In this document: positions 1 to 64,000 of the stretch, one piece after another
Layout: each line of letters opens with the position of its first letter
Position numbering within the stretch: the stretch's first letter is position 1
Origin: Steroidobacter agaridevorans
Lineage (GTDB): Bacteria > Pseudomonadota > Gammaproteobacteria > Steroidobacterales > Steroidobacteraceae
Reading direction: 5' to 3'
Assembly (NCBI RefSeq): GCF_009932555.1
Contig: NZ_BLJO01000005.1
Coordinates: 463,556 to 527,555, forward strand
Length of the DNA stretch: 64,000 nucleotides
Position numbers and translations under genes: made by a program
The notes under the pieces: generated by a model
Seen by the model: the letters and a program-made list of their open reading frames with translations, nothing else
What the model was told of the DNA's origin: nothing
Databases searched by the model: none

Positions 1-258
1 GTAACGACTGCCACCCGTCAGCCCGCCGCCATGAAACCACACGACCGTGGTGAAGCCCTTCGCGCCTTTGGGGTAATAAACATCCAGCTTGCTCTGCTGT
101 TTCTGATATTCGTCGGCACGCGCCAACGCCGCGGCGTCGTAATAGGCGATGTTGTTCTCGATGCCATACTCCAGCTTCGGGGCCGTCCCGTCCGCTAGCG
201 ATACGGCGCCCGACAGCAGGCACCACATCCCGATCAACAAAGCACAGCGAAAAATCAT
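1..258 (-). CDS. alpha/beta hydrolase (esterase/lipase type), C-terminus cut by window edge
   Basis: Only the first 86 codons are present; the gene runs off the left edge. The start ATG at 258 is preceded by a purine-rich GGGAGAG ribosome site. Residues 1-22 look like a signal peptide (MIFRCALLIGMWCLLSGAVS), so the product is probably periplasmic or secreted. The segment LDVYYPKG followed by VVWFHGGG (HGGG at residues 76-79) is the oxyanion-hole motif of the BD-FAE / hormone-sensitive-lipase-like esterases. The catalytic Ser-Asp-His lie outside the window. It is transcribed divergently from the GH2 glycosidase at 405, so the two may share a control region and act on related, perhaps acylated, carbohydrate substrates. 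That last point is inference. Confidence 0.8.
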   Translation of the reverse strand, partial: MIFRCALLIGMWCLLSGAVSLADGTAPKLEYGIENNIAYYDAAALARADEYQKQQSKLDVYYPKGAKGFTTVVWFHGGGLTGGSRY

Positions 259-404
259 CGGCTCTCCCCTCTTGGGCCCATTCCGTCCGCGGTCACACGC
301 CGAAGTATGCAGTACTTTGCACGATTTAGACGCACCCACATTTGTCTGAGATAATGCCAGAGTCGGCGCCACGCGCGCCGAACTGCCGCTGAAGGGTTCC
401 ATCG

Positions 405-3146
405 ATGCGAAATTTTTTCCGCTCTCGCCGCGACGAGGGCCATGCGTTGCGTCCGCTGCTGACCTGGCGCAACGTCCTGGTCTTCACTCTGTCACTGGTT
501 GCGCCGGCACTGGCCTCGGCTCAAACCATCGCGCCAGGCGAACGCGTTTCCATCAACTCCGGCTGGCGTTTTCAGATGGGCGATCCGGCGGGCCTCACGA
601 CGCCACTGATGTACGACGTGCGTCCCGTGGTCACGCTGACCGAAGACGGCAAGCAAGCGGATGCGAAGCCCGAAGAGGCCGCGCAAGTTGCAGCCGCCAA
701 ACAGCAGGTGCTGAAGCCGTGGATCCTGCCCTCGGGCAACGCTTTCATCAAAGATCCAGCGCAGCGATATCAACGTCCGGCGGGCGATCCCGGCAGCGAT
801 GTTTCCTATGTCCAGGCGAACTTCGACGACAGCACCTGGCGCAAGGTCACCTTGCCCCATGACTGGGCAATTACCGGTCCTTTCATTACCGAAGGTCCGT
901 ATGGCGGCATGGGCCGGCTGCCGAGCTGGGGCATCGGCTGGTATCGGCAGAAGCTGGAGATTCCAGCGAGCGATCGAGATCGCTCTGTATTTCTGGATAT
1001 CGACGGCGCGATGTCCTACGCCACCGTGTGGCTCAATGGCAAGCTCGTCGGCGGCTGGCCTTACGGCTACAACTCCTTCCGTCTCGATCTCACTTCGCAC
1101 GTCGCTTTCGGCGGCACGAACCAACTCGTCGTCCGCCTCGACAACCCTCCGCACTCGGCGCGCTGGTATCCCGGCGGCGGCCTGTATCGCAATGTCTGGT
1201 TGACCAAGACGAATCGCGTGCACGTGAGCCATTGGGGCACTCAGGTCACGACGCCGCAGGTTTCGAAGTCGTCGGCCACTATCGATGTCGCCGTCTCCAT
1301 CGACAACGATTCGCAGACCGAGGCGTCGGTCGATGTTTCAACGGACGTTTATGCGCTGGACGTTGGCGGCAAACGCAGCGGCGGCATCGTCGCAAAGATC
1401 GATCATGGGAAAGCTCGCGTCGCCGCCGGCGCGAGCGCTCAAGTGAAAGGTTCTGCAACGCTCGCGAATCCTCGCTTGTGGGGACCGCGACCGACGCAAA
1501 CGCCGAATCGTTACGTCGCTGTGACGACGGTATCGCGCGGTGGCAAAGCCATTGATCGATACGAGACGCGCTTTGGCATCCGCTCGCTACGCCTGGACCC
1601 GACCCATGGCGTGTTCGTGAACGACGAGCGCATTCCGCTCAACGGCGTCAACAATCACCACGACCTCGGCGCGCTTGGCGCAGCTTTCAACGTGCGTGCG
1701 GCCGAGCGTCAGCTGGAAATGCTTCAGGAGATGGGCTCGAACGCGCTGCGCATGAGCCACAACCCGCCAGCGCCGGAGCTGCTCGAGCTGACCGATCGCA
1801 TGGGCATCCTGGTGATGGATGAAGTATTCGACGTATGGGAACGCAAGAAAACACCGCTCGACTTCCACCTGATCTTCCCGGACTGGCACGAGCAGGATCT
1901 GCGTTCGATGCTGCGCCGGGATCGCAATCATCCCTCCATCATCATGTGGAGCGTCGGCAACGAAGTCGGCGAGCAATACACGGGCGAGCATGGCGCCGCG
2001 ATTGCGACCTCGCTCGTGAACATCGTTCGCGAGGAAGATCCGACGCGCCTCGCCACCACCGCGATGAACTGGGCCAAGCCGGACATGCCGCTGCCCGCTA
2101 CGGTCGATGTCATCAGCCTCAACTATCAGGGCGCCGGCATCCGCAGCCTGCCCGGCCAGTTTCCTGCGTTCCGCGAGCGCTTCCCGGACAAACTTATTCT
2201 CAGCAGCGAGAGCGCGTCAGCACTCAGCAGCCGCGGCGAATATCAGTTCCCTGTGAGCGGCAGCATCAGCGGCCCGGTGCGGCCAGGATCTGGCGGCGAT
2301 CCGAAAACTCGCCAGGTCAGCGCTTACGAACTGCATGCCGCCGACTTCGGCTCCTCCGCCGATCGCGCCTTCGCCGCGCAGGATCAACATCCGTATGTCG
2401 CCGGTGAGTTCGTCTGGACCGGCTGGGATTATCTCGGCGAGCCGACGCCGTACTACTCATCGCGCAGCTCCTACTCCGGCATCATCGATCTCGCCGGCTT
2501 CAAGAAGGACCGGTTCTATTTGTATCAAGCGAAGTGGCGCCCCGAGCTGCCGCTCGCTCACCTGCTGCCGCACTGGACCTGGCCCGGGCGCGAAGGCGAA
2601 GTCACGCCGGTGCATTTGATCACTTCGGGCGATGAGGCGGAGCTGTTCGTCAACGGCAAGTCACAAGGCCGGAAGAAGCGCGCGGCCTATGAATATCGTC
2701 TGCGCTGGGACTATGTGACGTACGAACCCGGCGAGCTGCGCGCTGTGAGTTACAAGAACGGCAAGGAATGGGCCACCGCTTCCGTTCGCACCGCCTCCTC
2801 GCCGGCCAAGCTCGAGCTCACTGCAGATCGTTCGAAGATCCAAGCCGACGGCCAGGATCTGTCGTTCATCACCGTTCGTGTACTTGATCAGAACGGCCTG
2901 CCTGCTCCGACTGCGAAGAACTCCATTCGCTTCACCGTCGAGGGCCCCGGCGAAATCGTCGCTACTGACAACGGCGATCCAACCAGCTTCGTACCGTTCC
3001 AATCGCCCGTGCGCGAGGCGTTCAATGGACTGGCGTTGGTGATCGTGCGCGGGAAGGCGGAACAGGCGGGGAAGGTCACGGTGAAGGCGGAGTCGGCGGA
3101 GCTGGAAGGTGCGAAGGTCACCTTGAAGACGACAAGGCGACTCTAG
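405..3146 (+). CDS. exported glycoside hydrolase family 2 protein (beta-galactosidase type)
   Basis: This 913-residue exported enzyme starts with a positively charged region and a hydrophobic stretch ending ALASAQ near residue 40, so secretion to the periplasm is likely. The order is jelly-roll sugar-binding domain (about 85-270), immunoglobulin-like domain (about 275-395), TIM barrel (about 400-700), a DUF4982-like domain (about 725-800) and a C-terminal Ig-like domain (about 815-910). The GH2 acid/base is Glu520 in VGNEVGE and the nucleophile is probably Glu668 in VAGEFVWTGWDYLGE. Known relatives are beta-galactosidases acting on plant or host glycans; the exact sugar cannot be read from sequence. 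A GAAGGG ribosome site lies at 391-396. The neighbouring divergent esterase suggests a small glycan-degrading locus. Confidence 0.93.
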   Translation: MRNFFRSRRDEGHALRPLLTWRNVLVFTLSLVAPALASAQTIAPGERVSINSGWRFQMGDPAGLTTPLMYDVRPVVTLTEDGKQADAKPEEAAQVAAAKQQVLKPWILPSGNAFIKDPAQRYQRPAGDPGSDVSYVQANFDDSTWRKVTLPHDWAITGPFITEGPYGGMGRLPSWGIGWYRQKLEIPASDRDRSVFLDIDGAMSYATVWLNGKLVGGWPYGYNSFRLDLTSHVAFGGTNQLVVRLDNPPHSARWYPGGGLYRNVWLTKTNRVHVSHWGTQVTTPQVSKSSATIDVAVSIDNDSQTEASVDVSTDVYALDVGGKRSGGIVAKIDHGKARVAAGASAQVKGSATLANPRLWGPRPTQTPNRYVAVTTVSRGGKAIDRYETRFGIRSLRLDPTHGVFVNDERIPLNGVNNHHDLGALGAAFNVRAAERQLEMLQEMGSNALRMSHNPPAPELLELTDRMGILVMDEVFDVWERKKTPLDFHLIFPDWHEQDLRSMLRRDRNHPSIIMWSVGNEVGEQYTGEHGAAIATSLVNIVREEDPTRLATTAMNWAKPDMPLPATVDVISLNYQGAGIRSLPGQFPAFRERFPDKLILSSESASALSSRGEYQFPVSGSISGPVRPGSGGDPKTRQVSAYELHAADFGSSADRAFAAQDQHPYVAGEFVWTGWDYLGEPTPYYSSRSSYSGIIDLAGFKKDRFYLYQAKWRPELPLAHLLPHWTWPGREGEVTPVHLITSGDEAELFVNGKSQGRKKRAAYEYRLRWDYVTYEPGELRAVSYKNGKEWATASVRTASSPAKLELTADRSKIQADGQDLSFITVRVLDQNGLPAPTAKNSIRFTVEGPGEIVATDNGDPTSFVPFQSPVREAFNGLALVIVRGKAEQAGKVTVKAESAELEGAKVTLKTTRRL

Positions 3147-3291
3147 CCGCTAATGGTTGTGACTTAACGGCGCTGCCATTTGGAACGCGGCGCAAGTCGC
3201 AGACGCATCGGCGCGGAACATCACGCGCGCACTCTCGCGCGGCATTCCTCACGTATTGGGCGCGCGCAACGGCAGCAAAAAAGATTCGAAT

Positions 3292-3324
3292 TTGCGCCAA
3301 GACACTATCTGTTGTTATATACAG
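3292..3324 (+). promoter_or_regulatory. putative promoter overlapped by a LexA-type SOS box
   Basis: CTGTTGTTATATACAG at 3309-3324 fits the CTGT-N8-ACAG LexA box of gammaproteobacteria exactly. A possible -35 (TTGCGC, 3292-3297) lies 17 bases before a possible -10 (TTATAT, 3315-3320) that sits inside the box, so a bound repressor would block RNA polymerase. The promoter points at the 145-aa gene starting at 3496, leaving a leader of about 165 bases. Prediction only. Confidence 0.5.
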
Positions 3325-3354
3325 CCACGCCGCATCGAGTTACGATCAAACCAT

Positions 3355-3384
3355 CGCTCGAAACCTCCCCGAAATTTTCGAGCG
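3355..3384. repeat. inverted repeat in the leader upstream of the 145-aa gene
   Basis: The perfect 9-base arms CGCTCGAAA (3355-3363) and TTTCGAGCG (3376-3384) are separated by 12 bases. The repeat lies between the putative LexA-box promoter and the 145-aa gene and could be a leader hairpin or an operator. No T-tract follows, so it is not a standard terminator. It is the only other structure I see in the 349-base gap 3147-3495. Confidence 0.45.
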
Positions 3385-3495
3385 GTCCACCGACGATTCC
3401 TAGTGAGAGAAATGTTCAATGCATGAAGGCGGCGCTCGACGGTGCTGTCACACCGCCGAACGCCTGACCAAGCCACCTAACCAGAGGAAGATGAC

Positions 3496-3933
3496 ATGGC
3501 TGAGAAAGATGATACTTCCAACATCACCCGCCGACGTCTCAATCAACCCGATCACGCCGTCGCGGCACCCGTCCTCGCAACCTCTGACTCCGGCCCGCCA
3601 CCCGACGGTGCTCCACCACCACCTCGCACCCTGGAGGAAGCCATTGAAAACGTACGCACCCTACTGCGCGAAGTGCGCGGAATGCTCTACTGCTTGTCCG
3701 AAGTACTGCAGTACGCGGACGACCCCGACTCAGTGCTACACGCGGAAGTGGCGCACGCCGCGCAGCGCTGGATCAGTGACTCAGCCGATCAGCTAGATCT
3801 CGTCAAGCTGAAACCGCTGATCGAGGCAGTTCGCCAGCGCGGCGGTGGAACGCCAGGCAATGACGAGCCGCAGGGAAATGCAGGCAACTTCCCGTACCAA
3901 GTGAGAGAGCAGACGGCGGTTTACCGCGTTTAG
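3496..3933 (+). CDS. hypothetical 145-aa protein, accessory region
   Basis: I do not recognise this family. The start ATG follows a GAGGAAG ribosome site at 3484-3490. The first 45 residues are polar and proline-rich (PPPDGAPPPP) and probably disordered. Residues 46-112 (from LEEAIENVRTLLREVRGML) look like two or three amphipathic helices, and the tail is Gly/Asn/Gln-rich. There is no signal peptide or membrane segment, so it is probably cytoplasmic. It sits behind a predicted LexA-box promoter and ahead of a broken ORF6N gene, which together suggest a phage- or island-derived origin. DNA-damage induction is an inference from the box only. A helical regulator or toxin-antitoxin-like partner is conceivable but unsupported. 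Confidence 0.65.
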   Translation: MAEKDDTSNITRRRLNQPDHAVAAPVLATSDSGPPPDGAPPPPRTLEEAIENVRTLLREVRGMLYCLSEVLQYADDPDSVLHAEVAHAAQRWISDSADQLDLVKLKPLIEAVRQRGGGTPGNDEPQGNAGNFPYQVREQTAVYRV

Positions 3934-3953
3934 CAGACGAGCCCTTTGAGCGC

Positions 3954-3984
3954 CTCTGCCGCTGAGATCGGTTCGGCGGCAGAG
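3954..3984 (+). terminator. possible stem-loop terminator after the 145-aa gene
   Basis: The arms CTCTGCCGC (3954-3962) and GCGGCAGAG (3976-3984) form a perfect 9-base-pair stem with a 13-base loop, 20 bases after the stop codon at 3933. There is no T-run after it, so it may only stabilise the 3' end. Confidence 0.35.
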
Positions 3985-4020
3985 AGCCGAGACAAACATC
4001 GCTGAGCATGAGGCGAGAAC

Positions 4021-4047
4021 TTTATGGTCGCAATTTGCGACCTTAAA
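4021..4047. promoter_or_regulatory. 27-bp near-perfect palindrome before the ORF6N gene (candidate operator)
   Basis: The half-sites TTTATGGTCGCAA (4021-4033) and TTGCGACCTTAAA (4035-4047) are inverted around T4034 with one mismatched pair. The core GGTCGCAA-N-TTGCGACC recurs as part of a second 27-bp palindrome inside the coding region at 4298-4324. Because ORF6N proteins carry a DNA-binding-like domain, an autoregulatory operator is the obvious idea. An RNA hairpin over the start region is the alternative. Confidence 0.5.
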
Positions 4048-4055
4048 TACCGGCC

Positions 4056-4630
4056 GTGACCAGTAAGGAAGACAACACTAGAGGAATAGGCCTGACGAAG
4101 AACGCCGCACTCATCTCCGTCGAGCACGTCGCACAGTCGATCTTCATCCTGCGCGGTCAGCGCGTGCTTCTCGATAGCGAACTCGCTGCGCTTTATCAGG
4201 TGCCAACCAAGCGGCTCAACGAGCAGGTCAAACGCAACCTAGACCGGTTTCCGGAAGACTTCATGTTTCGGCTCTCACGCCCAGAAGTCGACGTCTTGAA
4301 CCGGTCGCAAATTGCGACCGGTTCCCAAAAGCATCGCGACCCGCGCTATCCGCCCTACGCCTTCACCGAGCATGGCGCCATCATGGCCGCCACCATCCTA
4401 AACAGCCAACGGGCAATTGAAATGAGCATCTACGTGGTCCGCGCCTTCGTGCAGCTGCGCGATCCGCTCGCTTCCAACCGCCAGCTCGCTGAGAAGTTCG
4501 CAGAGCTGGAGCGCAAGGTTTCCTCACATGACCGAGCCATCGTCGGCATCCTCAAGACATTCGCGAACTCATGCACACGCCGGAGCCGAAGACGCGGCCA
4601 ATCGGGTTTACCGCCAACCTCGATGAGTGA
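4056..4630 (+). pseudogene. ORF6N-domain protein (phage antirepressor type), frameshifted near 4557
   Basis: Residues from about VEHVAQSIFILRGQ through LAALYQVPTKRLNEQVKRN and RFPEDFMF are a clear ORF6N domain, a module of phage and plasmid antirepressor-like proteins. The region FTEHGAIMAATIL to the coiled tail ELERKVSSHDRAIVGIL is also typical. After ILK at about 4556 the frame breaks: one frame over, the expected family tail TIRELMHTPEPKTRP...NLDE is encoded and stops at 4628-4630. A one-base deletion near 4557-4558 explains this. Without correction the open frame runs on to 4757 and collides with the lipoprotein start at 4730, which supports the frameshift. The GTG at 4056 has no good ribosome site; a CTG at 4092 behind AGAGGA is an alternative. 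The N-terminal domain is intact and could still fold. Confidence 0.8.
4298..4324. repeat. perfect 27-bp palindrome inside the ORF6N coding region
   Basis: GAACCGGTCGCAA (4298-4310), centre A4311, TTGCGACCGGTTC (4312-4324): both 13-base arms match perfectly. The inner 17 bases equal the reverse complement of the core in front of the gene at 4026-4042. The bases encode the LNRSQIATGS stretch of the protein. Confidence 0.75.
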
Positions 4631-4729
4631 ACTCGCCCTACTGAGGCGGTTAAGGTGGGTTTCAGCAAGCGCGGAGCACCATAGTGCGGATTTTAGAGTT
4701 TCACCGAACGTCCTTTCGCGGAGACTCCC

Positions 4730-5185
4730 ATGCGCGCACTCTGGTCAGCGTCAATGATGACCCTCGGACTGCTTTCCGCTGCCTGCAGCTCACACGGCAC
4801 CCTGTATTCCAGACACGACGCGCAACGCAGCTGGACCGTGCGCGAGGGCACCGTCGTTCAGGTAGTCGAAGCCACCATTGAGGGTCAATCGGGAGTCATC
4901 GGCACGTACGGCGGCGGCTATGTCGGCCATGAGATCGGCCGAACGATAGGCTCCGGTTCTGGCTCGGGTATTGCCGGCGCGGTAGGCGCAGTCGCCGGCG
5001 CCGTTGTCGGCAAGCAAGCCGAAAAGAGCGCCACACAGAAGAAAGCCTGGGAGCTGCTGGTCGAAATGAACGGCAGCCGCGAAACTCTCGCCATCATCCA
5101 ACCCGCGGACCAAAACTTCGACGAAGGAGAAAAGGTCCGCGTCTACACGCGTTCGGATGGCTCGGCGAGGATCGCGAAGTTGTAA
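4730..5185 (+). CDS. glycine-zipper outer-membrane lipoprotein (SlyB / 17-kDa antigen type)
   Basis: The 151-residue precursor has a type II signal peptide with lipobox LSAAC (Cys at residue 19), so it is a lipoprotein, probably of the outer membrane. Residues 60-100 are a Gly/Ala-rich glycine zipper (GTYGGGYVGHEIGRTIG then GIAGAVGAVAGAVVG), the two-helix hairpin of the Rick_17kDa_Anti / SlyB families. The C-terminal part (WELLVEMNGSRETLAIIQP to VRVYTRSDGSARIAKL) is the small beta domain usual in these proteins. Family members affect envelope integrity and respond to Mg or stress in enterics; the specific role here is unknown. A GGAGAC ribosome site precedes the ATG. It is a single gene facing the convergent lipoprotein pair downstream. 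Confidence 0.85.
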   Translation: MRALWSASMMTLGLLSAACSSHGTLYSRHDAQRSWTVREGTVVQVVEATIEGQSGVIGTYGGGYVGHEIGRTIGSGSGSGIAGAVGAVAGAVVGKQAEKSATQKKAWELLVEMNGSRETLAIIQPADQNFDEGEKVRVYTRSDGSARIAKL

Positions 5186-5198
5186 TCGCCCGCTGGCG

Positions 5199-5654
5199 CT
5201 AAGGTTGAAATTCCTCTGAAGTAACAAGCGAGCCGTCTGCCAACCTCAGCGTCAGCTTGCAACGCCCGGCCCGGTAGTCCCGTAAGAACTCATCAGGCAT
5301 AGCAAAGCCTGCAACCAGTTCCAGTTGCCTGGCCGAGCCGATCTCGATGATCTCCGGCATGCCATCCACCAGAGTGTAGGGACCGGGTGTCCATAACCCG
5401 GTGGTTCCCTCGTGACACGCCACCCATCCATCCCATGCACTAGCGCGCCCGGATTCTGTGCGGTCACCTCGCAGCGAGATTGCCCGGGCCGACTGGTTTG
5501 TCAGCGCAAACACAAATTCATTCTCCGAATTGCTCACGTGTCGCAAGCCGATCTCTCCCGTGATTGGAAGCGGCGGCGTGTCCGGCTGACATGCACACAG
5601 CACGGCAATCACTGCGAAGAGACAACTCCTCACAGTCCTTACTCTGAATCGCAT
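5199..5654 (-). CDS. hypothetical lipoprotein (151 aa)
   Basis: The N-terminus has a charged start, a hydrophobic core and the lipobox VLCAC with the acylated Cys at about residue 22, so it is a predicted lipoprotein. The mature part (from about ITGEIGLRHVSNSENEFVFALTNQSARAISLRGDR) reads as a beta-rich domain with paired cysteines (VACHEG and RAGRCKL). I know no named family for it. Its start lies 16 bases inside the end of the upstream gene on the same strand (5639-6364), so the two are translationally coupled and probably act together in the envelope. It converges with the glycine-zipper lipoprotein gene. Confidence 0.7.
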   Translation of the reverse strand: MRFRVRTVRSCLFAVIAVLCACQPDTPPLPITGEIGLRHVSNSENEFVFALTNQSARAISLRGDRTESGRASAWDGWVACHEGTTGLWTPGPYTLVDGMPEIIEIGSARQLELVAGFAMPDEFLRDYRAGRCKLTLRLADGSLVTSEEFQP

Positions 5655-6364
5655 TTGAGCGTCCGAGCTTCTTGCATGAGCCCACGAAACTCGCGAACCA
5701 GGTCGGCGCGCTTCTGATCGATCGTGGCCAGCCGATCCAGTTCCTCACTGGCTTTCGGGTTGCACGATAGTGCCAACGCCGCATACGCAGATTTGTTGTG
5801 GCAACACTTATCGTCGAGCGCGATTTGTCTCAGCTTCGCTATATCGCGCTCAGTCAGAAAGTCGCCGATCCCCATGATCGCGGTATGCGCGATCTCCGAG
5901 CTCGGCGACGTCAGTGAGCCGCGAAGAGTATCCAAAACAGACTCCAGTTGCGGGACCTCCAACATCCGATTCGCTTGCGCCTGCGCGAGCGCATTGGCGA
6001 CGGATACGCGGACGATCTCCTTCTGCATGCAATGATTCACAGCCGGATCGCCGCCACCGTCGGCCCAGGAGTCACTCAGGAACATCAACAGGTCGGCTGA
6101 CGCCGGCGAACCCAGCACGTCTCGCAGGATCGGCATGACTTTGCCCACGTCGCACTGTTGCAGCAGCTGCTTCAGTTCGTCTGCATCGACGCCCGTCGGC
6201 GTGGAAGCAATGAAGGCAGCCGGTGGCTCTTGCACCGATACCGGCTCGAGCTGCGATGATCTGCCACACCCTGCGGCAGCCACGCATGCAGTAACCAATA
6301 GGAACGAGCGCCATCCATAGCTCGCGCCGCTCATCGCTCGTGCCCGCGTCATCGATCCGATCAT
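5639..6364 (-). CDS. hypothetical lipoprotein with HEAT-like helical repeats
   Basis: I place the start at the ATG at 6364, behind GGAGTGAGG; an in-frame GTG at 6385 would add seven residues. A basic, hydrophobic leader ends at the lipobox AAAGC, giving a lipoprotein of roughly 205 mature residues. The mature part is mostly helical with repeated motifs such as LLQQCDVGKVMPILRDVLG and EIAHTAIMGIGDFLTERDIAKLRQIALDD, resembling HEAT-type scaffolds, plus scattered cysteines (QQCDVGK, NHCMQKE, DDKCCHNK) that may form disulfides. I do not recognise the family. It is the first gene of a coupled pair with the lipoprotein ending at 5199. The region in front of it holds the candidate sRNA gene on the other strand. 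Confidence 0.7.
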   Translation of the reverse strand: MIGSMTRARAMSGASYGWRSFLLVTACVAAAGCGRSSQLEPVSVQEPPAAFIASTPTGVDADELKQLLQQCDVGKVMPILRDVLGSPASADLLMFLSDSWADGGGDPAVNHCMQKEIVRVSVANALAQAQANRMLEVPQLESVLDTLRGSLTSPSSEIAHTAIMGIGDFLTERDIAKLRQIALDDKCCHNKSAYAALALSCNPKASEELDRLATIDQKRADLVREFRGLMQEARTLKCDSE

Positions 6365-6474
6365 CGCCTCACTCCGTTGATCCACTCACGCCGCGTAACC
6401 ACTCCGTAACCTAAGGTTTTCTCCTAGCTCAAATCTGCGAACTCATTGACAATTCGATGACAATTTCCGCATCT

Positions 6475-6491
6475 CGCACTACGCCGTCGCA
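6475..6491 (+). promoter_or_regulatory. weak second NtrC-like site
   Basis: CGCAC (6475-6479), seven bases, TCGCA (6487-6491) is a degenerate version of TGCAC-N7-GTGCA. Its centre is 31 bases, about three helical turns, upstream of the strong site at 6506-6522, the phasing seen for paired NtrC sites. Alone it would not be convincing. Confidence 0.3.
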
Positions 6492-6505
6492 TGATTGCGC
6501 TCCCA

Positions 6506-6522
6506 TGCACATCGCGAGTGCA
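6506..6522 (+). promoter_or_regulatory. NtrC-type enhancer site
   Basis: TGCAC (6506-6510), seven bases, GTGCA (6518-6522) matches the TGCAC-N7-GTGCA dyad of NtrC sites such as those at enteric glnA. With the flanking A and T the arms extend to six bases. The centre is about 97 bases upstream of the predicted sigma-54 start, a typical enhancer distance. Another bacterial enhancer-binding protein with a similar dyad remains possible. Confidence 0.6.
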
Positions 6523-6582
6523 TCCAAGCAAATCTCCGCGCATGCAGGCCCTTATTTTTCGCCGCTTCCAGGCCGCGGCGAG

Positions 6583-6600
6583 TTGGCACGCGTCCTGCAT
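6583..6600 (+). promoter_or_regulatory. sigma-54 (-24/-12) promoter
   Basis: TTGGCACGCGTCCTGCAT has the invariant GG (6585-6586) and GC (6597-6598) exactly ten bases apart and matches the YTGGCACG half of the consensus fully, with one mismatch in the TTGC half. Transcription should begin near 6610-6612 on the plus strand. No coding gene lies downstream on that strand before the terminator at 6694-6733. Confidence 0.65.
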
Positions 6601-6610
6601 TTATGAAACC

Positions 6611-6733
6611 GAGCGTCTCAGGACGCGAGTCTCTTCGGTTTCAACGTGCTTACGACGATGGTCAATTATCCCCCTGAGCCATCTCGGATGCAGGCGTGCG
6701 CGATGTGATGAACCTCGCGCACGCTATTTTTTT
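6611..6733 (+). ncRNA. candidate NtrC/sigma-54-dependent small RNA (about 123 nt)
   Basis: A free-standing transcription unit lies between two minus-strand genes: enhancer site, sigma-54 promoter and a textbook intrinsic terminator, all on the plus strand, with no plausible open frame. The RNA would have stem 1 GCGTC/GACGC with a tetraloop (6613-6626), stem 2 GATGG/CCATC (6657-6661 / 6679-6683) with a 17-base loop containing CCCCC, and the terminator stem (6694-6724) with seven Ts. A C-rich loop is a usual way for base-pairing sRNAs to reach purine-rich ribosome sites. Functionally it recalls nitrogen-regulated sRNAs such as Pseudomonas NrsZ, but I see no sequence similarity that I can claim. 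The rest of the 394-base gap 6365-6758 holds nothing else I can identify. Confidence 0.6.
6694..6733 (+). terminator. strong rho-independent terminator of the sRNA
   Basis: The perfect ten-base stem GCGTGCGCGA (6694-6703) / TCGCGCACGC (6715-6724), with an 11-base loop, is followed by TA and seven Ts (6727-6733). It is oriented for plus-strand transcription only. Both flanking protein genes are on the minus strand, so it must serve an independent plus-strand transcript. Confidence 0.88.
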
Positions 6734-6758
6734 CCCCCACCCTCTCGACGACTGAAAC

Positions 6759-7616
6759 TCAACGCACGCTCAGCCATTGCGGCACGAGCGGCCAGAGGGT
6801 TTGTTCGAACTGTGGACGGAAGAAGCCGAAGTGGCCGATGTGGCGGGCGCCGATGTCGCGAGGGGTGATGCGGCGATATTCGACGGGCGCATTCGCATAC
6901 AAGCCGTGCAGTGACTTGATCCCCTTCGCCGACATCATCTCGTCGTCGGTAAACGAAAGAGAAAGCATCGGCGTGCGCACGGACGCATAGTCGGCGCGAA
7001 CGTCATCGCCTTCGGCGCCCACGACGTATTCGCGATTGAGGCACCAGCGGCGCCACTGCTGCATCACTCCAAACGGCAGGTTGCCGACTTTGCGCAGACG
7101 TTTGCCGGGGAAATAACCAGCGGTGCGCAGCGCGAGCGGCACAAGGATGAACCACAGCCACCACACCGTGGACTTGGTGCGCCAGGTGTTCTCGAGCCAA
7201 TAACCCGTGCCGGCGGCGACGGTGATGACGCGATCGATGCGATCCCGGTTGGGAACGAGGCCGATCAATTGGCCGGCGAGGCTGTGGCCGATCCAGTGCA
7301 GCGGCACGTCGGGCATCTCGGACTTCACCCTGTCGATGATGGTGGCGCAGTCCTGTCGCGCCCAATCGAAGATGTTCACCGGGTAACCGCGCAACGAACG
7401 CGGCGCGGAGAAACCGATGCCGCGATAGTCGAACGTCGTCACGTGATAACCCTGCTGCGCGAGCCATTGCGCGAACTGGGTGTAGTACTTCTGAGCCACG
7501 CCCATCGCGGACGGAATGATCACCGCCGCCTTGGGCGAATCCGTCAGGCAAAACGTTCGAAACACCAGCGACGTGCCGTCGGGCAGAGTGATGTTATCTT
7601 GAGCGGGATCGAGCAT
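6759..7616 (-). CDS. alpha/beta hydrolase family protein
   Basis: The 285-residue protein starts at the ATG at 7616 behind GGAGAG; an upstream TTG at 7628 is less likely. The fold markers are VIIPSAMGVAQKYY near residue 35, the region YHVTTFDYRGIGFS, and the nucleophile elbow GHSLAGQL. An acid and His are expected in the C-terminal third (FTDDEMM and ARHIGHFGFF). It has no signal peptide. It resembles cytoplasmic hydrolases of the UCP037442 / YheT-like group; the substrate is unknown. Its start lies only 16 bases from the divergent nitroreductase start, so promoters for each must sit within the other coding region or in the tiny gap. Confidence 0.85.
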   Translation of the reverse strand: MLDPAQDNITLPDGTSLVFRTFCLTDSPKAAVIIPSAMGVAQKYYTQFAQWLAQQGYHVTTFDYRGIGFSAPRSLRGYPVNIFDWARQDCATIIDRVKSEMPDVPLHWIGHSLAGQLIGLVPNRDRIDRVITVAAGTGYWLENTWRTKSTVWWLWFILVPLALRTAGYFPGKRLRKVGNLPFGVMQQWRRWCLNREYVVGAEGDDVRADYASVRTPMLSLSFTDDEMMSAKGIKSLHGLYANAPVEYRRITPRDIGARHIGHFGFFRPQFEQTLWPLVPQWLSVR

Positions 7617-7632
7617 CCGTCTCTCCAACTAT

Positions 7633-8310
7633 ATGAATGTCACCAACGCCGTTGCCAGCCGGATCAGCTGTCGCGCCTTTCTCGACAAGCCGGTCGAGAA
7701 GCAGATCCTGGTCGAGATTTTGGAAACCGCCAAGCGCGCGCCGTCGGGTGGCAATCTACAACCTTGGTTAGTGCACGTGCTCGCCGGGCAACCGCTCGCC
7801 GAGTTCCTCGCGGCGATCCGCAGCAAGCGGTCGATGCTGCCGGTCGGCGAAGGCACCGAGTACAACATCTATCCACCCGAGCTGCACGATCCGTATCGTG
7901 CCCGTCGCTTCAAGTGCGGTGAAGACCTGTACGCGACAATCGGCATTCCTCGCGACAACAAGCTGGCGCGGATCCGGCAGTTCACACGCAACTACGAATT
8001 CTTCGGCGCGCCGGTGGGGCTGTTCTTTTGCATCGACCGCCGCATGGGCCAGGATCAGTGGGCCGATCTGGGCATGTTCATGCAGACCGTCATGCTGCTC
8101 GCTCGCGAGCGCGGCCTGCACACCTGCGCGCAGGAAGCCTGGGCGATCTGGCACAAGACGATCGCGGAGTTCCTGCGACTGCCGCCGGACGTGATGCTCT
8201 TCAGCGGCATGGCGCTGGGTTATATGGACGAGAGCGCGCCGATCAATTCGCTGCGCACCGAGCGCGCGGCGCTCGATGACTTCGCGACGTTGCAGGGCTT
8301 TGAGACTTAG
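7633..8310 (+). CDS. nitroreductase family protein
   Basis: This 225-residue FMN-dependent oxidoreductase of the nitroreductase fold opens with AVASRISCRAFLDKPVEKQI and KRAPSGGNLQPW, the FMN-phosphate-binding motifs. A second FMN contact region lies around GMALGYMDESAPINSLRTER near the C-terminus. Family members reduce nitroaromatics, quinones or enoyl groups using NAD(P)H in the cytoplasm; the natural substrate is not evident. There is no clear ribosome site before the ATG (the preceding bases are TCCAACTAT), so translation may be leaderless. It is divergent from the alpha/beta hydrolase, and its stop overlaps the convergent small exported-protein gene by four bases. Confidence 0.9.
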   Translation: MNVTNAVASRISCRAFLDKPVEKQILVEILETAKRAPSGGNLQPWLVHVLAGQPLAEFLAAIRSKRSMLPVGEGTEYNIYPPELHDPYRARRFKCGEDLYATIGIPRDNKLARIRQFTRNYEFFGAPVGLFFCIDRRMGQDQWADLGMFMQTVMLLARERGLHTCAQEAWAIWHKTIAEFLRLPPDVMLFSGMALGYMDESAPINSLRTERAALDDFATLQGFET

Positions 8311-8627
8311 AAGTCGGAGAACTTCGCATCCAGAATCTCGGCCTCGGCAGCACAGCCGATCTCGCGCACGGAGTTCGGGCCGGGGAAAAACTGCTCGCTG
8401 AGATCCTTGCCGCCGGCCGCACGCCAGCGCACGGTGGTGGCGATGGTCTTGAAGGTGTGTGAATTCACCAGCCATAGCCGCGTGTTCTGCGCGTCGCAGC
8501 TGCCTTCGAGCTTGAGCGTGACGAAGCTGCTCGCAGGAGCATCCTCGGCCGCTTGAACCGCTACTGTTGCTATCGTCGCCACGACGCCAAAGGCGAAGAT
8601 GGCCGCGATCTGTGTCGCTTTGCCCAT
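8307..8627 (-). CDS. small exported protein of unknown function (106 aa)
   Basis: The start ATG at 8627 is fixed by the ribosome site GGGAGGAC. Residues 1-26 (MGKATQIAAIFAFGVVATIA then AVQAAE) form a Sec signal peptide with an AxA cleavage site, so the product is periplasmic or secreted. The mature domain of about 80 residues is beta-rich with two cysteines (EGSCDAQ and EIGCAAEA) that could form a disulfide, and ends EILDAKFSDF. I do not recognise a family. The stop codon overlaps that of the convergent nitroreductase gene by four bases, so the genes have no room for a terminator between them. Confidence 0.7.
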   Translation of the reverse strand: MGKATQIAAIFAFGVVATIATVAVQAAEDAPASSFVTLKLEGSCDAQNTRLWLVNSHTFKTIATTVRWRAAGGKDLSEQFFPGPNSVREIGCAAEAEILDAKFSDF

Positions 8628-9067
8628 GTCTTGTCCTCCCGGTGCATGTGGCTGACCGCTCCGTGCGGGCCCGCCCCCTTGCTCCTTCATGTTGAACCTT
8701 CGAGCTCCGCGCGCGCCCGAGACTTCTAGCGATCTCGTGGTCTGCGCAACGGAACCAGCGAAATATAGACGCTCTTGCGGCGCTGCGCATGTTCACTATT
8801 GACCGGAAGCCGCCATTTCGTCCTGAAATCGCCCGGTGGGTGCAAGCAAAGCAGCCCGTAGTGTGAGATGAATCACGTTCGTGACCCGGCCCCTGCGCCG
8901 TCGCTTGCGCGGCAGGCGGGTGGCCAAGGGCCTGTCAGGGAAGGTATTCTTTCTGGCCGCCTCGTCATCGAACGGTAACGAAGCACCCCGGATCGAGCGG
9001 GAACTTCGCGGTCCACGATACGTTGGCCCCTTTACCCCACTGTTTTTAGCGCTAGCTGGAGCCCGCC
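8628..9067. other. 440-base gap before sodB
   Basis: No convincing gene: the open frame on the plus strand across it lacks a ribosome site and family features. It should contain the promoters for the exported-protein gene (leftward) and sodB (rightward). The only motif I can name is the CRP-like dyad at 8862-8877. I see no clear Fur box next to sodB. Confidence 0.5.
8862..8877. promoter_or_regulatory. CRP/Clp-type dyad
   Basis: TGTGA (8862-8866), six bases, TCACG (8873-8877) is one base short of the perfect TGTGA-N6-TCACA site of CRP and Xanthomonas Clp. It lies about 190 bases before sodB and 235 bases before the divergent exported-protein gene. Confidence 0.4.
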
Positions 9068-9679
9068 ATGGCGTTCGAATTGATGTCCCTGCCGTTTCCC
9101 AAAGACTCTCTTGGCCCGACGATTTCGGCGCGTACGCTGGATCATCACCATGGCAAGCACCATGCGACCTATGTGACCAAGCTGAATGAATTCATCGCGG
9201 GCACGCCGCTGGAGAAACAGGATCTCGAGTCCATCATCAAGGCGACCGCCAACAAGACCGGCACCGAGCGCAAGATCTTCAACAACGCCGCGCAGGTCTG
9301 GAATCACGACTTCTTCTGGAACTCGCTCGCGCCGAACGGCGGCAGCGCGCCGCCGGAGCCGATCAAGAAGCGCCTCGAAGCCTCGTTCGGCTCGTTCGAG
9401 AATTTCCGCGACAAGTTCGTCGAAGCGGCCGTCGGCCAGTTCGGCAGCGGCTGGGCCTGGCTGGTCGCGAAGGACGGCAAGCTCGAGATCACCACGACGC
9501 ACGATGCCGACAATCCGTTGATCACCAGCGGCTACGCGCTGTGGACCTGCGACGTTTGGGAGCACGCCTACTATCTCGATCACCAGCAGAACCGCGCCGG
9601 CTTCGTGAAGGCCGTGGTCGAGCAGATCGCCAACTGGCAGTTCGTCGGCAAGCGCCTCGCAGAAGCCGAGCGCAAGTAA
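9068..9679 (+). CDS. sodB: iron superoxide dismutase
   Basis: The 203-residue cytoplasmic enzyme converts superoxide to oxygen and hydrogen peroxide. Expected metal ligands are His27 (in LDHHHGKHH), His80 (in QVWNHDFFW), Asp162 and His166 (in CDVWEHAYYLD). The Gln at about 77 in NNAAQVWNH and the absence of the manganese-type C-terminal Gln signature point to the iron form. Length and the N-terminus MAFELMSLPF match SodB closely. It is a single gene closed by a strong terminator at 9714-9740. No small RNA or Fur site is obvious in its leader. Confidence 0.97.
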   Translation: MAFELMSLPFPKDSLGPTISARTLDHHHGKHHATYVTKLNEFIAGTPLEKQDLESIIKATANKTGTERKIFNNAAQVWNHDFFWNSLAPNGGSAPPEPIKKRLEASFGSFENFRDKFVEAAVGQFGSGWAWLVAKDGKLEITTTHDADNPLITSGYALWTCDVWEHAYYLDHQQNRAGFVKAVVEQIANWQFVGKRLAEAERK

Positions 9680-9713
9680 CCCGCGAACCGATCAACTATT
9701 GATTGCTCATCAG

Positions 9714-9740
9714 GGGCGGATTGCAAAATCCGCCCTTTTT
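9714..9740 (+). terminator. rho-independent terminator after sodB
   Basis: GGGCGGATT (9714-9722) and AATCCGCCC (9727-9735) form a perfect nine-base stem with a GCAA tetraloop, followed by five Ts (9736-9740), 35 bases after the sodB stop. Confidence 0.92.
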
Positions 9741-9862
9741 CATAGGCATTTTCCGCGCCCCCTCACGACCGGCTTCAGTATAAATGCCGGTTTCTCTGGG
9801 CCTTGATCGCTCGCAACATGCTGCCCTTGCGTGTCCCTCGGATCCTGGACGCGACGAGCAAC

Positions 9863-10072
9863 ATGCAGCACCAGCACGACTCTCATACCGAAGCCGCTCT
9901 GTATTGGGCCGCCGTCAGCCTCATCGTTTGCGAGGGGCTGTCCATCGAAAAAGCCGCGGACCGGCTCGGTGTCGATGGCGAAGAGCTCACCGACATCCTG
10001 CACCGGCGCCAGAGCCTGCGCCCCACCGCGTTTGGCGACTCCCCGCTGCCCTCGCCCGCGAAGCCACACTGA
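9863..10072 (+). CDS. small HTH-like protein (about 69 aa)
   Basis: The conserved-looking core EAALYWAAVSLIVCEGLS then IEKAADRLGVDGEELTDILH reads as a short helix followed by a helix-turn-helix-like segment. I take the ATG at 9863; an ATG at 9818 and a TTG at 9803 are in frame and would add 15 or 20 residues, and none has a strong ribosome site. There is no export signal. The gene is unrelated in function to its neighbours as far as I can see, lying between the sodB terminator and the Fur-controlled operon. It could be a small DNA-binding or adaptor protein; that is a guess from the helix pattern. Confidence 0.55.
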   Translation: MQHQHDSHTEAALYWAAVSLIVCEGLSIEKAADRLGVDGEELTDILHRRQSLRPTAFGDSPLPSPAKPH

Positions 10073-10084
10073 TCGACCTCTGAC

Positions 10085-10124
10085 TCATTCTTAATTGCGA
10101 GTCATTCTCGATTGCGAATAAAAT
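10085..10124 (+). promoter_or_regulatory. Fur-type operator and promoter of the imelysin operon
   Basis: AATTGCGAGTCATTCTCGATT at 10093 onward resembles proteobacterial Fur boxes (GCGAnTCATTCTCnnTTGC). It is embedded in two 16-base direct repeats, TCATTCTTAATTGCGA (10085-10100) and TCATTCTCGATTGCGA (10102-10117), 17 bases apart. A -35 TTGCGA (10095-10100) and -10 TAAAAT (10119-10124) flank it with an 18-base spacer, so Fur-iron binding would block transcription. Confidence 0.6.
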
Positions 10125-10177
10125 CGGGCACCTCCCGCCCGTGGCGGGCCGCATCTACTTCCTACAAAGCGCCCAAC

Positions 10178-11389
10178 ATGCTCGCATCCGCCCTGAAGTC
10201 CGCCGCCGCGGCCGCCATCTGCTTGTCCCTGGCCGTCGGCTGCACCCGCACCGAACCCAAGGACTCGCGCCAGCCCGTGCTGGAGAACTACGCGCAGATC
10301 GTCCTGGCGACGTACGAGGACACGATCAGCGCGGCCCGCGAGCTGGACCAAGCCATTGACGCGCTGCTCGCCAATCCGAGCGAGGAGACCTTGAATGCGG
10401 CCCGTGAGCGCTGGCGTGCCGCGCGCATCCCGTACGCCTATACCGAGGCCTTCCGCTTCTACGGCGGCCCTATCGACGGCGAGAATGGGCCTGAGGGTCA
10501 ACTCAACGGCTGGCCGCTCGACGAGAACCACATCGACGCCGTGGTCGTGGACAAGTACAACGCCGCGCCGGGCCTCAACATCATCGGCGACGTCGAGCGC
10601 TTCCCGAACATCACGCCCGAGCTGATCGCCGAGCAGAACGAGCTGGGCGGCGAGAAGAACATCGCCAGCGGCTATCACGCGGTCGAGTTCCTGCTGTGGG
10701 GCCAGGACTGGAACACGCCGCCCGAGTCGGCCGGTCAGCGCCCCTTCACCGATTTCGTTGTCAAAGGCGATCCCGCGACCGATGTGAACGCGCGCCGTGG
10801 CAAATATTTGAAGGCCGCCTCGACGTTGATCGTCAGCGATCTGGAGTCGGTGGCCGCGCAGTGGCGTGAATCGAAGGAACCGAACTATCGCACTTCGTTC
10901 GTCACCGGCGACGTGTACACCGGCTTGAAGCGCATGTTCACGGGCATCGCGGCGCTGTCCGAAGTGGAAATGGCCGGCGAGCGCATGAATGTGCCGTTGC
11001 TCTCCTCCGATCAGGAAGAAGAACAATCCTGCTTCAGCGATCTGACCGCCGACGAGCTGCGCGCCAACGCGGTCGGCATCGAGAATGTTTATTTCGGCCG
11101 CTACCAGCGGCTCGATGGCTCGACTCTCAGTGGCCCGAGTCTGGCCGATCTGGTGAAAGAGAAGGACGCACGCGCCGCCGAAGAAATCGAAGCGCGCCTC
11201 GCTCGCACTCGTGAAACGGTGGGCGCCGTGAAGAGTCCGTACGACCGTGAGATTCTGGCGGACAACGCCGAAGGTCGCGCTCGCATGCAAGCCGGCATCG
11301 ATGCGTTGCGCGCGCAGACGTTGTCGTTCTCGCGCGGCGCTCGCTCGATTGAAATCTTCCTGTCCGATCTGGAAGGGCTGGGAGATTAG
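10178..11389 (+). CDS. imelysin-family lipoprotein (M75 / IrpA-like)
   Basis: The ATG at 10178 starts a lipoprotein signal peptide with lipobox LAVGC; upstream in-frame codons are not needed. The roughly 380-residue mature protein is helical and carries the family motif GYHAVEFLLWGQD (GxHxxE), the imelysin or peptidase-M75 signature shared with EfeO and algal IrpA. Known relatives are iron-regulated envelope proteins involved in iron or haem acquisition; proteolytic activity is disputed. It is the first gene of a Fur-box operon, followed after nine bases by the di-heme oxidoreductase gene. Related iron-regulated gene sets occur in pseudomonads. The mature protein is probably anchored on the periplasmic side. 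Confidence 0.9.
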   Translation: MLASALKSAAAAAICLSLAVGCTRTEPKDSRQPVLENYAQIVLATYEDTISAARELDQAIDALLANPSEETLNAARERWRAARIPYAYTEAFRFYGGPIDGENGPEGQLNGWPLDENHIDAVVVDKYNAAPGLNIIGDVERFPNITPELIAEQNELGGEKNIASGYHAVEFLLWGQDWNTPPESAGQRPFTDFVVKGDPATDVNARRGKYLKAASTLIVSDLESVAAQWRESKEPNYRTSFVTGDVYTGLKRMFTGIAALSEVEMAGERMNVPLLSSDQEEEQSCFSDLTADELRANAVGIENVYFGRYQRLDGSTLSGPSLADLVKEKDARAAEEIEARLARTRETVGAVKSPYDREILADNAEGRARMQAGIDALRAQTLSFSRGARSIEIFLSDLEGLGD

Positions 11390-11398
11390 TAGCTCGCG

Positions 11399-12820
11399 AT
11401 GATCCGCATTCAAAAAGAGCCAGCCCACGTCGCCAAGCTCATCGGCCTCGCGGCGCTGTGGGGCGCAATGTCATTCCTCGGCGCATGCTCCAAAGGCAGG
11501 TCGACCGAGCAGCTGTTACAACCGAACTCCGGCGGCGCCATGACGGTAAGCGAGTCGTCGCGCCACGCCTTCTCGCGGCCCGCGACCAACCTGACGGTCG
11601 CGCAGCGTGGCGAGTTCTTCATCGGCAACGCATTCTTCAACAGCCCGTGGGTGGTCGCCCCCGCGAGCGCCGGAGCGCGTGACGGGCTCGGCCCGCTGTT
11701 CAATGCGCGCAGCTGCGACCAGTGCCACAACAACGATGGCCGCGGTCAGCCACCGTTGAAAGAAGGCGAGCCGCCCGTGTCGCTCGTCATTCAATTTGCG
11801 ACGCCGACGCCCGGCGCCAACAACGAGCCGCAGGCCGATCCCAACTACGGCGTCAACTTCAATCCGTTCGGCATCGGCGGCGTGGCCGCGGAAGGCAAGC
11901 TGCGCATTCGACATCGCGAAGTTGCAGGCACCTTCGGCGACGGCACGTCATACACGCTGCTCGCTCCCGAATATGCCTTCGAAGAACTGGCGTATGGCGA
12001 GCTCGCAGCCGACACGAAGTTGTCGCCGCGCGTTGCGCCTGCTGTGTTCGGTTCGGGCTTGCTCGAAGCGATTCCCGAAACTCAGATCATGGAGCGCAGC
12101 GATCCGGACGACGCCGATAACGACGGCATCTCGGGCCGGCCGAATCACGTGTGGGATCCGCTGGCAGGTCGCGCAGTGCTCGGACGTTTCGGTTGGAAAC
12201 TGAATCAGCCCGACATCGCACATCAAACTGCGGCTGCGTTCTCCAGCGAGATCGGCATGACCTCCTCGTTCCGTCCCGCTGAAATCTGCATGCCTGCTCA
12301 AACGGCTTGTGGAGCCGCGCCGAGCGGCGGCGAGCCTGAGATCAGCGATGAGATCTTCGAGCACATGGTCCGGTATCAGCGCATGCTCGCGGTGCCGGTG
12401 CGTCGGAATCTGGAGTCGCCCGAAGTCAAGCGGGGCGCGAGGTTGTTTCTCGAGTCCGGCTGCGAGTCCTGCCATCGCGCGACCTTCAGGACTGGCAACG
12501 TAAAAGACCAGCCGTGGCTCAGCGATCAGACCATCCATCCGTTCACGGACATGCTGTTGCATGACATGGGCGAAGGCCTCGCCGACGGGCGCGCCGATTT
12601 CGCGGCCAGCGGCAGCGAATGGCGCACGTCGCCGCTGTGGGGCCTGGGGCTGCAAAAGATGGTCAACGGTCACACGCGTCTGCTCCATGACGGCCGCGCG
12701 CGCGATGTGACTGAAGCGATTCTGTGGCACGGCGGTGAAGGCGAGCGCGCCAAGGAAGCATTTCGCAATCTGTCGACGCAGGATCGCGAGGCTTTGTTGA
12801 GGTTCATCGACTCTCTATGA
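11399..12820 (+). CDS. di-heme oxidoreductase, putative peroxidase (DUF1111)
   Basis: The 473-residue protein has a hydrophobic leader ending in a probable lipobox (SFLGAC). It carries two c-type haem sites, CDQCH at residue 106 and CESCH at residue 355, and the family blocks FNARSCDQCHNNDGRG and TSPLWGLGLQ then GHTRLLHDGRARD. DUF1111 proteins are annotated as thiol oxidoreductases or di-heme peroxidases; the in vivo electron partner is unknown. It lies nine bases after the imelysin gene and shares ATGA with the DUF1513 gene, so all three are cotranscribed under the Fur box. A role in oxidising iron or haem before uptake is the likely meaning of this partnership (inference). Confidence 0.9.
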   Translation: MIRIQKEPAHVAKLIGLAALWGAMSFLGACSKGRSTEQLLQPNSGGAMTVSESSRHAFSRPATNLTVAQRGEFFIGNAFFNSPWVVAPASAGARDGLGPLFNARSCDQCHNNDGRGQPPLKEGEPPVSLVIQFATPTPGANNEPQADPNYGVNFNPFGIGGVAAEGKLRIRHREVAGTFGDGTSYTLLAPEYAFEELAYGELAADTKLSPRVAPAVFGSGLLEAIPETQIMERSDPDDADNDGISGRPNHVWDPLAGRAVLGRFGWKLNQPDIAHQTAAAFSSEIGMTSSFRPAEICMPAQTACGAAPSGGEPEISDEIFEHMVRYQRMLAVPVRRNLESPEVKRGARLFLESGCESCHRATFRTGNVKDQPWLSDQTIHPFTDMLLHDMGEGLADGRADFAASGSEWRTSPLWGLGLQKMVNGHTRLLHDGRARDVTEAILWHGGEGERAKEAFRNLSTQDREALLRFIDSL

Positions 12821-13971
12821 ACGCATCCAACCCTAAAGCGCTCAAGTGGTCGCGTCGCCAGGTCTTGGTCGCCTCGGCGTCATTGAGCGCGGTCGCGGCA
12901 GGCAGTTTGTTGTTCTCATCCGAAAGCAAGGCACGTACCGGCACCCTGCTCTCCGCGTATGAAGATGCGCGTGGCGATCAATACGTCGGTGGCGTGTCAC
13001 TGAAGGATCAGGAAGTCTTCGGAACTCGCGTGCCGATGCGGGCGCATGGTTGCGCCGTTCATCCCACCGATCCCAATCGCGTTTTGTTCTTTGCGCGACG
13101 ACCCGGCACGCAGGCGTTCGAGTTGGATCGCGTGACGATGCAGGCTCGAACCGTATTCACGACTGAGCCGGGTCGACATCTCGCCGGCCACGGCACGTAT
13201 TCCGCCGATGGCTCGTTGATTCTCACACCCGAACACGACTTCGAGCGCGCCAGAGGCGTTGTGGTCGTGCGCGATGCGCGCACCTTCTCAGTTGTCGGTG
13301 AGATCGATACGAGCGGCATCGATCCTCACGAAGTGGCGTGGCTGCCAGGCCATCGTTCGTTGCTGGTCGCGAACGGCGGCATCATGACGCATCCGCGCAG
13401 CTTCCGACGCAAGCTGAATATTCCGACGATGGATCCGTCGCTCTGCGTGATCGATGCGGCCACCGGCCAACGCAAGGAGCAGTGGCGGCTGCCGGATCAT
13501 CTGTTGAGCATTCGTCACGTATCGATGACCAGCACCGGCATCACTGCCGTCGGCTTGCAGTACGAAGGCGAGGACAAGAACAAAGCGCCCGGCATCGTCG
13601 CTTTGTATCGACCCGCGCACGCGAACCAACCGGCGCAATTCCGTTTGCTCAGCGCACCGGCGGCGGAGATTCCAATGTTCCAAGGCTACGTCGCCAGTGT
13701 CGCGATCAGCGAAACGCACGATCTGATCGCCGCAGCCTGTCCGTACGGCAACGGCGTCGCTTGCTGGTCGATCGGCGACGAACGTTATCTCGGCTTCATC
13801 GCAGCTTCGGAAACATATGGTTTGTCGCGAGTTGCCGACGGGTCGATCCTCGCTTCGCAACGCGACGGCACGGCTTACGGCCTCGACGAAACTCGACTGC
13901 GTTCACAATTTCTGAAAATCGCGAGCTCACAACCGATCCGCTGGGACGATCACTGGGTCGCGACCGCGTAA
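12817..13971 (+). CDS. DUF1513 Tat-exported beta-propeller protein
   Basis: The start overlaps the preceding stop as ATGA. The N-terminus has a twin-arginine motif (SRRQVLVASASL) before a hydrophobic core, so it is exported folded, possibly with a bound cofactor. The remaining 350 residues match DUF1513: repeats of strand-rich blocks such as YVGGVSLKDQEVF, AHGCAVHPTDPNRVLFFARRPG and GHGTYSADGSLILTPEHDF, and DPHEVAWLPG, read as a WD-like seven-bladed propeller. DUF1513 is found next to imelysins and DUF1111 proteins in iron-regulated operons, as here. Biochemical function is unknown; binding iron or haem is a reasonable idea. Confidence 0.88.
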   Translation: MNASNPKALKWSRRQVLVASASLSAVAAGSLLFSSESKARTGTLLSAYEDARGDQYVGGVSLKDQEVFGTRVPMRAHGCAVHPTDPNRVLFFARRPGTQAFELDRVTMQARTVFTTEPGRHLAGHGTYSADGSLILTPEHDFERARGVVVVRDARTFSVVGEIDTSGIDPHEVAWLPGHRSLLVANGGIMTHPRSFRRKLNIPTMDPSLCVIDAATGQRKEQWRLPDHLLSIRHVSMTSTGITAVGLQYEGEDKNKAPGIVALYRPAHANQPAQFRLLSAPAAEIPMFQGYVASVAISETHDLIAAACPYGNGVACWSIGDERYLGFIAASETYGLSRVADGSILASQRDGTAYGLDETRLRSQFLKIASSQPIRWDDHWVATA

Positions 13972-14013
13972 GCACCCGGGCATAATCCGGATACAAATGC
14001 CGGAGTGCCCGAA

Positions 14014-14877
14014 GTGATTTCTGAACGCCACGTCGCCCGTCAGTCACTGTTCGCTTGTCTCGCGCTGAGCCTGTTCAGCGGGGCGCACGCCGCCGACCCG
14101 AAGCCCACCAACGACAAACTGCCGGACTGGGCGCCGCAGCCCAAGCCGCACGTCGTCGAGGATCGCTTCCGCGTCGAAGTCATGACGCTGAGCGCCAACC
14201 TCGACACCGATATTCGCGTCGATCCGACACTGGCCACGCCGGGCACGTTGGTCGACGCCGAAGAGGATCTGGGACTGGACGACAACAAACTGTTGCCGCT
14301 GGCGGAGATCACATTGCTGCCGGGCGACCGTCACCTGATCCGTCTGAGCGGCTTCAGCCTGCGACGCTCGGCGCGCCAGGCGATCGATGAAAGCATCGTG
14401 TTCGACGATCAGATCTATCTGCCCGGCGAGGTCGTCGACAGCACGCTCAATCTCACATCGGTCGGTCTCACGTACGGCTACAGCATCGTGAAGCTGCGCA
14501 ACTTCGATCTGGCGCTGACGTTCGGCATACAGATCGTCGAAGTGGACGCGAACGCGGTGGTGCGCCGGCGCGTGGTCCGTGAGTCCGAGACAGCCGTGAC
14601 GCCGCTGCCGCTCGCGGGCATCGAAGGGCGATACGATTTCAACGATCGCTGGTCGTTCGAAGCCCGAGTGCAATATCTTTCGGTGGAGTTCGACGAGATC
14701 GACGGCTCGGTGCTGGACGCGCGCGCCGCGCTCACCTGGCGCATGAATCCGTATCTGGTGTTCGGGCTCGGCTATCGAACCTTCGATGTGGAGGTCGATT
14801 CCCGCGACGTCGACGATCCGGGCCTCTTCGACCTGAAGATGGCCGGCCCGCTGTTGTTCATGCGGGCCAGCCTCTAG
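14014..14877 (+). CDS. outer-membrane beta-barrel protein of unknown function
   Basis: I choose the GTG at 14014, eight bases after GGAG; a GTG at 14005 is in frame. Residues 1-25 form a signal peptide ending SGAHAADP. The mature protein alternates hydrophobic and polar residues through strands such as RFRVEVMTLSANLDTDIRVD, HLIRLSGFSLRRSARQ, LTYGYSIVKLRNFDLALTFG and YLVFGLGYRTFDVEVDS, as in small OMPs of eight to ten strands. The last residues ...LLFMRASL do not end in an aromatic residue, which is unusual for BAM substrates. No known porin family is evident. It stands alone between the iron operon and the convergent AraC regulator. Confidence 0.75.
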   Translation: MISERHVARQSLFACLALSLFSGAHAADPKPTNDKLPDWAPQPKPHVVEDRFRVEVMTLSANLDTDIRVDPTLATPGTLVDAEEDLGLDDNKLLPLAEITLLPGDRHLIRLSGFSLRRSARQAIDESIVFDDQIYLPGEVVDSTLNLTSVGLTYGYSIVKLRNFDLALTFGIQIVEVDANAVVRRRVVRESETAVTPLPLAGIEGRYDFNDRWSFEARVQYLSVEFDEIDGSVLDARAALTWRMNPYLVFGLGYRTFDVEVDSRDVDDPGLFDLKMAGPLLFMRASL

Positions 14878-14884
14878 CCTTCGA

Positions 14885-15979
14885 TCAGGGCTTAGCCCGC
14901 AACTGCGGCAAGTCGGCCGGCTGGATCACCAGCGGCGCATCGACATCGTCGCCATTGCCATCGAGGACATGCGGATGGGCCATCGGCCGCATGTCATCGA
15001 TAAAAATCTTCGACGCATAGTGCAGCCACGACACCGGCGAGCGCGTCTTCACATCCGACGGCGGCGTGCGCAGCGTGCGTGACGGCGATTCGCCGAACAA
15101 CGCTTTGTAGTTGCGGGCGAACAGACTGAAGTCCCAGATGCCGAAGCGGGCGGCGATGCGCGTCACCGTGTCACGTTGCGGATCGGCCCGCAGCAGCGCG
15201 GCGCGAATCTCCCGCAGCTGACGGACCTTCAACAAGCGCATCGGACCGACGCCGAAGAACTCGTGGAAGATGTTTCTCAGCGTGCGCTCGCTGACCTGCG
15301 TCACGCGACATAGATCGTCGATGAACAGCGGCTGGCCTTCGTTCGCTTCGATCAGCTGCAAAGTGCGAGCGATGACGCGACCGCGCGAGAACTGCGGCCG
15401 GCCGACATGACGATCGTGCACCTTCATGCTGCGCTCGAGCACATGAGTGAGACAGATCGCGACTTCTTCCTCGACAGCCTGGACGGCCGCCGGCTCGTTG
15501 GGATCCAGATTCGCGGCAATCGCCCGCTCCGTCACCCAGCGCAGCCGATCGAGATAGGGCAGCGCAGAGCGCGTGCGCGGACCGCCGCCGGAACGTGCGG
15601 TGTTCATGAGGTCCATGGACACCAGCTTGGTATCGTGCGGCACGCTGACGCCGGCCCAGCGCACCACGTCCTGGCCAGTGAACGTGAACGGCTGGTCTTC
15701 GTACAGCGTGATGAAGGCGTCGGGCTCGAGGAAATGCCCGTCGATGCGGATGTGCGTGGGGTCCGTCATCGGCAAGCCGAGCGTGAAACGGCCGGGTTCG
15801 CCGTCGCCCGCGAACGTGGTCGGGCTCCCGATCTGAATCTGCTGTAGCGACACAGCGCCGGGACGCACCGCTTCCGCCCACCATTCCGAGGTCGAGCGCG
15901 CCGTCGGAATGAAGCGTCCGTCTACGCCTGTAATCGCTTCGGCAAACTCATCGAAGTCCCGAAATACCAGTCTTGCCAT
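14885..15979 (-). CDS. AraC-family transcriptional regulator
   Basis: This cytoplasmic regulator has a variable ligand-binding N-terminal region (about 1-240) and a C-terminal pair of helix-turn-helix motifs (about 250-345). The first HTH includes IDDLCRVTQVSERTLRNIF; the second includes VTRIAARFGIWDFSLFARNYKALFGESPSRTLR, the AraC signature. The last 35 residues form an extra polar tail. Effector and targets are unknown. The gene is divergent from the histidine kinase gene at 16173, so it might control that pair or itself. The start ATG at 15979 follows a GGGAGGAAAAGCC ribosome site. It converges with the outer-membrane protein gene, whose stop is only seven bases from its own. Confidence 0.9.
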   Translation of the reverse strand: MARLVFRDFDEFAEAITGVDGRFIPTARSTSEWWAEAVRPGAVSLQQIQIGSPTTFAGDGEPGRFTLGLPMTDPTHIRIDGHFLEPDAFITLYEDQPFTFTGQDVVRWAGVSVPHDTKLVSMDLMNTARSGGGPRTRSALPYLDRLRWVTERAIAANLDPNEPAAVQAVEEEVAICLTHVLERSMKVHDRHVGRPQFSRGRVIARTLQLIEANEGQPLFIDDLCRVTQVSERTLRNIFHEFFGVGPMRLLKVRQLREIRAALLRADPQRDTVTRIAARFGIWDFSLFARNYKALFGESPSRTLRTPPSDVKTRSPVSWLHYASKIFIDDMRPMAHPHVLDGNGDDVDAPLVIQPADLPQLRAKP

Positions 15980-16172
15980 GGCTTTTCCTCCCTTGCCTTG
16001 ACTGTTGGTCCGATCAACGATCCGTCGACATTTCCAGTTTGCAGTAATCTGCCGTTAACTTTTATGGCCCGCGCAATTGTTGCCGAATCCTCACAGCCGT
16101 ACATACGCGGAATGGGCAAAGTCGTGTGTTTTCCGATCCCCACCGCCATCGACCGTTTGCGGCGTCATTCCC

Positions 16173-17015
16173 GTGGGACAACCCGTCCTGTTGTCATTGC
16201 TGGTGTTGTTGGCGGTGGCGCAAGGCGTCGTACTTGCCTATTGGGCAATCCGTGACCGTCGTTTCCGCTCGGCGCACCGTGCCGCCCGCCATCTCCACAG
16301 CGCCGACACCCATGCCGGGCGCCTGGCGCTGGTCGGCGAGATCGCCGGCTCCATCGCGCACGAGATCAGCCAGCCGCTCAGCGCCATTCTGACCAACGCC
16401 GACGCCGCCGAAAACCTGCTCGGCGAGCCGGATCCCCCGCTCGACGAAATCCGCCGCATGCTCGCCGATATCCGGCGCGACGACCTGCGGGCCAACGATA
16501 TCGTGCGCCATTTGCATTCGTTGCTGAAGCGTCGCGAATTGCAGACCACGATGCTCGACCTGAACGAGGTTGCCGCGACGGCCCTCAGCCTGATCCAGCC
16601 GGTCGCGCGCAAGCGACTGGTCACGGTGCGCAGCTGCCTGGACCCGATGTTGCCGCCGGTCCGGGGCGATGCCATTCACCTGGAGCAAGTACTGCTGAAT
16701 CTGATGATGAATGCCATGGATGCGATGGCCTCTAATACCGCAAACGGCGCCGCTGAGCGTATCCTCGACGTCACGACCGGCCGTTATGACAAATACTCAG
16801 CGGCCATCACGGTTACCGACACAGGGCCGGGTATCGCGGCGGCCTATCGGCCCAGGATTTTCGACTCGTTTTTCAGTACCAAGCAGGAAGGCATGGGGTT
16901 GGGGCTGGCGATCGCGCGCACCATCGTGCACGCACACGGCGGCAAAATCTGGCAGGAGGGAACCTCCGCCGGGGGCGCCGCCTTCAAGTTCACAATTCCG
17001 TTACAGGCGGCGTGA
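16173..17015 (+). CDS. short membrane sensor histidine kinase (FixL-type core, no sensor domain)
   Basis: I take the GTG at 16173. The open frame can be extended upstream to a TTG at 16077, but those residues do not look like protein and lack a ribosome site. One membrane helix (LLSLLVLLAVAQGVVLAYWAI) is followed by a dimerisation domain with phospho-acceptor His63 in SIAHEISQP, then an ATPase domain with an N box (LNLMMNAMDAM) and G boxes (DTGPGIA and GMGLGLAIA). There is no PAS or periplasmic sensor domain, so input may come through the membrane helix or a partner. The cognate regulator follows at 17049 after 33 bases. Confidence 0.85.
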   Translation: MGQPVLLSLLVLLAVAQGVVLAYWAIRDRRFRSAHRAARHLHSADTHAGRLALVGEIAGSIAHEISQPLSAILTNADAAENLLGEPDPPLDEIRRMLADIRRDDLRANDIVRHLHSLLKRRELQTTMLDLNEVAATALSLIQPVARKRLVTVRSCLDPMLPPVRGDAIHLEQVLLNLMMNAMDAMASNTANGAAERILDVTTGRYDKYSAAITVTDTGPGIAAAYRPRIFDSFFSTKQEGMGLGLAIARTIVHAHGGKIWQEGTSAGGAAFKFTIPLQAA

Positions 17016-17048
17016 ACGGATCGAAGCGAGGGAGAGGGGATAAGACGG

Positions 17049-17741
17049 ATGGACACTGGGGACGGTCGCGAGCTCGACCGGGAATGCGCAGCGTTCGATG
17101 GCTTCGTCGTTCACATCGTCGACGACGACGACAGCTTTCGCACCAGCCTGCTCAGATTATTCCGATCGAAAAACATTCCGGCAGTGGGTTACGCCACGCT
17201 GGCCGACTTCGAGCGCGCCGATATCGATGGCTCGCCCGGCTGCGTATTGCTGGATCTGTGCATGCCGGACGGCGACGGCCTGGCGCTGTTCGAACGTCGG
17301 ATCGGCGACGATTCGGTGCTGCCAGTGATTTTCGCCAGCGCTTATGCCGATATTCCCACCAGCGTACGGGTCATGAAGTCCGGTGCGCTGGATATCCTGG
17401 TCAAGCCGGTGCGCAGCGAGCAATTGCTGGAAGCCATCGATCATGCGCGCAAGGTCGCGGTGCGGCGTTACGCCGCACGCACCGAAGTCCGCGACCTGCT
17501 GGAACGTTATAGAACACTGACCGATCGAGAACGCGCGGTGTTTGCCGGCGTCGCCGAAGGCAAGCTCAACAAACAAGTTGCCGTGGAAGTCGGCGCCTGC
17601 GAGCGCACCATCAAATCCGAGCGCGCCAAAATGATGAAAAAGCTGCAGCTCACCCGGCTCGTGGATGTGGTGCGCGCGGCCGAGATGGTGGGATTGAAGC
17701 TGTCGTTCGACGACAGCTCTACAACTGAAAGGCAACCGTAA
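17049..17741 (+). CDS. FixJ/NodW-type response regulator
   Basis: The receiver domain (about 19-135) has acidic residues in HIVDDDDSF, phospho-acceptor Asp69 in LLDLCMPDG and the conserved Lys in ILVKPV. The C-terminal LuxR-type helix-turn-helix (about 150-215) includes LTDRERAVFAGVAEGKLNKQVA and the recognition helix in ERTIKSERAKMMKKL. It should bind DNA after phosphorylation by the preceding kinase. Target genes are unknown; the AraC gene beyond the kinase and the convergent phospholipase D-family gene are nearby candidates. Its last 23 bases overlap the end of the convergent gene at 17719, so antisense overlap of the two messages is likely. Confidence 0.92.
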   Translation: MDTGDGRELDRECAAFDGFVVHIVDDDDSFRTSLLRLFRSKNIPAVGYATLADFERADIDGSPGCVLLDLCMPDGDGLALFERRIGDDSVLPVIFASAYADIPTSVRVMKSGALDILVKPVRSEQLLEAIDHARKVAVRRYAARTEVRDLLERYRTLTDRERAVFAGVAEGKLNKQVAVEVGACERTIKSERAKMMKKLQLTRLVDVVRAAEMVGLKLSFDDSSTTERQP

Positions 17742-19080
17742 GCAACACACCTTCGGCGATATCGCGCAACAGCCCCGGCGGCTCTGCTCGATATGACGCG
17801 CCCTGCTCTGCCATCGTCGCAATCCACTCGGCCAGCCAATCGATGGACTCGCGCCCATAAAACACCACAGCGGCTTCGTGGTTGAGCAGCAAACTCCGCA
17901 AGTCCAGATTGATCGAGCCGCACAGAGCGAGCGTCTCGTCGATCACCACGGCTTTGGCATGCACCATCCGCGGCAGCAAGCGAAACTCCACGCCGGCGGC
18001 GGCCAGATCCCGCATCGGCCGCGAGCGCACGAAATCAGCTAACAAATGATTCGAGCGCTGCGGGATGGCGATCGTCACTTTCACACCCCGCCGCGCCGCG
18101 AGCCGCATGGCCGCACGCAAGCTGTCGTCGGGCACGAAGTACGGCGTGACGACCAGCAATCGCCGCCGGGCGCGATAACACCCGTCGATCAACAGCGACT
18201 GCGCGGTGTCCTCGACCTGATCGGGCCCGCTCGGCAGGAATTGCGCCAGCTCGCCGCCTTCCATCTCCACCGTGACGCGCTCACGGATCGGTGCTCTCAG
18301 ACGCGTGGTGTTCCAATCGAGATCGAACTGATGGCCCGCGGCCGCCGCGACTGGCCCTTCCAGATCGAAAGAAAGATCCGGCCAGACCGTGCCCCGCTCA
18401 TCGCCGAGGAAATATTCGGCAGCGAGGTTGCGACCGCCACACCACAGGAAACGATCGTCGACCACGATCAGCTTGCGATGGTTGCGCAAGTTGCGAGGAC
18501 CGAGCCGACGCAAACTGAAGAACGGACGAAACACCGCGACCTTCGCCCCGGCGGCCTTGAGCGTTCTCGTGTAACGACGCGGCACCAGGACGGCAAAGAA
18601 GCCATCGAGCAACAGGCGGACTTGCACACCCTCTCGGGCGCGATGCGCAAGCCGCGCGACGACCTCGGCACCGAACGCATCGTTGCCGATGATGAACGTG
18701 CTGATATCGATGGTACGGCGCGCGTCATCGATCAATTTGAACAACGCATCCCGCGCCTGCGTGCCGTCGGCGTGCATGTGGACTTTGCATGATGAGGGTG
18801 GCGCGAGGCCGAAGCTCTCGATCAACTCCGCCGCCCAATGCGGCCCTTCGACGACCACGCCGGCGTACGGAATCGCGACCGGCTTGAGCTTGCGCTGCCC
18901 GAACAACAGGTACAGCGGCAACATGAGATAGGGAACGAGCGCGAGGCCCAGCACCCAGGCAATCGCGGAGGTCGGCGCCCGTCGCTGATCCAGGGCGCGA
19001 CTGGTGAGGATATAAACGAGGAGCGCAATCGCGCTGACCAGAAAGTGCTGCGAAGGAGTCGGCAGCCAATCGACGATCAT
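17719..19080 (-). CDS. phospholipase D-family cardiolipin synthase
   Basis: Two N-terminal membrane helices (about 10-28 and 40-62, the second ending LMLPLYLLFGQRKLKP) are followed by two HKD phosphatidyltransferase domains. The catalytic motifs are NHRKLIVVDD in the first half and VHAKAVVIDE in the second, each HxKxxxxD. Size (453 aa) and the N-terminal hairpin match bacterial cardiolipin synthases, which join two phosphatidylglycerol molecules or use PE at the inner membrane. The gene is not linked to other lipid genes. Its 3' end overlaps the response-regulator gene by 23 bases. The upstream cytochrome gene ends 46 bases before this start, so cotranscription with it is possible. Confidence 0.88.
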   Translation of the reverse strand: MIVDWLPTPSQHFLVSAIALLVYILTSRALDQRRAPTSAIAWVLGLALVPYLMLPLYLLFGQRKLKPVAIPYAGVVVEGPHWAAELIESFGLAPPSSCKVHMHADGTQARDALFKLIDDARRTIDISTFIIGNDAFGAEVVARLAHRAREGVQVRLLLDGFFAVLVPRRYTRTLKAAGAKVAVFRPFFSLRRLGPRNLRNHRKLIVVDDRFLWCGGRNLAAEYFLGDERGTVWPDLSFDLEGPVAAAAGHQFDLDWNTTRLRAPIRERVTVEMEGGELAQFLPSGPDQVEDTAQSLLIDGCYRARRRLLVVTPYFVPDDSLRAAMRLAARRGVKVTIAIPQRSNHLLADFVRSRPMRDLAAAGVEFRLLPRMVHAKAVVIDETLALCGSINLDLRSLLLNHEAAVVFYGRESIDWLAEWIATMAEQGASYRAEPPGLLRDIAEGVLLTVAFQL

Positions 19081-19126
19081 TGATCTCGCCCTGCCCGGAA
19101 AGGGGGCGGAGGGTAGCAGATCCCGC

Positions 19127-21343
19127 CTAGTTTTCCGCCTGCAGACGTCTCATGTACTCGTTGGCGGCTGCGACGTCACCGGCGTCGCGGGCGTAAGCGG
19201 CCAGCGCGCTGAGCAGATCCCGATCCTTGGGATGCTGGCGGAGTGCGCGCTCGAGCGTGGCGATGCCCTCTTTGCGTTTGCCCGTGTCGTGGAGCGCTAC
19301 CCCGAGGACATATGCGTAGCGAACATCGTTGGGGGCCTGCTTGGCCGCCATCTCGAGCTGGGTGAGCGCCTCGTCATAATTCCGCTCGCGGATCAATGCG
19401 AGACCCAGAGAATGATGGAGCGCGGCAGTCTGTGCACTCTCCTGCCGCTGCGATTCCAACCCAGTACGCAGGACGGCGATCGCCACCGCGTTCTCGCCGC
19501 TACGGCTCTTCAGATCAGCCAGATTTACATAGGCCGGCGCGAAGGTCGGATCGAGACGGATCGCGGCTTGATAGGCCGCTTCAGCCTCGGCCGCCCGGCC
19601 CAGCGATGAATACATGTTCCCGACATTGATGTGAGCGCCCGGTTGATCGGCGTTCTCCATCTGCGCGCGCTCGTACTCCGCCACAGTCGCAGCATTCAAG
19701 CTCGCGGGCGGCGCGGAGGCGATGGCCGCCAGTCGCACAGCACGCACTGGATCGTTGAGCAGCGGCACCAGCGCCGACCGCTGCTCCGGCGCATAAACAT
19801 TGAACGCATCGGCGGCAGCCATGCGTACGAGCGGATCGGCATCGCGCACGGTGGAATTCAGAACATCGAGGCCGGCCTGGCTCGGATGAGCGCTCAGACG
19901 CTCGACAGCAGACGCGCGCACGATCGCCGGGGCATGAGCATCGCCGGCCCACTTCGCCAGAGATGCGCCGTCGCCAGCCGCGAATGCATCCGCGAATGTT
20001 TCTTCCTGCCTCCGATTCGGGCCGTACCACTTGGCCACCTGCTCCGCCGCCCATTTCGGCGAGCGCTTGTCGTGACAGCTGTTGCAGGCATTGGGCGTTC
20101 CGAGCCGAACGGAAATATCCGGCCTCGGAATGCGGAAGCTGTGGTCGCGGCGAGGATCGATCTGCATGTACACACGTGACGGCGCATGACAGTCCACGCA
20201 TTGCGAACCTGGCGTGCCGGCCTTGTGAAAGTGATGCTCAGGCGAGTCGTAATCTTTCTTGTGCAGCCCCGATGTATCGATACTGGCTCGCGCCGCCGGC
20301 GCAGCCGCGTTGTGACAACCGACGCACAGCTGATTGCCCTCACGACGCAGCTGCAAAGAATGCGGCTCGTGGCAATCGCTGCAGCGAAGTCCCTTCGCAT
20401 GCATTTTCGATTGCAGGAACGAGCCGTACTCGTACACCTCGTCTCGAATCTGCCCGTCCGGGAAATACAGATCCGCCGTGAGCAACGACGGCAGATGCGT
20501 CTGCATCAGCCGTTCGCCATGACGATAGTCGCTGGAAATCACGGAGCGCCGCGAATGACAGCGAGCGCACGTTTCGATCTGAGCACTCGCATCGGGCCCG
20601 GCGAAGTCGACGGCGAAATCTTGCTTGCCCGGCGTGGCCGCCACCAGATGCGTGGATGCGGGTCCATGACACGCCTGGCACCCGACATCGATCTGAGTCC
20701 ACGTGGTGCGATAGCTGTTCGTCGGCAGATCGAAGTTCTTTTGCAGGTCGGTGGAATGACACTCCGCGCACATGAAATTCCAATTCTGCGACGGCTGGGT
20801 CCAATGCAACGGATCGCGATGATCGATGCGTTCGTCGGGGTACAGATGAAACCACCGGCGGGCACGCACGTCCCACGCGATCGTGAACGACTGCAGCCGT
20901 CCGCGATCCAGCGCGATCAGATATTGCTGAAGCGGCTCGACGCCGAAGGTGTACTTGACCTCGAAGTCGGCCGGCTTGCCGTCGGGGCCGTCGGTGTTGA
21001 TCCAGTACTTGCCCTCGCGTTGGAAGAAGCGGGTGCGGACGCCATTCTTGGTGAAGCTGGCGTTGTTGAAATTGCCCAGGACGGTGGCCGCGTTCGCCTC
21101 CTGCATGGCCAGGTCGTGATGCGAGCCATGCCACGCCTTCGCCTGGTCTGCATGGCAACTCCCGCACGCTGACTCGTCAACGAACGTCGCGGCAACCGGC
21201 GCGCGCACGGAAGCCGCCGCAGGAGGCGGAGCAATCTCGGCAGGCGATTCAGGCTGACGATTGAACAGCAGCGCGAGCGCACCGCCGACGAGGATGATCA
21301 GAACCAGCGACGCGGCCCATGCGCGACGCCCAAAGGAATGCAT
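19127..21343 (-). CDS. octaheme c-type cytochrome fused to HEAT-like and TPR domains
   Basis: The 738-residue protein has an uncleaved or cleaved N-terminal membrane segment (LVLIILVGGALALLF) and then eight CxxCH haem sites: CGSCH, CAECH, CQACH, CARCH, CSDCH, CVGCH, CVDCH and CNSCH, all in the first 430 residues. These are followed by a HEAT-like helical stretch (about 455-550) and TPR repeats (about 565-735, such as GAHINVGNMYSSLGRAAEAE). It is periplasmic. Multihaem proteins of this layout are related to cytochrome c554 and octahaem reductases; the substrate is unknown. The gene directly abuts the preceding small membrane protein gene (TAAATG), so they are coupled and probably form a complex. 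Confidence 0.9.
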   Translation of the reverse strand: MHSFGRRAWAASLVLIILVGGALALLFNRQPESPAEIAPPPAAASVRAPVAATFVDESACGSCHADQAKAWHGSHHDLAMQEANAATVLGNFNNASFTKNGVRTRFFQREGKYWINTDGPDGKPADFEVKYTFGVEPLQQYLIALDRGRLQSFTIAWDVRARRWFHLYPDERIDHRDPLHWTQPSQNWNFMCAECHSTDLQKNFDLPTNSYRTTWTQIDVGCQACHGPASTHLVAATPGKQDFAVDFAGPDASAQIETCARCHSRRSVISSDYRHGERLMQTHLPSLLTADLYFPDGQIRDEVYEYGSFLQSKMHAKGLRCSDCHEPHSLQLRREGNQLCVGCHNAAAPAARASIDTSGLHKKDYDSPEHHFHKAGTPGSQCVDCHAPSRVYMQIDPRRDHSFRIPRPDISVRLGTPNACNSCHDKRSPKWAAEQVAKWYGPNRRQEETFADAFAAGDGASLAKWAGDAHAPAIVRASAVERLSAHPSQAGLDVLNSTVRDADPLVRMAAADAFNVYAPEQRSALVPLLNDPVRAVRLAAIASAPPASLNAATVAEYERAQMENADQPGAHINVGNMYSSLGRAAEAEAAYQAAIRLDPTFAPAYVNLADLKSRSGENAVAIAVLRTGLESQRQESAQTAALHHSLGLALIRERNYDEALTQLEMAAKQAPNDVRYAYVLGVALHDTGKRKEGIATLERALRQHPKDRDLLSALAAYARDAGDVAAANEYMRRLQAEN

Positions 21344-21832
21344 TTATTTCTTGGGATCGGCAGCTTGCGAAGTCTGGGACGGTGCAGCCTGCTGCGCCTT
21401 CTGGTCCGGGGGAACCAGCAGCGGCGACAGCATCACGACACCGGGCTCATCGGACGTAACCGGCGCTTGCGCCTCGGCAGCCGCTGCGGCGGCGGCCGCT
21501 GCTGCCGCCTGCTCTTCGGCCTGCTTGTTGGCCGTTTGCACCGTCACGTCGAGATATTTATGGAAAACCCGCAGGAACGCCTCCGCCGCGGTCAAGGTCA
21601 ACGCGATGGGAATCGCAGCGATGAGTAGCGCGATGGCCCACTTGAGCGGCTTGGGGCGTCGCTGTTCATGGTCGAGCGCGGCTTCACGCTCGACGGATTC
21701 CTGGGCCCGCTGCTGAATGGCTTTCTGCAGGTCGTAATGGCGCCCCTTCATATGCAGTATGCGCGCGCCGGGCGCACCGTTCTGCTCGGCTGAAGCCGAT
21801 TCGGGCAGGCACTCTTCAGACTGTTGACTCAT
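21344..21832 (-). CDS. single-pass membrane protein with Ala-rich periplasmic tail
   Basis: The start is the ATG at 21832 (MSQQSEEC); longer readings lack support. The 162 residues consist of a charged cytoplasmic part (about 1-65), one membrane helix (WAIALLIAAIPIALTLTAAEAF) and a low-complexity tail with 11 consecutive Ala in a GC-rich run, then Pro/Gln-rich sequence. The residues after the helix (FLRVFHKYLDVTVQTANKQAEEQ) suggest a short coiled coil. No known family. Its stop codon is immediately followed by the start of the octahaem cytochrome gene, so it probably anchors, stabilises or assembles that cytochrome. That role is inference from gene order. Confidence 0.65.
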   Translation of the reverse strand: MSQQSEECLPESASAEQNGAPGARILHMKGRHYDLQKAIQQRAQESVEREAALDHEQRRPKPLKWAIALLIAAIPIALTLTAAEAFLRVFHKYLDVTVQTANKQAEEQAAAAAAAAAAAEAQAPVTSDEPGVVMLSPLLVPPDQKAQQAAPSQTSQAADPKK

Positions 21833-22082
21833 GACGTGCGCTTTCGGTGACAGTCGCAACGGGACACGCCGCAGCATAACGCGCCGGCCCGCGTGTTCAA
21901 CTAGTGGGACCCGTCGCGCCGAGGAATATTTGCGGATACCAAGAAGACCGGCGGCGATGCTTCGAGGTTCCCTTCGCCGCCGCGCGCCGACCTGTACTGA
22001 TGTCCAACATACCCTTACAGCGCTTGACGGGCAGTATCCACGCTGGCGACGATGCTGCAATCAAAGGCGGGGCGACGAGAAA

Positions 22083-22562
22083 ATGAACGGCAAAGCCGTG
22101 GTGTGGTTGGGAAGTTTATGCGCGGCGCTGGCGTGGTTCGGCGTCAGCATTGCTGAAGACACCGGCAAGCCCGTCGAGAACACGGCCCAGGCGACGAAGC
22201 CGACCGCCGCCGACACCGCCCGCCGGACCTGCATCAATCAATGCGAAATCTCCAACGGCACTTGCAACAGCGAAGTGCGTCAGGCGCGTCAGGAATGCTC
22301 GAAGAACGCCGCCAACAGCGGGCGCGACCCGATGACGATGCGCAATAACGACTACACCTACTTCTGCAGCTACTTCCGCAACCCGGGCGGCCGGCGCGGC
22401 CCGGGCAATTACGGCGCCCGCTTCGCTCAGCACTACAACGTGTGCATCGATGTCATGCAACAGAACATCGCGTCGATGCGCTACGACTGTTACCGTAACG
22501 AACGCGACGCGCAGAGCATTTGTCGCACCGAGCTGCGCGAGTGCGAGGCCGCCTGCCAATGA
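22083..22562 (+). CDS. cysteine-rich secreted protein (159 aa)
   Basis: The ATG at 22083 begins a signal peptide (KAVVWLGSLCAALAWFGVSIAE). The mature region of about 135 residues contains ten cysteines in regular patterns: CINQC, NGTCNSE, RQECSKN, YFCSYF, VCIDV, YDCYRN, SICRTE and ECEAACQ at the end. They would form several disulfides in the periplasm. I do not recognise the family; similar small Cys-rich proteins occur in Xanthomonadales-type genomes. The gene is divergent from the small membrane protein and octahaem cytochrome genes, so a link with cytochrome maturation or binding is possible but not shown. Confidence 0.7.
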   Translation: MNGKAVVWLGSLCAALAWFGVSIAEDTGKPVENTAQATKPTAADTARRTCINQCEISNGTCNSEVRQARQECSKNAANSGRDPMTMRNNDYTYFCSYFRNPGGRRGPGNYGARFAQHYNVCIDVMQQNIASMRYDCYRNERDAQSICRTELRECEAACQ

Positions 22563-22571
22563 GAAAACACA

Positions 22572-22684
22572 GGCACATGGATGTGCCCGCCGCCTTGGCG
22601 GCGAGCGCCGGGGAAAAGTCACGCCTCTTCTCCGGCGCCACAGCGCGAGTGGCAGGATGCCCGAGTCGCTGTTTTAGATAACAG
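22572..22684. repeat. cluster of hairpins between convergent genes
   Basis: Three stem-forming repeats are present: GGCACAT/ATGTGCC (22572-22587), GCGCCGG/CCGGCGC (22605-22611 / 22632-22638) and CTGTT/AACAG near 22669-22684. They lie between the ends of the Cys-rich protein gene and the convergent thiolase gene, so they probably act as transcription stops for one or both strands, although no long T-tract is present. Confidence 0.4.
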
Positions 22685-22686
22685 CG

Positions 22687-23889
22687 CTAGACGCGCTCGA
22701 TCACCATCGCGATACCCTGGCCCACACCGATGCACATCGTGCATAGAGCGTAGCGACCCGACGTTTTCTCCAACTGATTCAGCGCCGTCGTGACCAGACG
22801 AGCGCCGCTCGCGCCGAGCGGATGACCGATGGCGATGGCGCCGCCATTCGGATTCACATGCGCGGCATCGTCCGGCAAGCCAAGTTGACGCGTCACTGCC
22901 AGGCCTTGCGCAGCGAACGCTTCGTTCAGCTCGATCACATCCATCTGGCCGATCTCGAGCTTGGCGAGCTTCAGCACCTTGAGCGTCGCCGGGGCCGGGC
23001 CGATGCCCATGATGCGAGGAGCGACGCCAGCGGTTGCCGTTGCGATCACGCGTGCACGCATCTTCAAGCCGTACTTGGCCGCCGCCTCTTCACTGGCCAA
23101 CAACACCGCGCAGCTGCCGTCGTTGACGCCAGAGGCGTTGCCCGCAGTCACCGTGCCGTCGGGCTTCACCACCCCTTTCAACTTCGCGAGCGCTTCGAGT
23201 GAGGTCTCGCGCGGATGCTCGTCGGCGATGAATTTAATGGGGTCGCCTTTCTTCTGCGGAATCTCGACCGGCGTAATCTCGCTTTCAAAAAACTTCGCGG
23301 CGTGCGCGCGCGCATATCTCTGCTGACTACGCAGAGCAAACGCATCCTGATCGGCACGAGCGATGCCGAATTCTGCCGCAACGTTCTCGGCGGTCTCCGG
23401 CATCGAGTCGATGCCATACTTCGCCTTCATCAGCGGATTGACGAAGCGCCAGCCGATGGTCGTGTCTTCGATCCTGGCCGTCCGCGAGAACGCGCTGTCG
23501 GCCTTACCCATCACAAACGGTGCGCGCGTCATGCTTTCCACACCGCCAGCGATGATGAGCTCGGCTTCGTGCGAACGGATCGTGCGAGCGGCGAGATTCA
23601 CCGCGTCCAATCCCGAACCGCACAGACGATTGATGGTTGCACCGGGCACTGCATCCGGCAGGCCCGCCAGCAGCGCCGCCATTCTCGCGACGTTGCGATT
23701 GTCCTCGCCGGCCTGGTTGGCGCAGCCGTAGTAAACATCGTCGACCGCGGCCCAATCGACTTTGGGATTGCGCTGGATCAGCGCCTTGATCGGGATCGCG
23801 CCGAGATCGTCGGCACGCACGCTGGCTAGAGCGCCGCCGTAGCGGCCGATGGGAGTGCGGATGGCATCGCAGATGAAGACTTGGCGCAT
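22687..23889 (-). CDS. pcaF: 3-oxoadipyl-CoA / acetyl-CoA thiolase
   Basis: The 400-residue thiolase has active-site Cys in INRLCGSGLDAV, the His in GAIAIGHPLGASGA and the second Cys in ALCTMCIGVGQG. The block GCANQAGEDNRNVARMAALLAG and the overall length match the PcaF/PaaJ group, which cleaves 3-oxoadipyl-CoA to succinyl-CoA and acetyl-CoA at the end of the aromatic beta-ketoadipate or phenylacetate routes. No other genes of those pathways are in the window, so a general acyl-CoA thiolase cannot be excluded and the symbol is provisional. Cytoplasmic, expected to form a tetramer. Confidence 0.85.
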   Translation of the reverse strand: MRQVFICDAIRTPIGRYGGALASVRADDLGAIPIKALIQRNPKVDWAAVDDVYYGCANQAGEDNRNVARMAALLAGLPDAVPGATINRLCGSGLDAVNLAARTIRSHEAELIIAGGVESMTRAPFVMGKADSAFSRTARIEDTTIGWRFVNPLMKAKYGIDSMPETAENVAAEFGIARADQDAFALRSQQRYARAHAAKFFESEITPVEIPQKKGDPIKFIADEHPRETSLEALAKLKGVVKPDGTVTAGNASGVNDGSCAVLLASEEAAAKYGLKMRARVIATATAGVAPRIMGIGPAPATLKVLKLAKLEIGQMDVIELNEAFAAQGLAVTRQLGLPDDAAHVNPNGGAIAIGHPLGASGARLVTTALNQLEKTSGRYALCTMCIGVGQGIAMVIERV

Positions 23890-23964
23890 GACTCGAGCTC
23901 GATAATAGCTAATAGCGCGCTGATTCTAGCCGCGTTGAGGCGCGTCGCGTAGCATGCGTTTCTT

Positions 23965-24861
23965 ATGCCCGCGAGTAATGTCCGAGGAATTCTCAGCATG
24001 CTGGCCGCGGTGGCGACTTTCGCCGTCATGGATTTGAGCATGAAGCGCCTGGCCGAAACCTATCCTGCCATGCAGGTGACGTTCATTCGCGGCCTCGCCT
24101 CGCTTCCTTTTCTGCTGCTCGCAACTGCCTCGGTGGGGCGCTGGCGCGACCTCGTGCCGAATCGGTGGGGCCTGCACCTGCTTCGCGGCGTACTGCAGGT
24201 CGCGACGCTGTACTTTTTTGTCTACGCGGTCAGCCGTCTTTCGTTAGCTACGGCGTACACCATCTTCATGAGCGGGCCGCTGCTGATCACAGCCCTGTCC
24301 GTGCCCTTCTTCGGGGAGCGTGTCGGCTTGCATCGCTGGGTCGCGGTGATCGCCGGCATGCTCGGCGTGCTCGTGGTTGTCCAACCTGGCGGCGATGGCG
24401 TGGCGGTGAGTGGCACGGCGCTGCTTGGCGGAGTCGCGGCCATCGCTGCCGCCACTGCCTATGCGCTGGGCGTGCTGCTGATTCGAGTCTTGAAGCCGAC
24501 CGAGACCAGCGCGGCGACCATGTTCTGGGCGCTGTTTCTGACTGCCGCGTTCGCGGGCATTTTTTCGATCAAGGGGTGGGTGCCGGTGTTATGGGATCAC
24601 TGGTACTGGATCGGCATCATCGGCATCACCGGCGCGCTCGGTCAGCACTTTCTCACCGAAGCCTTCCGATTGGCCGCACCGCCGGTGATCGCGCCGCTGG
24701 AATACACGGCGCTGGCGTGGGGCATGCTGTTCGACTGGCTGTTGTGGATGACGGTGCCGAACCAGCGCATGCTGGTCGGCGCCGCCATCATCGTTGCCAG
24801 CGGGCTCTATGTCATTCACCGGGAGCGACTGCAGGCGCGCGTCGCGACACAAACGACCTGA
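23965..24861 (+). CDS. EamA-family (DMT) transporter
   Basis: The 298-residue membrane protein has ten predicted helices arranged as two EamA repeats. The first repeat opens with GILSMLAAVATFAVMDLSMK, and the second with GTALLGGVAAIAAATAYALGV. The region YAVSRLSLATAYTIFMSGPLLITAL and the closing LEYTALAWGMLFDWLLW are typical of the drug/metabolite transporter superfamily. Members export amino acids, nucleobases or other small metabolites; the substrate here is unknown. Its 3' end overlaps the convergent second EamA gene by 50 bases. No ribosome site is strong before the ATG at 23965. Confidence 0.88.
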   Translation: MPASNVRGILSMLAAVATFAVMDLSMKRLAETYPAMQVTFIRGLASLPFLLLATASVGRWRDLVPNRWGLHLLRGVLQVATLYFFVYAVSRLSLATAYTIFMSGPLLITALSVPFFGERVGLHRWVAVIAGMLGVLVVVQPGGDGVAVSGTALLGGVAAIAAATAYALGVLLIRVLKPTETSAATMFWALFLTAAFAGIFSIKGWVPVLWDHWYWIGIIGITGALGQHFLTEAFRLAAPPVIAPLEYTALAWGMLFDWLLWMTVPNQRMLVGAAIIVASGLYVIHRERLQARVATQTT

Positions 24862-25777
24862 GCCGCGACGGCTTCAGCACGTCCTGGAACAACACCAGTC
24901 CGACGCCGGCCAGCACCAGCACGGTGGCCATGATCACCAGTGGGGTGAGCGTCTCGTTCAACACGATCGTGCCCAGTAGCAGCGCCACGACCGGATTGAC
25001 CAGCGCGTACGTCGCGACTTTCGGCGCGGCCACCTTCGTCAGCAGCCACAAATAACAATTGAGGCCGACGATGCTGCCGAACACGACCAGATACGCGACC
25101 GCCGCCAGCGAGCTCCAGGTAATGATCGAAGGATCGAAATGCGACCACTCGCCGTCCACGACCGACATGAACAGCTGAAACACCCCGCCGAACAACATCT
25201 GCGCGCAGGTGAAGCTCAGCACCGCGCCCGGCTGTACGGCTCGCTTCTGAATCAACGTGCCGAAGCTCCAGCCCACCGTCGCCAGCAACAGCGAGGCCAG
25301 ATACAACGGATGCGCCTCGCCTGACAGCGAGCGAGTGTGCGTGACGATGGTCACGACGCCGATCACCGCGACGGTGGTTCCAATCAGCGCCTGACGCGTC
25401 GGTGCGCGCTTGCTGAAGAACGCCCAATCCAACAGCAGCACGATGACCGGCACGGCAGTGACGATCAGCGCAGCGATGCCCGACGGAATGCCCTGCTGAG
25501 CCCAGACCACGAATCCATTACCTACGCCGGTCAGCAGCACGCCGGCGAGCGCGGCCATTTTCAGATCGACATTGGCGAGCGGCTTCGACTCGCGCCAGCG
25601 CAGCCACACGTACATGGCGAGACCGGCAAGCATGAAGCGCATCGAGCCGCTGATGAACGGCGGGATCTCGCGGATTGCCACGGCGATGGCGAGATAGGTC
25701 GTGCCCCAAAAGAAATAGATGGCGGCGAAGGCGGCAAGCATGCCTGCCGACAGTCGCGTCGTGCTGGCTGAAGACAT
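24812..25777 (-). CDS. EamA-family (DMT) exporter controlled by a divergent MocR regulator
   Basis: The 321-residue integral membrane protein has ten helices and the YedA/RhaT-like opening AAIYFFWGTTYLAIAVAI. The second EamA repeat begins about YLASLLLATVGWSFGTLIQKR and ends with ALVNPVVALLLGTIVLNETL. AAGGA lies ahead of the ATG at 25777. It is divergent from the MocR regulator at 25877 with a 99-base shared control region, a common pairing in which the regulator senses an amino acid or vitamin B6 compound and controls its exporter. The substrate is therefore likely to be an amino-group compound (inference). Confidence 0.88.
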   Translation of the reverse strand: MSSASTTRLSAGMLAAFAAIYFFWGTTYLAIAVAIREIPPFISGSMRFMLAGLAMYVWLRWRESKPLANVDLKMAALAGVLLTGVGNGFVVWAQQGIPSGIAALIVTAVPVIVLLLDWAFFSKRAPTRQALIGTTVAVIGVVTIVTHTRSLSGEAHPLYLASLLLATVGWSFGTLIQKRAVQPGAVLSFTCAQMLFGGVFQLFMSVVDGEWSHFDPSIITWSSLAAVAYLVVFGSIVGLNCYLWLLTKVAAPKVATYALVNPVVALLLGTIVLNETLTPLVIMATVLVLAGVGLVLFQDVLKPSRLRSFVSRRAPAVAPGE

Positions 25778-25798
25778 GAAGAAATCCTTTTGGGTCGG

Positions 25799-25864
25799 CT
25801 GTGTACTTTAGCCGGTGCTGGCAAGCAGTACAGACTCAGGTAGACTGGCCCACGACCAATACAG
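25799..25864. promoter_or_regulatory. possible MocR operator region
   Basis: The sequence AGTACAG at 25827-25833 recurs as AATACAG at 25858-25864, 31 bases or about three turns away, and an inverted copy CTGTGTACT lies at 25799-25807. Direct repeats with wide spacing are how GabR-type MocR proteins bind. The region lies between the exporter and regulator genes. Confidence 0.4.
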
Positions 25865-25876
25865 TTGAGGTGGCTT

Positions 25877-27313
25877 ATGTCTGCCGAAGAACCGCTGCTC
25901 TACGAACGCGTCGCGCGCCTGGTCGAAGCGCAGATCGCGAGCGGCGCTTTGCGCGGCAATGAGCGCATTCCTTCGGTGCGCTCCATGAGCCGCACGGCGA
26001 AGGTCAGCATCTCGACAGTGGTGCAGGCGTACCTGCACCTGGAAAACATCGGGTTGATCGAAGCGCGGCCGCAGTCGGGCTTCTATGTCCGCCCGCCGAT
26101 GCGCGCGACTGTGCCGCCGCCGCGTCCGAAGGTCAGCCGCTCCAGACGCCCGATCTCCATCGCCGCGGAAACGCTCGACACTTGTCGTGAAGCGCTGGCT
26201 CGACCGGACATCCTGCAGCTCAACGGCGCGTTCACGTCGCCGACGCTGTATCCGAATCAACGGCTGAACAATCTGATTCGCGAAGTGTTGCGCGACCATC
26301 CCGCTCACGCCGGCGAATGTTTGCTGCCGCCCGGTCATGAGGAGCTGCGCCGACAGGTCGCCAAGCGCATGACGTTCGCCGGCGCACCGGCCGATCCCGC
26401 GCACGTTGTGATCACCAGCGGCACGATGGATGCGATCACCATGTCGCTGCAGGTGTTGTGCAAGGCCGGCGACACCGTGCTGGTGGAATCGCCGACTTAT
26501 TTCGGCGTCCTGCAAGTCGTCGAGTACCTGGGATTGAAAGTCGTCGAGGTGCCCAATCACACCAGCACGGGCATCGATGTCGACGCCGTCAGAAACATTG
26601 CGCGCACGACGCGGCTCGCCGCGGCCGTGCTGATGCCGAATTTCAACAATCCCACCGGCAGTGTCACGCCGGACGACGCCAAGCGCGAGATCGTCGCGAT
26701 CCTCAGCGCCGCCGAAGTGCCCATCATCGAAGATGACATCTACGGCGACCTGCATTACGGCAATACTCGCCCGACCTCGCTGCGTGCGTATGACGACGCC
26801 GGCCTGGTAATCACCTGCGGCTCGGTGTCCAAAACCATCGCGCTCGGCTATCGCATCGGCTGGGCGGTCACGCCGCAGTTTCATGCCGATATCGCGCGCG
26901 CCAAATTCTTTTCGTCGGTCGCCTGCCCGACCTTGCAACAGCTGGTGCTCGCCCGCTATTACGCGAGCGGCGGATACGATCGCTATCTGCGCCGCGTGCG
27001 CACGACGCTCGCTGCGAATTCGCAGAGCGCGGTCGATGCAATCGTTCGTTACTTCCCGCCGGGGACCCGCGTCGCGCGTCCAAGTGGCGGCATCGTGCTG
27101 TGGATCGAATTGCCCGCGGGCGTCGACGGCGTGGAGTTGTTTCGTACCGCGCTGGCCAGCCGCATCGGCATCGCGCCCGGGCTGGTGTTCTCCGCGAAGG
27201 CGGACTATCGCAATTACATCCGCATCAGCTGCGGCATGCTGTGGACGCCGACCATCGAGCGCGCCATCGAAAAACTCGGCCGGCTGGTGGCAGGCATCGC
27301 CAAAGCGGCGTGA
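25877..27313 (+). CDS. MocR-type regulator (GntR winged helix fused to aminotransferase domain)
   Basis: The ATG at 25877 follows GAGGTGG; an in-frame upstream start at 25865 is unlikely. Residues 1-75 are a GntR winged-helix domain (LYERVARLVEAQIASGALRG then RIPSVRSMSRTAKVSISTVV). The rest is a fold-type I aminotransferase domain that keeps the PLP lysine in GSVSKTIALGYRIGW, MPNFNNPTG and the Arg in YIRISCG. MocR proteins use the PLP domain as a sensor rather than an enzyme. It probably represses or activates the divergent EamA exporter gene and itself through the 25799-25864 region. Confidence 0.92.
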   Translation: MSAEEPLLYERVARLVEAQIASGALRGNERIPSVRSMSRTAKVSISTVVQAYLHLENIGLIEARPQSGFYVRPPMRATVPPPRPKVSRSRRPISIAAETLDTCREALARPDILQLNGAFTSPTLYPNQRLNNLIREVLRDHPAHAGECLLPPGHEELRRQVAKRMTFAGAPADPAHVVITSGTMDAITMSLQVLCKAGDTVLVESPTYFGVLQVVEYLGLKVVEVPNHTSTGIDVDAVRNIARTTRLAAAVLMPNFNNPTGSVTPDDAKREIVAILSAAEVPIIEDDIYGDLHYGNTRPTSLRAYDDAGLVITCGSVSKTIALGYRIGWAVTPQFHADIARAKFFSSVACPTLQQLVLARYYASGGYDRYLRRVRTTLAANSQSAVDAIVRYFPPGTRVARPSGGIVLWIELPAGVDGVELFRTALASRIGIAPGLVFSAKADYRNYIRISCGMLWTPTIERAIEKLGRLVAGIAKAA

Positions 27314-27350
27314 GTGGACGACAGCGCGCATCGGTGCATCGAGCGATCGT

Positions 27351-27476
27351 TCAGCACGGCAGTCGGCCGGAAAACGCTCCGGCCGACCCGTTGTTTTGCA
27401 GACCGATCTTCAACAAGGCCAGCACGGCCAGGTTGAGAATCAGCGATGCGGTGAAAGTGATGATTACGAAGGCCAT
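27351..27476 (-). CDS. 41-aa single-helix membrane microprotein
   Basis: The coding unit begins at the ATG at 27476 behind a strong ribosome site (GGAGGAGAGG). The sequence MAFVIITFTASLILNLAVLA then LLKIGLQNNG gives one hydrophobic helix of about 22 residues followed by a polar tail, so it is probably an inner-membrane microprotein. The tail codons contain a perfect inverted repeat TCGGCCGGA/TCCGGCCGA (27363-27386) that could help end transcription. It is the last of three tightly spaced small genes. I know no family for it; the ribosome site and operon context are the main support. Confidence 0.6.
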   Translation of the reverse strand: MAFVIITFTASLILNLAVLALLKIGLQNNGSAGAFSGRLPC

Positions 27477-27509
27477 GATCCTCTCCTCCGTTGCAGCTCT
27501 ATGAAGCCG

Positions 27510-27713
27510 TTACAGACTGTGAGTCGTCTGCACGAGCTGACCGTCGGCCTGGGCCTGCGTCAATGACGCCACCTGGGCCGGCTCCTCGATCTGGACAACG
27601 GTGACTTCACCCGCCGGCGTGACCGCCTCGGTGACGTTCCATTCCCAGGCGGCCAGTGCAGTCACATTGATGACCACCGCCGCTGCCAAAGTCAGTGCCG
27701 TTCTCGTATTCAT
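27510..27713 (-). CDS. 67-aa small exported or membrane-anchored protein
   Basis: The ATG at 27713, in ATGA overlap with the upstream gene, follows a strong GGAGGGAAC ribosome site. Residues 4-25 (RTALTLAAAVVINVTALAA) form a signal peptide or anchor; the rest (WEWNVTEAVTPAGEVTVV then QIEEPAQVASLTQAQADGQL) is acidic and polar, possibly strand-forming. No family known to me. It lies between the 62-aa and 41-aa genes in an operon controlled from the region shared with a LysR regulator. A three-component small-protein complex at the inner membrane is the simplest idea. Confidence 0.65.
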   Translation of the reverse strand: MNTRTALTLAAAVVINVTALAAWEWNVTEAVTPAGEVTVVQIEEPAQVASLTQAQADGQLVQTTHSL

Positions 27714-27898
27714 GACTGTTCCCTCCAGAGGGGTTGTTGCGAAAACCAACGATGCGAATGCCGATGCGTCTCGACCGGCTCGGCCAAATCCAGGCGGAGC
27801 TGACTCTCGGGGTCGGGCGCCGTAGCGCGCTGTTCCCGTTCGAGTTTCAGACGGTCGGCTTTCAACTTGGCCAGGGTCATGAACAGGTACTCGTCCAT
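27710..27898 (-). CDS. 62-aa small hydrophilic protein, first gene of the microprotein operon
   Basis: The ATG at 27898 lies just behind GGAGG. The first part (MDEYLFMTLAKLKADRLKLEREQR) is an amphipathic or coiled helix; the remainder is polar and rich in His, Arg and Gln with no export signal. Its stop overlaps the next start as ATGA. I do not recognise a family. It is divergent from the LysR regulator gene at 28032 with a clear T-N11-A type site between them (27991-28007), so the operon is the likely regulator target. Confidence 0.6.
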   Translation of the reverse strand: MDEYLFMTLAKLKADRLKLEREQRATAPDPESQLRLDLAEPVETHRHSHRWFSQQPLWREQS

Positions 27899-27990
27899 AA
27901 AAACCTCCGTTGAGATATGCATCTCGGTCATGGAGGCGTAGTGTGATCCTGGCCAATTACTGCGAATAGCGATACTTTGTGTTCTTGATC

Positions 27991-28007
27991 TATGATCTGA
28001 AGTCATA
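27991..28007. promoter_or_regulatory. LysR-type binding site (T-N11-A dyad)
   Basis: TATGATCTGAAGTCATA is a perfect TATGA-N7-TCATA dyad containing the T-N11-A core of LysR sites. It lies 24 bases before the LysR start and about 93 bases before the first microprotein gene, as expected for a shared regulator site. Confidence 0.6.
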
Positions 28008-28031
28008 TCAGAAGCCATCCTTGCGACTGCC

Positions 28032-28940
28032 ATGAAGCGCATTCCAGTCGGGCCCCTGCGGGCCTTCGATGTGGCCGCCCGGAACCTGAACCTGAGCGCC
28101 GCCGCCGAAGAAATGAACGTGACCCACGCGGCGGTAAGCCGGCAGGTAAAGCAGCTCGAGGAGCGACTCGGGGTGAAGCTGTTTGAGCGCTTGCCGCGGG
28201 GATTAAGGTTGACGGCTCAGGGTGCGCTCCTGGCGGAGGGAACCCGGGCCGCGTTCGACCGGCTGGCTAGTGCACTCGAGGATGTATCGACGCCGACTGT
28301 GCGGCGGAAGCTGACCATTTCGACTTTCTCTTCTTTCAACGCGCGCTGGCTGATGCCCCGCGTACGCTCGTTCTCTATGTTGTTCCCGGACGTCGATCTT
28401 CAAGTGATCACGACCGCGCAGTTGGTGGATTTTTCGCGCGAGGACGTCGATATCGGCATTCGTTTCGGGCGGGGAAATTACCCGGGGTTGCACGTCGTGC
28501 CGCTATTTCAGCCCCGGGAAATCGTGGTGTGCGCCCCCAGCCTGCTGAAGGTCGGGCCGCCGTTGAAAACGATTAGCGATCTGCGCCATTTCACCCTGCT
28601 TCACGACGACTCACATCGCTCCTGGACCCGCTGGCTCGAAGCCGTCGGCGCCAAAGGCATCGATGCCCGCCGTGGCATCGTCTGCGGCGACCGAAATTCC
28701 ATGCTCCAGGCGGCCCTCGCCGGGCAGGGCGTGGCTATTGCGTCGGAGGTGTTCGCGGCTTCTGACCTGGTGGCTGGGCGCCTGGTGAAGGTGTTCGAGA
28801 ACGAAGTGACGTCGGAGTATTCGATCTACGCGGTGTGCTTACCGCGACGCTTGAATGACCCGATGGTTGCTGGGGTTGTGCAGTGGCTGCAGCAGGAGGC
28901 TCAAGCGTCGCACGATGTGCATCCGCCGCCGGCGGAGTGA
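28032..28940 (+). CDS. LysR-family regulator (GcvA-like)
   Basis: The N-terminal winged helix (about 6-64) includes PLRAFDVAARNLNLSAAAEE and VTHAAVSRQVKQLEERLG, followed by a linker helix and an effector-binding domain with LTISTFSSFNARWLMPRV and the region DVDIGIRFGRGNYPGL. The sequence groups with GcvA/AmpR-like LTTRs. Effector unknown. It is divergent from the three-gene microprotein operon and probably controls it through the dyad at 27991-28007. It converges with the zinc-ribbon gene, ten bases from its stop. Confidence 0.92.
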   Translation: MKRIPVGPLRAFDVAARNLNLSAAAEEMNVTHAAVSRQVKQLEERLGVKLFERLPRGLRLTAQGALLAEGTRAAFDRLASALEDVSTPTVRRKLTISTFSSFNARWLMPRVRSFSMLFPDVDLQVITTAQLVDFSREDVDIGIRFGRGNYPGLHVVPLFQPREIVVCAPSLLKVGPPLKTISDLRHFTLLHDDSHRSWTRWLEAVGAKGIDARRGIVCGDRNSMLQAALAGQGVAIASEVFAASDLVAGRLVKVFENEVTSEYSIYAVCLPRRLNDPMVAGVVQWLQQEAQASHDVHPPPAE

Positions 28941-28950
28941 GACGGGCCGG

Positions 28951-29322
28951 CTACTTCTTCTTCCCAAACAACGCTTCGAGCTCAGCCCGAGCTTTATCAG
29001 CGGCAGAGGGTTCAGCGGGCGCGTCGGGTTTCTTCCCAAACAGAGCATCCAACTCCGCCTGCGCCTTCGACGCGGCGTCCGTGCTCTTCATGGAGTACGC
29101 GTCTTCGCGAGGCTTGAAGTAATCGCAGAAGTTCGCCCGCTCCTTATCCTTCACTTCCTCAGCAACCGTCTCGCGGCAATGTTTCGCGACGCTGAGGCTG
29201 TACCACTCGCAGAGTTTGCAAACGTGCAGTTCGGCGTGGCATTGGCGGCATTCTTCGAGGCGGCGCAGCGGCAGCGTGAGGTCTGCCAGGGACGCGCCGC
29301 ATTTCCAGCAGACCAATGCCAT
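28951..29322 (-). CDS. zinc-ribbon protein with two C-terminal tail repeats
   Basis: The 123-residue cytoplasmic protein has three CxxC pairs near the N-terminus (CWKC, CRQC and CKLC), which with the later CDYF Cys should bind one or two zinc ions as ribbon knuckles. The C-terminus contains the duplicated segment AELDALFGKKP and AELEALFGKKK separated by a flexible Asp/Ala/Pro linker, like a repeated short linear binding motif. I do not know a named family. It lies four bases after the VOC protein gene on the same strand and is cotranscribed with it. RNA or protein binding is possible; nothing indicates catalysis. Confidence 0.7.
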   Translation of the reverse strand: MALVCWKCGASLADLTLPLRRLEECRQCHAELHVCKLCEWYSLSVAKHCRETVAEEVKDKERANFCDYFKPREDAYSMKSTDAASKAQAELDALFGKKPDAPAEPSAADKARAELEALFGKKK

Positions 29323-29326
29323 GACA

Positions 29327-29758
29327 TCACCGGTGCTTCTGATCGTGGCTGGTGGCGATCTCGTCGTAGCCCTTGCCGACGAACTCGATCAGGCAGATGC
29401 CGTGGCCGAACGGATCGGCGAGCATGGCGATCTTGCCCCAGTTGTTGGTCTTCACCTGGGTCTCGAGGCGGGCGCCGGCATTGCGGGCGCGGTCCAGCGC
29501 GCCTTCGATTTCCTCGACGACGAAGTCCAGGTGCACGGGGGTCCAGTGACGGGCGTACGAACGCAGGTGTCGGCTGGTCGCGGACGCCGTCGTGCCATTC
29601 GGCTTCACCAGCAGGTAGATGGGCGAAGTGCCGCCGAGCAGCTCCACCGCGTCCGCGCCGAAGCGCCGGCCGACGTGCAGGTTGAAAGCTTTGCAATAGA
29701 AATCGGTGGCCTTGGCCAAATCGTCCACGTCGATATTGACCAGCATTTTGACGGTCAT
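29327..29758 (-). CDS. VOC-family protein (glyoxalase/bleomycin-resistance fold)
   Basis: The 143-residue protein has the paired beta-alpha-beta modules of the vicinal-oxygen-chelate fold: VKMLVNIDVDDLAKATDFYC at the start, YLLVKPNG, then VHLDFVVEEIEGALDRARNAG and LADPFGHGICLIEF. Likely metal ligands come from His in VHLDFV and Glu in LIEFVG; others cannot be assigned. Substrate unknown. The gene precedes the zinc-ribbon protein in an operon. Cytoplasmic. Confidence 0.88.
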   Translation of the reverse strand: MTVKMLVNIDVDDLAKATDFYCKAFNLHVGRRFGADAVELLGGTSPIYLLVKPNGTTASATSRHLRSYARHWTPVHLDFVVEEIEGALDRARNAGARLETQVKTNNWGKIAMLADPFGHGICLIEFVGKGYDEIATSHDQKHR

Positions 29759-29938
29759 CGAAAACCTCGGATCCGGGAGCGGTCGCTATGTTAAGAGAGC
29801 GAGATTAACGCGTCGCCGGCCCGAACACAGCAGGTCGCCATCGGACGACTTCCTCCGAGGCGATCATGATGCGCCGTGATAACAGTCATGCCTTGCGGCG
29901 CGCAGATGCGCCTTCATTAAAGGTGGCAGGATACCCCC

Positions 29939-30862
29939 ATGAACGCCATCAACCCTTTAGCTTCCAACACCCCTGCCCAGGCCGCCCAACGGCGAATCGC
30001 CCGGGTGGTGCAGTCGATCAGCACCATCGAAGGCGGCGGCTTCCCGGTGCGTCGGCCGTTTCCCATCCAGGGCTTCAGCCACTTCGATCCGTTCCTGCTG
30101 ATCGATCATCTTGGGCCCGTGCAGTGGCCGGCCGGCGGCCCGATAGGCGCGCCCGATCATCCGCATCGCGGCTTCGAGACCGTGACCTATGTGCTCGCCG
30201 GTGAGAACGAGCATCGCGACTCGTTCGGCAATGCCGACGTGCTGCGTCCGGGCGACGTGCAGTGGATGACCGCCGGCGGCGGCGTGATTCATTCCGAGAT
30301 GCCGACCGAGCGCTTCCATCGTGAAGGCGGCAATCAGGAAGGCTTCCAGATCTGGGTGAACCTGCCGGCTGTCGACAAGATGATGACGCCGCGTTACCAG
30401 ACGTTGCGCGCCTCCGACATTCCGCAGGCGACGACAGCGGACGGTCGCGTGCATGTTCGCGTCATCGCCGGCGAATCGCTTGGCAAGGCGGCGCGCATCG
30501 ACACGCGAGTGCCGATTCAGATGCTGCATTTCACGATCCAGCCCGGCGGCGAGTTGTTGCAGTCGGTGCCGGCCGAGCAGAGTGGCTTGCTGTATGTCTT
30601 CAAAGGCAAGGCGACCATTGGCAGCGATCAGCGCGAGGTCGGCGAAGGCCAGGCGGCGCTGCTCGGTTCGGGCGACTCGGTGAAGATTGGTGTGAGCGCA
30701 GATGAGAGCGGCCCGGCCGAGATCTTGTTGCTCTCGGGCAAGCCGTTGCACGAGCCGGTGGCACGCTACGGCCCGTTCGTGATGAACACGCGCGAGGAGA
30801 TTGAACAGGCGTTCCGCGATTATCAGAGCGGACGGTTTGGGTTGATTCCGCCTCGCACGTGA
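29939..30862 (+). CDS. pirin-family protein
   Basis: The 307-residue double cupin has the pirin signature with metal-binding residues in GAPDHPHRGFETVTYVLAG and the later HSEMP (His and Glu). Bacterial pirins include quercetin 2,3-dioxygenases and redox or metabolic modulators; the exact activity is not predictable. The ribosome site AAAGGTGGCAGG lies before the ATG at 29939. No export signal, so cytoplasmic. It stands alone, converging with the ABC-M1 gene across the stem-loop at 30871-30900. Confidence 0.92.
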   Translation: MNAINPLASNTPAQAAQRRIARVVQSISTIEGGGFPVRRPFPIQGFSHFDPFLLIDHLGPVQWPAGGPIGAPDHPHRGFETVTYVLAGENEHRDSFGNADVLRPGDVQWMTAGGGVIHSEMPTERFHREGGNQEGFQIWVNLPAVDKMMTPRYQTLRASDIPQATTADGRVHVRVIAGESLGKAARIDTRVPIQMLHFTIQPGGELLQSVPAEQSGLLYVFKGKATIGSDQREVGEGQAALLGSGDSVKIGVSADESGPAEILLLSGKPLHEPVARYGPFVMNTREEIEQAFRDYQSGRFGLIPPRT

Positions 30863-30870
30863 CCAGTTAC

Positions 30871-30900
30871 GCCGGCGCGCCCCGATAGAGCCGCGCCGGC
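30871..30900. terminator. stem-loop between the convergent pirin and ABC-M1 genes
   Basis: The perfect arms GCCGGCGCG (30871-30879) and CGCGCCGGC (30892-30900) with a 12-base loop lie nine bases after the pirin stop. It lacks a T-run, so factor-independent termination is unlikely to be strong; it could serve both strands. Confidence 0.4.
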
Positions 30901-30950
30901 GGGAACCTGAATATCGGGCGCGCGATACCTCGGCGGCCGGCGTTGGTCGC

Positions 30951-33900
30951 TCAAGTCTTGCCGGCGGCCGGCTCCTTCGCGGTCGGCGCGGCTATCGCAT
31001 CCTCGAGCTCCACGGTCTTGCGATTGTCATCCGGCAGACGGTCGATCAGCTTGTTATACGGATCGAAGCCGACTTCGTAAGGCATCGCGTCCACCGTCAT
31101 CGTGAACTTGCCGCGAGGCTGCGTGATCCGCTTGCGCTCCAGATAGAGCGGCTTCTCCAGACGCTCGCTCTCGCCCTCTTCGCGCGCGAACACGCCGACC
31201 TCGATCCAATCATCCAACGCGAGGTTGGTCTCTCGGCCCATGCCGTCGCCTTCGCGCTTGGCCATTTCGTACTCGATGGTCACATCGTACTTGCCATTGC
31301 GCGGCGTCACCGACGCCGACACGACGCGGTTGTCGTAGAAGATGATCTTGGCGAGCAACTCGTCGATCACCGGGTACTTCTCAGCAGTCGTCTGTGCGCG
31401 GATGTAATCGACCAGCTCGAGCGTCGTCGTGTACGGCGCCTGCTGATATGCCTTGTCGCGAATGTAGTTCGCCAGAGCGCGATTGAGATTCTCCTCGCCG
31501 ATCTCGTCACGCAAGCGATACAGCACCACCGATCCCTTGCCGTAGTGGATGTATTGCTGATCCTCGACGCGCATCAGCGGCAACTCTTCGATCAGCTCGC
31601 CGCCGCGGCCGCGCAGATACCGATCCAGCTCGTACTTTAGAAAGCGGCGCATGTGCTCGCGCCCATATTCCTTTTCCATGACCATGAGCGCCGAGTACTG
31701 CGACAGCGACTCCATCAGCATGGTCTGACCCTGCACGTCCGCACCGATGACTTGATGGCCCCACCATTGATGCGCCATCTCGTGCGCGGTCACATAGAAC
31801 ACGTAGTCGATGCTGTCGGGATCGGTGAGATCGGCGATGAAGCCGATGCTCTCCGAGAACGGAATGGTGTTCGCGAAGCTCTGCGCAAACCTCGCATAGC
31901 GCGGAAATTCCAGAATGCGAACCTGCCGGTGCTGGTACGGCGAGAAGTTGGTCGTGAAGTAATCGAGCGACTTGCGGGTCGCATCGATCATCCGGTCGAC
32001 GTTATAGGCGTGCTTGGGATCGTGATAGATCTCGATGGGCAGGCCGCGCCACTCGCCGCGCTTCACCTCCCAGCGCGCCGACAGGAAGCAATAGAACGGC
32101 AGCATCGGCCGATCCATCTTGTAGTGGAAGTAGCGGCGGCCGTTCTCGGTCCACTCGCGTTGCAGATAACCCGGAGCAAGCGCGATCTGATCGGCGCTGG
32201 TGCTGACCGTCGCTTCGAAGTTGATCCAGTCGGAATCGACGATGCCCATGGTGCCGCGCGCATGCTCGTCTTCCAGTTTCGCCTTGCGCGGCACTTCGCC
32301 GAGGCCGCGCTTGCGACGCTCGTTCCGATCCAGGATCTGGCGCGACTCGTCGTAGCCGAAATGCGGCATCTCATTGCTGTTGAAGAATGTGCCATTGGCA
32401 TTGAGCGTCGAGCGCAAATCGCCCGCGCCTGTCGACGGCGGCATGCCACTATTCGTAAAGCCTCGTTCCGCGCGCTCGAGGACGAAGTCGAAGTCCAGCG
32501 CCGCGCCGGGAGCCAAGGGTTCGCGCAGCGCATAGATGCGCATGCCAGCCTCGCGATCTTCCTTCTTCATGACCAAACCGGCAGGCTTGGTCACTTCGAT
32601 GCGCGAGCTGACGTTCGTGTACACGTGCAACTCGGGAATCGCCACGTCGTGCTTGTTGATCAGACGATAGTGGCCCCGAATGACCGAGCGGCGCTCCTCG
32701 GGATAGATATCCACGTCGGCACGCACATCGAGGACCCGAGGCTGTGGCAGATCCTTGAACTGCCGATACTCCTTCTCCATGCGCGCCTGGCGGTCCAGCG
32801 CCACATCTTCGGGCAGGTACTCGTTGACGACATTGGTGTTATAGAAAATCCAGCCGCCCGTGACGACGAACGCCAGCGCCAGGCCCGCAAGCACGGCGGT
32901 CTGAGGACCGCGCAGGCTGCGCAACGCGTCGCGCCAGCGACGGCTCCAGTTCGACGCCGTGCCACGCACCCAGAATGCGTTCGCGAGCACGATCAGCATC
33001 GCGGCGAACAGTGTCCAGTACGTCTGGAACCACGCGAACGGCTGCAACAGATGACCGTACCCGTTCATATCCGAGTACGTCATGGCCGGCGCGCCGCCAT
33101 AGAGATACAAGTTGTGTTCGTAGCCGATCCGGCTCAGTACGATCTGCGCGAGCAGCACCAGGATGAGCAGCAGATAGCCGATGAACTTCTGATTGCTGAC
33201 GACCTGCAGGAACAGCGCCAGCGCGCCCATCAACACCCAGGGCCAGGAGTCGATGAAGGCGGCCTGCAGAAAAACCAGCGGCTCGAGATTCGTATAGCCG
33301 TGCCACAACTGATAGCCGATTGCCGCCAGCACGCCGAACCCAACGAAGGCAACGACGACCGCGGTGATCGCGCCGAGCTTTGACAGCAGCGGCACCCAGT
33401 TCGGCACCGGCAACGAGTCGGTCACCTCGGCGAGCCTGGCGTCACGCTCACGCCACAACACGTCGCCCGCGTAGAACGTGACAATGATGATCAGCAGGAA
33501 CTGATAGCTGCCCTGCATGGACTGCATCATCAGCGCCGTGACCGGGTAGATGGGGGTGCCGAACGTGTTGTCGATCGCGACCGAGCTGCCCAGATAGTTG
33601 AACAGGCCGAACGCCAGCAGCACCAGGAACGGAATGCTCCGGAGCACCGACTTGGTGTCGAACCACGCGAGATGAATGAATTGACCGAAGGCGGTCGCGG
33701 CGTCGAACGCTCGCGGCGCTGCTGGCGCCGTGGCGATTGCTCTTGGCGCACTGGCCGACACCTCTTCGCTCTTGCGCGAGCGCTGCCACCAATGTTTCTT
33801 CGCCCGCTGCCGCTGCGGCTTGAAGAGCAACTGCGTCGCCACCAGCATCACCACCGCGACACCGGCCCAGATCAGACGATTCGACAACACCAGGCCGCTC

Positions 33901-34604
33901 AGCTCGGGCAACTGCGTGTTGCGCTCGGCCACCGACCAATAACGCATTACCTGCGCGATCGCCTCGCCGCCGAGCGGATCGATCAGCGCCGAGATCGTGT
34001 TGTATTGAATGTCCTTGGTGAGCGCGCCGGAGATCGACCACAACGCCACGAAGGCAATCACGCCAATGAACACGAACAACAACCGTCGCGTCGTCACCGC
34101 GAGCAATCCCAGCAGCGCGCCGGTGAACAGCAGATTCGGAATGATCATGACCCCGAAGCCCCACAGATACGGGGCCAGCGAGAACGGCCCGAGCCGCTGC
34201 GGATCGATCCACGGCATGACCGAGCCGAGCATCATGCCCAGCGCAGTGACGATCATGACGATCAACGCCATGAACGAGCCCGCGGCAAACCGTCCCCACA
34301 GATACGTCGCCTTGTTCAGCGGCTTGCTGAAGAACAGCTCCTCGGTGCCGAGCTCGAAATCACGCAGCAACGGCTGCGCGATCAGCGCGACGGCGACGAA
34401 CAGGCCGAGCGTCGAGAACACATCGAGGAACGTCAGGATGACGTACGGCGCGTTGCGGTTCACATTGCCGATGCCCTCGCCGATCGTAATCATGTCGCTC
34501 GTGGTTGCGCCGAACGCCATCAGCGCGAATACCAGCGCGACCACCCAGGGCAACGGCGAGCGCAGCTGATAGCGCAGCTCGAAACGGAAGAATTCGCTGA
34601 ACAT
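30951..34604 (-). CDS. ABC transporter permease fused to M1-type aminopeptidase domain
   Basis: The 1217-residue protein has about 12 membrane helices over residues 1-600 (ABC-2 type, for example PWVVALVFALMAFGATTSDM and the later LLLIILVLLAQIVLS) and then a large soluble domain with the M1 zinc motif HEMAH at residues 941-945 and a Glu in MLMESLSQYS 20 residues on; a separate Tyr is expected later. Fusions of this type occur in proteobacterial ABC systems of unknown substrate. The ATPase partner is encoded by the upstream gene ending 20 bases before this start. The peptidase part should lie outside the cytoplasm, so peptide export with trimming is possible (inference). Confidence 0.9.
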   Translation of the reverse strand: MFSEFFRFELRYQLRSPLPWVVALVFALMAFGATTSDMITIGEGIGNVNRNAPYVILTFLDVFSTLGLFVAVALIAQPLLRDFELGTEELFFSKPLNKATYLWGRFAAGSFMALIVMIVTALGMMLGSVMPWIDPQRLGPFSLAPYLWGFGVMIIPNLLFTGALLGLLAVTTRRLLFVFIGVIAFVALWSISGALTKDIQYNTISALIDPLGGEAIAQVMRYWSVAERNTQLPELSGLVLSNRLIWAGVAVVMLVATQLLFKPQRQRAKKHWWQRSRKSEEVSASAPRAIATAPAAPRAFDAATAFGQFIHLAWFDTKSVLRSIPFLVLLAFGLFNYLGSSVAIDNTFGTPIYPVTALMMQSMQGSYQFLLIIIVTFYAGDVLWRERDARLAEVTDSLPVPNWVPLLSKLGAITAVVVAFVGFGVLAAIGYQLWHGYTNLEPLVFLQAAFIDSWPWVLMGALALFLQVVSNQKFIGYLLLILVLLAQIVLSRIGYEHNLYLYGGAPAMTYSDMNGYGHLLQPFAWFQTYWTLFAAMLIVLANAFWVRGTASNWSRRWRDALRSLRGPQTAVLAGLALAFVVTGGWIFYNTNVVNEYLPEDVALDRQARMEKEYRQFKDLPQPRVLDVRADVDIYPEERRSVIRGHYRLINKHDVAIPELHVYTNVSSRIEVTKPAGLVMKKEDREAGMRIYALREPLAPGAALDFDFVLERAERGFTNSGMPPSTGAGDLRSTLNANGTFFNSNEMPHFGYDESRQILDRNERRKRGLGEVPRKAKLEDEHARGTMGIVDSDWINFEATVSTSADQIALAPGYLQREWTENGRRYFHYKMDRPMLPFYCFLSARWEVKRGEWRGLPIEIYHDPKHAYNVDRMIDATRKSLDYFTTNFSPYQHRQVRILEFPRYARFAQSFANTIPFSESIGFIADLTDPDSIDYVFYVTAHEMAHQWWGHQVIGADVQGQTMLMESLSQYSALMVMEKEYGREHMRRFLKYELDRYLRGRGGELIEELPLMRVEDQQYIHYGKGSVVLYRLRDEIGEENLNRALANYIRDKAYQQAPYTTTLELVDYIRAQTTAEKYPVIDELLAKIIFYDNRVVSASVTPRNGKYDVTIEYEMAKREGDGMGRETNLALDDWIEVGVFAREEGESERLEKPLYLERKRITQPRGKFTMTVDAMPYEVGFDPYNKLIDRLPDDNRKTVELEDAIAAPTAKEPAAGKT

Positions 34605-34625
34605 ACGCGCGTCTCCCGATGGGTT

Positions 34626-35519
34626 TCAGGCGGCCGCGAGAGTGGCCGGCGCCGCACCGTGCTGGCGCAAGCGCTGGAAATAAACATCCTCCAGGTCCGG
34701 ATCGACGGCCGCGAAGCCCTCTTCGGGGCGCGCCTCGCTGTACACATGAATCAACGGCTCGCCGGCGATCAAGCGCGTCGACAGCACGGTGTAGCGCGAC
34801 TGGTAGTCCGGCAGCGTCGACTTGCTGACCAGCTTGCTCCATACCCGATCGCGCATGGCCGCGATGGCCTCGCGCGGCTCGCCGCTCATCAACACTTCGC
34901 CACGGCAGATCATGGCCATGCGCGGACACAGATCGGTCACGTCTTCGACGATGTGCGTCGAGAGAATGACGACGACCTGACCGCCAATATCGGCGAGCAG
35001 ATTCAGGAAACGATTGCGCTCTTCGGGATCCAGGCCGGCGGTGGGCTCATCGACGATCACGAGCTTCGGATTGCCGAGCAGCGCCTGCGCGATGCCGAAG
35101 CGCTGACGCATGCCGCCGGAGAATGTGCCGAGCCTGCGCTTGCGCACGTCCCAGAGATTCACCTGACGCAGCAGCGCCTCGACCACATCGGCGCGCTCGC
35201 CCCGGTTCAAATAGCCCTTCAACACGGCCAGATGATCGAGCAGGCCGAGCGCGCTCACTTTCGGATAGACCCCGAAGTCCTGCGGCAGATACCCGAGCGT
35301 GCGCCGGATCGCCATCTTGTTCGCGATCACATCGATGCCGTCGAACGTGATGCTGCCCGCGTCCGGATCCTGCAACGTCGCGATGGTCCGCATCAGCGAG
35401 GACTTGCCGGCGCCGTTCGGGCCGAGCAGGCCGAACATGCCGGCGGGAATCTGCAAAGAAACGTTGCGTAGCGCGGTCACATTGCCGTAGGACTTCGACA
35501 GATTGCGAATCGTGAGCAT
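34626..35519 (-). CDS. ABC transporter ATP-binding protein for the ABC-M1 permease
   Basis: I place the start at 35519, behind AAGGAGACG; longer forms are unlikely. The 297-residue cytoplasmic ATPase has Walker A GPNGAGKSS, signature FSGGMRQRF and Walker B LVIVDEPTAGLD, followed by the H-loop His in LSTHIVEDV. The C-terminal 70 residues resemble the extra domain of ABC-2 exporters (bcrA/NodI type). It pairs with the permease-M1 fusion encoded immediately downstream, forming a complete exporter. No substrate-binding protein is near, as expected for an exporter. Confidence 0.92.
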   Translation of the reverse strand: MLTIRNLSKSYGNVTALRNVSLQIPAGMFGLLGPNGAGKSSLMRTIATLQDPDAGSITFDGIDVIANKMAIRRTLGYLPQDFGVYPKVSALGLLDHLAVLKGYLNRGERADVVEALLRQVNLWDVRKRRLGTFSGGMRQRFGIAQALLGNPKLVIVDEPTAGLDPEERNRFLNLLADIGGQVVVILSTHIVEDVTDLCPRMAMICRGEVLMSGEPREAIAAMRDRVWSKLVSKSTLPDYQSRYTVLSTRLIAGEPLIHVYSEARPEEGFAAVDPDLEDVYFQRLRQHGAAPATLAAA

Positions 35520-35631
35520 GAGCGTCTCCTTGACGCCGGCTGCAGGCCAGCGCACTCATTTGGACGAGCTTGTCGGGACGAGCCCTGGGCGGGCTGGCGA
35601 ATCGAATTCTTGGTTTTGATGCAGCCGGTGC

Positions 35632-36084
35632 TTAGAGGGTTGCAGGCCCCTGCGAATATCTGCCGTTGCGCTCGGCGCGATCGCGCATGTCCTGTTCCTG
35701 CTGACGCGCTTCGACGTGACGGCCTTCGACGGCGTAATAGATGAGATAAGCGAGGCCGATGGCCAGCGGCACCAGACCGAACACCACCGGCAAGTCATCG
35801 CCGATGCTGATCGAGCCGGCGACCATCGCCAGGCCGATGAAGAACCACACCAACCCCGGCAACAGCGAGCTGCGGGGCCGGCGGCGGCTCTGGCCGTCGA
35901 TGAGCTCGAGCGGCAGCGGCGGCACTTCCATGCCGCGCTCGATGGCGGCCATGCGCTCGGCGTGGCTCAGTTCCATGAGGCGCACCCGCTTGCGGTAGTT
36001 CAGGGCGATCCAGATGATGACAGCGGATAACGGCAGGCCCAACGAAAAAACGATGGCCAGAATCGGAACGAGATCGCTGAGCAT
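35632..36084 (-). CDS. small membrane protein of the DUF6249 type
   Basis: The ATG at 36084 is preceded by GAGGCAGG. The 150-residue protein has one N-terminal helix (LVPILAIVFSLGLPLSAVIIWI), a charged cytoplasmic segment with SHAERMAAIERGMEVPPLP, and two further helices (LPGLVWFFIGLAMVAGSISI and VVFGLVPLAIGLAYLIYYAV). DUF6249-like proteins commonly sit next to ECF sigma factor genes, as here, where the gene is divergent from the sigma factor at 36298. Function unknown; it could belong to the regulon of that sigma factor. Confidence 0.75.
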   Translation of the reverse strand: MLSDLVPILAIVFSLGLPLSAVIIWIALNYRKRVRLMELSHAERMAAIERGMEVPPLPLELIDGQSRRRPRSSLLPGLVWFFIGLAMVAGSISIGDDLPVVFGLVPLAIGLAYLIYYAVEGRHVEARQQEQDMRDRAERNGRYSQGPATL

Positions 36085-36234
36085 GTTGCCTGCCTCGAAA
36101 TACCAGATTTCCAAACGTGGGGTTGGGACGCGCCCCACCCCCTGCAAGGTTGCACCTCCCCACGCCGATTTTGCCGGGTCGGTGAACAACCCGTTGTAAC
36201 CGGCCGACGGCGGCGGTGTTAGGACTAATAAATC

Positions 36235-36255
36235 GCTCACATTGTTAAAGTGAGC
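36235..36255. repeat. inverted repeat before the sigma factor gene
   Basis: GCTCAC (36235-36240) and GTGAGC (36250-36255) are six-base arms around nine bases, about 43 bases before the sigma factor start. It lies in the 213-base divergent region with the small membrane protein gene and may bind a regulator or lie in the leader. Confidence 0.35.
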
Positions 36256-36297
36256 CCACTGCAACCTTTTCCCCACCCCCACACGTCCCAACAGCCA

Positions 36298-36876
36298 ATG
36301 ACGTCCTCGTCAGCTTTCCAGGCAGACGCCGACATTCAAGAGCGGCTGCAGGCCAAGCAATATCGCGAGGCGTTCGCGTTGTTGTTGCCACGTTATCGGG
36401 ATAAGGTTTTCCGTCTCATATTCAGTATGTTACGCGATCGCGCATTGGCTGAGGACACTACCCAGGACGTGCTCCTGCGGATCTGGAAGGCGTTGCCCGG
36501 CTTCGCCGGCCAGTCGCAGCTGTCGACCTGGATCTATGCGATCGCCAAGAACGGCGCTCTGTCCGAGATCCGCAAGCGCAAGCCCACGGTATCGCTGGAC
36601 CAGAACGACGACGAGGATGGCTACAACCCGGCCGTCGCCGCCCTGGCCGCGCCGGAAGCCGACGACTCGGCGACGGTCAGCGTCGGACAGCTGCTCGACC
36701 AACTCCCCGAGCGGTACCGGCAGGCCGTGGTGCTGTTCTATATGGAGGACAAGTCTTACGACCAGACCGCGGCCAGCCTCGGGTTGCCCTTGGGTACGGT
36801 CAAAGCCTTGCTTCATCGCGCCCGTAAGCGCCTAATCGAGCTGAACAAGGAAGCGGAGGCCGCCACCGCCGCCTGA
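36298..36876 (+). CDS. ECF-type RNA polymerase sigma factor
   Basis: I choose the ATG at 36298; a GTG at 36250 would add 16 residues that do not look like sigma sequence. Region 2 is seen in YREAFALLLPRYRDKVFRLI then AEDTTQDVLLRIWKALPGF and STWIYAIAKN; region 4 in LPERYRQAVVLFYMEDKSYD and LGTVKALLHRARKRL. Its activity should be held in check by the zinc-finger anti-sigma encoded two bases downstream. Target promoters are unknown. The divergent DUF6249 gene may be one of its targets. Confidence 0.92.
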   Translation: MTSSSAFQADADIQERLQAKQYREAFALLLPRYRDKVFRLIFSMLRDRALAEDTTQDVLLRIWKALPGFAGQSQLSTWIYAIAKNGALSEIRKRKPTVSLDQNDDEDGYNPAVAALAAPEADDSATVSVGQLLDQLPERYRQAVVLFYMEDKSYDQTAASLGLPLGTVKALLHRARKRLIELNKEAEAATAA

Positions 36877-36878
36877 CC

Positions 36879-37421
36879 ATGAAGCAGCCAAACGATCATT
36901 CACACTGGGATCACGCCCTCCAGGACTGGCTGGATGGCGAGCTGAACGACGCGGAAAGCGCGGCGTTCGAAGCCCATTTGGCTGGCTGCGGGCTGTGTCA
37001 GCGCAGCCTGCCGGAATTCGAGGAGCTGGACCAGGCATTGGTCGAGTCGGCTCCGCCGCTGCAGCTCGACGCCAACTTCGACCAGGCCCTGCTCGCGCGG
37101 ATCGACGCCATCGACGAGAGCAAGCGCCTGGAAGCCCGCCGCCGGCTCGAGCAGGAATGGCAGGAACAGATGCAGTCCCTGAGCCGCAACTGGCGCCGGA
37201 CGCTGGCTTTTGTCATCCCGGGCATCATTGGCGGCATCGTGCTCGCCGTGGCGCTCATGACCTGGCTGGACAGCTCAGGCATCACCAGCAATCTGGTGGC
37301 CCAGGGCGCCGCCGAGCTGGGCGGCCGCTCCATCGACTACCTTCGTGTCAGCATCACCGCCGTGGTCGGCGCGGCCTTCGGTATGCTGATTGCCCCCTGG
37401 CTGGCCCGGCTGGCCGACTGA
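36879..37421 (+). CDS. zinc-finger anti-sigma factor
   Basis: The ATG lies two bases after the sigma factor stop, so the pair is cotranscribed and translationally coupled. The N-terminus has an anti-sigma zinc-binding motif HLAGCGLC (HxxxCxxC), characteristic of the ZAS family that masks ECF sigma factors. One membrane helix (LAFVIPGIIGGIVLAVALM) and a second hydrophobic segment near the C-terminus (ISITAVVGAAFGMLIAPWLA region) anchor it in the inner membrane. Release of the sigma factor probably involves proteolysis or redox change at the cysteines. Confidence 0.88.
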   Translation: MKQPNDHSHWDHALQDWLDGELNDAESAAFEAHLAGCGLCQRSLPEFEELDQALVESAPPLQLDANFDQALLARIDAIDESKRLEARRRLEQEWQEQMQSLSRNWRRTLAFVIPGIIGGIVLAVALMTWLDSSGITSNLVAQGAAELGGRSIDYLRVSITAVVGAAFGMLIAPWLARLAD

Positions 37422-37433
37422 CCTCGTGTGACG

Positions 37434-37448
37434 CCCAGCTTCGCTGGG
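37434..37448 (+). terminator. short hairpin after the anti-sigma gene
   Basis: CCCAGC (37434-37439) and GCTGGG (37443-37448) close a TTC triloop 12 bases after the anti-sigma stop. No T-tract follows, so termination is uncertain. Confidence 0.3.
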
Positions 37449-37518
37449 TCCGTCCGAATCCTCTAGAATCCCGCGCCCTTGGCAGCTGCCGCCACGCCTA
37501 GCGTGTAATAACAACATC

Positions 37519-39414
37519 ATGGGCCTCCGCTCATCCGATTCCGCCGACGGCGACCGTAACGGCGCTAACCGCAAACTGGTGCTGGCCGCCCTCGGCGTGG
37601 TCTTCGGCGATATCGGCACCAGTCCGCTCTACGCCCTGCGTGAATGTTTCAATCCAGCGCACGGCATCGCCGTGAACGAGGCGAACATCCTCGGGCTGCT
37701 GTCCTTGATCCTCTGGTCGCTGGTGCTGGTCATCTCGATCAAATATGTCGGCATCGTGCTGCGTGCCGACAACCGCGGCGAAGGCGGCGTGCTCGCACTC
37801 AGCACGCTGGTCTCCACGGCCAGCACCAACTGGAAAGTGTGGGCGCCGGTGAGCGCGGTCGGGTTGTTTGGCGCCGCGCTGTTCTTCGGCGACGGTTTCG
37901 TCACGCCCGCGATCTCGGTGTTGAGCGCGATGGAAGGCCTGACGGTCGCGACGCCCAAACTCGAGCGCTTCGTCCTGCCTGGCGCCGTGCTGATTCTTAC
38001 GTCGCTGTTTCTGATGCAACGTCATGGCACGGGCGCGATGGGTCGATTGTTCGGTCCCATCACGCTGATCTGGTTCCTGACGCTCGCGGCGCTCGGCGCA
38101 AGTCATATCGCGGAATCGCCCAACGTGATCTTCGCGATCAATCCGCTGTACGCCGTGCACTTCTTCATCAACAACGGCGTCATGGGATTCGTCACGCTGT
38201 CCGCGGTGTTTCTCGCCGTGACCGGCGGTGAAGCCCTGTACGCCGACATGGGTCACTTCGGCCGCTCGCCGATCCGCAAAGGCTGGTTCATGATCGTGTG
38301 GCCGGCGCTGGTGCTGAATTACTTCGGCCAGGGTGCGCTGCTGCTGTCCGATCCGACCGCCATCAAGAATCCGTTTTATCTGCTCGCGCCGAGCTGGCTG
38401 CTGCCGTTCCTGATCGTGCTGGCCACCTGCGCGACCGTGATCGCTTCGCAGGCCGTGATCTCGGGCGTGTTCTCGATCACGCGCCAGGCGTTGAACCTGG
38501 GCTATCTGCCGCGCCTGCGCATCCTGCACTCTTCGGAAGAAGAGATCGGTCAGGTGTATGTGCCGTCCGTGAACTGGCTGTTGTTCGCGGGCACGCTGAC
38601 GCTGATCCTCAGTTTCCGTTCCTCGAGCGCGCTGGCCGGCGCGTACGGCATCGCCATTTCGAGCACGATGCTGATCGACACCATTCTGGTCATGATGTTG
38701 CTCCGGGTGCGCATGGAGCCGCACAACCGCAAGATCATCGCGCTGCTGTCGCTGATCCTGATCGCGGAGTCGGCGTTCTTCTTCTCCAATCTGCTCAAGT
38801 TCGCTCACGGCGGCTGGCTGCCGGTGGCCGTGGCCATCGGTATATATATTTTGATGAGCACCTGGCAGGAAGGCCGGCGCACGCTGGCGTGGCTGATTGC
38901 TCGCGAGCAAATGCCGGTGCGCGACTTCATGACGATGGTGGAGAAAGAGCCGCCGACGCGCGTCGAAGGCACCGCCGTTTATCTCGCCGCCGAAGCGGGC
39001 GGCATGCCGCGCGCGTTGTTGAACAATCTGAAGTTCAATCGGGTTCTGCACAATCGCAATGTGCTGCTCACCTTCGTGCGGCCGGAAGTGCCGTTCGTAC
39101 AGCCGGAAGAGCGCATCGAAGTACAACACCACGGCGATGGGCTGTGCCGGATCGTCGCGCGTTACGGCTTCATGGAAACGCCGAACGTCGTCGCCGCACT
39201 TCGGGGCGCCGAAGAAAAAGGCGTACCGTACGAGCCCGACTCGACGGTGTATGTGGTCGGCCGGGAGAACCCGATATTCACCTCGGGCTCCGGCATGCCG
39301 TTGTGGCGCAAACGACTGTTCGCGCTCATGGGCCGCAACAGCCAGCTCGCCGCCATCCATTTCGGCGTGCCGAGCCATCGGCTGCTGGAAGTCAGTAGCT
39401 TGGTGAAGCTGTAG
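37519..39414 (+). CDS. kup: KUP-type potassium uptake protein
   Basis: The 631-residue inner-membrane protein has twelve helices in the N-terminal 430 residues and a cytoplasmic C-terminal domain. The family signature is AALGVVFGDIGTSPLYALRE near the N-terminus, followed by NRGEGGVLAL and the FGDGFVTPAISVLSA stretch. Kup imports potassium, usually with protons, especially at low pH. It is a single gene between the sigma/anti-sigma operon and the convergent ANTAR regulator. Length and sequence are ordinary for the family. Confidence 0.96.
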   Translation: MGLRSSDSADGDRNGANRKLVLAALGVVFGDIGTSPLYALRECFNPAHGIAVNEANILGLLSLILWSLVLVISIKYVGIVLRADNRGEGGVLALSTLVSTASTNWKVWAPVSAVGLFGAALFFGDGFVTPAISVLSAMEGLTVATPKLERFVLPGAVLILTSLFLMQRHGTGAMGRLFGPITLIWFLTLAALGASHIAESPNVIFAINPLYAVHFFINNGVMGFVTLSAVFLAVTGGEALYADMGHFGRSPIRKGWFMIVWPALVLNYFGQGALLLSDPTAIKNPFYLLAPSWLLPFLIVLATCATVIASQAVISGVFSITRQALNLGYLPRLRILHSSEEEIGQVYVPSVNWLLFAGTLTLILSFRSSSALAGAYGIAISSTMLIDTILVMMLLRVRMEPHNRKIIALLSLILIAESAFFFSNLLKFAHGGWLPVAVAIGIYILMSTWQEGRRTLAWLIAREQMPVRDFMTMVEKEPPTRVEGTAVYLAAEAGGMPRALLNNLKFNRVLHNRNVLLTFVRPEVPFVQPEERIEVQHHGDGLCRIVARYGFMETPNVVAALRGAEEKGVPYEPDSTVYVVGRENPIFTSGSGMPLWRKRLFALMGRNSQLAAIHFGVPSHRLLEVSSLVKL

Positions 39415-39428
39415 AACAGACCACTTCT

Positions 39429-39454
39429 GGTGCAGACAGCGCAACGTCTGCACC
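39429..39454. terminator. stem-loop between convergent kup and ANTAR genes
   Basis: GGTGCAGAC (39429-39437) and GTCTGCACC (39446-39454) are perfect nine-base arms around an eight-base loop, 14 bases after the kup stop. It lacks a T-tract on either strand; it may be a bidirectional stop or message-stabilising stem. Confidence 0.45.
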
Positions 39455-39469
39455 AACTCGACCGGCCTT

Positions 39470-40045
39470 CTAGTTCAGCAGCTCGGCCATTTCGATCACC
39501 GATTTGGCCACGTCTCCCATGCGCCGGTTGCGCTCCATCGCCATGCGCCGGAGCGTGTGATACGCCTCGTCTTCGCTCAGGTTGCGCGCTTTCATCAGCA
39601 GGCCTTTGGCGCGCTCCACGAACTTCCGTTCAGCCAGCTTCTGCTGGGCGAGACCCAGCTCGCTGCGCAGGCCCGAGATGAAATCGAAGCGTGCCAGGGC
39701 AACTTGCAGAATTGCCGGGACGCGCGCTGCTTCGAGCCCATCGACTACATAGGCCGCGGCGCCCGCGCGCACGCCATTTTCAATGGCCTGCGACGAAGCA
39801 TCGCCGCCGGCAAATACCGCAAACGGCATGGCGGTCGAGCCCATGGCGTCGAGCAGACGATCCAGCAGATCCAGCGAAGGCGAACGCGCTTCCAGCAGCA
39901 GCACGTCGGGCTTGCCCCGTTCCAGCGCCGGCAACAAAGCACTGTCCAGGGGCAGGACTTCGGTCAGTTCATGACCGCCCAGCCGCACTCCCGACTTCAG
40001 GATCTCCGCGCCATCGGCGGATTCAGCGACGACGAGCACACGCAC
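39470..40045 (-). CDS. ANTAR-domain response regulator (NasT-like) with Glu at the phosphorylation site
   Basis: The 191-residue protein has a receiver-like domain (1-120) and a C-terminal ANTAR RNA-binding domain (about 130-188, including AERKFVERAKGLLMKARNLSEDEAY). ANTAR proteins stop transcription terminators forming in target leaders; NasT does so for nitrate assimilation genes. The expected phospho-acceptor Asp is Glu52 (LLLEARSP), and Ala7-Glu8 replaces the usual acidic pair, so phosphorylation is unlikely and the protein may be always active or gated by a partner. It lies 88 bases after glk on the same strand and may be the last gene of the glucose operon. A hairpin at 40067-40095 precedes it. 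Confidence 0.88.
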   Translation of the reverse strand: MRVLVVAESADGAEILKSGVRLGGHELTEVLPLDSALLPALERGKPDVLLLEARSPSLDLLDRLLDAMGSTAMPFAVFAGGDASSQAIENGVRAGAAAYVVDGLEAARVPAILQVALARFDFISGLRSELGLAQQKLAERKFVERAKGLLMKARNLSEDEAYHTLRRMAMERNRRMGDVAKSVIEMAELLN

Positions 40046-40066
40046 GATGCACGCTCACTTGAGTTA

Positions 40067-40095
40067 GTAGGTGGAACCGGTGTTCCGATGCCTAC
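40067..40095 (-). other. leader hairpin before the ANTAR gene
   Basis: The outer arms GTAGG/CCTAC (40067-40071 / 40091-40095) and inner arms GGAAC/GTTCC (40073-40077 / 40082-40086) form a two-part stem with a four-base loop in the glk-ANTAR gap. ANTAR proteins bind paired hairpins with six-base loops; this one does not fit that rule exactly but is a natural place for autoregulation. Confidence 0.35.
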
Positions 40096-40133
40096 CACGT
40101 TGCAATCCGTGTGCCAGGGGTCCGGAGTCGTGT

Positions 40134-41123
40134 TTACTGAGCTTCCAGGCGCGGCCCCGGGTCGGTGAACGCGCTGGCCAGGCCGAGCAGCGCCGGCAGC
40201 TCGGCGCGTATAACGAACGTCGGCACGCGCGAAACGTAATCGGTAAACCGGCCTTTGTCTTCGAACCGATCGCGGAAGCGCGAGCTGGTGAACATCGGGC
40301 CCAGTCCGGGCGCGATGCCGCCGCCGATATAGGCACCGCCCAGCGCACCGAGGGTGAGCACGAGGTTGCCGGCCATCGTGCCGAGCAGAGCGCAGAACAT
40401 GCTGACTGTTTCGAAACAGAGCCGGCACGTTCCTTCCTGCGCGCGCTTGGTGATCTCGGGCGGGGTGAGTACCTCGGGAATCACACCTTCGACACCGCAG
40501 ATCGCGTCGTACAACGTGACCAATCCCGGTCCTGAAATCACGCGCTCCGCCGAGACATGCGAGAACCGCTGCTGGAGCTGCTGAAGCACGGCGAGCTCAC
40601 GCTCGTTCATCACGGACAACGTCACGTGACCGCCCTCCCCTTGCAGCGGAATCCAGTGTTCGCCGCTCGGAACCAATCCTGAAACCCCCAACCCCGTGCC
40701 CGGGCCGATAACGGCGATCGGTGCGTTCGGTTGCGCTTTGCCGCCGCCGATCTGCTCGAGGTCGCTGCCCTTCAGATGACGCACGGCCATCGCGAGCGCG
40801 GTGAAGTCGTTCAGCACGATGAGACGACGCAGCTGCAGTTGCTGTCGTGTGTGTGCGGCCGAGAACTGCCACACATGATTGGTCATGCGAATGATGTCGC
40901 CCGTGACCGGGCCGGCGATCGCGATCGCCGCTTCGAGCGGCCGACCGCTGGTCTTCGCACCGACGCGCTGCAGATATTCTTCGGCGGCCGAGACCAGATC
41001 GGGATAGTCGGCGCACGCCAGCACGACCTCATCGCGCCGGTCCATGCCATCGAGCAACGCGAAGCGCGCGTTGGTGCCACCGATGTCCGCGATCATGCGC
41101 GGAGGAATTGCTGTTCGGCTCAT
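40134..41123 (-). CDS. glk: glucokinase
   Basis: The 329-residue cytoplasmic kinase phosphorylates glucose to glucose-6-phosphate with ATP. It has the ROK-like/Glk signatures MIADIGGTNARFAL (phosphate-binding), the catalytic Asp region in VLNDFTALAMAV, VIGPGTGLGVSGL and EGGHVTL. It lies ten bases after pgl in the zwf-pgl-glk operon, feeding the Entner-Doudoroff pathway whose edd-eda genes are divergent from zwf. Length is usual for bacterial Glk. Confidence 0.94.
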   Translation of the reverse strand: MSRTAIPPRMIADIGGTNARFALLDGMDRRDEVVLACADYPDLVSAAEEYLQRVGAKTSGRPLEAAIAIAGPVTGDIIRMTNHVWQFSAAHTRQQLQLRRLIVLNDFTALAMAVRHLKGSDLEQIGGGKAQPNAPIAVIGPGTGLGVSGLVPSGEHWIPLQGEGGHVTLSVMNERELAVLQQLQQRFSHVSAERVISGPGLVTLYDAICGVEGVIPEVLTPPEITKRAQEGTCRLCFETVSMFCALLGTMAGNLVLTLGALGGAYIGGGIAPGLGPMFTSSRFRDRFEDKGRFTDYVSRVPTFVIRAELPALLGLASAFTDPGPRLEAQ

Positions 41124-41133
41124 GTGCGGCTCT

Positions 41134-41835
41134 TCACGGCGCCCAATACACGTCCATGGGCACTTCCTTCTGGTGCAGCACCGAGCGCACCGGCAACTCG
41201 GCCACCGGCCCCGCCGCTTTCGCGCGCTGATAAACCTGCCACTTCGACTCCCCCTCGATATGCAAAATAATACGGCGCGAGTCCAGCAACGCCGACAGAT
41301 TCAAACTCAGGCGCGCATGCGGCGCCGTCAGCGAGTTGATGGCGATGCAGCCCGGCGGGACCGACCGGTCCAGCGCCTTGCCCAAGGCCAGCGAGCCGGG
41401 AAACAACGACGCGGTGTGGCCGTCATCGCCCATTCCCAGCAACACCACATCGAACGGGTGCGGCACTCGGGTTAACGCGCGAGTGGCCCAATCGGCACCC
41501 GCCTCGGGCGCCGGCGCCGGGTTCTTCAATCCGACGAAATGCGCCGCCGCGGCCGGGCCGGTCAGCAGGGTTTCCCGCACCAGTTTCTCGTTACTCGCGG
41601 CCGCCGTGGTCTCCACCCAGCGCTCGTCGGCGAGCGTGATCCAGACCTTGGACCAGTCCAGCGCCTCGCCGCGCAGCTGCTCGAACAGCCTGGCGGGCGT
41701 GCGCCCGCCGGAGACCACCAGGCTGGCCGCACCCCGCTCCTGAATCGCTTCCTCGAGATCCACTTTGATCTCGCCCGACAGCGCATGGGCCAGGGCCAGC
41801 GAATCGGGAAAGCGGTGTTCGTGCACCCAGCTCAT
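41134..41835 (-). CDS. pgl: 6-phosphogluconolactonase
   Basis: The 233-residue enzyme hydrolyses 6-phosphogluconolactone to 6-phosphogluconate. Family blocks are SLVVSGGRTPARLFEQL, WSKVWITLADERWV and DVVLLGMGDDGHTASLFPGS; the last contains the catalytic His region. It begins 32 bases after zwf and ends ten bases before glk, all on the same strand, so the three are one operon. Cytoplasmic. Confidence 0.94.
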   Translation of the reverse strand: MSWVHEHRFPDSLALAHALSGEIKVDLEEAIQERGAASLVVSGGRTPARLFEQLRGEALDWSKVWITLADERWVETTAAASNEKLVRETLLTGPAAAAHFVGLKNPAPAPEAGADWATRALTRVPHPFDVVLLGMGDDGHTASLFPGSLALGKALDRSVPPGCIAINSLTAPHARLSLNLSALLDSRRIILHIEGESKWQVYQRAKAAGPVAELPVRSVLHQKEVPMDVYWAP

Positions 41836-41867
41836 GGAGTTCTCACTGCCGCTACAACTACCTCTTA

Positions 41868-43328
41868 TTACAGCTCGTTACGCCAGGCGAAGCCATCCCG
41901 GCCCAACAATGCGCTGGCCGCGGCCGGGCCCCAGCTGCCGGCGGTGTAGGTCTTGGGCGCCTCGTCCGACTGATCCCAGGCCTGGCGGATGGGATCGATC
42001 CACTGCCAGGCGGCCTCCAGCTCGTCACGGCGCATGAACAGGGTCAGATTGCCCTTCAACACATCGGTCAGCAGGCGCTCGTAGGCATCCAGGCGCGGCG
42101 CCTTGAAGGTTTCCGAGAAATCCAGGCTCAGATTGACCGGCCGCAGCCGCATGACCTCGCCGGGAAACTTCGCCAGCACGGTGAGCTCGATGCTTTCGTC
42201 CGGCTGCAGCTGGATCACCAGGCGGTTCAGCGCCTGCGGCGTGTCCGGGCGCTCGTAGATGGACAAGGGCACATCCTCGAATGTCACCACGATCTCGGAC
42301 AGCTTTTCCTGCAGCCGTTTGCCGGTGCGCAGATAGAACGGCACGCCGACCCAGCGCCACGAATCGATGTCGACACGCAGGGCCACGAACGTTTCGGTCT
42401 TGCTGTCGTTCGGCACGTCTTTTTCATCGAGATAGCCGACGACGGGCTTACCGCCGGCCGCGCCGGCCTTGTACTGGCCGCGCACCGTCTTATGCAGCAC
42501 ATCGCGGCCTCGCAATGGACGCAACGCGCGCAGCACTTTGAGCTTTTCATCGCGCATCGCATCCGGATCCGAAGTCGCCGGCGGCTCCATCGCGATAATG
42601 CACAGCAGTTGCAGGAGATGGTTTTGCACCATGTCGCGCAACGCGCCGGTCTCATCGTAGAAGCCGGCGCGGCGCTCGACGCCGAGCTCTTCGGCGACCG
42701 TGATCTGCACGTGCTTCACACGGCCCCGGCGCCACAGCGGTTCGAACAGCGTGTTACCGAAACGCAGCGCCAGCAGGTTCTGCACTGTTTCCTTACCGAG
42801 ATAGTGGTCGATACGGAAGATCTGCTGCTCGCTGAAAATGCGGCCGACCCGTTCGTTGATCTGCGCCGACGACGCCTGATCGTGACCCAGCGGTTTTTCC
42901 AGTACGACGCGCGAATTCGGGGTGGCGAGGGAATGTGTCGCGAGGCCTTCGCAAATGGGCGCGAACAGGTCCGGCGCGACCGAGAGGAAGAACGCGCGCC
43001 CGTGTTCATCACAACCTTCGAGCTTCTTCTTCAGGCCGGCGAAGTCCTCGGGGGCCGAGGCATCGACCTTCACATAGTCCACATGCTGTGCAAATTCTGC
43101 CCAGCGCTTCTCGTCGTAATCCTTGCCGAGGTAGGTCTGGCAGCTGGCCTGGACTTGCGCGAGATACTCATCGCGCGACAACTCGCTGCGCGCCACACCG
43201 AGCACGCGCGATTTGGCAGACAGATAGCCGGATGCCTTACGGCGATACAGAGCCGGCAGGAGCTTGCGCATGGCCAGATCGCCCGTGCCGCCGAACAGGA
43301 CCAGATCGAAAGTCGGAAGAGGTTGCAT
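41868..43328 (-). CDS. zwf: glucose-6-phosphate dehydrogenase
   Basis: The 486-residue enzyme oxidises glucose-6-phosphate to the lactone with NADP or NAD. It has the nucleotide-binding GGTGDLAMRKLLPALY and the substrate-site RIDHYLGKETVQN with the catalytic His nearby, as well as EKPLGHD. First gene of zwf-pgl-glk; divergent from edd with about 240 bases between. Cytoplasmic, expected dimer or tetramer. A HexR-type regulator would be usual for this cluster, but I see no clear HexR box in the gap. Confidence 0.96.
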   Translation of the reverse strand: MQPLPTFDLVLFGGTGDLAMRKLLPALYRRKASGYLSAKSRVLGVARSELSRDEYLAQVQASCQTYLGKDYDEKRWAEFAQHVDYVKVDASAPEDFAGLKKKLEGCDEHGRAFFLSVAPDLFAPICEGLATHSLATPNSRVVLEKPLGHDQASSAQINERVGRIFSEQQIFRIDHYLGKETVQNLLALRFGNTLFEPLWRRGRVKHVQITVAEELGVERRAGFYDETGALRDMVQNHLLQLLCIIAMEPPATSDPDAMRDEKLKVLRALRPLRGRDVLHKTVRGQYKAGAAGGKPVVGYLDEKDVPNDSKTETFVALRVDIDSWRWVGVPFYLRTGKRLQEKLSEIVVTFEDVPLSIYERPDTPQALNRLVIQLQPDESIELTVLAKFPGEVMRLRPVNLSLDFSETFKAPRLDAYERLLTDVLKGNLTLFMRRDELEAAWQWIDPIRQAWDQSDEAPKTYTAGSWGPAAASALLGRDGFAWRNEL

Positions 43329-43540
43329 GAATACTGACGCCTTGCAGGAAATCTCGATCGCAGCCCACTAAGTTAGCGCCCCAGTGTGATGCCCGCAAAC
43401 GAACGACGAGACATTTTGTGGACATTTGTTTCGGTGCGCGGGCTGCGATTCCAAAAGTCCGCCCGATGATAGCGTGACTCCCGAAGCGATGCGCCGCGTG
43501 AGTGGGTAGAATCGCGGGCATGATTGAGCCAAATCCATTG

Positions 43541-43558
43541 ATCCGCCGCGGGGCGGAT
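43541..43558 (+). other. short hairpin just before edd
   Basis: ATCCGCC (43541-43547) and GGCGGAT (43552-43558) form a seven-base stem with loop GCGG, ending 11 bases before the edd start. In the edd leader it could modulate translation; no regulator is evident. Confidence 0.3.
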
Positions 43559-43569
43559 ACAGAGCACAC

Positions 43570-45408
43570 ATGAAGACCAGCGCACCCTTGCATGAACGCG
43601 TGCGCGCCGTAACCGAGAGGATTCGCGAGCGCAGCCAACCCACCCGCAGCGCCTATTTGGAGCGCATGCGAGAAGCACAGCGGAGAGATAAACCCACTCG
43701 CTCGGGCTTGTCTTGTACCAATCTGGCGCATGGCTTCGCGGCCATGGATACACAGGACAAAGACAAGCTGCGCGTCGCGCGTTGGCCTAATCTTGCTATC
43801 GTTTCCTCTTATAACGACATGTTGTCGGCACACCGGCCGCTGGAGCGTTATCCGGAGCTGATCAAGCTGGCCGCGCGCGAAGTCGGAGCGGTCGCGCAAT
43901 TCGCCGGCGGCGTGCCCGCCATGTGCGACGGCGTGACGCAGGGCCAGCCAGGCATGGAGCTGTCGTTGTTCAGCCGTGACGTGATCGCGATGAGCACGGC
44001 GATCGCGCTATCTCACAACATGTTCGACGCCACGCTGTGCCTCGGTGTGTGCGACAAGATCGTGCCGGGCCTGTTGATGGGGGCGCTCACCTTCGGCCAC
44101 CTGCCGACCCTCTTCGTGCCGGGCGGGCCGATGACTTCGGGCATTCCGAACAAAGAGAAGGCGCGCATCCGTCAGTTGTTCGCGGAAGGCAAAGTCGGCC
44201 GCGACGCGCTGCTCGAATCGGAAGCGCAGAGTTATCACTCGCAAGGCACGTGCACGTTCTATGGCACGGCCAACAGCAATCAAGTGATGATGGAAGTGAT
44301 GGGCCTGCATCTGCCGGGCGCGGCCTTCGTCACTCCGAACACGCCCCTGCGCGATGCGCTCACCAGCGCCGCCGCCCGGCGTGCCGCGAAGATCACTGCG
44401 CTTGGCGATGAGTATCTGCCGCTGAGCCAGACGGTCGACGAGCGCGCCATCGTGAATGCGATCGTCGGCCTGCTCGCGACCGGCGGCTCGACCAACCATA
44501 CATTGCACCTGGTCGCGATGGCGCATGCCGCGGGCATCAATATCAATTGGGACGATTTCAGCGACCTGTCGGAAATCGTGCCGTTGCTGGCGCGCATTTA
44601 TCCGAACGGCGCGGCTGACGTGAATCACTTCCATGCCGCCGGCGGCATCGGCTTCCTGATTCGCGAGCTGATCAGCTCCGGTTTGTTACATCAGGACACG
44701 GTCACCGTGGTCGGTCAGGGGCTGGAGGCGTACACGCGCGAACCCTGGCTGTCGCCGAATGGTTTGGAATGGCGGCCTGCTCCCGCACAGAGCGGCGATC
44801 ACGAAGTCCTGCGGCCGATTACCGACCCCTTCGGCGCCGACGGCGGACTGAAGGTGTTGCGTGGAAATTTGGGTCGCGGCGTGATCAAGACATCGGCGGT
44901 CCAGCCGCAACATCGCGTTGTCGAAGCGCCCGCGCGCGTGTTCGACGATCAGGAAGATGTGATCAAGGCGTTCAAGGCCGGCGAACTGGCGCGCGATTGC
45001 GTGGTCGTCGTTCGCTACCAAGGCCCGCGCGCCAACGGTATGCCCGAGCTGCATCAGCTGACACCGACGCTCACTTCCTTGCAGAGCAAAGGCTTCAAAG
45101 TCGCGCTCGTCACCGATGGCCGCATGTCCGGCGCCTCGGGTGCGGTGCCGGCTGCAATCCACATGTCGCCGGAATGTCTCGCGGGCGGTCCGATCGAGAA
45201 GGTGCAGGACGGCGATATCATCCGTCTCGACAGCTACACCGGCGTGCTCGAAGTGAAGGTGCCCGACGCCGTGCTGCGCGGCCGTGTGGTGCCGAAGCCG
45301 GATTTGAGCCGTAACAGCTTCGGCATGGGCCGCGAGTTGTTTGCTACGTTCCGAGCCGCCGCGGGGGATGCGGAAGCGGGCGCTGCTTCCGTCTATGGCG
45401 GGCTCTGA
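43570..45408 (+). CDS. edd: 6-phosphogluconate dehydratase
   Basis: The 612-residue IlvD/Edd-family enzyme converts 6-phosphogluconate to 2-keto-3-deoxy-6-phosphogluconate. It has the family blocks [36 protein letters not shown] and [14 protein letters not shown], with cysteines including those in PAMCDGV and [11 protein letters not shown] available for the iron-sulfur cluster. It is the first gene of edd-eda, divergent from zwf. Cytoplasmic, oxygen-sensitive cluster expected. Size matches Edd (about 600) rather than IlvD. Confidence 0.96.
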
Positions 45409-45446
45409 GTGACCAGTCATTCTTCAATATCATTTACATCGATCTC

Positions 45447-46076
45447 ATGAATATTCGCTCCATTCTCGCACTCGCTCCCGTCGTTCCGGTGATCACTGTC
45501 GAGCACATCGATCATGCCGTGCCGCTCGCTCGCGCCCTGTGCGCCGGCGGCTTGCGTGTTCTGGAAGTCACATTGCGCACGCCCGCGGCCCTGCCTGCCA
45601 TCGAAGCGATGCGTAAAGCGGTGCCGGATGCGGTCGTGGGCGTGGGAACGCTGGCGCGTCCGGGCGATTTTGTGACGGCTGGGAATGCGGGTGCGCAGTT
45701 CGGTGTGAGCCCTGGGCTCACTGCGGAGATGGCCGCCGCGGCGCGCGCTGCTTCGTTTCCGATGCTGCCCGGAATCATGACGCCGACGGAACTGCTGGCG
45801 GGATTGGGTTGGGGCTACGACACGTTCAAATTGTTTCCTGCCCAACAGGCCGGCGGCATCGGCATGCTGAAAGCGCTCGGCGCGCCGTTCCCCGAAGTGG
45901 TGTTCTGCCCCACCGGCGGCATCAGCCGTGCGACTGCGCCGGACTTTTTAGCGCTGCCCAACGTGGCATGCGTCGGCGGCTCGTGGGTCGCACCGACGGA
46001 CAAGATCCGCGCGGGAGATTGGGCTGCGATTGAAGCGCTCGCGAAGGACGCAGCGTCGCTGGCGAAGGCGAAATAA
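45447..46076 (+). CDS. eda: KDPG aldolase (2-keto-3-deoxy-6-phosphogluconate aldolase)
   Basis: The 209-residue enzyme cleaves KDPG to pyruvate and glyceraldehyde-3-phosphate, the last step of the Entner-Doudoroff route. The Schiff-base Lys is in YDTFKLFPAQ, with the catalytic Glu in LEVTLRT and the phosphate-binding PTGGIS. It begins 39 bases after edd on the same strand. Cytoplasmic trimer expected. It ends three bases before the end of the convergent glycosyltransferase gene. Confidence 0.96.
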   Translation: MNIRSILALAPVVPVITVEHIDHAVPLARALCAGGLRVLEVTLRTPAALPAIEAMRKAVPDAVVGVGTLARPGDFVTAGNAGAQFGVSPGLTAEMAAAARAASFPMLPGIMTPTELLAGLGWGYDTFKLFPAQQAGGIGMLKALGAPFPEVVFCPTGGISRATAPDFLALPNVACVGGSWVAPTDKIRAGDWAAIEALAKDAASLAKAK

Positions 46077-46079
46077 CGG

Positions 46080-48491
46080 TTACTTGCCGCTAGCAGCGCG
46101 CTTCGGCTCGACTGCTGGCTGAGGGAGCAGCGCGAGGTCAGCTGCCGGCTCGCCTGCGACCGGAGCAGACTTTGAAATCAGTGTCAGCGCCTCGGCGCCA
46201 TTGAGCTCAGCGGGCTTGGCAGGTTCGGGCTTCGCGGCGTCCTTCTTTGCCTCGGGCTTGGTGTCCGAGCGCTGCATGGCCTGCCACTCGCCAGTGGCCA
46301 GCAAGGTCAGCTCGCCGAACTCCGTCATGCTGCCAGTTGCGATCGGCGCCTCGGCTGCAGGCTGTGGCGAGACAGGCGGGCTGACTGCTTCGATGACGTG
46401 CCGCTGAGGTAATAAATCTGCAGGCAGCTCGAGCGACTGCGTCGGAGAACTATCCGGCTTGGCCGCCTCAGAGAGATCCTTGCCGGCCAGCGCGGCGTTG
46501 GCCAGATCCTGGGCCAACGTGCCGAGCGGCTGAGTGCTGCCGAGGTCGACCTTTTGCTTGCCGGTCGCCGATGTGACATCCGCGGTCGTCGGCCATTTCA
46601 ATGCAGCGAGGCCTGCCATCGTGCCTTCGGGCAACGTTTCCAGCGGCTGCGTGGCCTCCGACTTCTGTGCCGCCGGCTCAACCGGCTTCGACGTCTCCAC
46701 TGCCGCAACGGTCGCGGGCGGCCGCGTAATTGGAGAGGTCGCCGGCGGCCTGGTCACAGGCGACGCCGATTTGTTTGGAGTCGGAGCAATCGGTTGCAGC
46801 GCCGCCATGCGCGCCGCTTTCAGAGCAGCTTGTTTCGCCGCATCGGGCTGAGCAGCAGTCGAAGCCGACGACGCAGCGGCAGGCTTCTTCACGCTTGACG
46901 GGCCATTCGACGCGCGCGGCGGCGGAGGCGCTTCTGCCGCCAGCATTTCTGGCGAGAGCAACTCTTCCGAATCGTCGGCAACACCGCGCGCCCGCTCGGT
47001 CATCGGCGACTCGGAGCCGAGCGCCTTCACCTGCTGCGATTCGAACACCTCGAGCACATCGCCGAGCGACTTGCTCGCCGCGACTTTCGCTTCCACCTCG
47101 GCCTCGCGCTTGGCGCGCTCCTGCTCCTGTTCGAGCCGCCACTTGGGCAGCTCATCCGGCTCCCGCTCGGTAACCTTGGTTTCCAGCGAATCCGGATCGG
47201 AAAGATCGACCACCGTGATCGGCTTGCGCTTGGCCGCATTCATCTCGGCTTCGGTGGGCAACGCCGGCGGCACCGTGAGCGCCGCATCGATTTCCGGCGC
47301 CGGCAGATCCTTCGCGACCAGCGACTGCCGGCCGATCAAATCGTAATAGAGCTGCAGATACTTCTGCAGCGACCGCACGTAAACGTAATGCTCCAGCGCG
47401 TGCTTGCGCGCGCCTTGCGCCATGTGAGTTCGTTTCTCCGGCGCGAGCTGCATGACGCGAGTGATGCCTTTGATGAAGGCCGCCGGACTGCCCGGCTCGA
47501 TCGCCACACCATGCTGGCCGATCAGCTCGCCCTGCGCGCCGATGCCTGTCGCCACCACCGGCACGCCGCACAACATCGCCATTGCGACATTCATCCGCGA
47601 CTGGTCGTTCACCGAGCTGGAGCAAACGACATCGCAGGCGTTATACAAAGCGTTGATGTCGGAATACTCGCCCAGCAGATGCACGCGAGTCGACAGCGCA
47701 CCGCCGCCGATCAGCGCCATCAGCGGCCCATTGCCCTTCTGCACGCCATGACCTGCGAGCACCAGAGCGACGTTTGGATTGGTCTTGATCAGCTCGCCGA
47801 CCGCACGAATCAACGTCGTGTGGTCGTACTCGGCCTGGAACGGAGCGGCCATGCCGACGACGAACGTTTCGCCGGGCAAACTCAGCTCCTCACGCAGCTT
47901 GCGTCGAGCAGCGAAGTCCGGCTTGAAGCGCGTGGCATCCACACCCGGCGGAATGGTTTCATGACCGCCGTCGGGGAAGCCGGCGCGGCGATGCTGAGAG
48001 GCGCCCGACTCGGACGCGTACACGACGCGGTCGGCGCGCGTAGAAAACTTAGCAGCGTATTTCAGCTTCTGTCGATCGATGAAGCCCGGGTTCTTGGCGA
48101 GCGGCGCCGTATCCGACACGCTCCACACCAGGCGCGGCTTCCAATCGCAGCGCTTGCGGAGCAGCGTCGATATCACTTGCGCCGTGTGACCCCAGGCCTG
48201 GATCACATCGGGACGGAAGTGACGCGTCGACTGCACCAGCTCCTGGAAAGCTTTCGGCGAGAAACGTTTGCGCGACAGCGCCAGGTCGAACGTGGGCACG
48301 CCATTCTGACGCAGCACCGCCGAAGGCACGGCGCCCGGCGACAGGCATGCGACCTGCGCCTTCACCCGCTGACGCGGCAGGCGCGTCAGTAGCGGCATGA
48401 AAAGCGATGGCTGCACGGAGCTCGCGACGCCGCCGGCGCTCACGAGATGCAGTACGCGTATTTGTCGAAGATTGGCGTCAGACACGACCAA
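46080..48491 (-). CDS. GT4 glycosyltransferase with a 400-residue disordered tail
   Basis: The first 385 residues are a GT-B glycosyltransferase of family GT4: an N-terminal Rossmann region (VLHLVSAGGVASSVQPS) and a C-terminal sugar-nucleotide-binding half (TFVVGMAAPFQAEYDH, LVLAGHGVQKG and VHLLGEYSDINALYNACD). The remaining 400 residues are Ala/Pro/Lys/Glu-rich, with repeated TQPLETLPEG, TQPLGTLAQD and TQSLELPADL blocks, and almost certainly disordered. I keep the TTG at 48491; a GTG at 48485 is in frame and neither has a strong ribosome site. No polysaccharide genes adjoin, so the acceptor is unknown. The tail is unusual for the family and might bind partners or membranes. Confidence 0.85.
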   Translation of the reverse strand: MVVSDANLRQIRVLHLVSAGGVASSVQPSLFMPLLTRLPRQRVKAQVACLSPGAVPSAVLRQNGVPTFDLALSRKRFSPKAFQELVQSTRHFRPDVIQAWGHTAQVISTLLRKRCDWKPRLVWSVSDTAPLAKNPGFIDRQKLKYAAKFSTRADRVVYASESGASQHRRAGFPDGGHETIPPGVDATRFKPDFAARRKLREELSLPGETFVVGMAAPFQAEYDHTTLIRAVGELIKTNPNVALVLAGHGVQKGNGPLMALIGGGALSTRVHLLGEYSDINALYNACDVVCSSSVNDQSRMNVAMAMLCGVPVVATGIGAQGELIGQHGVAIEPGSPAAFIKGITRVMQLAPEKRTHMAQGARKHALEHYVYVRSLQKYLQLYYDLIGRQSLVAKDLPAPEIDAALTVPPALPTEAEMNAAKRKPITVVDLSDPDSLETKVTEREPDELPKWRLEQEQERAKREAEVEAKVAASKSLGDVLEVFESQQVKALGSESPMTERARGVADDSEELLSPEMLAAEAPPPPRASNGPSSVKKPAAASSASTAAQPDAAKQAALKAARMAALQPIAPTPNKSASPVTRPPATSPITRPPATVAAVETSKPVEPAAQKSEATQPLETLPEGTMAGLAALKWPTTADVTSATGKQKVDLGSTQPLGTLAQDLANAALAGKDLSEAAKPDSSPTQSLELPADLLPQRHVIEAVSPPVSPQPAAEAPIATGSMTEFGELTLLATGEWQAMQRSDTKPEAKKDAAKPEPAKPAELNGAEALTLISKSAPVAGEPAADLALLPQPAVEPKRAASGK

Positions 48492-48672
48492 ACCGTCGCT
48501 CGGATTCCCGTTACGGAGTGAATGAGCAAATCGTAACAGCAGTCCGATTCAACACGCGCGAGGCAGAGTGTGAAATTGTTAAACCCGCCACAGTTCGTGT
48601 GACAGCGCGCGGGTGACAAGAATTGGCAGATAGTAGCCAGTATTTGGCAGGGCGAGAGCCGCATCACAAACA

Positions 48673-48689
48673 CGGCTCCGGATGAGCCG
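48673..48689 (-). terminator. weak stem-loop after alkA
   Basis: On the minus strand CGGCTC and GAGCCG (48684-48689 / 48673-48678) form a stem followed by TGTTTGTG, about 50 bases after the alkA stop. It is a modest terminator candidate in the 248-base gap 48492-48739, which otherwise holds no gene I can identify. Confidence 0.3.
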
Positions 48690-48739
48690 GTTACGGGCGT
48701 TTTTACTGCAGGCTTCTGACCGGAATCCCGCCAGCCGGG

Positions 48740-49528
48740 CTACGGCGGCACGGCCCACAAATAAATCGCCGCGTAGGCTCGCAGCGGCCGCCATGCTTCG
48801 GCCAGTTTGAGCAGTTCCGCCGGTGTTTCCACCTTCGCGGCCCGGATCAGACCGATATCCGATGCAGGAAAAGCATCCCGGTCTCTCCCCAAGCGGATTG
48901 CCAGATACGCGCGCGTCCACGGACCGAAGCCCGGCAATGTTTGTAATGCCGTGTCCACTTGCGCCCACGGCTGCGAGAAGTCCACTCGCCCATCGACGAT
49001 GGCCTGCGCGAAGGACTGCAGCGCTGCGGCCCGCTTGCCGGGCATGCCCATGTTGGAAACATCCGCCGCGACCACACACTCCGGCGTCATCGAGCCACAT
49101 CGTTCCACCAGCCGCCGCATCAGCGTGCCGGCGGCCGCGACCGTCACTTGCTGACCAAGGATGGTTCGTATGCAAAGCTCGAACGGCGACCACGCGCCCA
49201 ACGGCCGCATGCCAGGCAGATTCGCCAGACGTTGTTTCAGCGGCTTGGAGCGATGCAGACGCTCATGAATCAGCTCATGGTCATGCTCGACATCGAACAA
49301 CCTCGCCGCGGCCGCCAATGTTTCATCCGCATCGACCCGCCCGTTCGCAGACACGACCAGCCGCGACTGATTGGCGTCGTATTCGACAATGATGGTCCGC
49401 TTGCCCATGAGACGCTGATAGCGACCACCCTCGACGGACTCGAAACCGGGCGTGAGACGGTGCGAGTAATAGTCGAGCAACACCTGCCATGGGAACGGCG
49501 TGCGGACTTGAATGTCACCAATGTGCAT
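48740..49528 (-). CDS. alkA: AlkA-type 3-methyladenine DNA glycosylase II
   Basis: The 262-residue enzyme removes alkylated bases from DNA. It has an N-terminal AlkA domain (TPFPWQVLLDYYSHRLTPGFE) and a helix-hairpin-helix-GPD domain with LPGFGPWTRAYLAIRLG and the catalytic Asp in AFPASDIGL; the region FELCIRTILGQQVTVAAAG is also typical. No Ada regulator is nearby. It begins 16 bases after the DUF502 gene on the same strand, so the two are probably cotranscribed although their functions seem unrelated. Cytoplasmic. Confidence 0.9.
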   Translation of the reverse strand: MHIGDIQVRTPFPWQVLLDYYSHRLTPGFESVEGGRYQRLMGKRTIIVEYDANQSRLVVSANGRVDADETLAAAARLFDVEHDHELIHERLHRSKPLKQRLANLPGMRPLGAWSPFELCIRTILGQQVTVAAAGTLMRRLVERCGSMTPECVVAADVSNMGMPGKRAAALQSFAQAIVDGRVDFSQPWAQVDTALQTLPGFGPWTRAYLAIRLGRDRDAFPASDIGLIRAAKVETPAELLKLAEAWRPLRAYAAIYLWAVPP

Positions 49529-49544
49529 CGGGCGACCGTAGCCG

Positions 49545-50165
49545 TCAGACCGGCCGGGCTCTATCCGTTTCCTGCGCCGGCTCTTGTTGACTGGTGACGC
49601 CGCCGATCAGCACCAGGCGCATCGCTTCTTCCACCGACAGCTCGGTCTCGCGCAGCTCATCCTTGTGCAGGTACAGGGTGTAGCCGCCGATCTGATAACT
49701 CATGGGGAAGTACACGGCGACCAGCTCCTCGCCGTTCGCGCCGAACAGCTTCGGGTTCAGCTGTTCCTCGGTAACGAAGCCGATCATCTGGGCGCTGCCG
49801 AAGCGCCAGAGCACGACACGCTTCAGGTCGCGCGCCTTGCCGCCGGCGGGCAGGAATCGGCTGAAATCCTTGAACGCGCCGAAGATGGTCTTGACGATGG
49901 GGATGCGCGCCAGGATCGATTCGCCGTAGCGGAACAGGCGCTGCACGATATAGGCGTCGACCAGCAGGCCGACGATCAGGATCAACAGGAAGGCGACCAG
50001 CAGCCCGAGCCCCGGCCAATAGCGATCTTCGGGCAACCAGGCTTGCAGCGGCCCGCCCAGCACCGACTCGGCGGTCTTCGCCAGCCAGAATACGACATAG
50101 ACGGTGAGCGCCACCGGCAGCACCGCCGCCAGGCCTTTCAGGAACGTATTCCACAGTCGCCGCAT
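49545..50165 (-). CDS. DUF502 membrane protein
   Basis: I start at the ATG at 50165; the open frame extends upstream without protein-like sequence. The 206-residue product has two N-terminal helices (FLKGLAAVLPVALTVYVVFW and GLLVAFLLILIVGLLVDAYI) and a conserved soluble part (IPIVKTIFGAFKDFSRFL, VVLWRFGSAQMIGFVTEE and VAVYFPMSYQIGGYTLYL), the DUF502 pattern. Function in bacteria is unknown; plant homologues (LCV) act in membrane trafficking. Divergent from dacB with 151 bases between. Inner membrane. Confidence 0.88.
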   Translation of the reverse strand: MRRLWNTFLKGLAAVLPVALTVYVVFWLAKTAESVLGGPLQAWLPEDRYWPGLGLLVAFLLILIVGLLVDAYIVQRLFRYGESILARIPIVKTIFGAFKDFSRFLPAGGKARDLKRVVLWRFGSAQMIGFVTEEQLNPKLFGANGEELVAVYFPMSYQIGGYTLYLHKDELRETELSVEEAMRLVLIGGVTSQQEPAQETDRARPV

Positions 50166-50316
50166 CGTCGATCCGTCAGTCCACCGCCGCAGGAATGCGA
50201 AGTATGCGGCGTACCCGTACGGAAGAACATCGCGGAGCCCGAGTTTGCAGCGCCCTACCGGGCACACACTGCTAAAATTCGGCCGCCCGAAATCGCCTGG
50301 CCTGACCTCTCGTCGA

Positions 50317-51744
50317 ATGCTCAAACCTTCAATCGCGCTGGTCGCGCTCGTCGCCGTTGCTTTTCACCCGCTCGCGCTGGCGCGCGACTCGCAACTGCCG
50401 CCTGCCGTTCTGCGCGTCATGAATCGCGTCGGCATCCCGGCCAAGAACGTCAGCATCTACGTGCGCGACGCCAACACCAACGCGGTGGTGCTCGAGGTGA
50501 ACGACAACCAGCCCCGCAGCCCGGCCTCGGTCATCAAGGTGCTGACCACGTACGTTGCGCTGGACTCGCTCGGCCCTGGCTACACCTGGAAAACGCGCGC
50601 CTATACCACCGGCACCCTGGCGAATGGCGTGCTGAACGGCGACCTGTTCGTGGCCGGCGGCGGCGATCCGTACATGACTTCCGAGCATTGGTGGCGTTTC
50701 GTGCAAAGCCTGCGCGAAGCCGGGCTCGCCAAGATCACTGGCGACTTCGTCATCGACCACAGCTACTTCGCGCCGGCCGAAGGCAACCGTGCCGACTTCG
50801 ATTCGCAACCGTTCCGCAGCTACAACGTGCTGCCGGATGCGCTGATGGTGAATTTCCAAACGTCGCGCTTCACGCTCATCGCCAGCGAGCAGCGCGGCCG
50901 GCCGCTGATCCTGGTCAATCCGCTGCCCTACAACCTCGATGTGCAGAATCGGGTCCGGCTGACCGGCGGCAAGTGCTTCACCTCCGGCATCACGTTCACG
51001 ACGCCCGATCCCATCGACAATCCGAACACCGTGGTCGTCGGCGGAGTGTTGCCCGCATCGTGCGGCAGCTTCTCGATCGGCCGCGCGATCATGACTGCGC
51101 CCGACTATGCATACGGCACGTTCCGCACCTTGTGGAATCAATCCGGCGGCGCGATGGACGGCGGGATGCGGCTGGAAACATTGCCCGCCAATGCCAAGCC
51201 GCTGCATGAGCACGACTCGATGTCGCTCGCCGAAGTCATCCGGCTGGTGAACAAATATTCCAACAACGTCATGGCGCGTCATCTGATGCTGACGCTCGGC
51301 GCGGAGAAATACGGTCCGCCGGCGACGGTGGAAAGGGGCCGCGACGCGATCCGCCTGTGGCTGCAGAACCGTGGCATCGCGATGCCGGGGTTCGTGATCG
51401 ACAACGGTTCAGGTTTGTCGCGCGCCGAGCGAGTGACTGCGCGCGGTCTCGGCGAAATGCTGGACATGGCATGGCACAGCCCGTTCATGCCTGAATTCGC
51501 AGCCTCGCTGCCGCTGTCCGCGACGGATGGAACCTTGCGCAATCGTTTCAATTCGCCGGGCATGCAGGGACGCATCCGTTTGAAGACCGGCCATCTCGAC
51601 AATGTCAGCGCGCTCGCCGGTTTCGTGAACGCCGCTTCCGGAAAAACTTACGTCGTCGTGATCATCGTGAACTCGCCCGGCGCTCAAGGCGGCTCCGGCG
51701 AAGCCGTTCATGCAGAATTGATACGCTGGGTGTTTGGACAGTAG
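50317..51744 (+). CDS. dacB: D-alanyl-D-alanine carboxypeptidase/endopeptidase (PBP4)
   Basis: I take the ATG at 50317 because it starts a signal peptide (IALVALVAVAFHPLALARDS); longer readings do not. The 475-residue periplasmic enzyme has the penicillin-binding triad: SVIK with nucleophile Ser71, YSNNVM (SxN) and RLKTGHLDNVSALAG (KTG). These and the length identify the PBP4/DacB peptidase S13 family, which trims or cleaves peptidoglycan cross-links. Divergent from the DUF502 gene. No operon partner. Confidence 0.93.
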   Translation: MLKPSIALVALVAVAFHPLALARDSQLPPAVLRVMNRVGIPAKNVSIYVRDANTNAVVLEVNDNQPRSPASVIKVLTTYVALDSLGPGYTWKTRAYTTGTLANGVLNGDLFVAGGGDPYMTSEHWWRFVQSLREAGLAKITGDFVIDHSYFAPAEGNRADFDSQPFRSYNVLPDALMVNFQTSRFTLIASEQRGRPLILVNPLPYNLDVQNRVRLTGGKCFTSGITFTTPDPIDNPNTVVVGGVLPASCGSFSIGRAIMTAPDYAYGTFRTLWNQSGGAMDGGMRLETLPANAKPLHEHDSMSLAEVIRLVNKYSNNVMARHLMLTLGAEKYGPPATVERGRDAIRLWLQNRGIAMPGFVIDNGSGLSRAERVTARGLGEMLDMAWHSPFMPEFAASLPLSATDGTLRNRFNSPGMQGRIRLKTGHLDNVSALAGFVNAASGKTYVVVIIVNSPGAQGGSGEAVHAELIRWVFGQ

Positions 51745-51817
51745 CGCGCACGCATCATGGAACCGCCGCTGCAAACAAACGTTTTGCACACGCTAGTTGC
51801 GAAAAAGGAGTGTGTGC

Positions 51818-52405
51818 ATGAATCGCCTAATTATCGCGGCGACCCTGTTTGCATTGGGCTCGGGTGCGGCGTACGCGCAGTCGCCCGATAACGACGAAGG
51901 TTTGTATCTCGGCGGCGGCGTTGGCCAATTCAATATCGAGATCGACGGTCTCGACGGCGTCGATGAAGCCCTGAGCAGTCTGGATGACAACGACACCGCA
52001 TGGCAGGCGTTCGTCGGCTGGCGCTTGAATCCGTATATTTCGCTGCAGGCGGCATATATCGATTTCGGCGGACCCGAAGACGAATTCGACACCAGCACAG
52101 GCGACCACGGCAGGTTCAGAGCAGAGCTGTCGGGCTTCGCTCCCGCCATCATCGGCACGTTGCCATTGGGACCCGTGGAGTTATCGGCCAAGCTGGGATA
52201 CTACTTCTACGACCTGGAGCTCACCGGCGATATCGATGAGTTCGATTTCGACTCCGACGATAGCGGCGAAGACGTGATGTACGGCGTCGGCGTCGGCATG
52301 ACGTTCTTCGAACGGCTGCATGCCAAGCTCGAGTACGAGAAGATCGATCTGGAAGACGTGGACGATGCGAATGCGTTCTGGCTGACGGGACAGTGGCGGT
52401 TTTAA
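51818..52405 (+). CDS. small outer-membrane beta-barrel protein
   Basis: The ATG at 51818 follows AAGGAG and starts a signal peptide ending GSGAAYAQS. The roughly 175-residue mature protein ends in FWLTGQWRF with a terminal Phe, the BAM recognition pattern, and has strands such as LYLGGGVGQFNIEIDG, AFVGWRLNPYISLQAAYIDFGG and VELSAKLGYYFYDLEL. It belongs with OmpA-barrel/Opacity-type eight-stranded porin-like proteins. The loops are strikingly acidic (DEFDFDSDDSGED), suggesting cation binding at the surface. Ends at a strong terminator. Function unknown. Confidence 0.85.
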   Translation: MNRLIIAATLFALGSGAAYAQSPDNDEGLYLGGGVGQFNIEIDGLDGVDEALSSLDDNDTAWQAFVGWRLNPYISLQAAYIDFGGPEDEFDTSTGDHGRFRAELSGFAPAIIGTLPLGPVELSAKLGYYFYDLELTGDIDEFDFDSDDSGEDVMYGVGVGMTFFERLHAKLEYEKIDLEDVDDANAFWLTGQWRF

Positions 52406-52446
52406 GGGAAGGTCTAGAGCGACCGGAGCACCAGAACCATGGGAAG

Positions 52447-52478
52447 CCCGCCGGTGATGACTCACCGGCGGGTTTTTT
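52447..52478 (+). terminator. rho-independent terminator after the barrel protein gene
   Basis: CCCGCCGGTGA (52447-52457) and TCACCGGCGGG (52462-52472) form a perfect 11-base stem with a four-base loop and six Ts (52473-52478). It also lies just before the convergent radical-SAM gene end. Confidence 0.93.
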
Positions 52479-52487
52479 ATTTCCGTG

Positions 52488-53582
52488 TCAGCGCGCCATC
52501 GCGGCCAGGCGCACCGGCATGCGCTTCGCGCCCCAGTTCCCTGCCGCGCCATCGAACACGCCGGGCAGCCGCGTGCCACAGTGCAAACATTTGCCCGCTG
52601 CATCCAGCTGCCATTCGCCCAGTTCATACCAGTCGCGCTCGATCACACGTTTGCCGCAGCCGACGCAATAGGTGCTCGACCCGGCCGAATCATGCACGTT
52701 GCCGGTGTAGACATAGTGCAATCCATTCGCGCGCGCGATGTTTCTTGCACGGGTCAAGGTTGCGGGCGGTGTATGCGCCTTGTCCATCATCTTCCAATCG
52801 GGGTGGAACGCGGTGAAGTGCAACGGCACGTCGGGGCCCAGCTTGTCCATGATCCAGCGGGTCATCTGATCCAGCTCGGCGTCCGAATCGTTCTCGTCGG
52901 GAATCAGCAGCGTGGTGATTTCGAACCACACTGACGTTTCGCGCTTCAGATACTCGAGCGTTTCCAGCACGGCGCCCAGCTCGGCGCCACAGATTTTTTT
53001 GTAAAAGCGCTCGGTGAATCCTTTGAGATCGACGTTGGCCGCATCCATGTGCTTGTAGAACTCGACACGCGGCGCCGCATTGATGTAGCCAGCGGTGACC
53101 GCGACGCTCTTCACGCCGGCCTCTCGGCAAGCATCGGCCACATCCATCGCATACTCCATGAACACGACCGGATCGTTATAGGTGAACGCGACGCTGGCGC
53201 ACTTCAACCGTTGCGCGGCGGCGGCCAGCATCTCGGGCGTGGCTCGATCGGCGAGCGTATCCATCTCGCGCGATTTGCTCATATCCCAGTTCTGACAGAA
53301 CTTGCACGCCAGGTTGCAGCCGGCGGTGCCGAAAGAGAGCACCGACGTGCCGGGCAGGAAATGATTCAGCGGTTTCTTTTCGATGGGATCGACACAGAAG
53401 CCGCTGGAGCGGCCGTAAGTGAACAGCTTCACTTCGCCCGCCTCGACACCGCGGACGAAACACAGCCCGCGCTGCCCCTCGTGCATGCGGCATTCACGTG
53501 GACACACGTCGCACTGGACGCGGCCGTCATCTAAAGCATGCCAATGTGTAGTTGGCCATTGCGCAGTGGAGTAGTCTTTCAT
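52488..53582 (-). CDS. amrS: AmmeMemoRadiSam system radical SAM enzyme
   Basis: The 364-residue enzyme has the radical SAM cluster motif CNLACKFC and an extra N-terminal CDVCPRECRM block plus a C-terminal CVGCGKRVIERD and CLHCGTRL zinc-ribbon-like region. It matches the AmmeMemoRadiSam radical SAM family (PflA-like), whose product and substrate are unknown. It is divergent, with 72 bases between, from the genes for the Memo-like and AMMECR1-like proteins, which complete the three-part system. The C-terminal ribbon may bind the partner or substrate. Cytoplasmic. Confidence 0.92.
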   Translation of the reverse strand: MKDYSTAQWPTTHWHALDDGRVQCDVCPRECRMHEGQRGLCFVRGVEAGEVKLFTYGRSSGFCVDPIEKKPLNHFLPGTSVLSFGTAGCNLACKFCQNWDMSKSREMDTLADRATPEMLAAAAQRLKCASVAFTYNDPVVFMEYAMDVADACREAGVKSVAVTAGYINAAPRVEFYKHMDAANVDLKGFTERFYKKICGAELGAVLETLEYLKRETSVWFEITTLLIPDENDSDAELDQMTRWIMDKLGPDVPLHFTAFHPDWKMMDKAHTPPATLTRARNIARANGLHYVYTGNVHDSAGSSTYCVGCGKRVIERDWYELGEWQLDAAGKCLHCGTRLPGVFDGAAGNWGAKRMPVRLAAMAR

Positions 53583-53654
53583 CGCTGTCGGGACCGGCGT
53601 ATACGTCTGGTTCGTTCAGTCATCATGCGCCCTTCGGAACACCTGGGAAACGCG

Positions 53655-54455
53655 GTGAGCACGAGAATTCGACCTCCCGCCGTGGCCGGCCTGTTTTATC
53701 CAGGCGATGCGGCCGAGCTGCGCGATGCGGTATCGGAGTATTTATCACAGGCGCCGACCGTCGCCGGTCCGGTACCCAAAGCTCTGATCGTGCCGCATGC
53801 GGGCTATATCTATTCCGGCCCCATCGCCGGAGCCGCGTACTCACAGGTCGTACATCGGCGTAAGCAAATTCGTCGCATCGTGCTCATCGGCCCCAGCCAT
53901 CGCGTCTACCTGCGCGGTATGGCCGTGCCGTCGGCCGAGGGCTTTCAATCGCCGCTAGGTATGGTGCCGGTGGATCGCGAACTCAAGGCGCGTGTGCTCG
54001 AACATGAACAGGTCGTCGAATCCGATGCGCCGCACGCGAACGAGCACAGCCTGGAAGTTCAGCTGCCGTTCCTGCAGGCGGTGTTCGACGATTTCACGCT
54101 GCTGCCCGTCGCGTTGGGCTCCGCCTCACCGCCGGCCGTGGCGGCCGTCCTCGCCGATGTTTGGGGCGACGAAGAAACATTGGTGCTGGTCAGCTCCGAC
54201 CTCAGCCATTACTTGCCTTACGACGAAGCTCGCGCGGTGGATGACGAAACCATCACGGCGATCTTGCGCAACGATGCAACGCTCACGGGCGAGCAAGCCT
54301 GCGGTTGCATAGGGATCAACGGACTGACGTTTCTCGCCCGACAGCGTAGCGCGCGCATCGAGGAGATCGCCCGCTGCAATTCCGGCGACACCGCGGGCGA
54401 TCGCAAACGAGTCGTGGGCTACGGAGCGTTCGCGCTACACGAGTCTGCTCGATGA
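53655..54455 (+). CDS. amrB: AmmeMemoRadiSam system protein B (MEMO1 family)
   Basis: I take the GTG at 53655 (GGGAA lies five bases before it), giving the usual N-terminus STRIRPPAVAGLFYPGD; an ATG at 53625 is also in frame. MEMO1 family blocks are IVPHAGYIYSGPIAGAAYSQV, LIGPSHRVYLRGMAVP and LVLVSSDLSHYLPYDEA, with His residues matching the metal-binding histidines of human MEMO1 and a Cys in EQACGCIGI. The fold resembles class III extradiol dioxygenases. Recent work reports metal binding by MEMO1, but the bacterial role with the radical SAM partner is unknown. It overlaps the AMMECR1-type gene as ATGA. Confidence 0.9.
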   Translation: MSTRIRPPAVAGLFYPGDAAELRDAVSEYLSQAPTVAGPVPKALIVPHAGYIYSGPIAGAAYSQVVHRRKQIRRIVLIGPSHRVYLRGMAVPSAEGFQSPLGMVPVDRELKARVLEHEQVVESDAPHANEHSLEVQLPFLQAVFDDFTLLPVALGSASPPAVAAVLADVWGDEETLVLVSSDLSHYLPYDEARAVDDETITAILRNDATLTGEQACGCIGINGLTFLARQRSARIEEIARCNSGDTAGDRKRVVGYGAFALHESAR

Positions 54456-55009
54456 CACTGAGCCCCGCACAACGTTCCGAGCTGCTGTCGCTGGCACGAA
54501 CGTCGATCGAGGCATCGCTGCCCACGGGCGAGCGGGCGCCCTATGATCAGCCGCCGCTGCATACGGATTTGCTTCGTCCCGGCGCGTCGTTTGTCACATT
54601 GCGCGTCGGTGAGGATCTGCGCGGCTGTTGCGGGACTATCGAAGCGACGCGTCCGTTGCACGTCGATGTCTGGAACAACGCATATGCCTCCGCGTTCGCC
54701 GATCCGCGATTCCCGGCGCTCACAGCGCAGGAATGGACCAGCACGGGCATCGAGATTTCGGTGCTGACCGAGCCCGAACGCTGTGAAGTGCGCAGCGAGG
54801 CGGAGCTGTTGGAAGTCCTGCGTCCTGGACTGGACGGCGTGATTCTTCAGGCAGGCGCGAGGCGCACCACGTTTCTGCCGGCGGTGTGGGAGCAGTTGCC
54901 CGATTCCCGGCAGTTCGTTCGTCATCTGAAACTGAAAGCCGGCTGGCCAGCGGATTACTGGCCGTCCGACATGCAGGTGTGGCTCTACACCACCGAAAGC
55001 TTCGGTTAG
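54452..55009 (+). CDS. amrA: AmmeMemoRadiSam system protein A (AMMECR1 family)
   Basis: The 185-residue protein begins in ATGA overlap with the MEMO1-type gene. It has the signature LRVGEDLRGCCGTIEATRP (LRGCxGT) and NNAYASAFADPRFPAL, followed by a typical ending GWPADYWPSDMQVWLYT. AMMECR1 is conserved from archaea to humans, and its cellular role is unsettled. With the radical SAM enzyme encoded divergently, all three parts of the system are present here. Cytoplasmic. Converges with the trehalose synthase gene. Confidence 0.92.
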   Translation: MTLSPAQRSELLSLARTSIEASLPTGERAPYDQPPLHTDLLRPGASFVTLRVGEDLRGCCGTIEATRPLHVDVWNNAYASAFADPRFPALTAQEWTSTGIEISVLTEPERCEVRSEAELLEVLRPGLDGVILQAGARRTTFLPAVWEQLPDSRQFVRHLKLKAGWPADYWPSDMQVWLYTTESFG

Positions 55010-55012
55010 CGC

Positions 55013-58282
<3,270 letters not shown>

Positions 58283-58466
58283 ATCTTGCAGATTTCAGTT
58301 GATTCGACTCAAACGCACCGGGCGGGTTGTCGGGTTCCGTCTGACGTGCGGGTGAACAGGATCACAAAGCCGGCCAGCCAGCCTCAAGATCGCCCCGCTC
58401 CCGCCGATTCCAGCCATGGGCGAGCTTCGCCCGAATCAAGCTCGCCGCGAACTAAGAAAAGCACGT

Positions 58467-60404
58467 ATGCCGAGTACATTGGACCGTCTTCTCGCGCCCG
58501 GCATCCGGCTGATGCAGGTGGCTCGCCTGCCCGTCAAGTTCGCCATCATCAGCGCCGCGTTCATGGTGCCGCTGTGCGTCGCGGTTTACGGCGTGGTCAG
58601 CTATTCCAAGAGCAACATCGAGTTCGCACAGCAGGAGCAGCTGGGCAGCGCTTTTCTGCCTTCCATGAACAAGTTCATGGCCTCGCTTTCCGCCCGTCGC
58701 GCCGGTGGCGGCAGCAGCGCCGGCGCCGACGCGCTCGAGCAGGCGCGCGCCTTGAACGTTTCGCAAGACAACGTCTTGGACATCGACCAGGACCTGCTGA
58801 GCCTGCAGGCCAGCTGGAAGGGCGAGAATGTCGAAGCCGTCGCCGAGCAGGCGCTCACCCTGTACGGATTGATCAGCGACAACTCCAAGCTGACGCTCGA
58901 TCCGGACCTGGATTCGTATTACGCCATGGCCATCGTCATGGACTATGCGCCGAAGCTGGCGGAAACCGCCGCCCGCCTCGACGCCATGGCGCTCAAGATC
59001 AAAGCGGCGGGCGCCGTCTCCAGCGATGACGATGTGGCAATTCAGTTCATCGCCGCGCGCGCTTCGACTTATCGCGATTCGCTGGCGCTGGCTATCGAGC
59101 GTGCGACCGGCGCAAATCCGTCGCTGAAGTCGAAGCTCGACGGCCGCAAGCTCGAACAGGCGTACGCCGAGTTCAAGTCGCACGCCGACACGCTACGCAA
59201 AGGCGACCTGAGCGCGGCGCAGGCTGGCGTCGGCAATGCGCTCAGTGAAGAAACATTGGCAGTGTCGACTGCGACTGCCGCTGTCTTGGATGAGTTGCTC
59301 GCGATCCGCATCGACGGCTTCGAGCAGCGTCGCAACGTGCTGCTGGTGATTACCTTGATCGGCCTGTCGCTGGCCGTGTACCTGATCTCGAGTTTCTACT
59401 GGTCCAACCTGCGCGGCTTCGAAGCGCTGATGACCCGGATGCGCAAGCTCGCGCAGGGCGACCTGACGACGACCTATCCGGCGCGCGGCACTGACGAGAT
59501 CGCGCAGCTGCTCAACGCCTTCAACGGCAGTCGCGAGCAATTGCAGACCCTGGTGCTGCGAATTCGCGAAGTCACCAGCGAGATCGACACCGCCGGCCAG
59601 CAGATCGCCAGCTCCAACGACGAGCTCGCGCAGCGCGAAGCTTCCCAATCGTCGGCTGTGCGCATCACTGCCGAGCGCGCCCAGCACGTTCAGGGCAACG
59701 TTCAGCGCAACCTCGACAACGCCTTGCACGGCGAGCGCGTGTCCAACGACGCACGCGGCGTCGCGTCTCGCGGCAATCAAGCGGTCGGCCAGGTGGTGCA
59801 GACCATGCAGGCCATCACCAGCTCGTCGAAAAAGATCGGCGACATCATCGGCGTGATCGATGACATCGCGTTCCAAACCAATCTGCTCGCACTGAACGCG
59901 GCGGTGGAAGCTGCTCGTGCCGGCGAGCAAGGTCGCGGCTTTGCCGTGGTGGCAAGTGAAGTTCGCAGCCTGGCGCAGCGTTCGGCCACGGCCGCGAACG
60001 AGATCAAGAAATTGATCGGCGCGTCGCTCGAAGACGTGCAGAAGGGCGCCGCGCTAGTCAATGGCGCCGGCGACACGATGAAAGAAATCCTCGCGTCGGT
60101 GGAGAGCGTGTCGCACATCATGCAGGAGATCGCGACCGCCAGCCGCACACAAAGCGATGACATCGCACAGTTGCATCGGTCCATCGATCGCATCGACGGC
60201 GACACTCAGCAGAACGCCGCCCGTGTCGAAGAAACCGCCGCTATTGCTCAGTCGCTGCGCAGCCAGGTGGAAACATTGCTGGATGCGGTGGGCATGTTCA
60301 CGCTGAGCAAGGATGTCGCCCGCCAAAGCACCGCGGCCGCTCCGCACCCGGTCGTCGCTGCGAGCACGGAATCGGAAGAAGAATCGCTGCGCTCCGCGGC
60401 TTAA
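58467..60404 (+). CDS. methyl-accepting chemotaxis protein
   Basis: I take the ATG at 58467 (an ATG at 58416 is in frame). The protein has a first membrane helix (FAIISAAFMVPLCVAVYGVV), a helical periplasmic sensor (about 45-290), a second helix (VLLVITLIGLSLAVYLISSF), a HAMP region (about 310-365) and a signalling domain with the highly conserved hairpin tip DDIAFQTNLLALNAAVEAAR then GEQGRGFAVVASEV. The sensor resembles the four-helix type; the ligand is unknown. No other chemotaxis genes adjoin. It should cluster with CheA/CheW in the inner membrane. Confidence 0.94.
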   Translation: MPSTLDRLLAPGIRLMQVARLPVKFAIISAAFMVPLCVAVYGVVSYSKSNIEFAQQEQLGSAFLPSMNKFMASLSARRAGGGSSAGADALEQARALNVSQDNVLDIDQDLLSLQASWKGENVEAVAEQALTLYGLISDNSKLTLDPDLDSYYAMAIVMDYAPKLAETAARLDAMALKIKAAGAVSSDDDVAIQFIAARASTYRDSLALAIERATGANPSLKSKLDGRKLEQAYAEFKSHADTLRKGDLSAAQAGVGNALSEETLAVSTATAAVLDELLAIRIDGFEQRRNVLLVITLIGLSLAVYLISSFYWSNLRGFEALMTRMRKLAQGDLTTTYPARGTDEIAQLLNAFNGSREQLQTLVLRIREVTSEIDTAGQQIASSNDELAQREASQSSAVRITAERAQHVQGNVQRNLDNALHGERVSNDARGVASRGNQAVGQVVQTMQAITSSSKKIGDIIGVIDDIAFQTNLLALNAAVEAARAGEQGRGFAVVASEVRSLAQRSATAANEIKKLIGASLEDVQKGAALVNGAGDTMKEILASVESVSHIMQEIATASRTQSDDIAQLHRSIDRIDGDTQQNAARVEETAAIAQSLRSQVETLLDAVGMFTLSKDVARQSTAAAPHPVVAASTESEEESLRSAA

Positions 60405-60514
60405 ATCTGCACAGCGGAGCAAAGAGCGGCAAATCACCCGGCGCGAATTGACAGCATCGCACCCCTCGCCGCATATGGTCGTTCTCTGAACCAGGTTCAT
60501 TGCGGGGGACCGAC

Positions 60515-61108
60515 ATGGCGGACGGCGACCAGCCGCGCGCGACCTTTCACACCATGGTAGAGGGCACGCAGGAAGATTGGTCCCGCATCAACCGGGCCAT
60601 GAAGCCTTTCATCCAGGCCCTGCCCGATCGAGTGCTCGCCCATCTAAAATTGCTAGCTGGAGACTTCGGCGGCTTCGCCGTCGATCGCCTCGAACATTGC
60701 TTGCAGACCGCGACCCGCGCGCATCGTGACGGGCGCGATGAAGAGTATGTCGTGTGCGCGCTGTTACACGACATCGGCGACACGCTCGGCCCTCGCAATC
60801 ACGCCGAAGTCGCGGCCGCCATCCTCAAGCCATTCGTCTCCGAGCAGAACTTCTGGATGGTAGAGAAGCACGCAATTTTTCAGGGCTATTACTTCTTCCA
60901 TTACCTGGGGCTGGATCGGAACCTGAGGGATCAGTTCCGGCAGCATCCCTGGTACGACTACACCGAGGAATTCTGTCGCCTTTACGACGGCCCGGCGTTC
61001 GATCCCGCCTATTCGAGCCTGCCGCTGGAAGCCTTCGAACCCATGGTCCGGCGAGTCTTCGCCAACGTCCGCAACTCCATCTACGTGCCCGGGAAACCGG
61101 CCACCTGA
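60515..61108 (+). CDS. HD-domain phosphohydrolase
   Basis: The ATG at 60515 follows GGGGGAC; a longer reading from 60500 is less likely. The 197-residue cytoplasmic protein has metal-binding residues in VDRLEHCLQTATRAHRDG, the HD motif in CALLHDIGDTLG and a His in HAEVAAAI, typical of the HD superfamily of nucleotide phosphohydrolases. The later part (HPWYDYTEEFCRLYDG then AFEPMVRRVF) matches the PF-type HD proteins related to myo-inositol or phosphonate oxygenases but also simple phosphatases. Substrate unknown. It precedes the lipid-linked cluster at 61191. Confidence 0.82.
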   Translation: MADGDQPRATFHTMVEGTQEDWSRINRAMKPFIQALPDRVLAHLKLLAGDFGGFAVDRLEHCLQTATRAHRDGRDEEYVVCALLHDIGDTLGPRNHAEVAAAILKPFVSEQNFWMVEKHAIFQGYYFFHYLGLDRNLRDQFRQHPWYDYTEEFCRLYDGPAFDPAYSSLPLEAFEPMVRRVFANVRNSIYVPGKPAT

Positions 61109-61190
61109 GGATGCATCCAAGCATGCCTGCGGTTGCGAATACCTCAGGCAAATAAAGGGCGAGTCGCCAGCTTCCGCCCGCGAGGATTGC

Positions 61191-61544
61191 ATGACCAACC
61201 GAGCCCTGCTGCAGATCCTGTTTGCGGCCATCCTGCTGTCTCTGCTCGCCTACACCGTGTGGGCCAGCAATCAACAGCCTGTCTGGCAATGGCAGGGCTG
61301 GCGCGGGCCGGACCGCCATTGGACCATCGCGACGCTCATCGACGCGTATTACGGCTTCCTCACTTTCTTCGTCTGGGTGTGCTTCAAGGAACGCGGGTGG
61401 TTGTCCCGCGTATTGTGGTTCGTGGCCATCATGGCCTTGGGCAACATGGCAATGGCGAGTTACGTGCTCTGGCAATTGCAGAAGCTGCCACCTGGCGCAC
61501 CGGCCAGTGACATCCTGACTGCTCGCAGCGAGCCGACGAGATGA
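61191..61544 (+). CDS. DUF1475-family small membrane protein
   Basis: The 117-residue protein has three predicted helices (LQILFAAILLSLLAYTVWAS, TLIDAYYGFLTFFVWVCFKE and VLWFVAIMALGNMAMASYVL). The central WTIATLIDAYYGFLTF region matches the DUF1475 pattern. Proteins of this family occur with DUF1295 reductases and cyclopropane-type synthases in regulons tied to singlet oxygen or membrane damage in several proteobacteria. The gene shares ATGA with the next, so they are coupled. Function unknown; an accessory role in lipid modification is likely (inference). Confidence 0.75.
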   Translation: MTNRALLQILFAAILLSLLAYTVWASNQQPVWQWQGWRGPDRHWTIATLIDAYYGFLTFFVWVCFKERGWLSRVLWFVAIMALGNMAMASYVLWQLQKLPPGAPASDILTARSEPTR

Positions 61545-62344
61545 ACGCGCTGCTGCTCGTGGCGCTCGGCGCGCTGCTGGTCTTCCTGATCATGACGGCG
61601 TTGTGGCTGCTGGGCATTCGCAACCGGAACTTCAGCTACGTCGACATCGGCTGGTCGGGCAATTTCGCGCTGCTCGCACTGCTGTACGCGGCGCTCGCAC
61701 CGGGTTGGGACACGCGCAAATGGGTCATCGCCGCGATGTATGCGCTGTGGTCGATTCGGCTCGCGGGTCATCTGGCCAAACGCATCGTCGGGGAGCCCGA
61801 GGAGGGCCGTTACGTCGAGCTGCGGCAGCGCTGGGCGGCCAATCTCAACGCGAAGTTCTTCGGCTTTTTTCAGCTGCAGGCAGTACTGAACGTGATCCTC
61901 GCCCTGCCGCTGCTGATCGCCTGTCTGAATCCCGAGCCGAGCCTGCACGTGCTCGAAGCCGCCGGTGTCGCGATCTGGCTGGTGGGCCTGATCGGCGAAA
62001 GCATCGCGGACGGCCAGCTCGCCGCGTTCAAGCGCGATGCATCCAACCACGGTCGTGTCTGCGATGTAGGGCTGTGGCGCTACTCGCGTCACCCGAATTA
62101 TTTCTTCGAGTGGACGATCTGGATCGGCTATGCCGTGTTCGCACTGGCCTCGCCGTGGGGCTGGCTGGCGCTGGCGATGCCGGCGTTGATGCTGCATTTC
62201 CTGATCAACGTGACCGGCGTCAGAGCGACCGAGGAGCAGGCGCTGCGCTCCAAGGGCGAGCGCTATCGTGAATATCAGCAGCGCACGTCGATGTTTGTTC
62301 CGCTACCTGCTTCGCGGAAGAAGCAGCAAAGGAATATCGATTAA
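61541..62344 (+). CDS. DUF1295 protein (steroid 5-alpha-reductase-like membrane enzyme)
   Basis: The 267-residue membrane protein has about seven helices and the C-terminal signature GLWRYSRHPNYFFEWTIW and TEEQALRSKGERYREYQQRT of DUF1295 and related methyltransferase/reductase enzymes of the 5-alpha-reductase superfamily. It overlaps the DUF1475 gene as ATGA and precedes the cyclopropane-synthase-type gene by 84 bases. Known clusters of this make-up modify acyl chains of membrane phospholipids; the precise reaction (double-bond reduction or similar) is not proven here. Inner membrane. Confidence 0.85.
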   Translation: MNALLLVALGALLVFLIMTALWLLGIRNRNFSYVDIGWSGNFALLALLYAALAPGWDTRKWVIAAMYALWSIRLAGHLAKRIVGEPEEGRYVELRQRWAANLNAKFFGFFQLQAVLNVILALPLLIACLNPEPSLHVLEAAGVAIWLVGLIGESIADGQLAAFKRDASNHGRVCDVGLWRYSRHPNYFFEWTIWIGYAVFALASPWGWLALAMPALMLHFLINVTGVRATEEQALRSKGERYREYQQRTSMFVPLPASRKKQQRNID

Positions 62345-62428
62345 CGGTGGTTTGCTGGAACTGATGCGGCCACTGTAGACAACATTCATACGCATACCAC
62401 TGAGCTATCAACAGCTACCGAGTTTCCC

Positions 62429-63502
62429 ATGACAGCAACCGTTATCACTCCGCGTCCCGCCGATCCGGCGGTCTCACTGCCCTTCCGCCTCCTTGCGCGC
62501 AATCTGCTGCCCGATTCGATCGTGCGCCATGGCATTCGCAGGTTGCTCGCCGAGCGGCTGCGTGAAGAGAAGCGCACCAGTGAAGAGGCGCAGCAGCGTC
62601 ATCTGATGCGTTTCATCGCGCAGCTCAAGGCCAGCCCGATCGCGATCAACACGCGCGAAGCCAACGAGCAGCACTACGAGCTGCCGTGCGAGTTCTTCGA
62701 GATGGTGATGGGCAAGCACATGAAATATTCGTCCTGCTACTTCCAGCCGGGCGTCTCTTCGCTGGACGAGGCCGAGGCGGAAATGCTGGCGCTCACGTGC
62801 CGTCGCGCGCGCATCGCCGATGGCGAGGAAATCCTCGAGCTGGGCTGCGGCTGGGGCTCGCTCACGTTATGGATGGCCGAACGCTATCCGAATGCTCGCA
62901 TCACCGGCGTGTCGAACTCACGCACTCAGAAACAGTTCATCGAAGCTCGCGCTGCGAGCCGTGGCCTGAAGAACATCCAGATCGTCACCTGTGACATGAA
63001 CGATCTAGCGCTGGATCACGAGCGCTTCGACCGCGTCGTGTCGGTCGAGATGTTCGAGCACATGCGCAATTACGAACAGCTGCTGGCGCGCATCGGCTCG
63101 TGGTTGAAGCCGGCGGGCACGTTGTTCGTACACATTTTCACTCATCGCGATTACGCCTATCCGTTCGACGTGCGCGACGAGAACGACTGGATGGCCCGCT
63201 ATTTCTTTACCGGCGGCATCATGCCCAGCGATCACCTGCTGAGCTATTTCCAGCGCGACCTGCGGCTGTCGGACCATTGGCGCGTTGACGGAATCCATTA
63301 CAGCCGCACGGCCGAGTGCTGGCTGCAGAACATGGATGCCAATCGCGCGCGCATCGAGCCGATCCTGTCGGCCACGTACGGCGCGGAAAACATGCGGCGT
63401 TGGTGGGTGTATTGGCGTGTGTTTTTCATGGCCTGCGCCGAACTGTGGGGCTATCGCGGCGGCAGCGAATGGTTCGTTTCGCATTACCTGTTTACCAAGT
63501 AG
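62429..63502 (+). CDS. cyclopropane-fatty-acyl-phospholipid synthase family methyltransferase
   Basis: The 357-residue SAM-dependent enzyme has an N-terminal region (1-110) of the CFA synthase type and a Rossmann methyltransferase domain with [20 protein letters not shown] and [20 protein letters not shown], followed by [18 protein letters not shown] and [17 protein letters not shown] synthases transfer a methylene group to double bonds of membrane phospholipids; this one, shorter than E. coli Cfa (382) and linked to DUF1295, may make a related methylated or furan product. It is cytoplasmic or membrane-associated. It closes the lipid-modification cluster begun at 61191. Confidence 0.9.
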
Positions 63503-63568
63503 CCCCGACGTCGTAGCCTGTCCGCAGCGGGAGAACGATGTCGAGTCGACGAGTCGGTGGGGTGGGTC

Positions 63569-64000
63569 ATGAGGATCAGGCAATCGGCGAGAACCGTGCT
63601 GCGAGCGGTGACGATGAGCGTCCTGCTCGGCCTCACGGGCTCGATTGCCGCGAATCCCGCGCCCTCACCGCCGCGTCCGGAATCGCAGCAGGAATTCTGG
63701 GCACGTTACGACAAGAGGGACTGGGCGGCCGCCCTCGACGAAGCACGCCGCCTGGTCGAACGGGCGCGCGCGAATTCACGCGAGCCAATGCAACTCGCCG
63801 ATGCGTTGACGCTCCTGGGCAACGCCCAACTGAGCAGCGGCGATCGTGTCAATGCCGAAGCCTCGTATCGCGAGGCTCTGCAGATCACTGAATCGCAAGG
63901 TGCTGGCGCCGGGCTGGCCGCAGTGGATCCGCTGCGCGGCTTGGGCTACTCGCTGGCGTTGCTCGAACGCCATGACGAAGCGGTTCCCTATCTGGAACGC
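63569..64000 (+). CDS. TPR-containing exported protein, truncated at the window edge
   Basis: The frame stays open from the ATG at 63569 to the end. The first residues (MRIRQSARTVLRAVTMSVLL then GLTGSIAANPAPS) are a signal peptide, so the product is periplasmic or secreted. From about residue 42 the sequence FWARYDKRDWAAALDEARRL, LADALTLLGNAQLSSGDRVN, EASYREALQI and LGYSLALLERHDEAVPYLER shows TPR-type helix pairs. It may continue into more repeats or a C-terminal catalytic or CHAT-type domain; this cannot be seen. No link to the lipid cluster is evident. Confidence 0.8.
   Translation, partial: MRIRQSARTVLRAVTMSVLLGLTGSIAANPAPSPPRPESQQEFWARYDKRDWAAALDEARRLVERARANSREPMQLADALTLLGNAQLSSGDRVNAEASYREALQITESQGAGAGLAAVDPLRGLGYSLALLERHDEAVPYLER

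Follow-up and report, generated by a model that had tools for sequence, protein, structure and literature searches.

Does a protein-free gap in the genome of Steroidobacter agaridevorans hold the gene of a small RNA (sRNA) that is made when nitrogen is short? This question was raised by a first-pass annotation of the window, that is, the whole stretch of 64,000 nucleotides that was analysed, which belongs to a genome of 8.0 Mb (G000). The gap lies, as that annotation had stated, between two minus-strand protein genes: the open reading frame (ORF) 5639-6385, which gave a HEAT-repeat match below the cut-off in Pfam, and the ORF 6759-7628, which encodes an alpha/beta hydrolase. On the plus strand of this gap the annotation had placed a complete sRNA gene of a possibly new family, with NtrC-type sites, a sigma-54 promoter and an intrinsic terminator. 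The locus was compared among 14 genomes of the genus including G000 (designated by G numbers; members of the genus in the public collection include Steroidobacter, Peristeroidobacter and Povalibacter). The data point to a conserved sRNA gene that is probably under NtrC control and represents a new family of a known kind.

Features of the predicted sRNA gene

The positions of the features are collected in Table 1. The dyad, the sigma-54 element with its GG and GC ten bases apart and the terminator with seven Ts were all found on the sequence where the first-pass annotation had put them, and the T run follows the terminator stem on the plus strand only. The start had been placed at 6611, giving an RNA of about 123 nt; this was near, but counting 12 from the C of the -12 element gives 6610 and 124 nt. 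Within the transcript itself no ORF is kept across 12 genomes; the gap is overlapped by two mechanically called plus-strand ORFs (6491-6868 and 6495-6677), both starting upstream of the promoter.

Table 1. Features of the predicted sRNA gene (positions in the window)
Feature	Position	Strand	Remarks
Weak second NtrC-type site	6475..6491	+	Matches the dyad at 7 of 10 positions; main dyad centred 31 bp further downstream, about three helical turns
Main NtrC-type dyad TGCACATCGCGAGTGCA (TGCAC-N7-GTGCA)	6506..6522	+	Exact copy; centre at about -96 from the predicted start
Sigma-54 promoter TTGGCACGCGTCCTGCAT	6583..6600	+	-24 GG at 6585-6586, -12 GC at 6597-6598, ten bases between
Predicted sRNA, about 124 nt	6610..6733	+	Start deduced from the -12 element; 3' end taken at the T run
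5' hairpin GCGUC-UCAG-GACGC	6613..6626	+	From folding, suggestive; sequence kept in the nearest relatives only
Conserved core hairpin (UGC/GCA, CGA/UCG, GAUGG/CCAUC)	6647..6692	+	Pairing in the alignment
UCCCCCUGAG, proposed antisense seed	6669..6678	+	C run in the apical loop; CCCCCUGA invariant in 12 of 12
Intrinsic terminator	6693..6733	+	Stem 6693-6725, seven Ts 6727-6733; covariation

An inverted repeat, GAAACCGA ... TCGGTTTC, was also seen at 6605-6642. It spans the predicted start, with its left arm mostly upstream of +1, and by eye it is nearly intact in G000, G011, G002, G008 and G010, with one change each in G002 and G008.

The motifs were compared with their chance level in the window and in the own genome. 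The sigma-54 pattern TGGCACNNNNNNTGCW matched twice in the window, against 0.38 matches expected, and 5 of 100 shuffles did as well. The dyad with up to one mismatch also occurred twice, against 3.47 expected, the copy at 6506-6522 being exact. Exact dyads were present at 7 places of the whole own genome, compared with 3 for the reversed control pattern. A sigma-54 site lies near two of these seven, the sRNA locus and a locus named L050, and the five without one count against an NtrC reading. Taken alone, the motifs of the window are little above chance, and a single sequence is weak evidence; they rise above chance because they are conserved among the genomes of the genus and recur at amtB. 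The other exact sigma-54-type site in the window, TGGCACACGGATTGCA, lies on the minus strand at 40101-40116.

Distribution of the RNA

A nucleotide search with the RNA matched G000 and 11 of the 13 other genomes of the genus (12 of 14), and none of 46 genomes outside it. In two of the matched genomes the match stopped short of the promoter, covering only 6626-6733 in G004 and 6613-6700 in G003; the dyad and the -24/-12 element were still present in both. A covariance model of the RNA core scored its 12 genomes at 72 to 115 bits, where matches occur by construction, the model having been built from these same genomes, all of them found beforehand by the nucleotide search. The RNA was missing from G009, which is closed and 100% complete, and from G006, which is 75% complete; a search of these two for the hydrolase neighbour, run without a positive control, did not find it. 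NtrC, RpoN and an amtB region with the dyad are still found in G009, and the lack of the RNA from this closed and complete genome means that the sRNA is dispensable.

Outside the genus, samples of 296 genomes from the order (E up to 0.01) and of 369 from the class (E up to 0.001) gave two weak matches, L027 and L028, both without the loop; the two samples overlap, and covariance searches of more than 40 genomes used stricter filters, which lose some weak matches. Inspection by eye showed the CCCCCUGA loop neither in these two nor in two second matches inside the genus, L025 and L026. L025 and L027 look like unrelated terminators and L026 and L028 like coding sequence, and all four were set aside. 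An exact pattern of the loop and the part that follows it, applied to one genome per species in the public collection, hit 17 stretches, 11 of them in this group; the other six (Streptomyces twice, Robiginitalea, Homoserinimonas, Thermobifida and Chloroflexi) were judged by eye, from their flanks, to be chance matches.

No match to Rfam 15 was found in the window. At E up to 10, a search of 6480-6740 gave no more than two families, PK-BYV at 18.5 bits (cut-off 50) and P9 at 15.7 (cut-off 43), so that the covariance-model search proposed in the first-pass annotation returned no family at gathering score. The literature found for Steroidobacter and small RNA contained, by title and abstract start, nothing about such an RNA. 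Within the reach of these searches the family is apparently confined to the genus, and the idea of a new family stood: no homologue with the loop was found outside the genus in the genomes searched.

Conservation of the promoter

The sequence [CT]TGGCA[CT]-N6-TGCA precedes the RNA in all 12 loci. GCAC-N7-GTGC is likewise perfect in all 12, and in 11 of them the outer T and A are present too, the two outermost bases alone being different in G013. Retention of the GG/GC and dyad positions in relatives had been named in advance as a test of the gene, and they are kept though the DNA around the RNA has diverged. The distance from the dyad centre to the GG in the 12 loci was 71, 71, 71, 72, 73, 62, 61, 61, 61, 73, 72 and 61 bp. 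These values form two classes, 61-62 bp (5 genomes) and 71-73 bp (7 genomes), which are one helical turn apart, as would be expected of an activator that has to remain on the same side of the helix. The combined pattern of exact dyad and promoter found 14 places in 11 of the 14 genomes, and 11 of these places are the sRNA promoter, while the reversed control found none in the same 14 genomes; the three places elsewhere lie one each in G011, G004 and G008.

The weaker copy of the dyad noted in the first-pass annotation 31 bp upstream is poor in sequence but real as a class. Among 283 upstream offsets scored over the 12 sRNA loci, the pair -32/-31 came first (mean 6.25 matching positions out of 10, versus a background of 3.49, sd 0.44), a rank that is inflated by related sequences and on which two different promoters, this one and that of amtB, yet agree. 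The rank held when G011, G002 and G008 were left out (mean 6.33). In the table of single offsets, however, -31 came fourth, behind 0 and the self-overlap offsets +/-13, which counts against the second site.

Structure of the RNA and test for coding

The predicted RNA of 124 nt in the window folded with -45.9 kcal/mol (z -3.06), and none of 200 shuffles was as stable. Across the 12 genomes the predicted length ranged from 103 to 175 nt. The alignment of the core (12 rows, 11 of them distinct) contained 23 pairs, with 97.2% of cells paired and five pairs changed on both sides, and on four of five measures the observed value was reached by none of 500 shuffles. The fifth measure, further pair types, counts against the structure, as 205 of 500 shuffles reached the observed value. 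Sliding the partner by 1-3 columns left at most 46.2% paired. The terminator covaries across the genomes: four of its 11 pairs changed on both sides, and pairing was kept. Only one pair changed on both sides in the conserved hairpin, most pairs of which never vary, and the cells of its two helices were paired to 93.9% and 99.0%.

CCCCCUGA was invariant in all 12 RNAs. The CCCCC was mostly unpaired (0.76-1.0) in 10 of the 12 full-length folds, but in those of G003 and G007 the C run was about half paired (unpaired 0.41 and 0.47), which counts against an open loop. In the fold of the window the unpaired probability was 1.0 for the CCCCC but only 0.31 for the UGAG that follows; the UGAG was mostly paired in most folds, and this too counts against it. 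The 5' part varies in length and sets the C run at 38 to 111 nt, counted from the predicted start. A hairpin at the 5' end appeared in most folds, and the fraction of shuffles that folded as well was 0.015 to 0.745 in the 10 of 12 genomes in which the 5' part was long enough. This hairpin was dropped as evidence for the start site because its stability was not clearly above that of the shuffles. In L010 (G001) the 5' part is about 50 nt longer than that of the window, with the C run at 111 instead of 60, and it forms a strong hairpin (-33.5 kcal/mol versus a shuffle mean of -25.2).

The conservation could be one of codons if the transcript encoded a tiny peptide (MVNYPPEPSRMQACAM in the window), and in several genomes a frame starting with MV(N/D) does run through PPEP. 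This frame, however, ends after MVSPP in G013; in G004 PLSH replaces PPEP, and in G012 the frame is shifted downstream of the loop. In G003, G012, G005, G001 and G007 it runs through the whole terminator without a stop. By eye, no Shine-Dalgarno sequence stands ahead of it, and CCCCCTGA does not vary in any of the 12 genomes, third codon positions included. As the frame is not kept, the peptide-coding reading is largely refuted and was rejected; we give it hardly any credence.

Comparison with the amtB region and probable assignment to NtrC

The gene amtB is a textbook target of NtrC. glnK and, behind it, amtB are preceded in the own genome by a region with TGGCACAGATGATGCA and CGCACCGAGAGAGTGCG and a centre-to-GG distance of 61 bp; the position of glnK between promoter and amtB was read in this genome only. 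The same pair of dyad and sigma-54 site was present upstream of amtB in 12 of 13 loci of the genus, at 60-61 bp in 10, at 72 bp in one and at 106 bp in one. The last case is G009, which has in addition a copy with one mismatch at 74. In G005 the pair was not found at the threshold used, which counts against its generality. As a class, the amtB regions (L085-L096) combine a strong NtrC-type site with a weak one at a distance of 31-32 bp, and the offset pair -32/-31 again ranked first of 283 (mean 6.67 versus 3.52; 12 regions, G005 left out). Two NtrC sites about 32 bp apart are also present at glnA of E. coli. Two observations count against the likeness: in the table of single offsets for glnK, -32 ties with +56 and falls behind 0 and +13, and in the own genome the two dyads differ in their distance, 71 bp for the sRNA and 61 bp for glnK.

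NtrC (TIGR01818) and RpoN (TIGR02395) were each above the cut-off in 13 of the 14 genomes, the exception being the 75%-complete G006. The matches to TIGR01818 were numerous, at least 56-60 per genome. Because so many other sigma-54 activators are present, the assignment to NtrC rests on likeness to the amtB region. The same abundance would suit a sigma-54-dependent promoter that is served by an activator other than NtrC and answers to a signal other than nitrogen. We consider this very unlikely, since the dyad, the distance classes and the weak second site resemble those upstream of amtB, and since L050, where a further exact dyad and sigma-54 site occur, precedes the gene of a putative nitrate-type ABC-transporter binding protein. 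Control of the predicted sRNA by NtrC and sigma-54 is well supported by these comparisons, and a promoter conserved in sequence, helical phase and second site would fix the signal to be expected. The first-pass annotation was right in what it observed and, as far as sequence can tell, also in its reading of an NtrC/sigma-54 sRNA, which is supported by the conserved promoter, dyad, hairpin and terminator and by the same architecture upstream of amtB.

The locus L050 lies outside the window (contig C3 of G000, near 842106) and shows, at about 1501-1800, an exact NtrC-type dyad with a perfect sigma-54 site. From its translation, by eye, we take the gene behind this promoter to encode the binding protein of a nitrate-type ABC transporter. 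The leader between promoter and start codon contains a perfect GC-rich hairpin with eight Ts, which suggests nitrate-responsive attenuation.

Proposed mode of action

Under nitrogen limitation, phosphorylated NtrC would bind the strong and the weak dyad, about three helical turns apart, and the NtrC-bound dyads would drive sigma-54 RNA polymerase at the sRNA promoter, as the architecture shared with the upstream region of amtB suggests. The RNA would end at its own terminator; comparison and folding show a variable 5' part and the conserved hairpin with the invariant CCCCCUGA, its C run unpaired in the loop. This C-rich loop may pair antisense with G-rich stretches at or near ribosome-binding sites, and the translation of a set of mRNAs would then be lowered when nitrogen is short. 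We regard it as likely that the locus is a stand-alone gene whose product, a non-coding RNA of about 124 nt, is expressed under NtrC and sigma-54 and acts antisense through its C-rich loop. For the action itself, the most likely model is that of a C-rich-loop antisense sRNA resembling sX13 of Xanthomonas.

Exact complements of the loop ahead of start codons (CTCAGGGGGA-N1-14-ATG) occurred 15 times in 9 of the 14 genomes, compared with once for the reversed control, and 10 of the 15 sites head an open frame of at least 128 aa. Seven of the 15 were run on Pfam, and two of these are PQQ dehydrogenases, one from G008 and one from G001. Apart from these, inspection by eye found different genes in different genomes, and G009, which is without the RNA, has two of the sites. 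The search was rejected as evidence because ordinary Shine-Dalgarno bias can account for such an excess over the control. In L101 (G008) and L110 (G001), at about 1500-1520, the PQQ-dehydrogenase genes start just behind CTCAGGGGGA, the complement of UCCCCCUGAG; this may be chance. A wider picture, which we offer tentatively and hold to be possible though doubtful, is that a C-loop sRNA in the style of sX13 has become a dedicated, stand-alone member of the NtrC regulon of Steroidobacter and its kin, with a tandem enhancer like that of amtB, and that on nitrogen starvation it translationally silences many mRNAs that have a G-rich ribosome-binding site, possibly those of exported oxidative enzymes such as PQQ dehydrogenases, tying carbon oxidation to nitrogen supply.

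The RNA could also be made as described and bind a protein, or sponge another RNA, through its C-rich hairpin, with no silencing of mRNAs. Invariance of CCCCCUGA in 12 of 12 RNAs would suit a protein-binding site no less than a seed, and the start-codon complement search in the 14 genomes found no conserved mRNA target; on the other side, we know of no protein that binds such a C-rich loop. The published work on sX13 bears on both sides. According to that report, even compensatory mutants of sX13 failed to restore regulation, but repression needed both C-rich loop motifs and G-rich mRNA motifs, and a Helicobacter sRNA that acts as a repressor of tlpB has the identical UCCCCCU loop (PMC3771888). 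On balance, binding of a protein or sponging appears unlikely to us.

Antisense pairing with distant mRNAs also has to be weighed against an action in cis, in which the RNA would serve the adjacent genes as a leader, such as an attenuator, or would be antisense to one of them, such as the hydrolase gene 6759-7628. In 8 of the 11 loci with a visible downstream side (G003 ends at a contig edge) the hydrolase gene does follow the terminator in convergent orientation, and in G001 the RNA is followed, about 200 bp on, by the start of a nitroreductase gene that runs in its direction. In the window, however, the nearest recognised plus-strand gene after the terminator, a nitroreductase gene at 7633, is 900 bp on, and in G004, G005 and G001 the hydrolase is absent within about 1.5 kb, but the RNA and its promoter persist. 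Because the neighbours change between genomes, an attenuator or other neighbour-acting RNA is unlikely, and we see very little chance of it.

Comparison with known nitrogen-related and C-rich-loop sRNAs

The antisense sRNA predicted here was compared with nitrogen-linked sRNAs as their published descriptions, used in part, present them. GlnZ of enterobacteria is an RpoN-dependent, base-pairing sRNA of the NtrC regulon, which is released from the 3' UTR of glnA (PMC9731577). Membership of the NtrC/RpoN regulon and base pairing are likewise predicted for the Steroidobacter sRNA; unlike GlnZ, which is cut from the glnA mRNA, it has its own promoter. NcS25 of Burkholderia cenocepacia is a conserved sRNA of 84 nt whose porin target serves nitrogen metabolism; in the parts of the report drawn on, it showed no response to nitrogen depletion and no sigma-54-like motif before its gene (PMC10117139), in contrast to the -24/-12 element before the Steroidobacter sRNA in 12 of 12 loci. 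Other nitrogen-linked sRNAs have been reported (e.g. PMC6606865, PMC8092317).

NrsZ of Pseudomonas aeruginosa is the only stand-alone sRNA for which the literature searched describes activation by NtrC and sigma-54. Reviews describe it as induced by NtrB/C and RpoN under nitrogen limitation (PMC8395346, PMC9308961), as about 226 nt long, processed and located between ntrC and PA5126, and as carrying the motif ACAGGCAG (PMC9308961). The Steroidobacter sRNA resembles it as a stand-alone sRNA with predicted NtrC/RpoN control, but it is about 124 nt long (103-175 nt over the 12 genomes), it lies on contig C5 of its own genome with ntrC on contig C6, and ACAGGCAG is absent from all 12 predicted transcripts. 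By motif, length and location, with the features of NrsZ taken from these reviews, it is not NrsZ.

In its loop the sRNA perhaps resembles sX13 of Xanthomonas, a structured RNA of 115 nt with three C-rich loops, one of them with UCCCCCU, and the mRNAs that it represses mostly carry G-rich motifs near the start codon (PMC3771888). The excerpts of that report on which we rely make no mention of control by NtrC or sigma-54. The RNAs described here share a C-rich apical loop with CCCCC in 12 of 12 and UCCCCCU in 11 of 12, and differ in that one C-rich loop is conserved instead of three, the likeness being one of loop features. If the C loop works as it does in sX13, the Steroidobacter sRNA would connect a nitrogen signal with a loop motif that is found in unrelated sRNAs.
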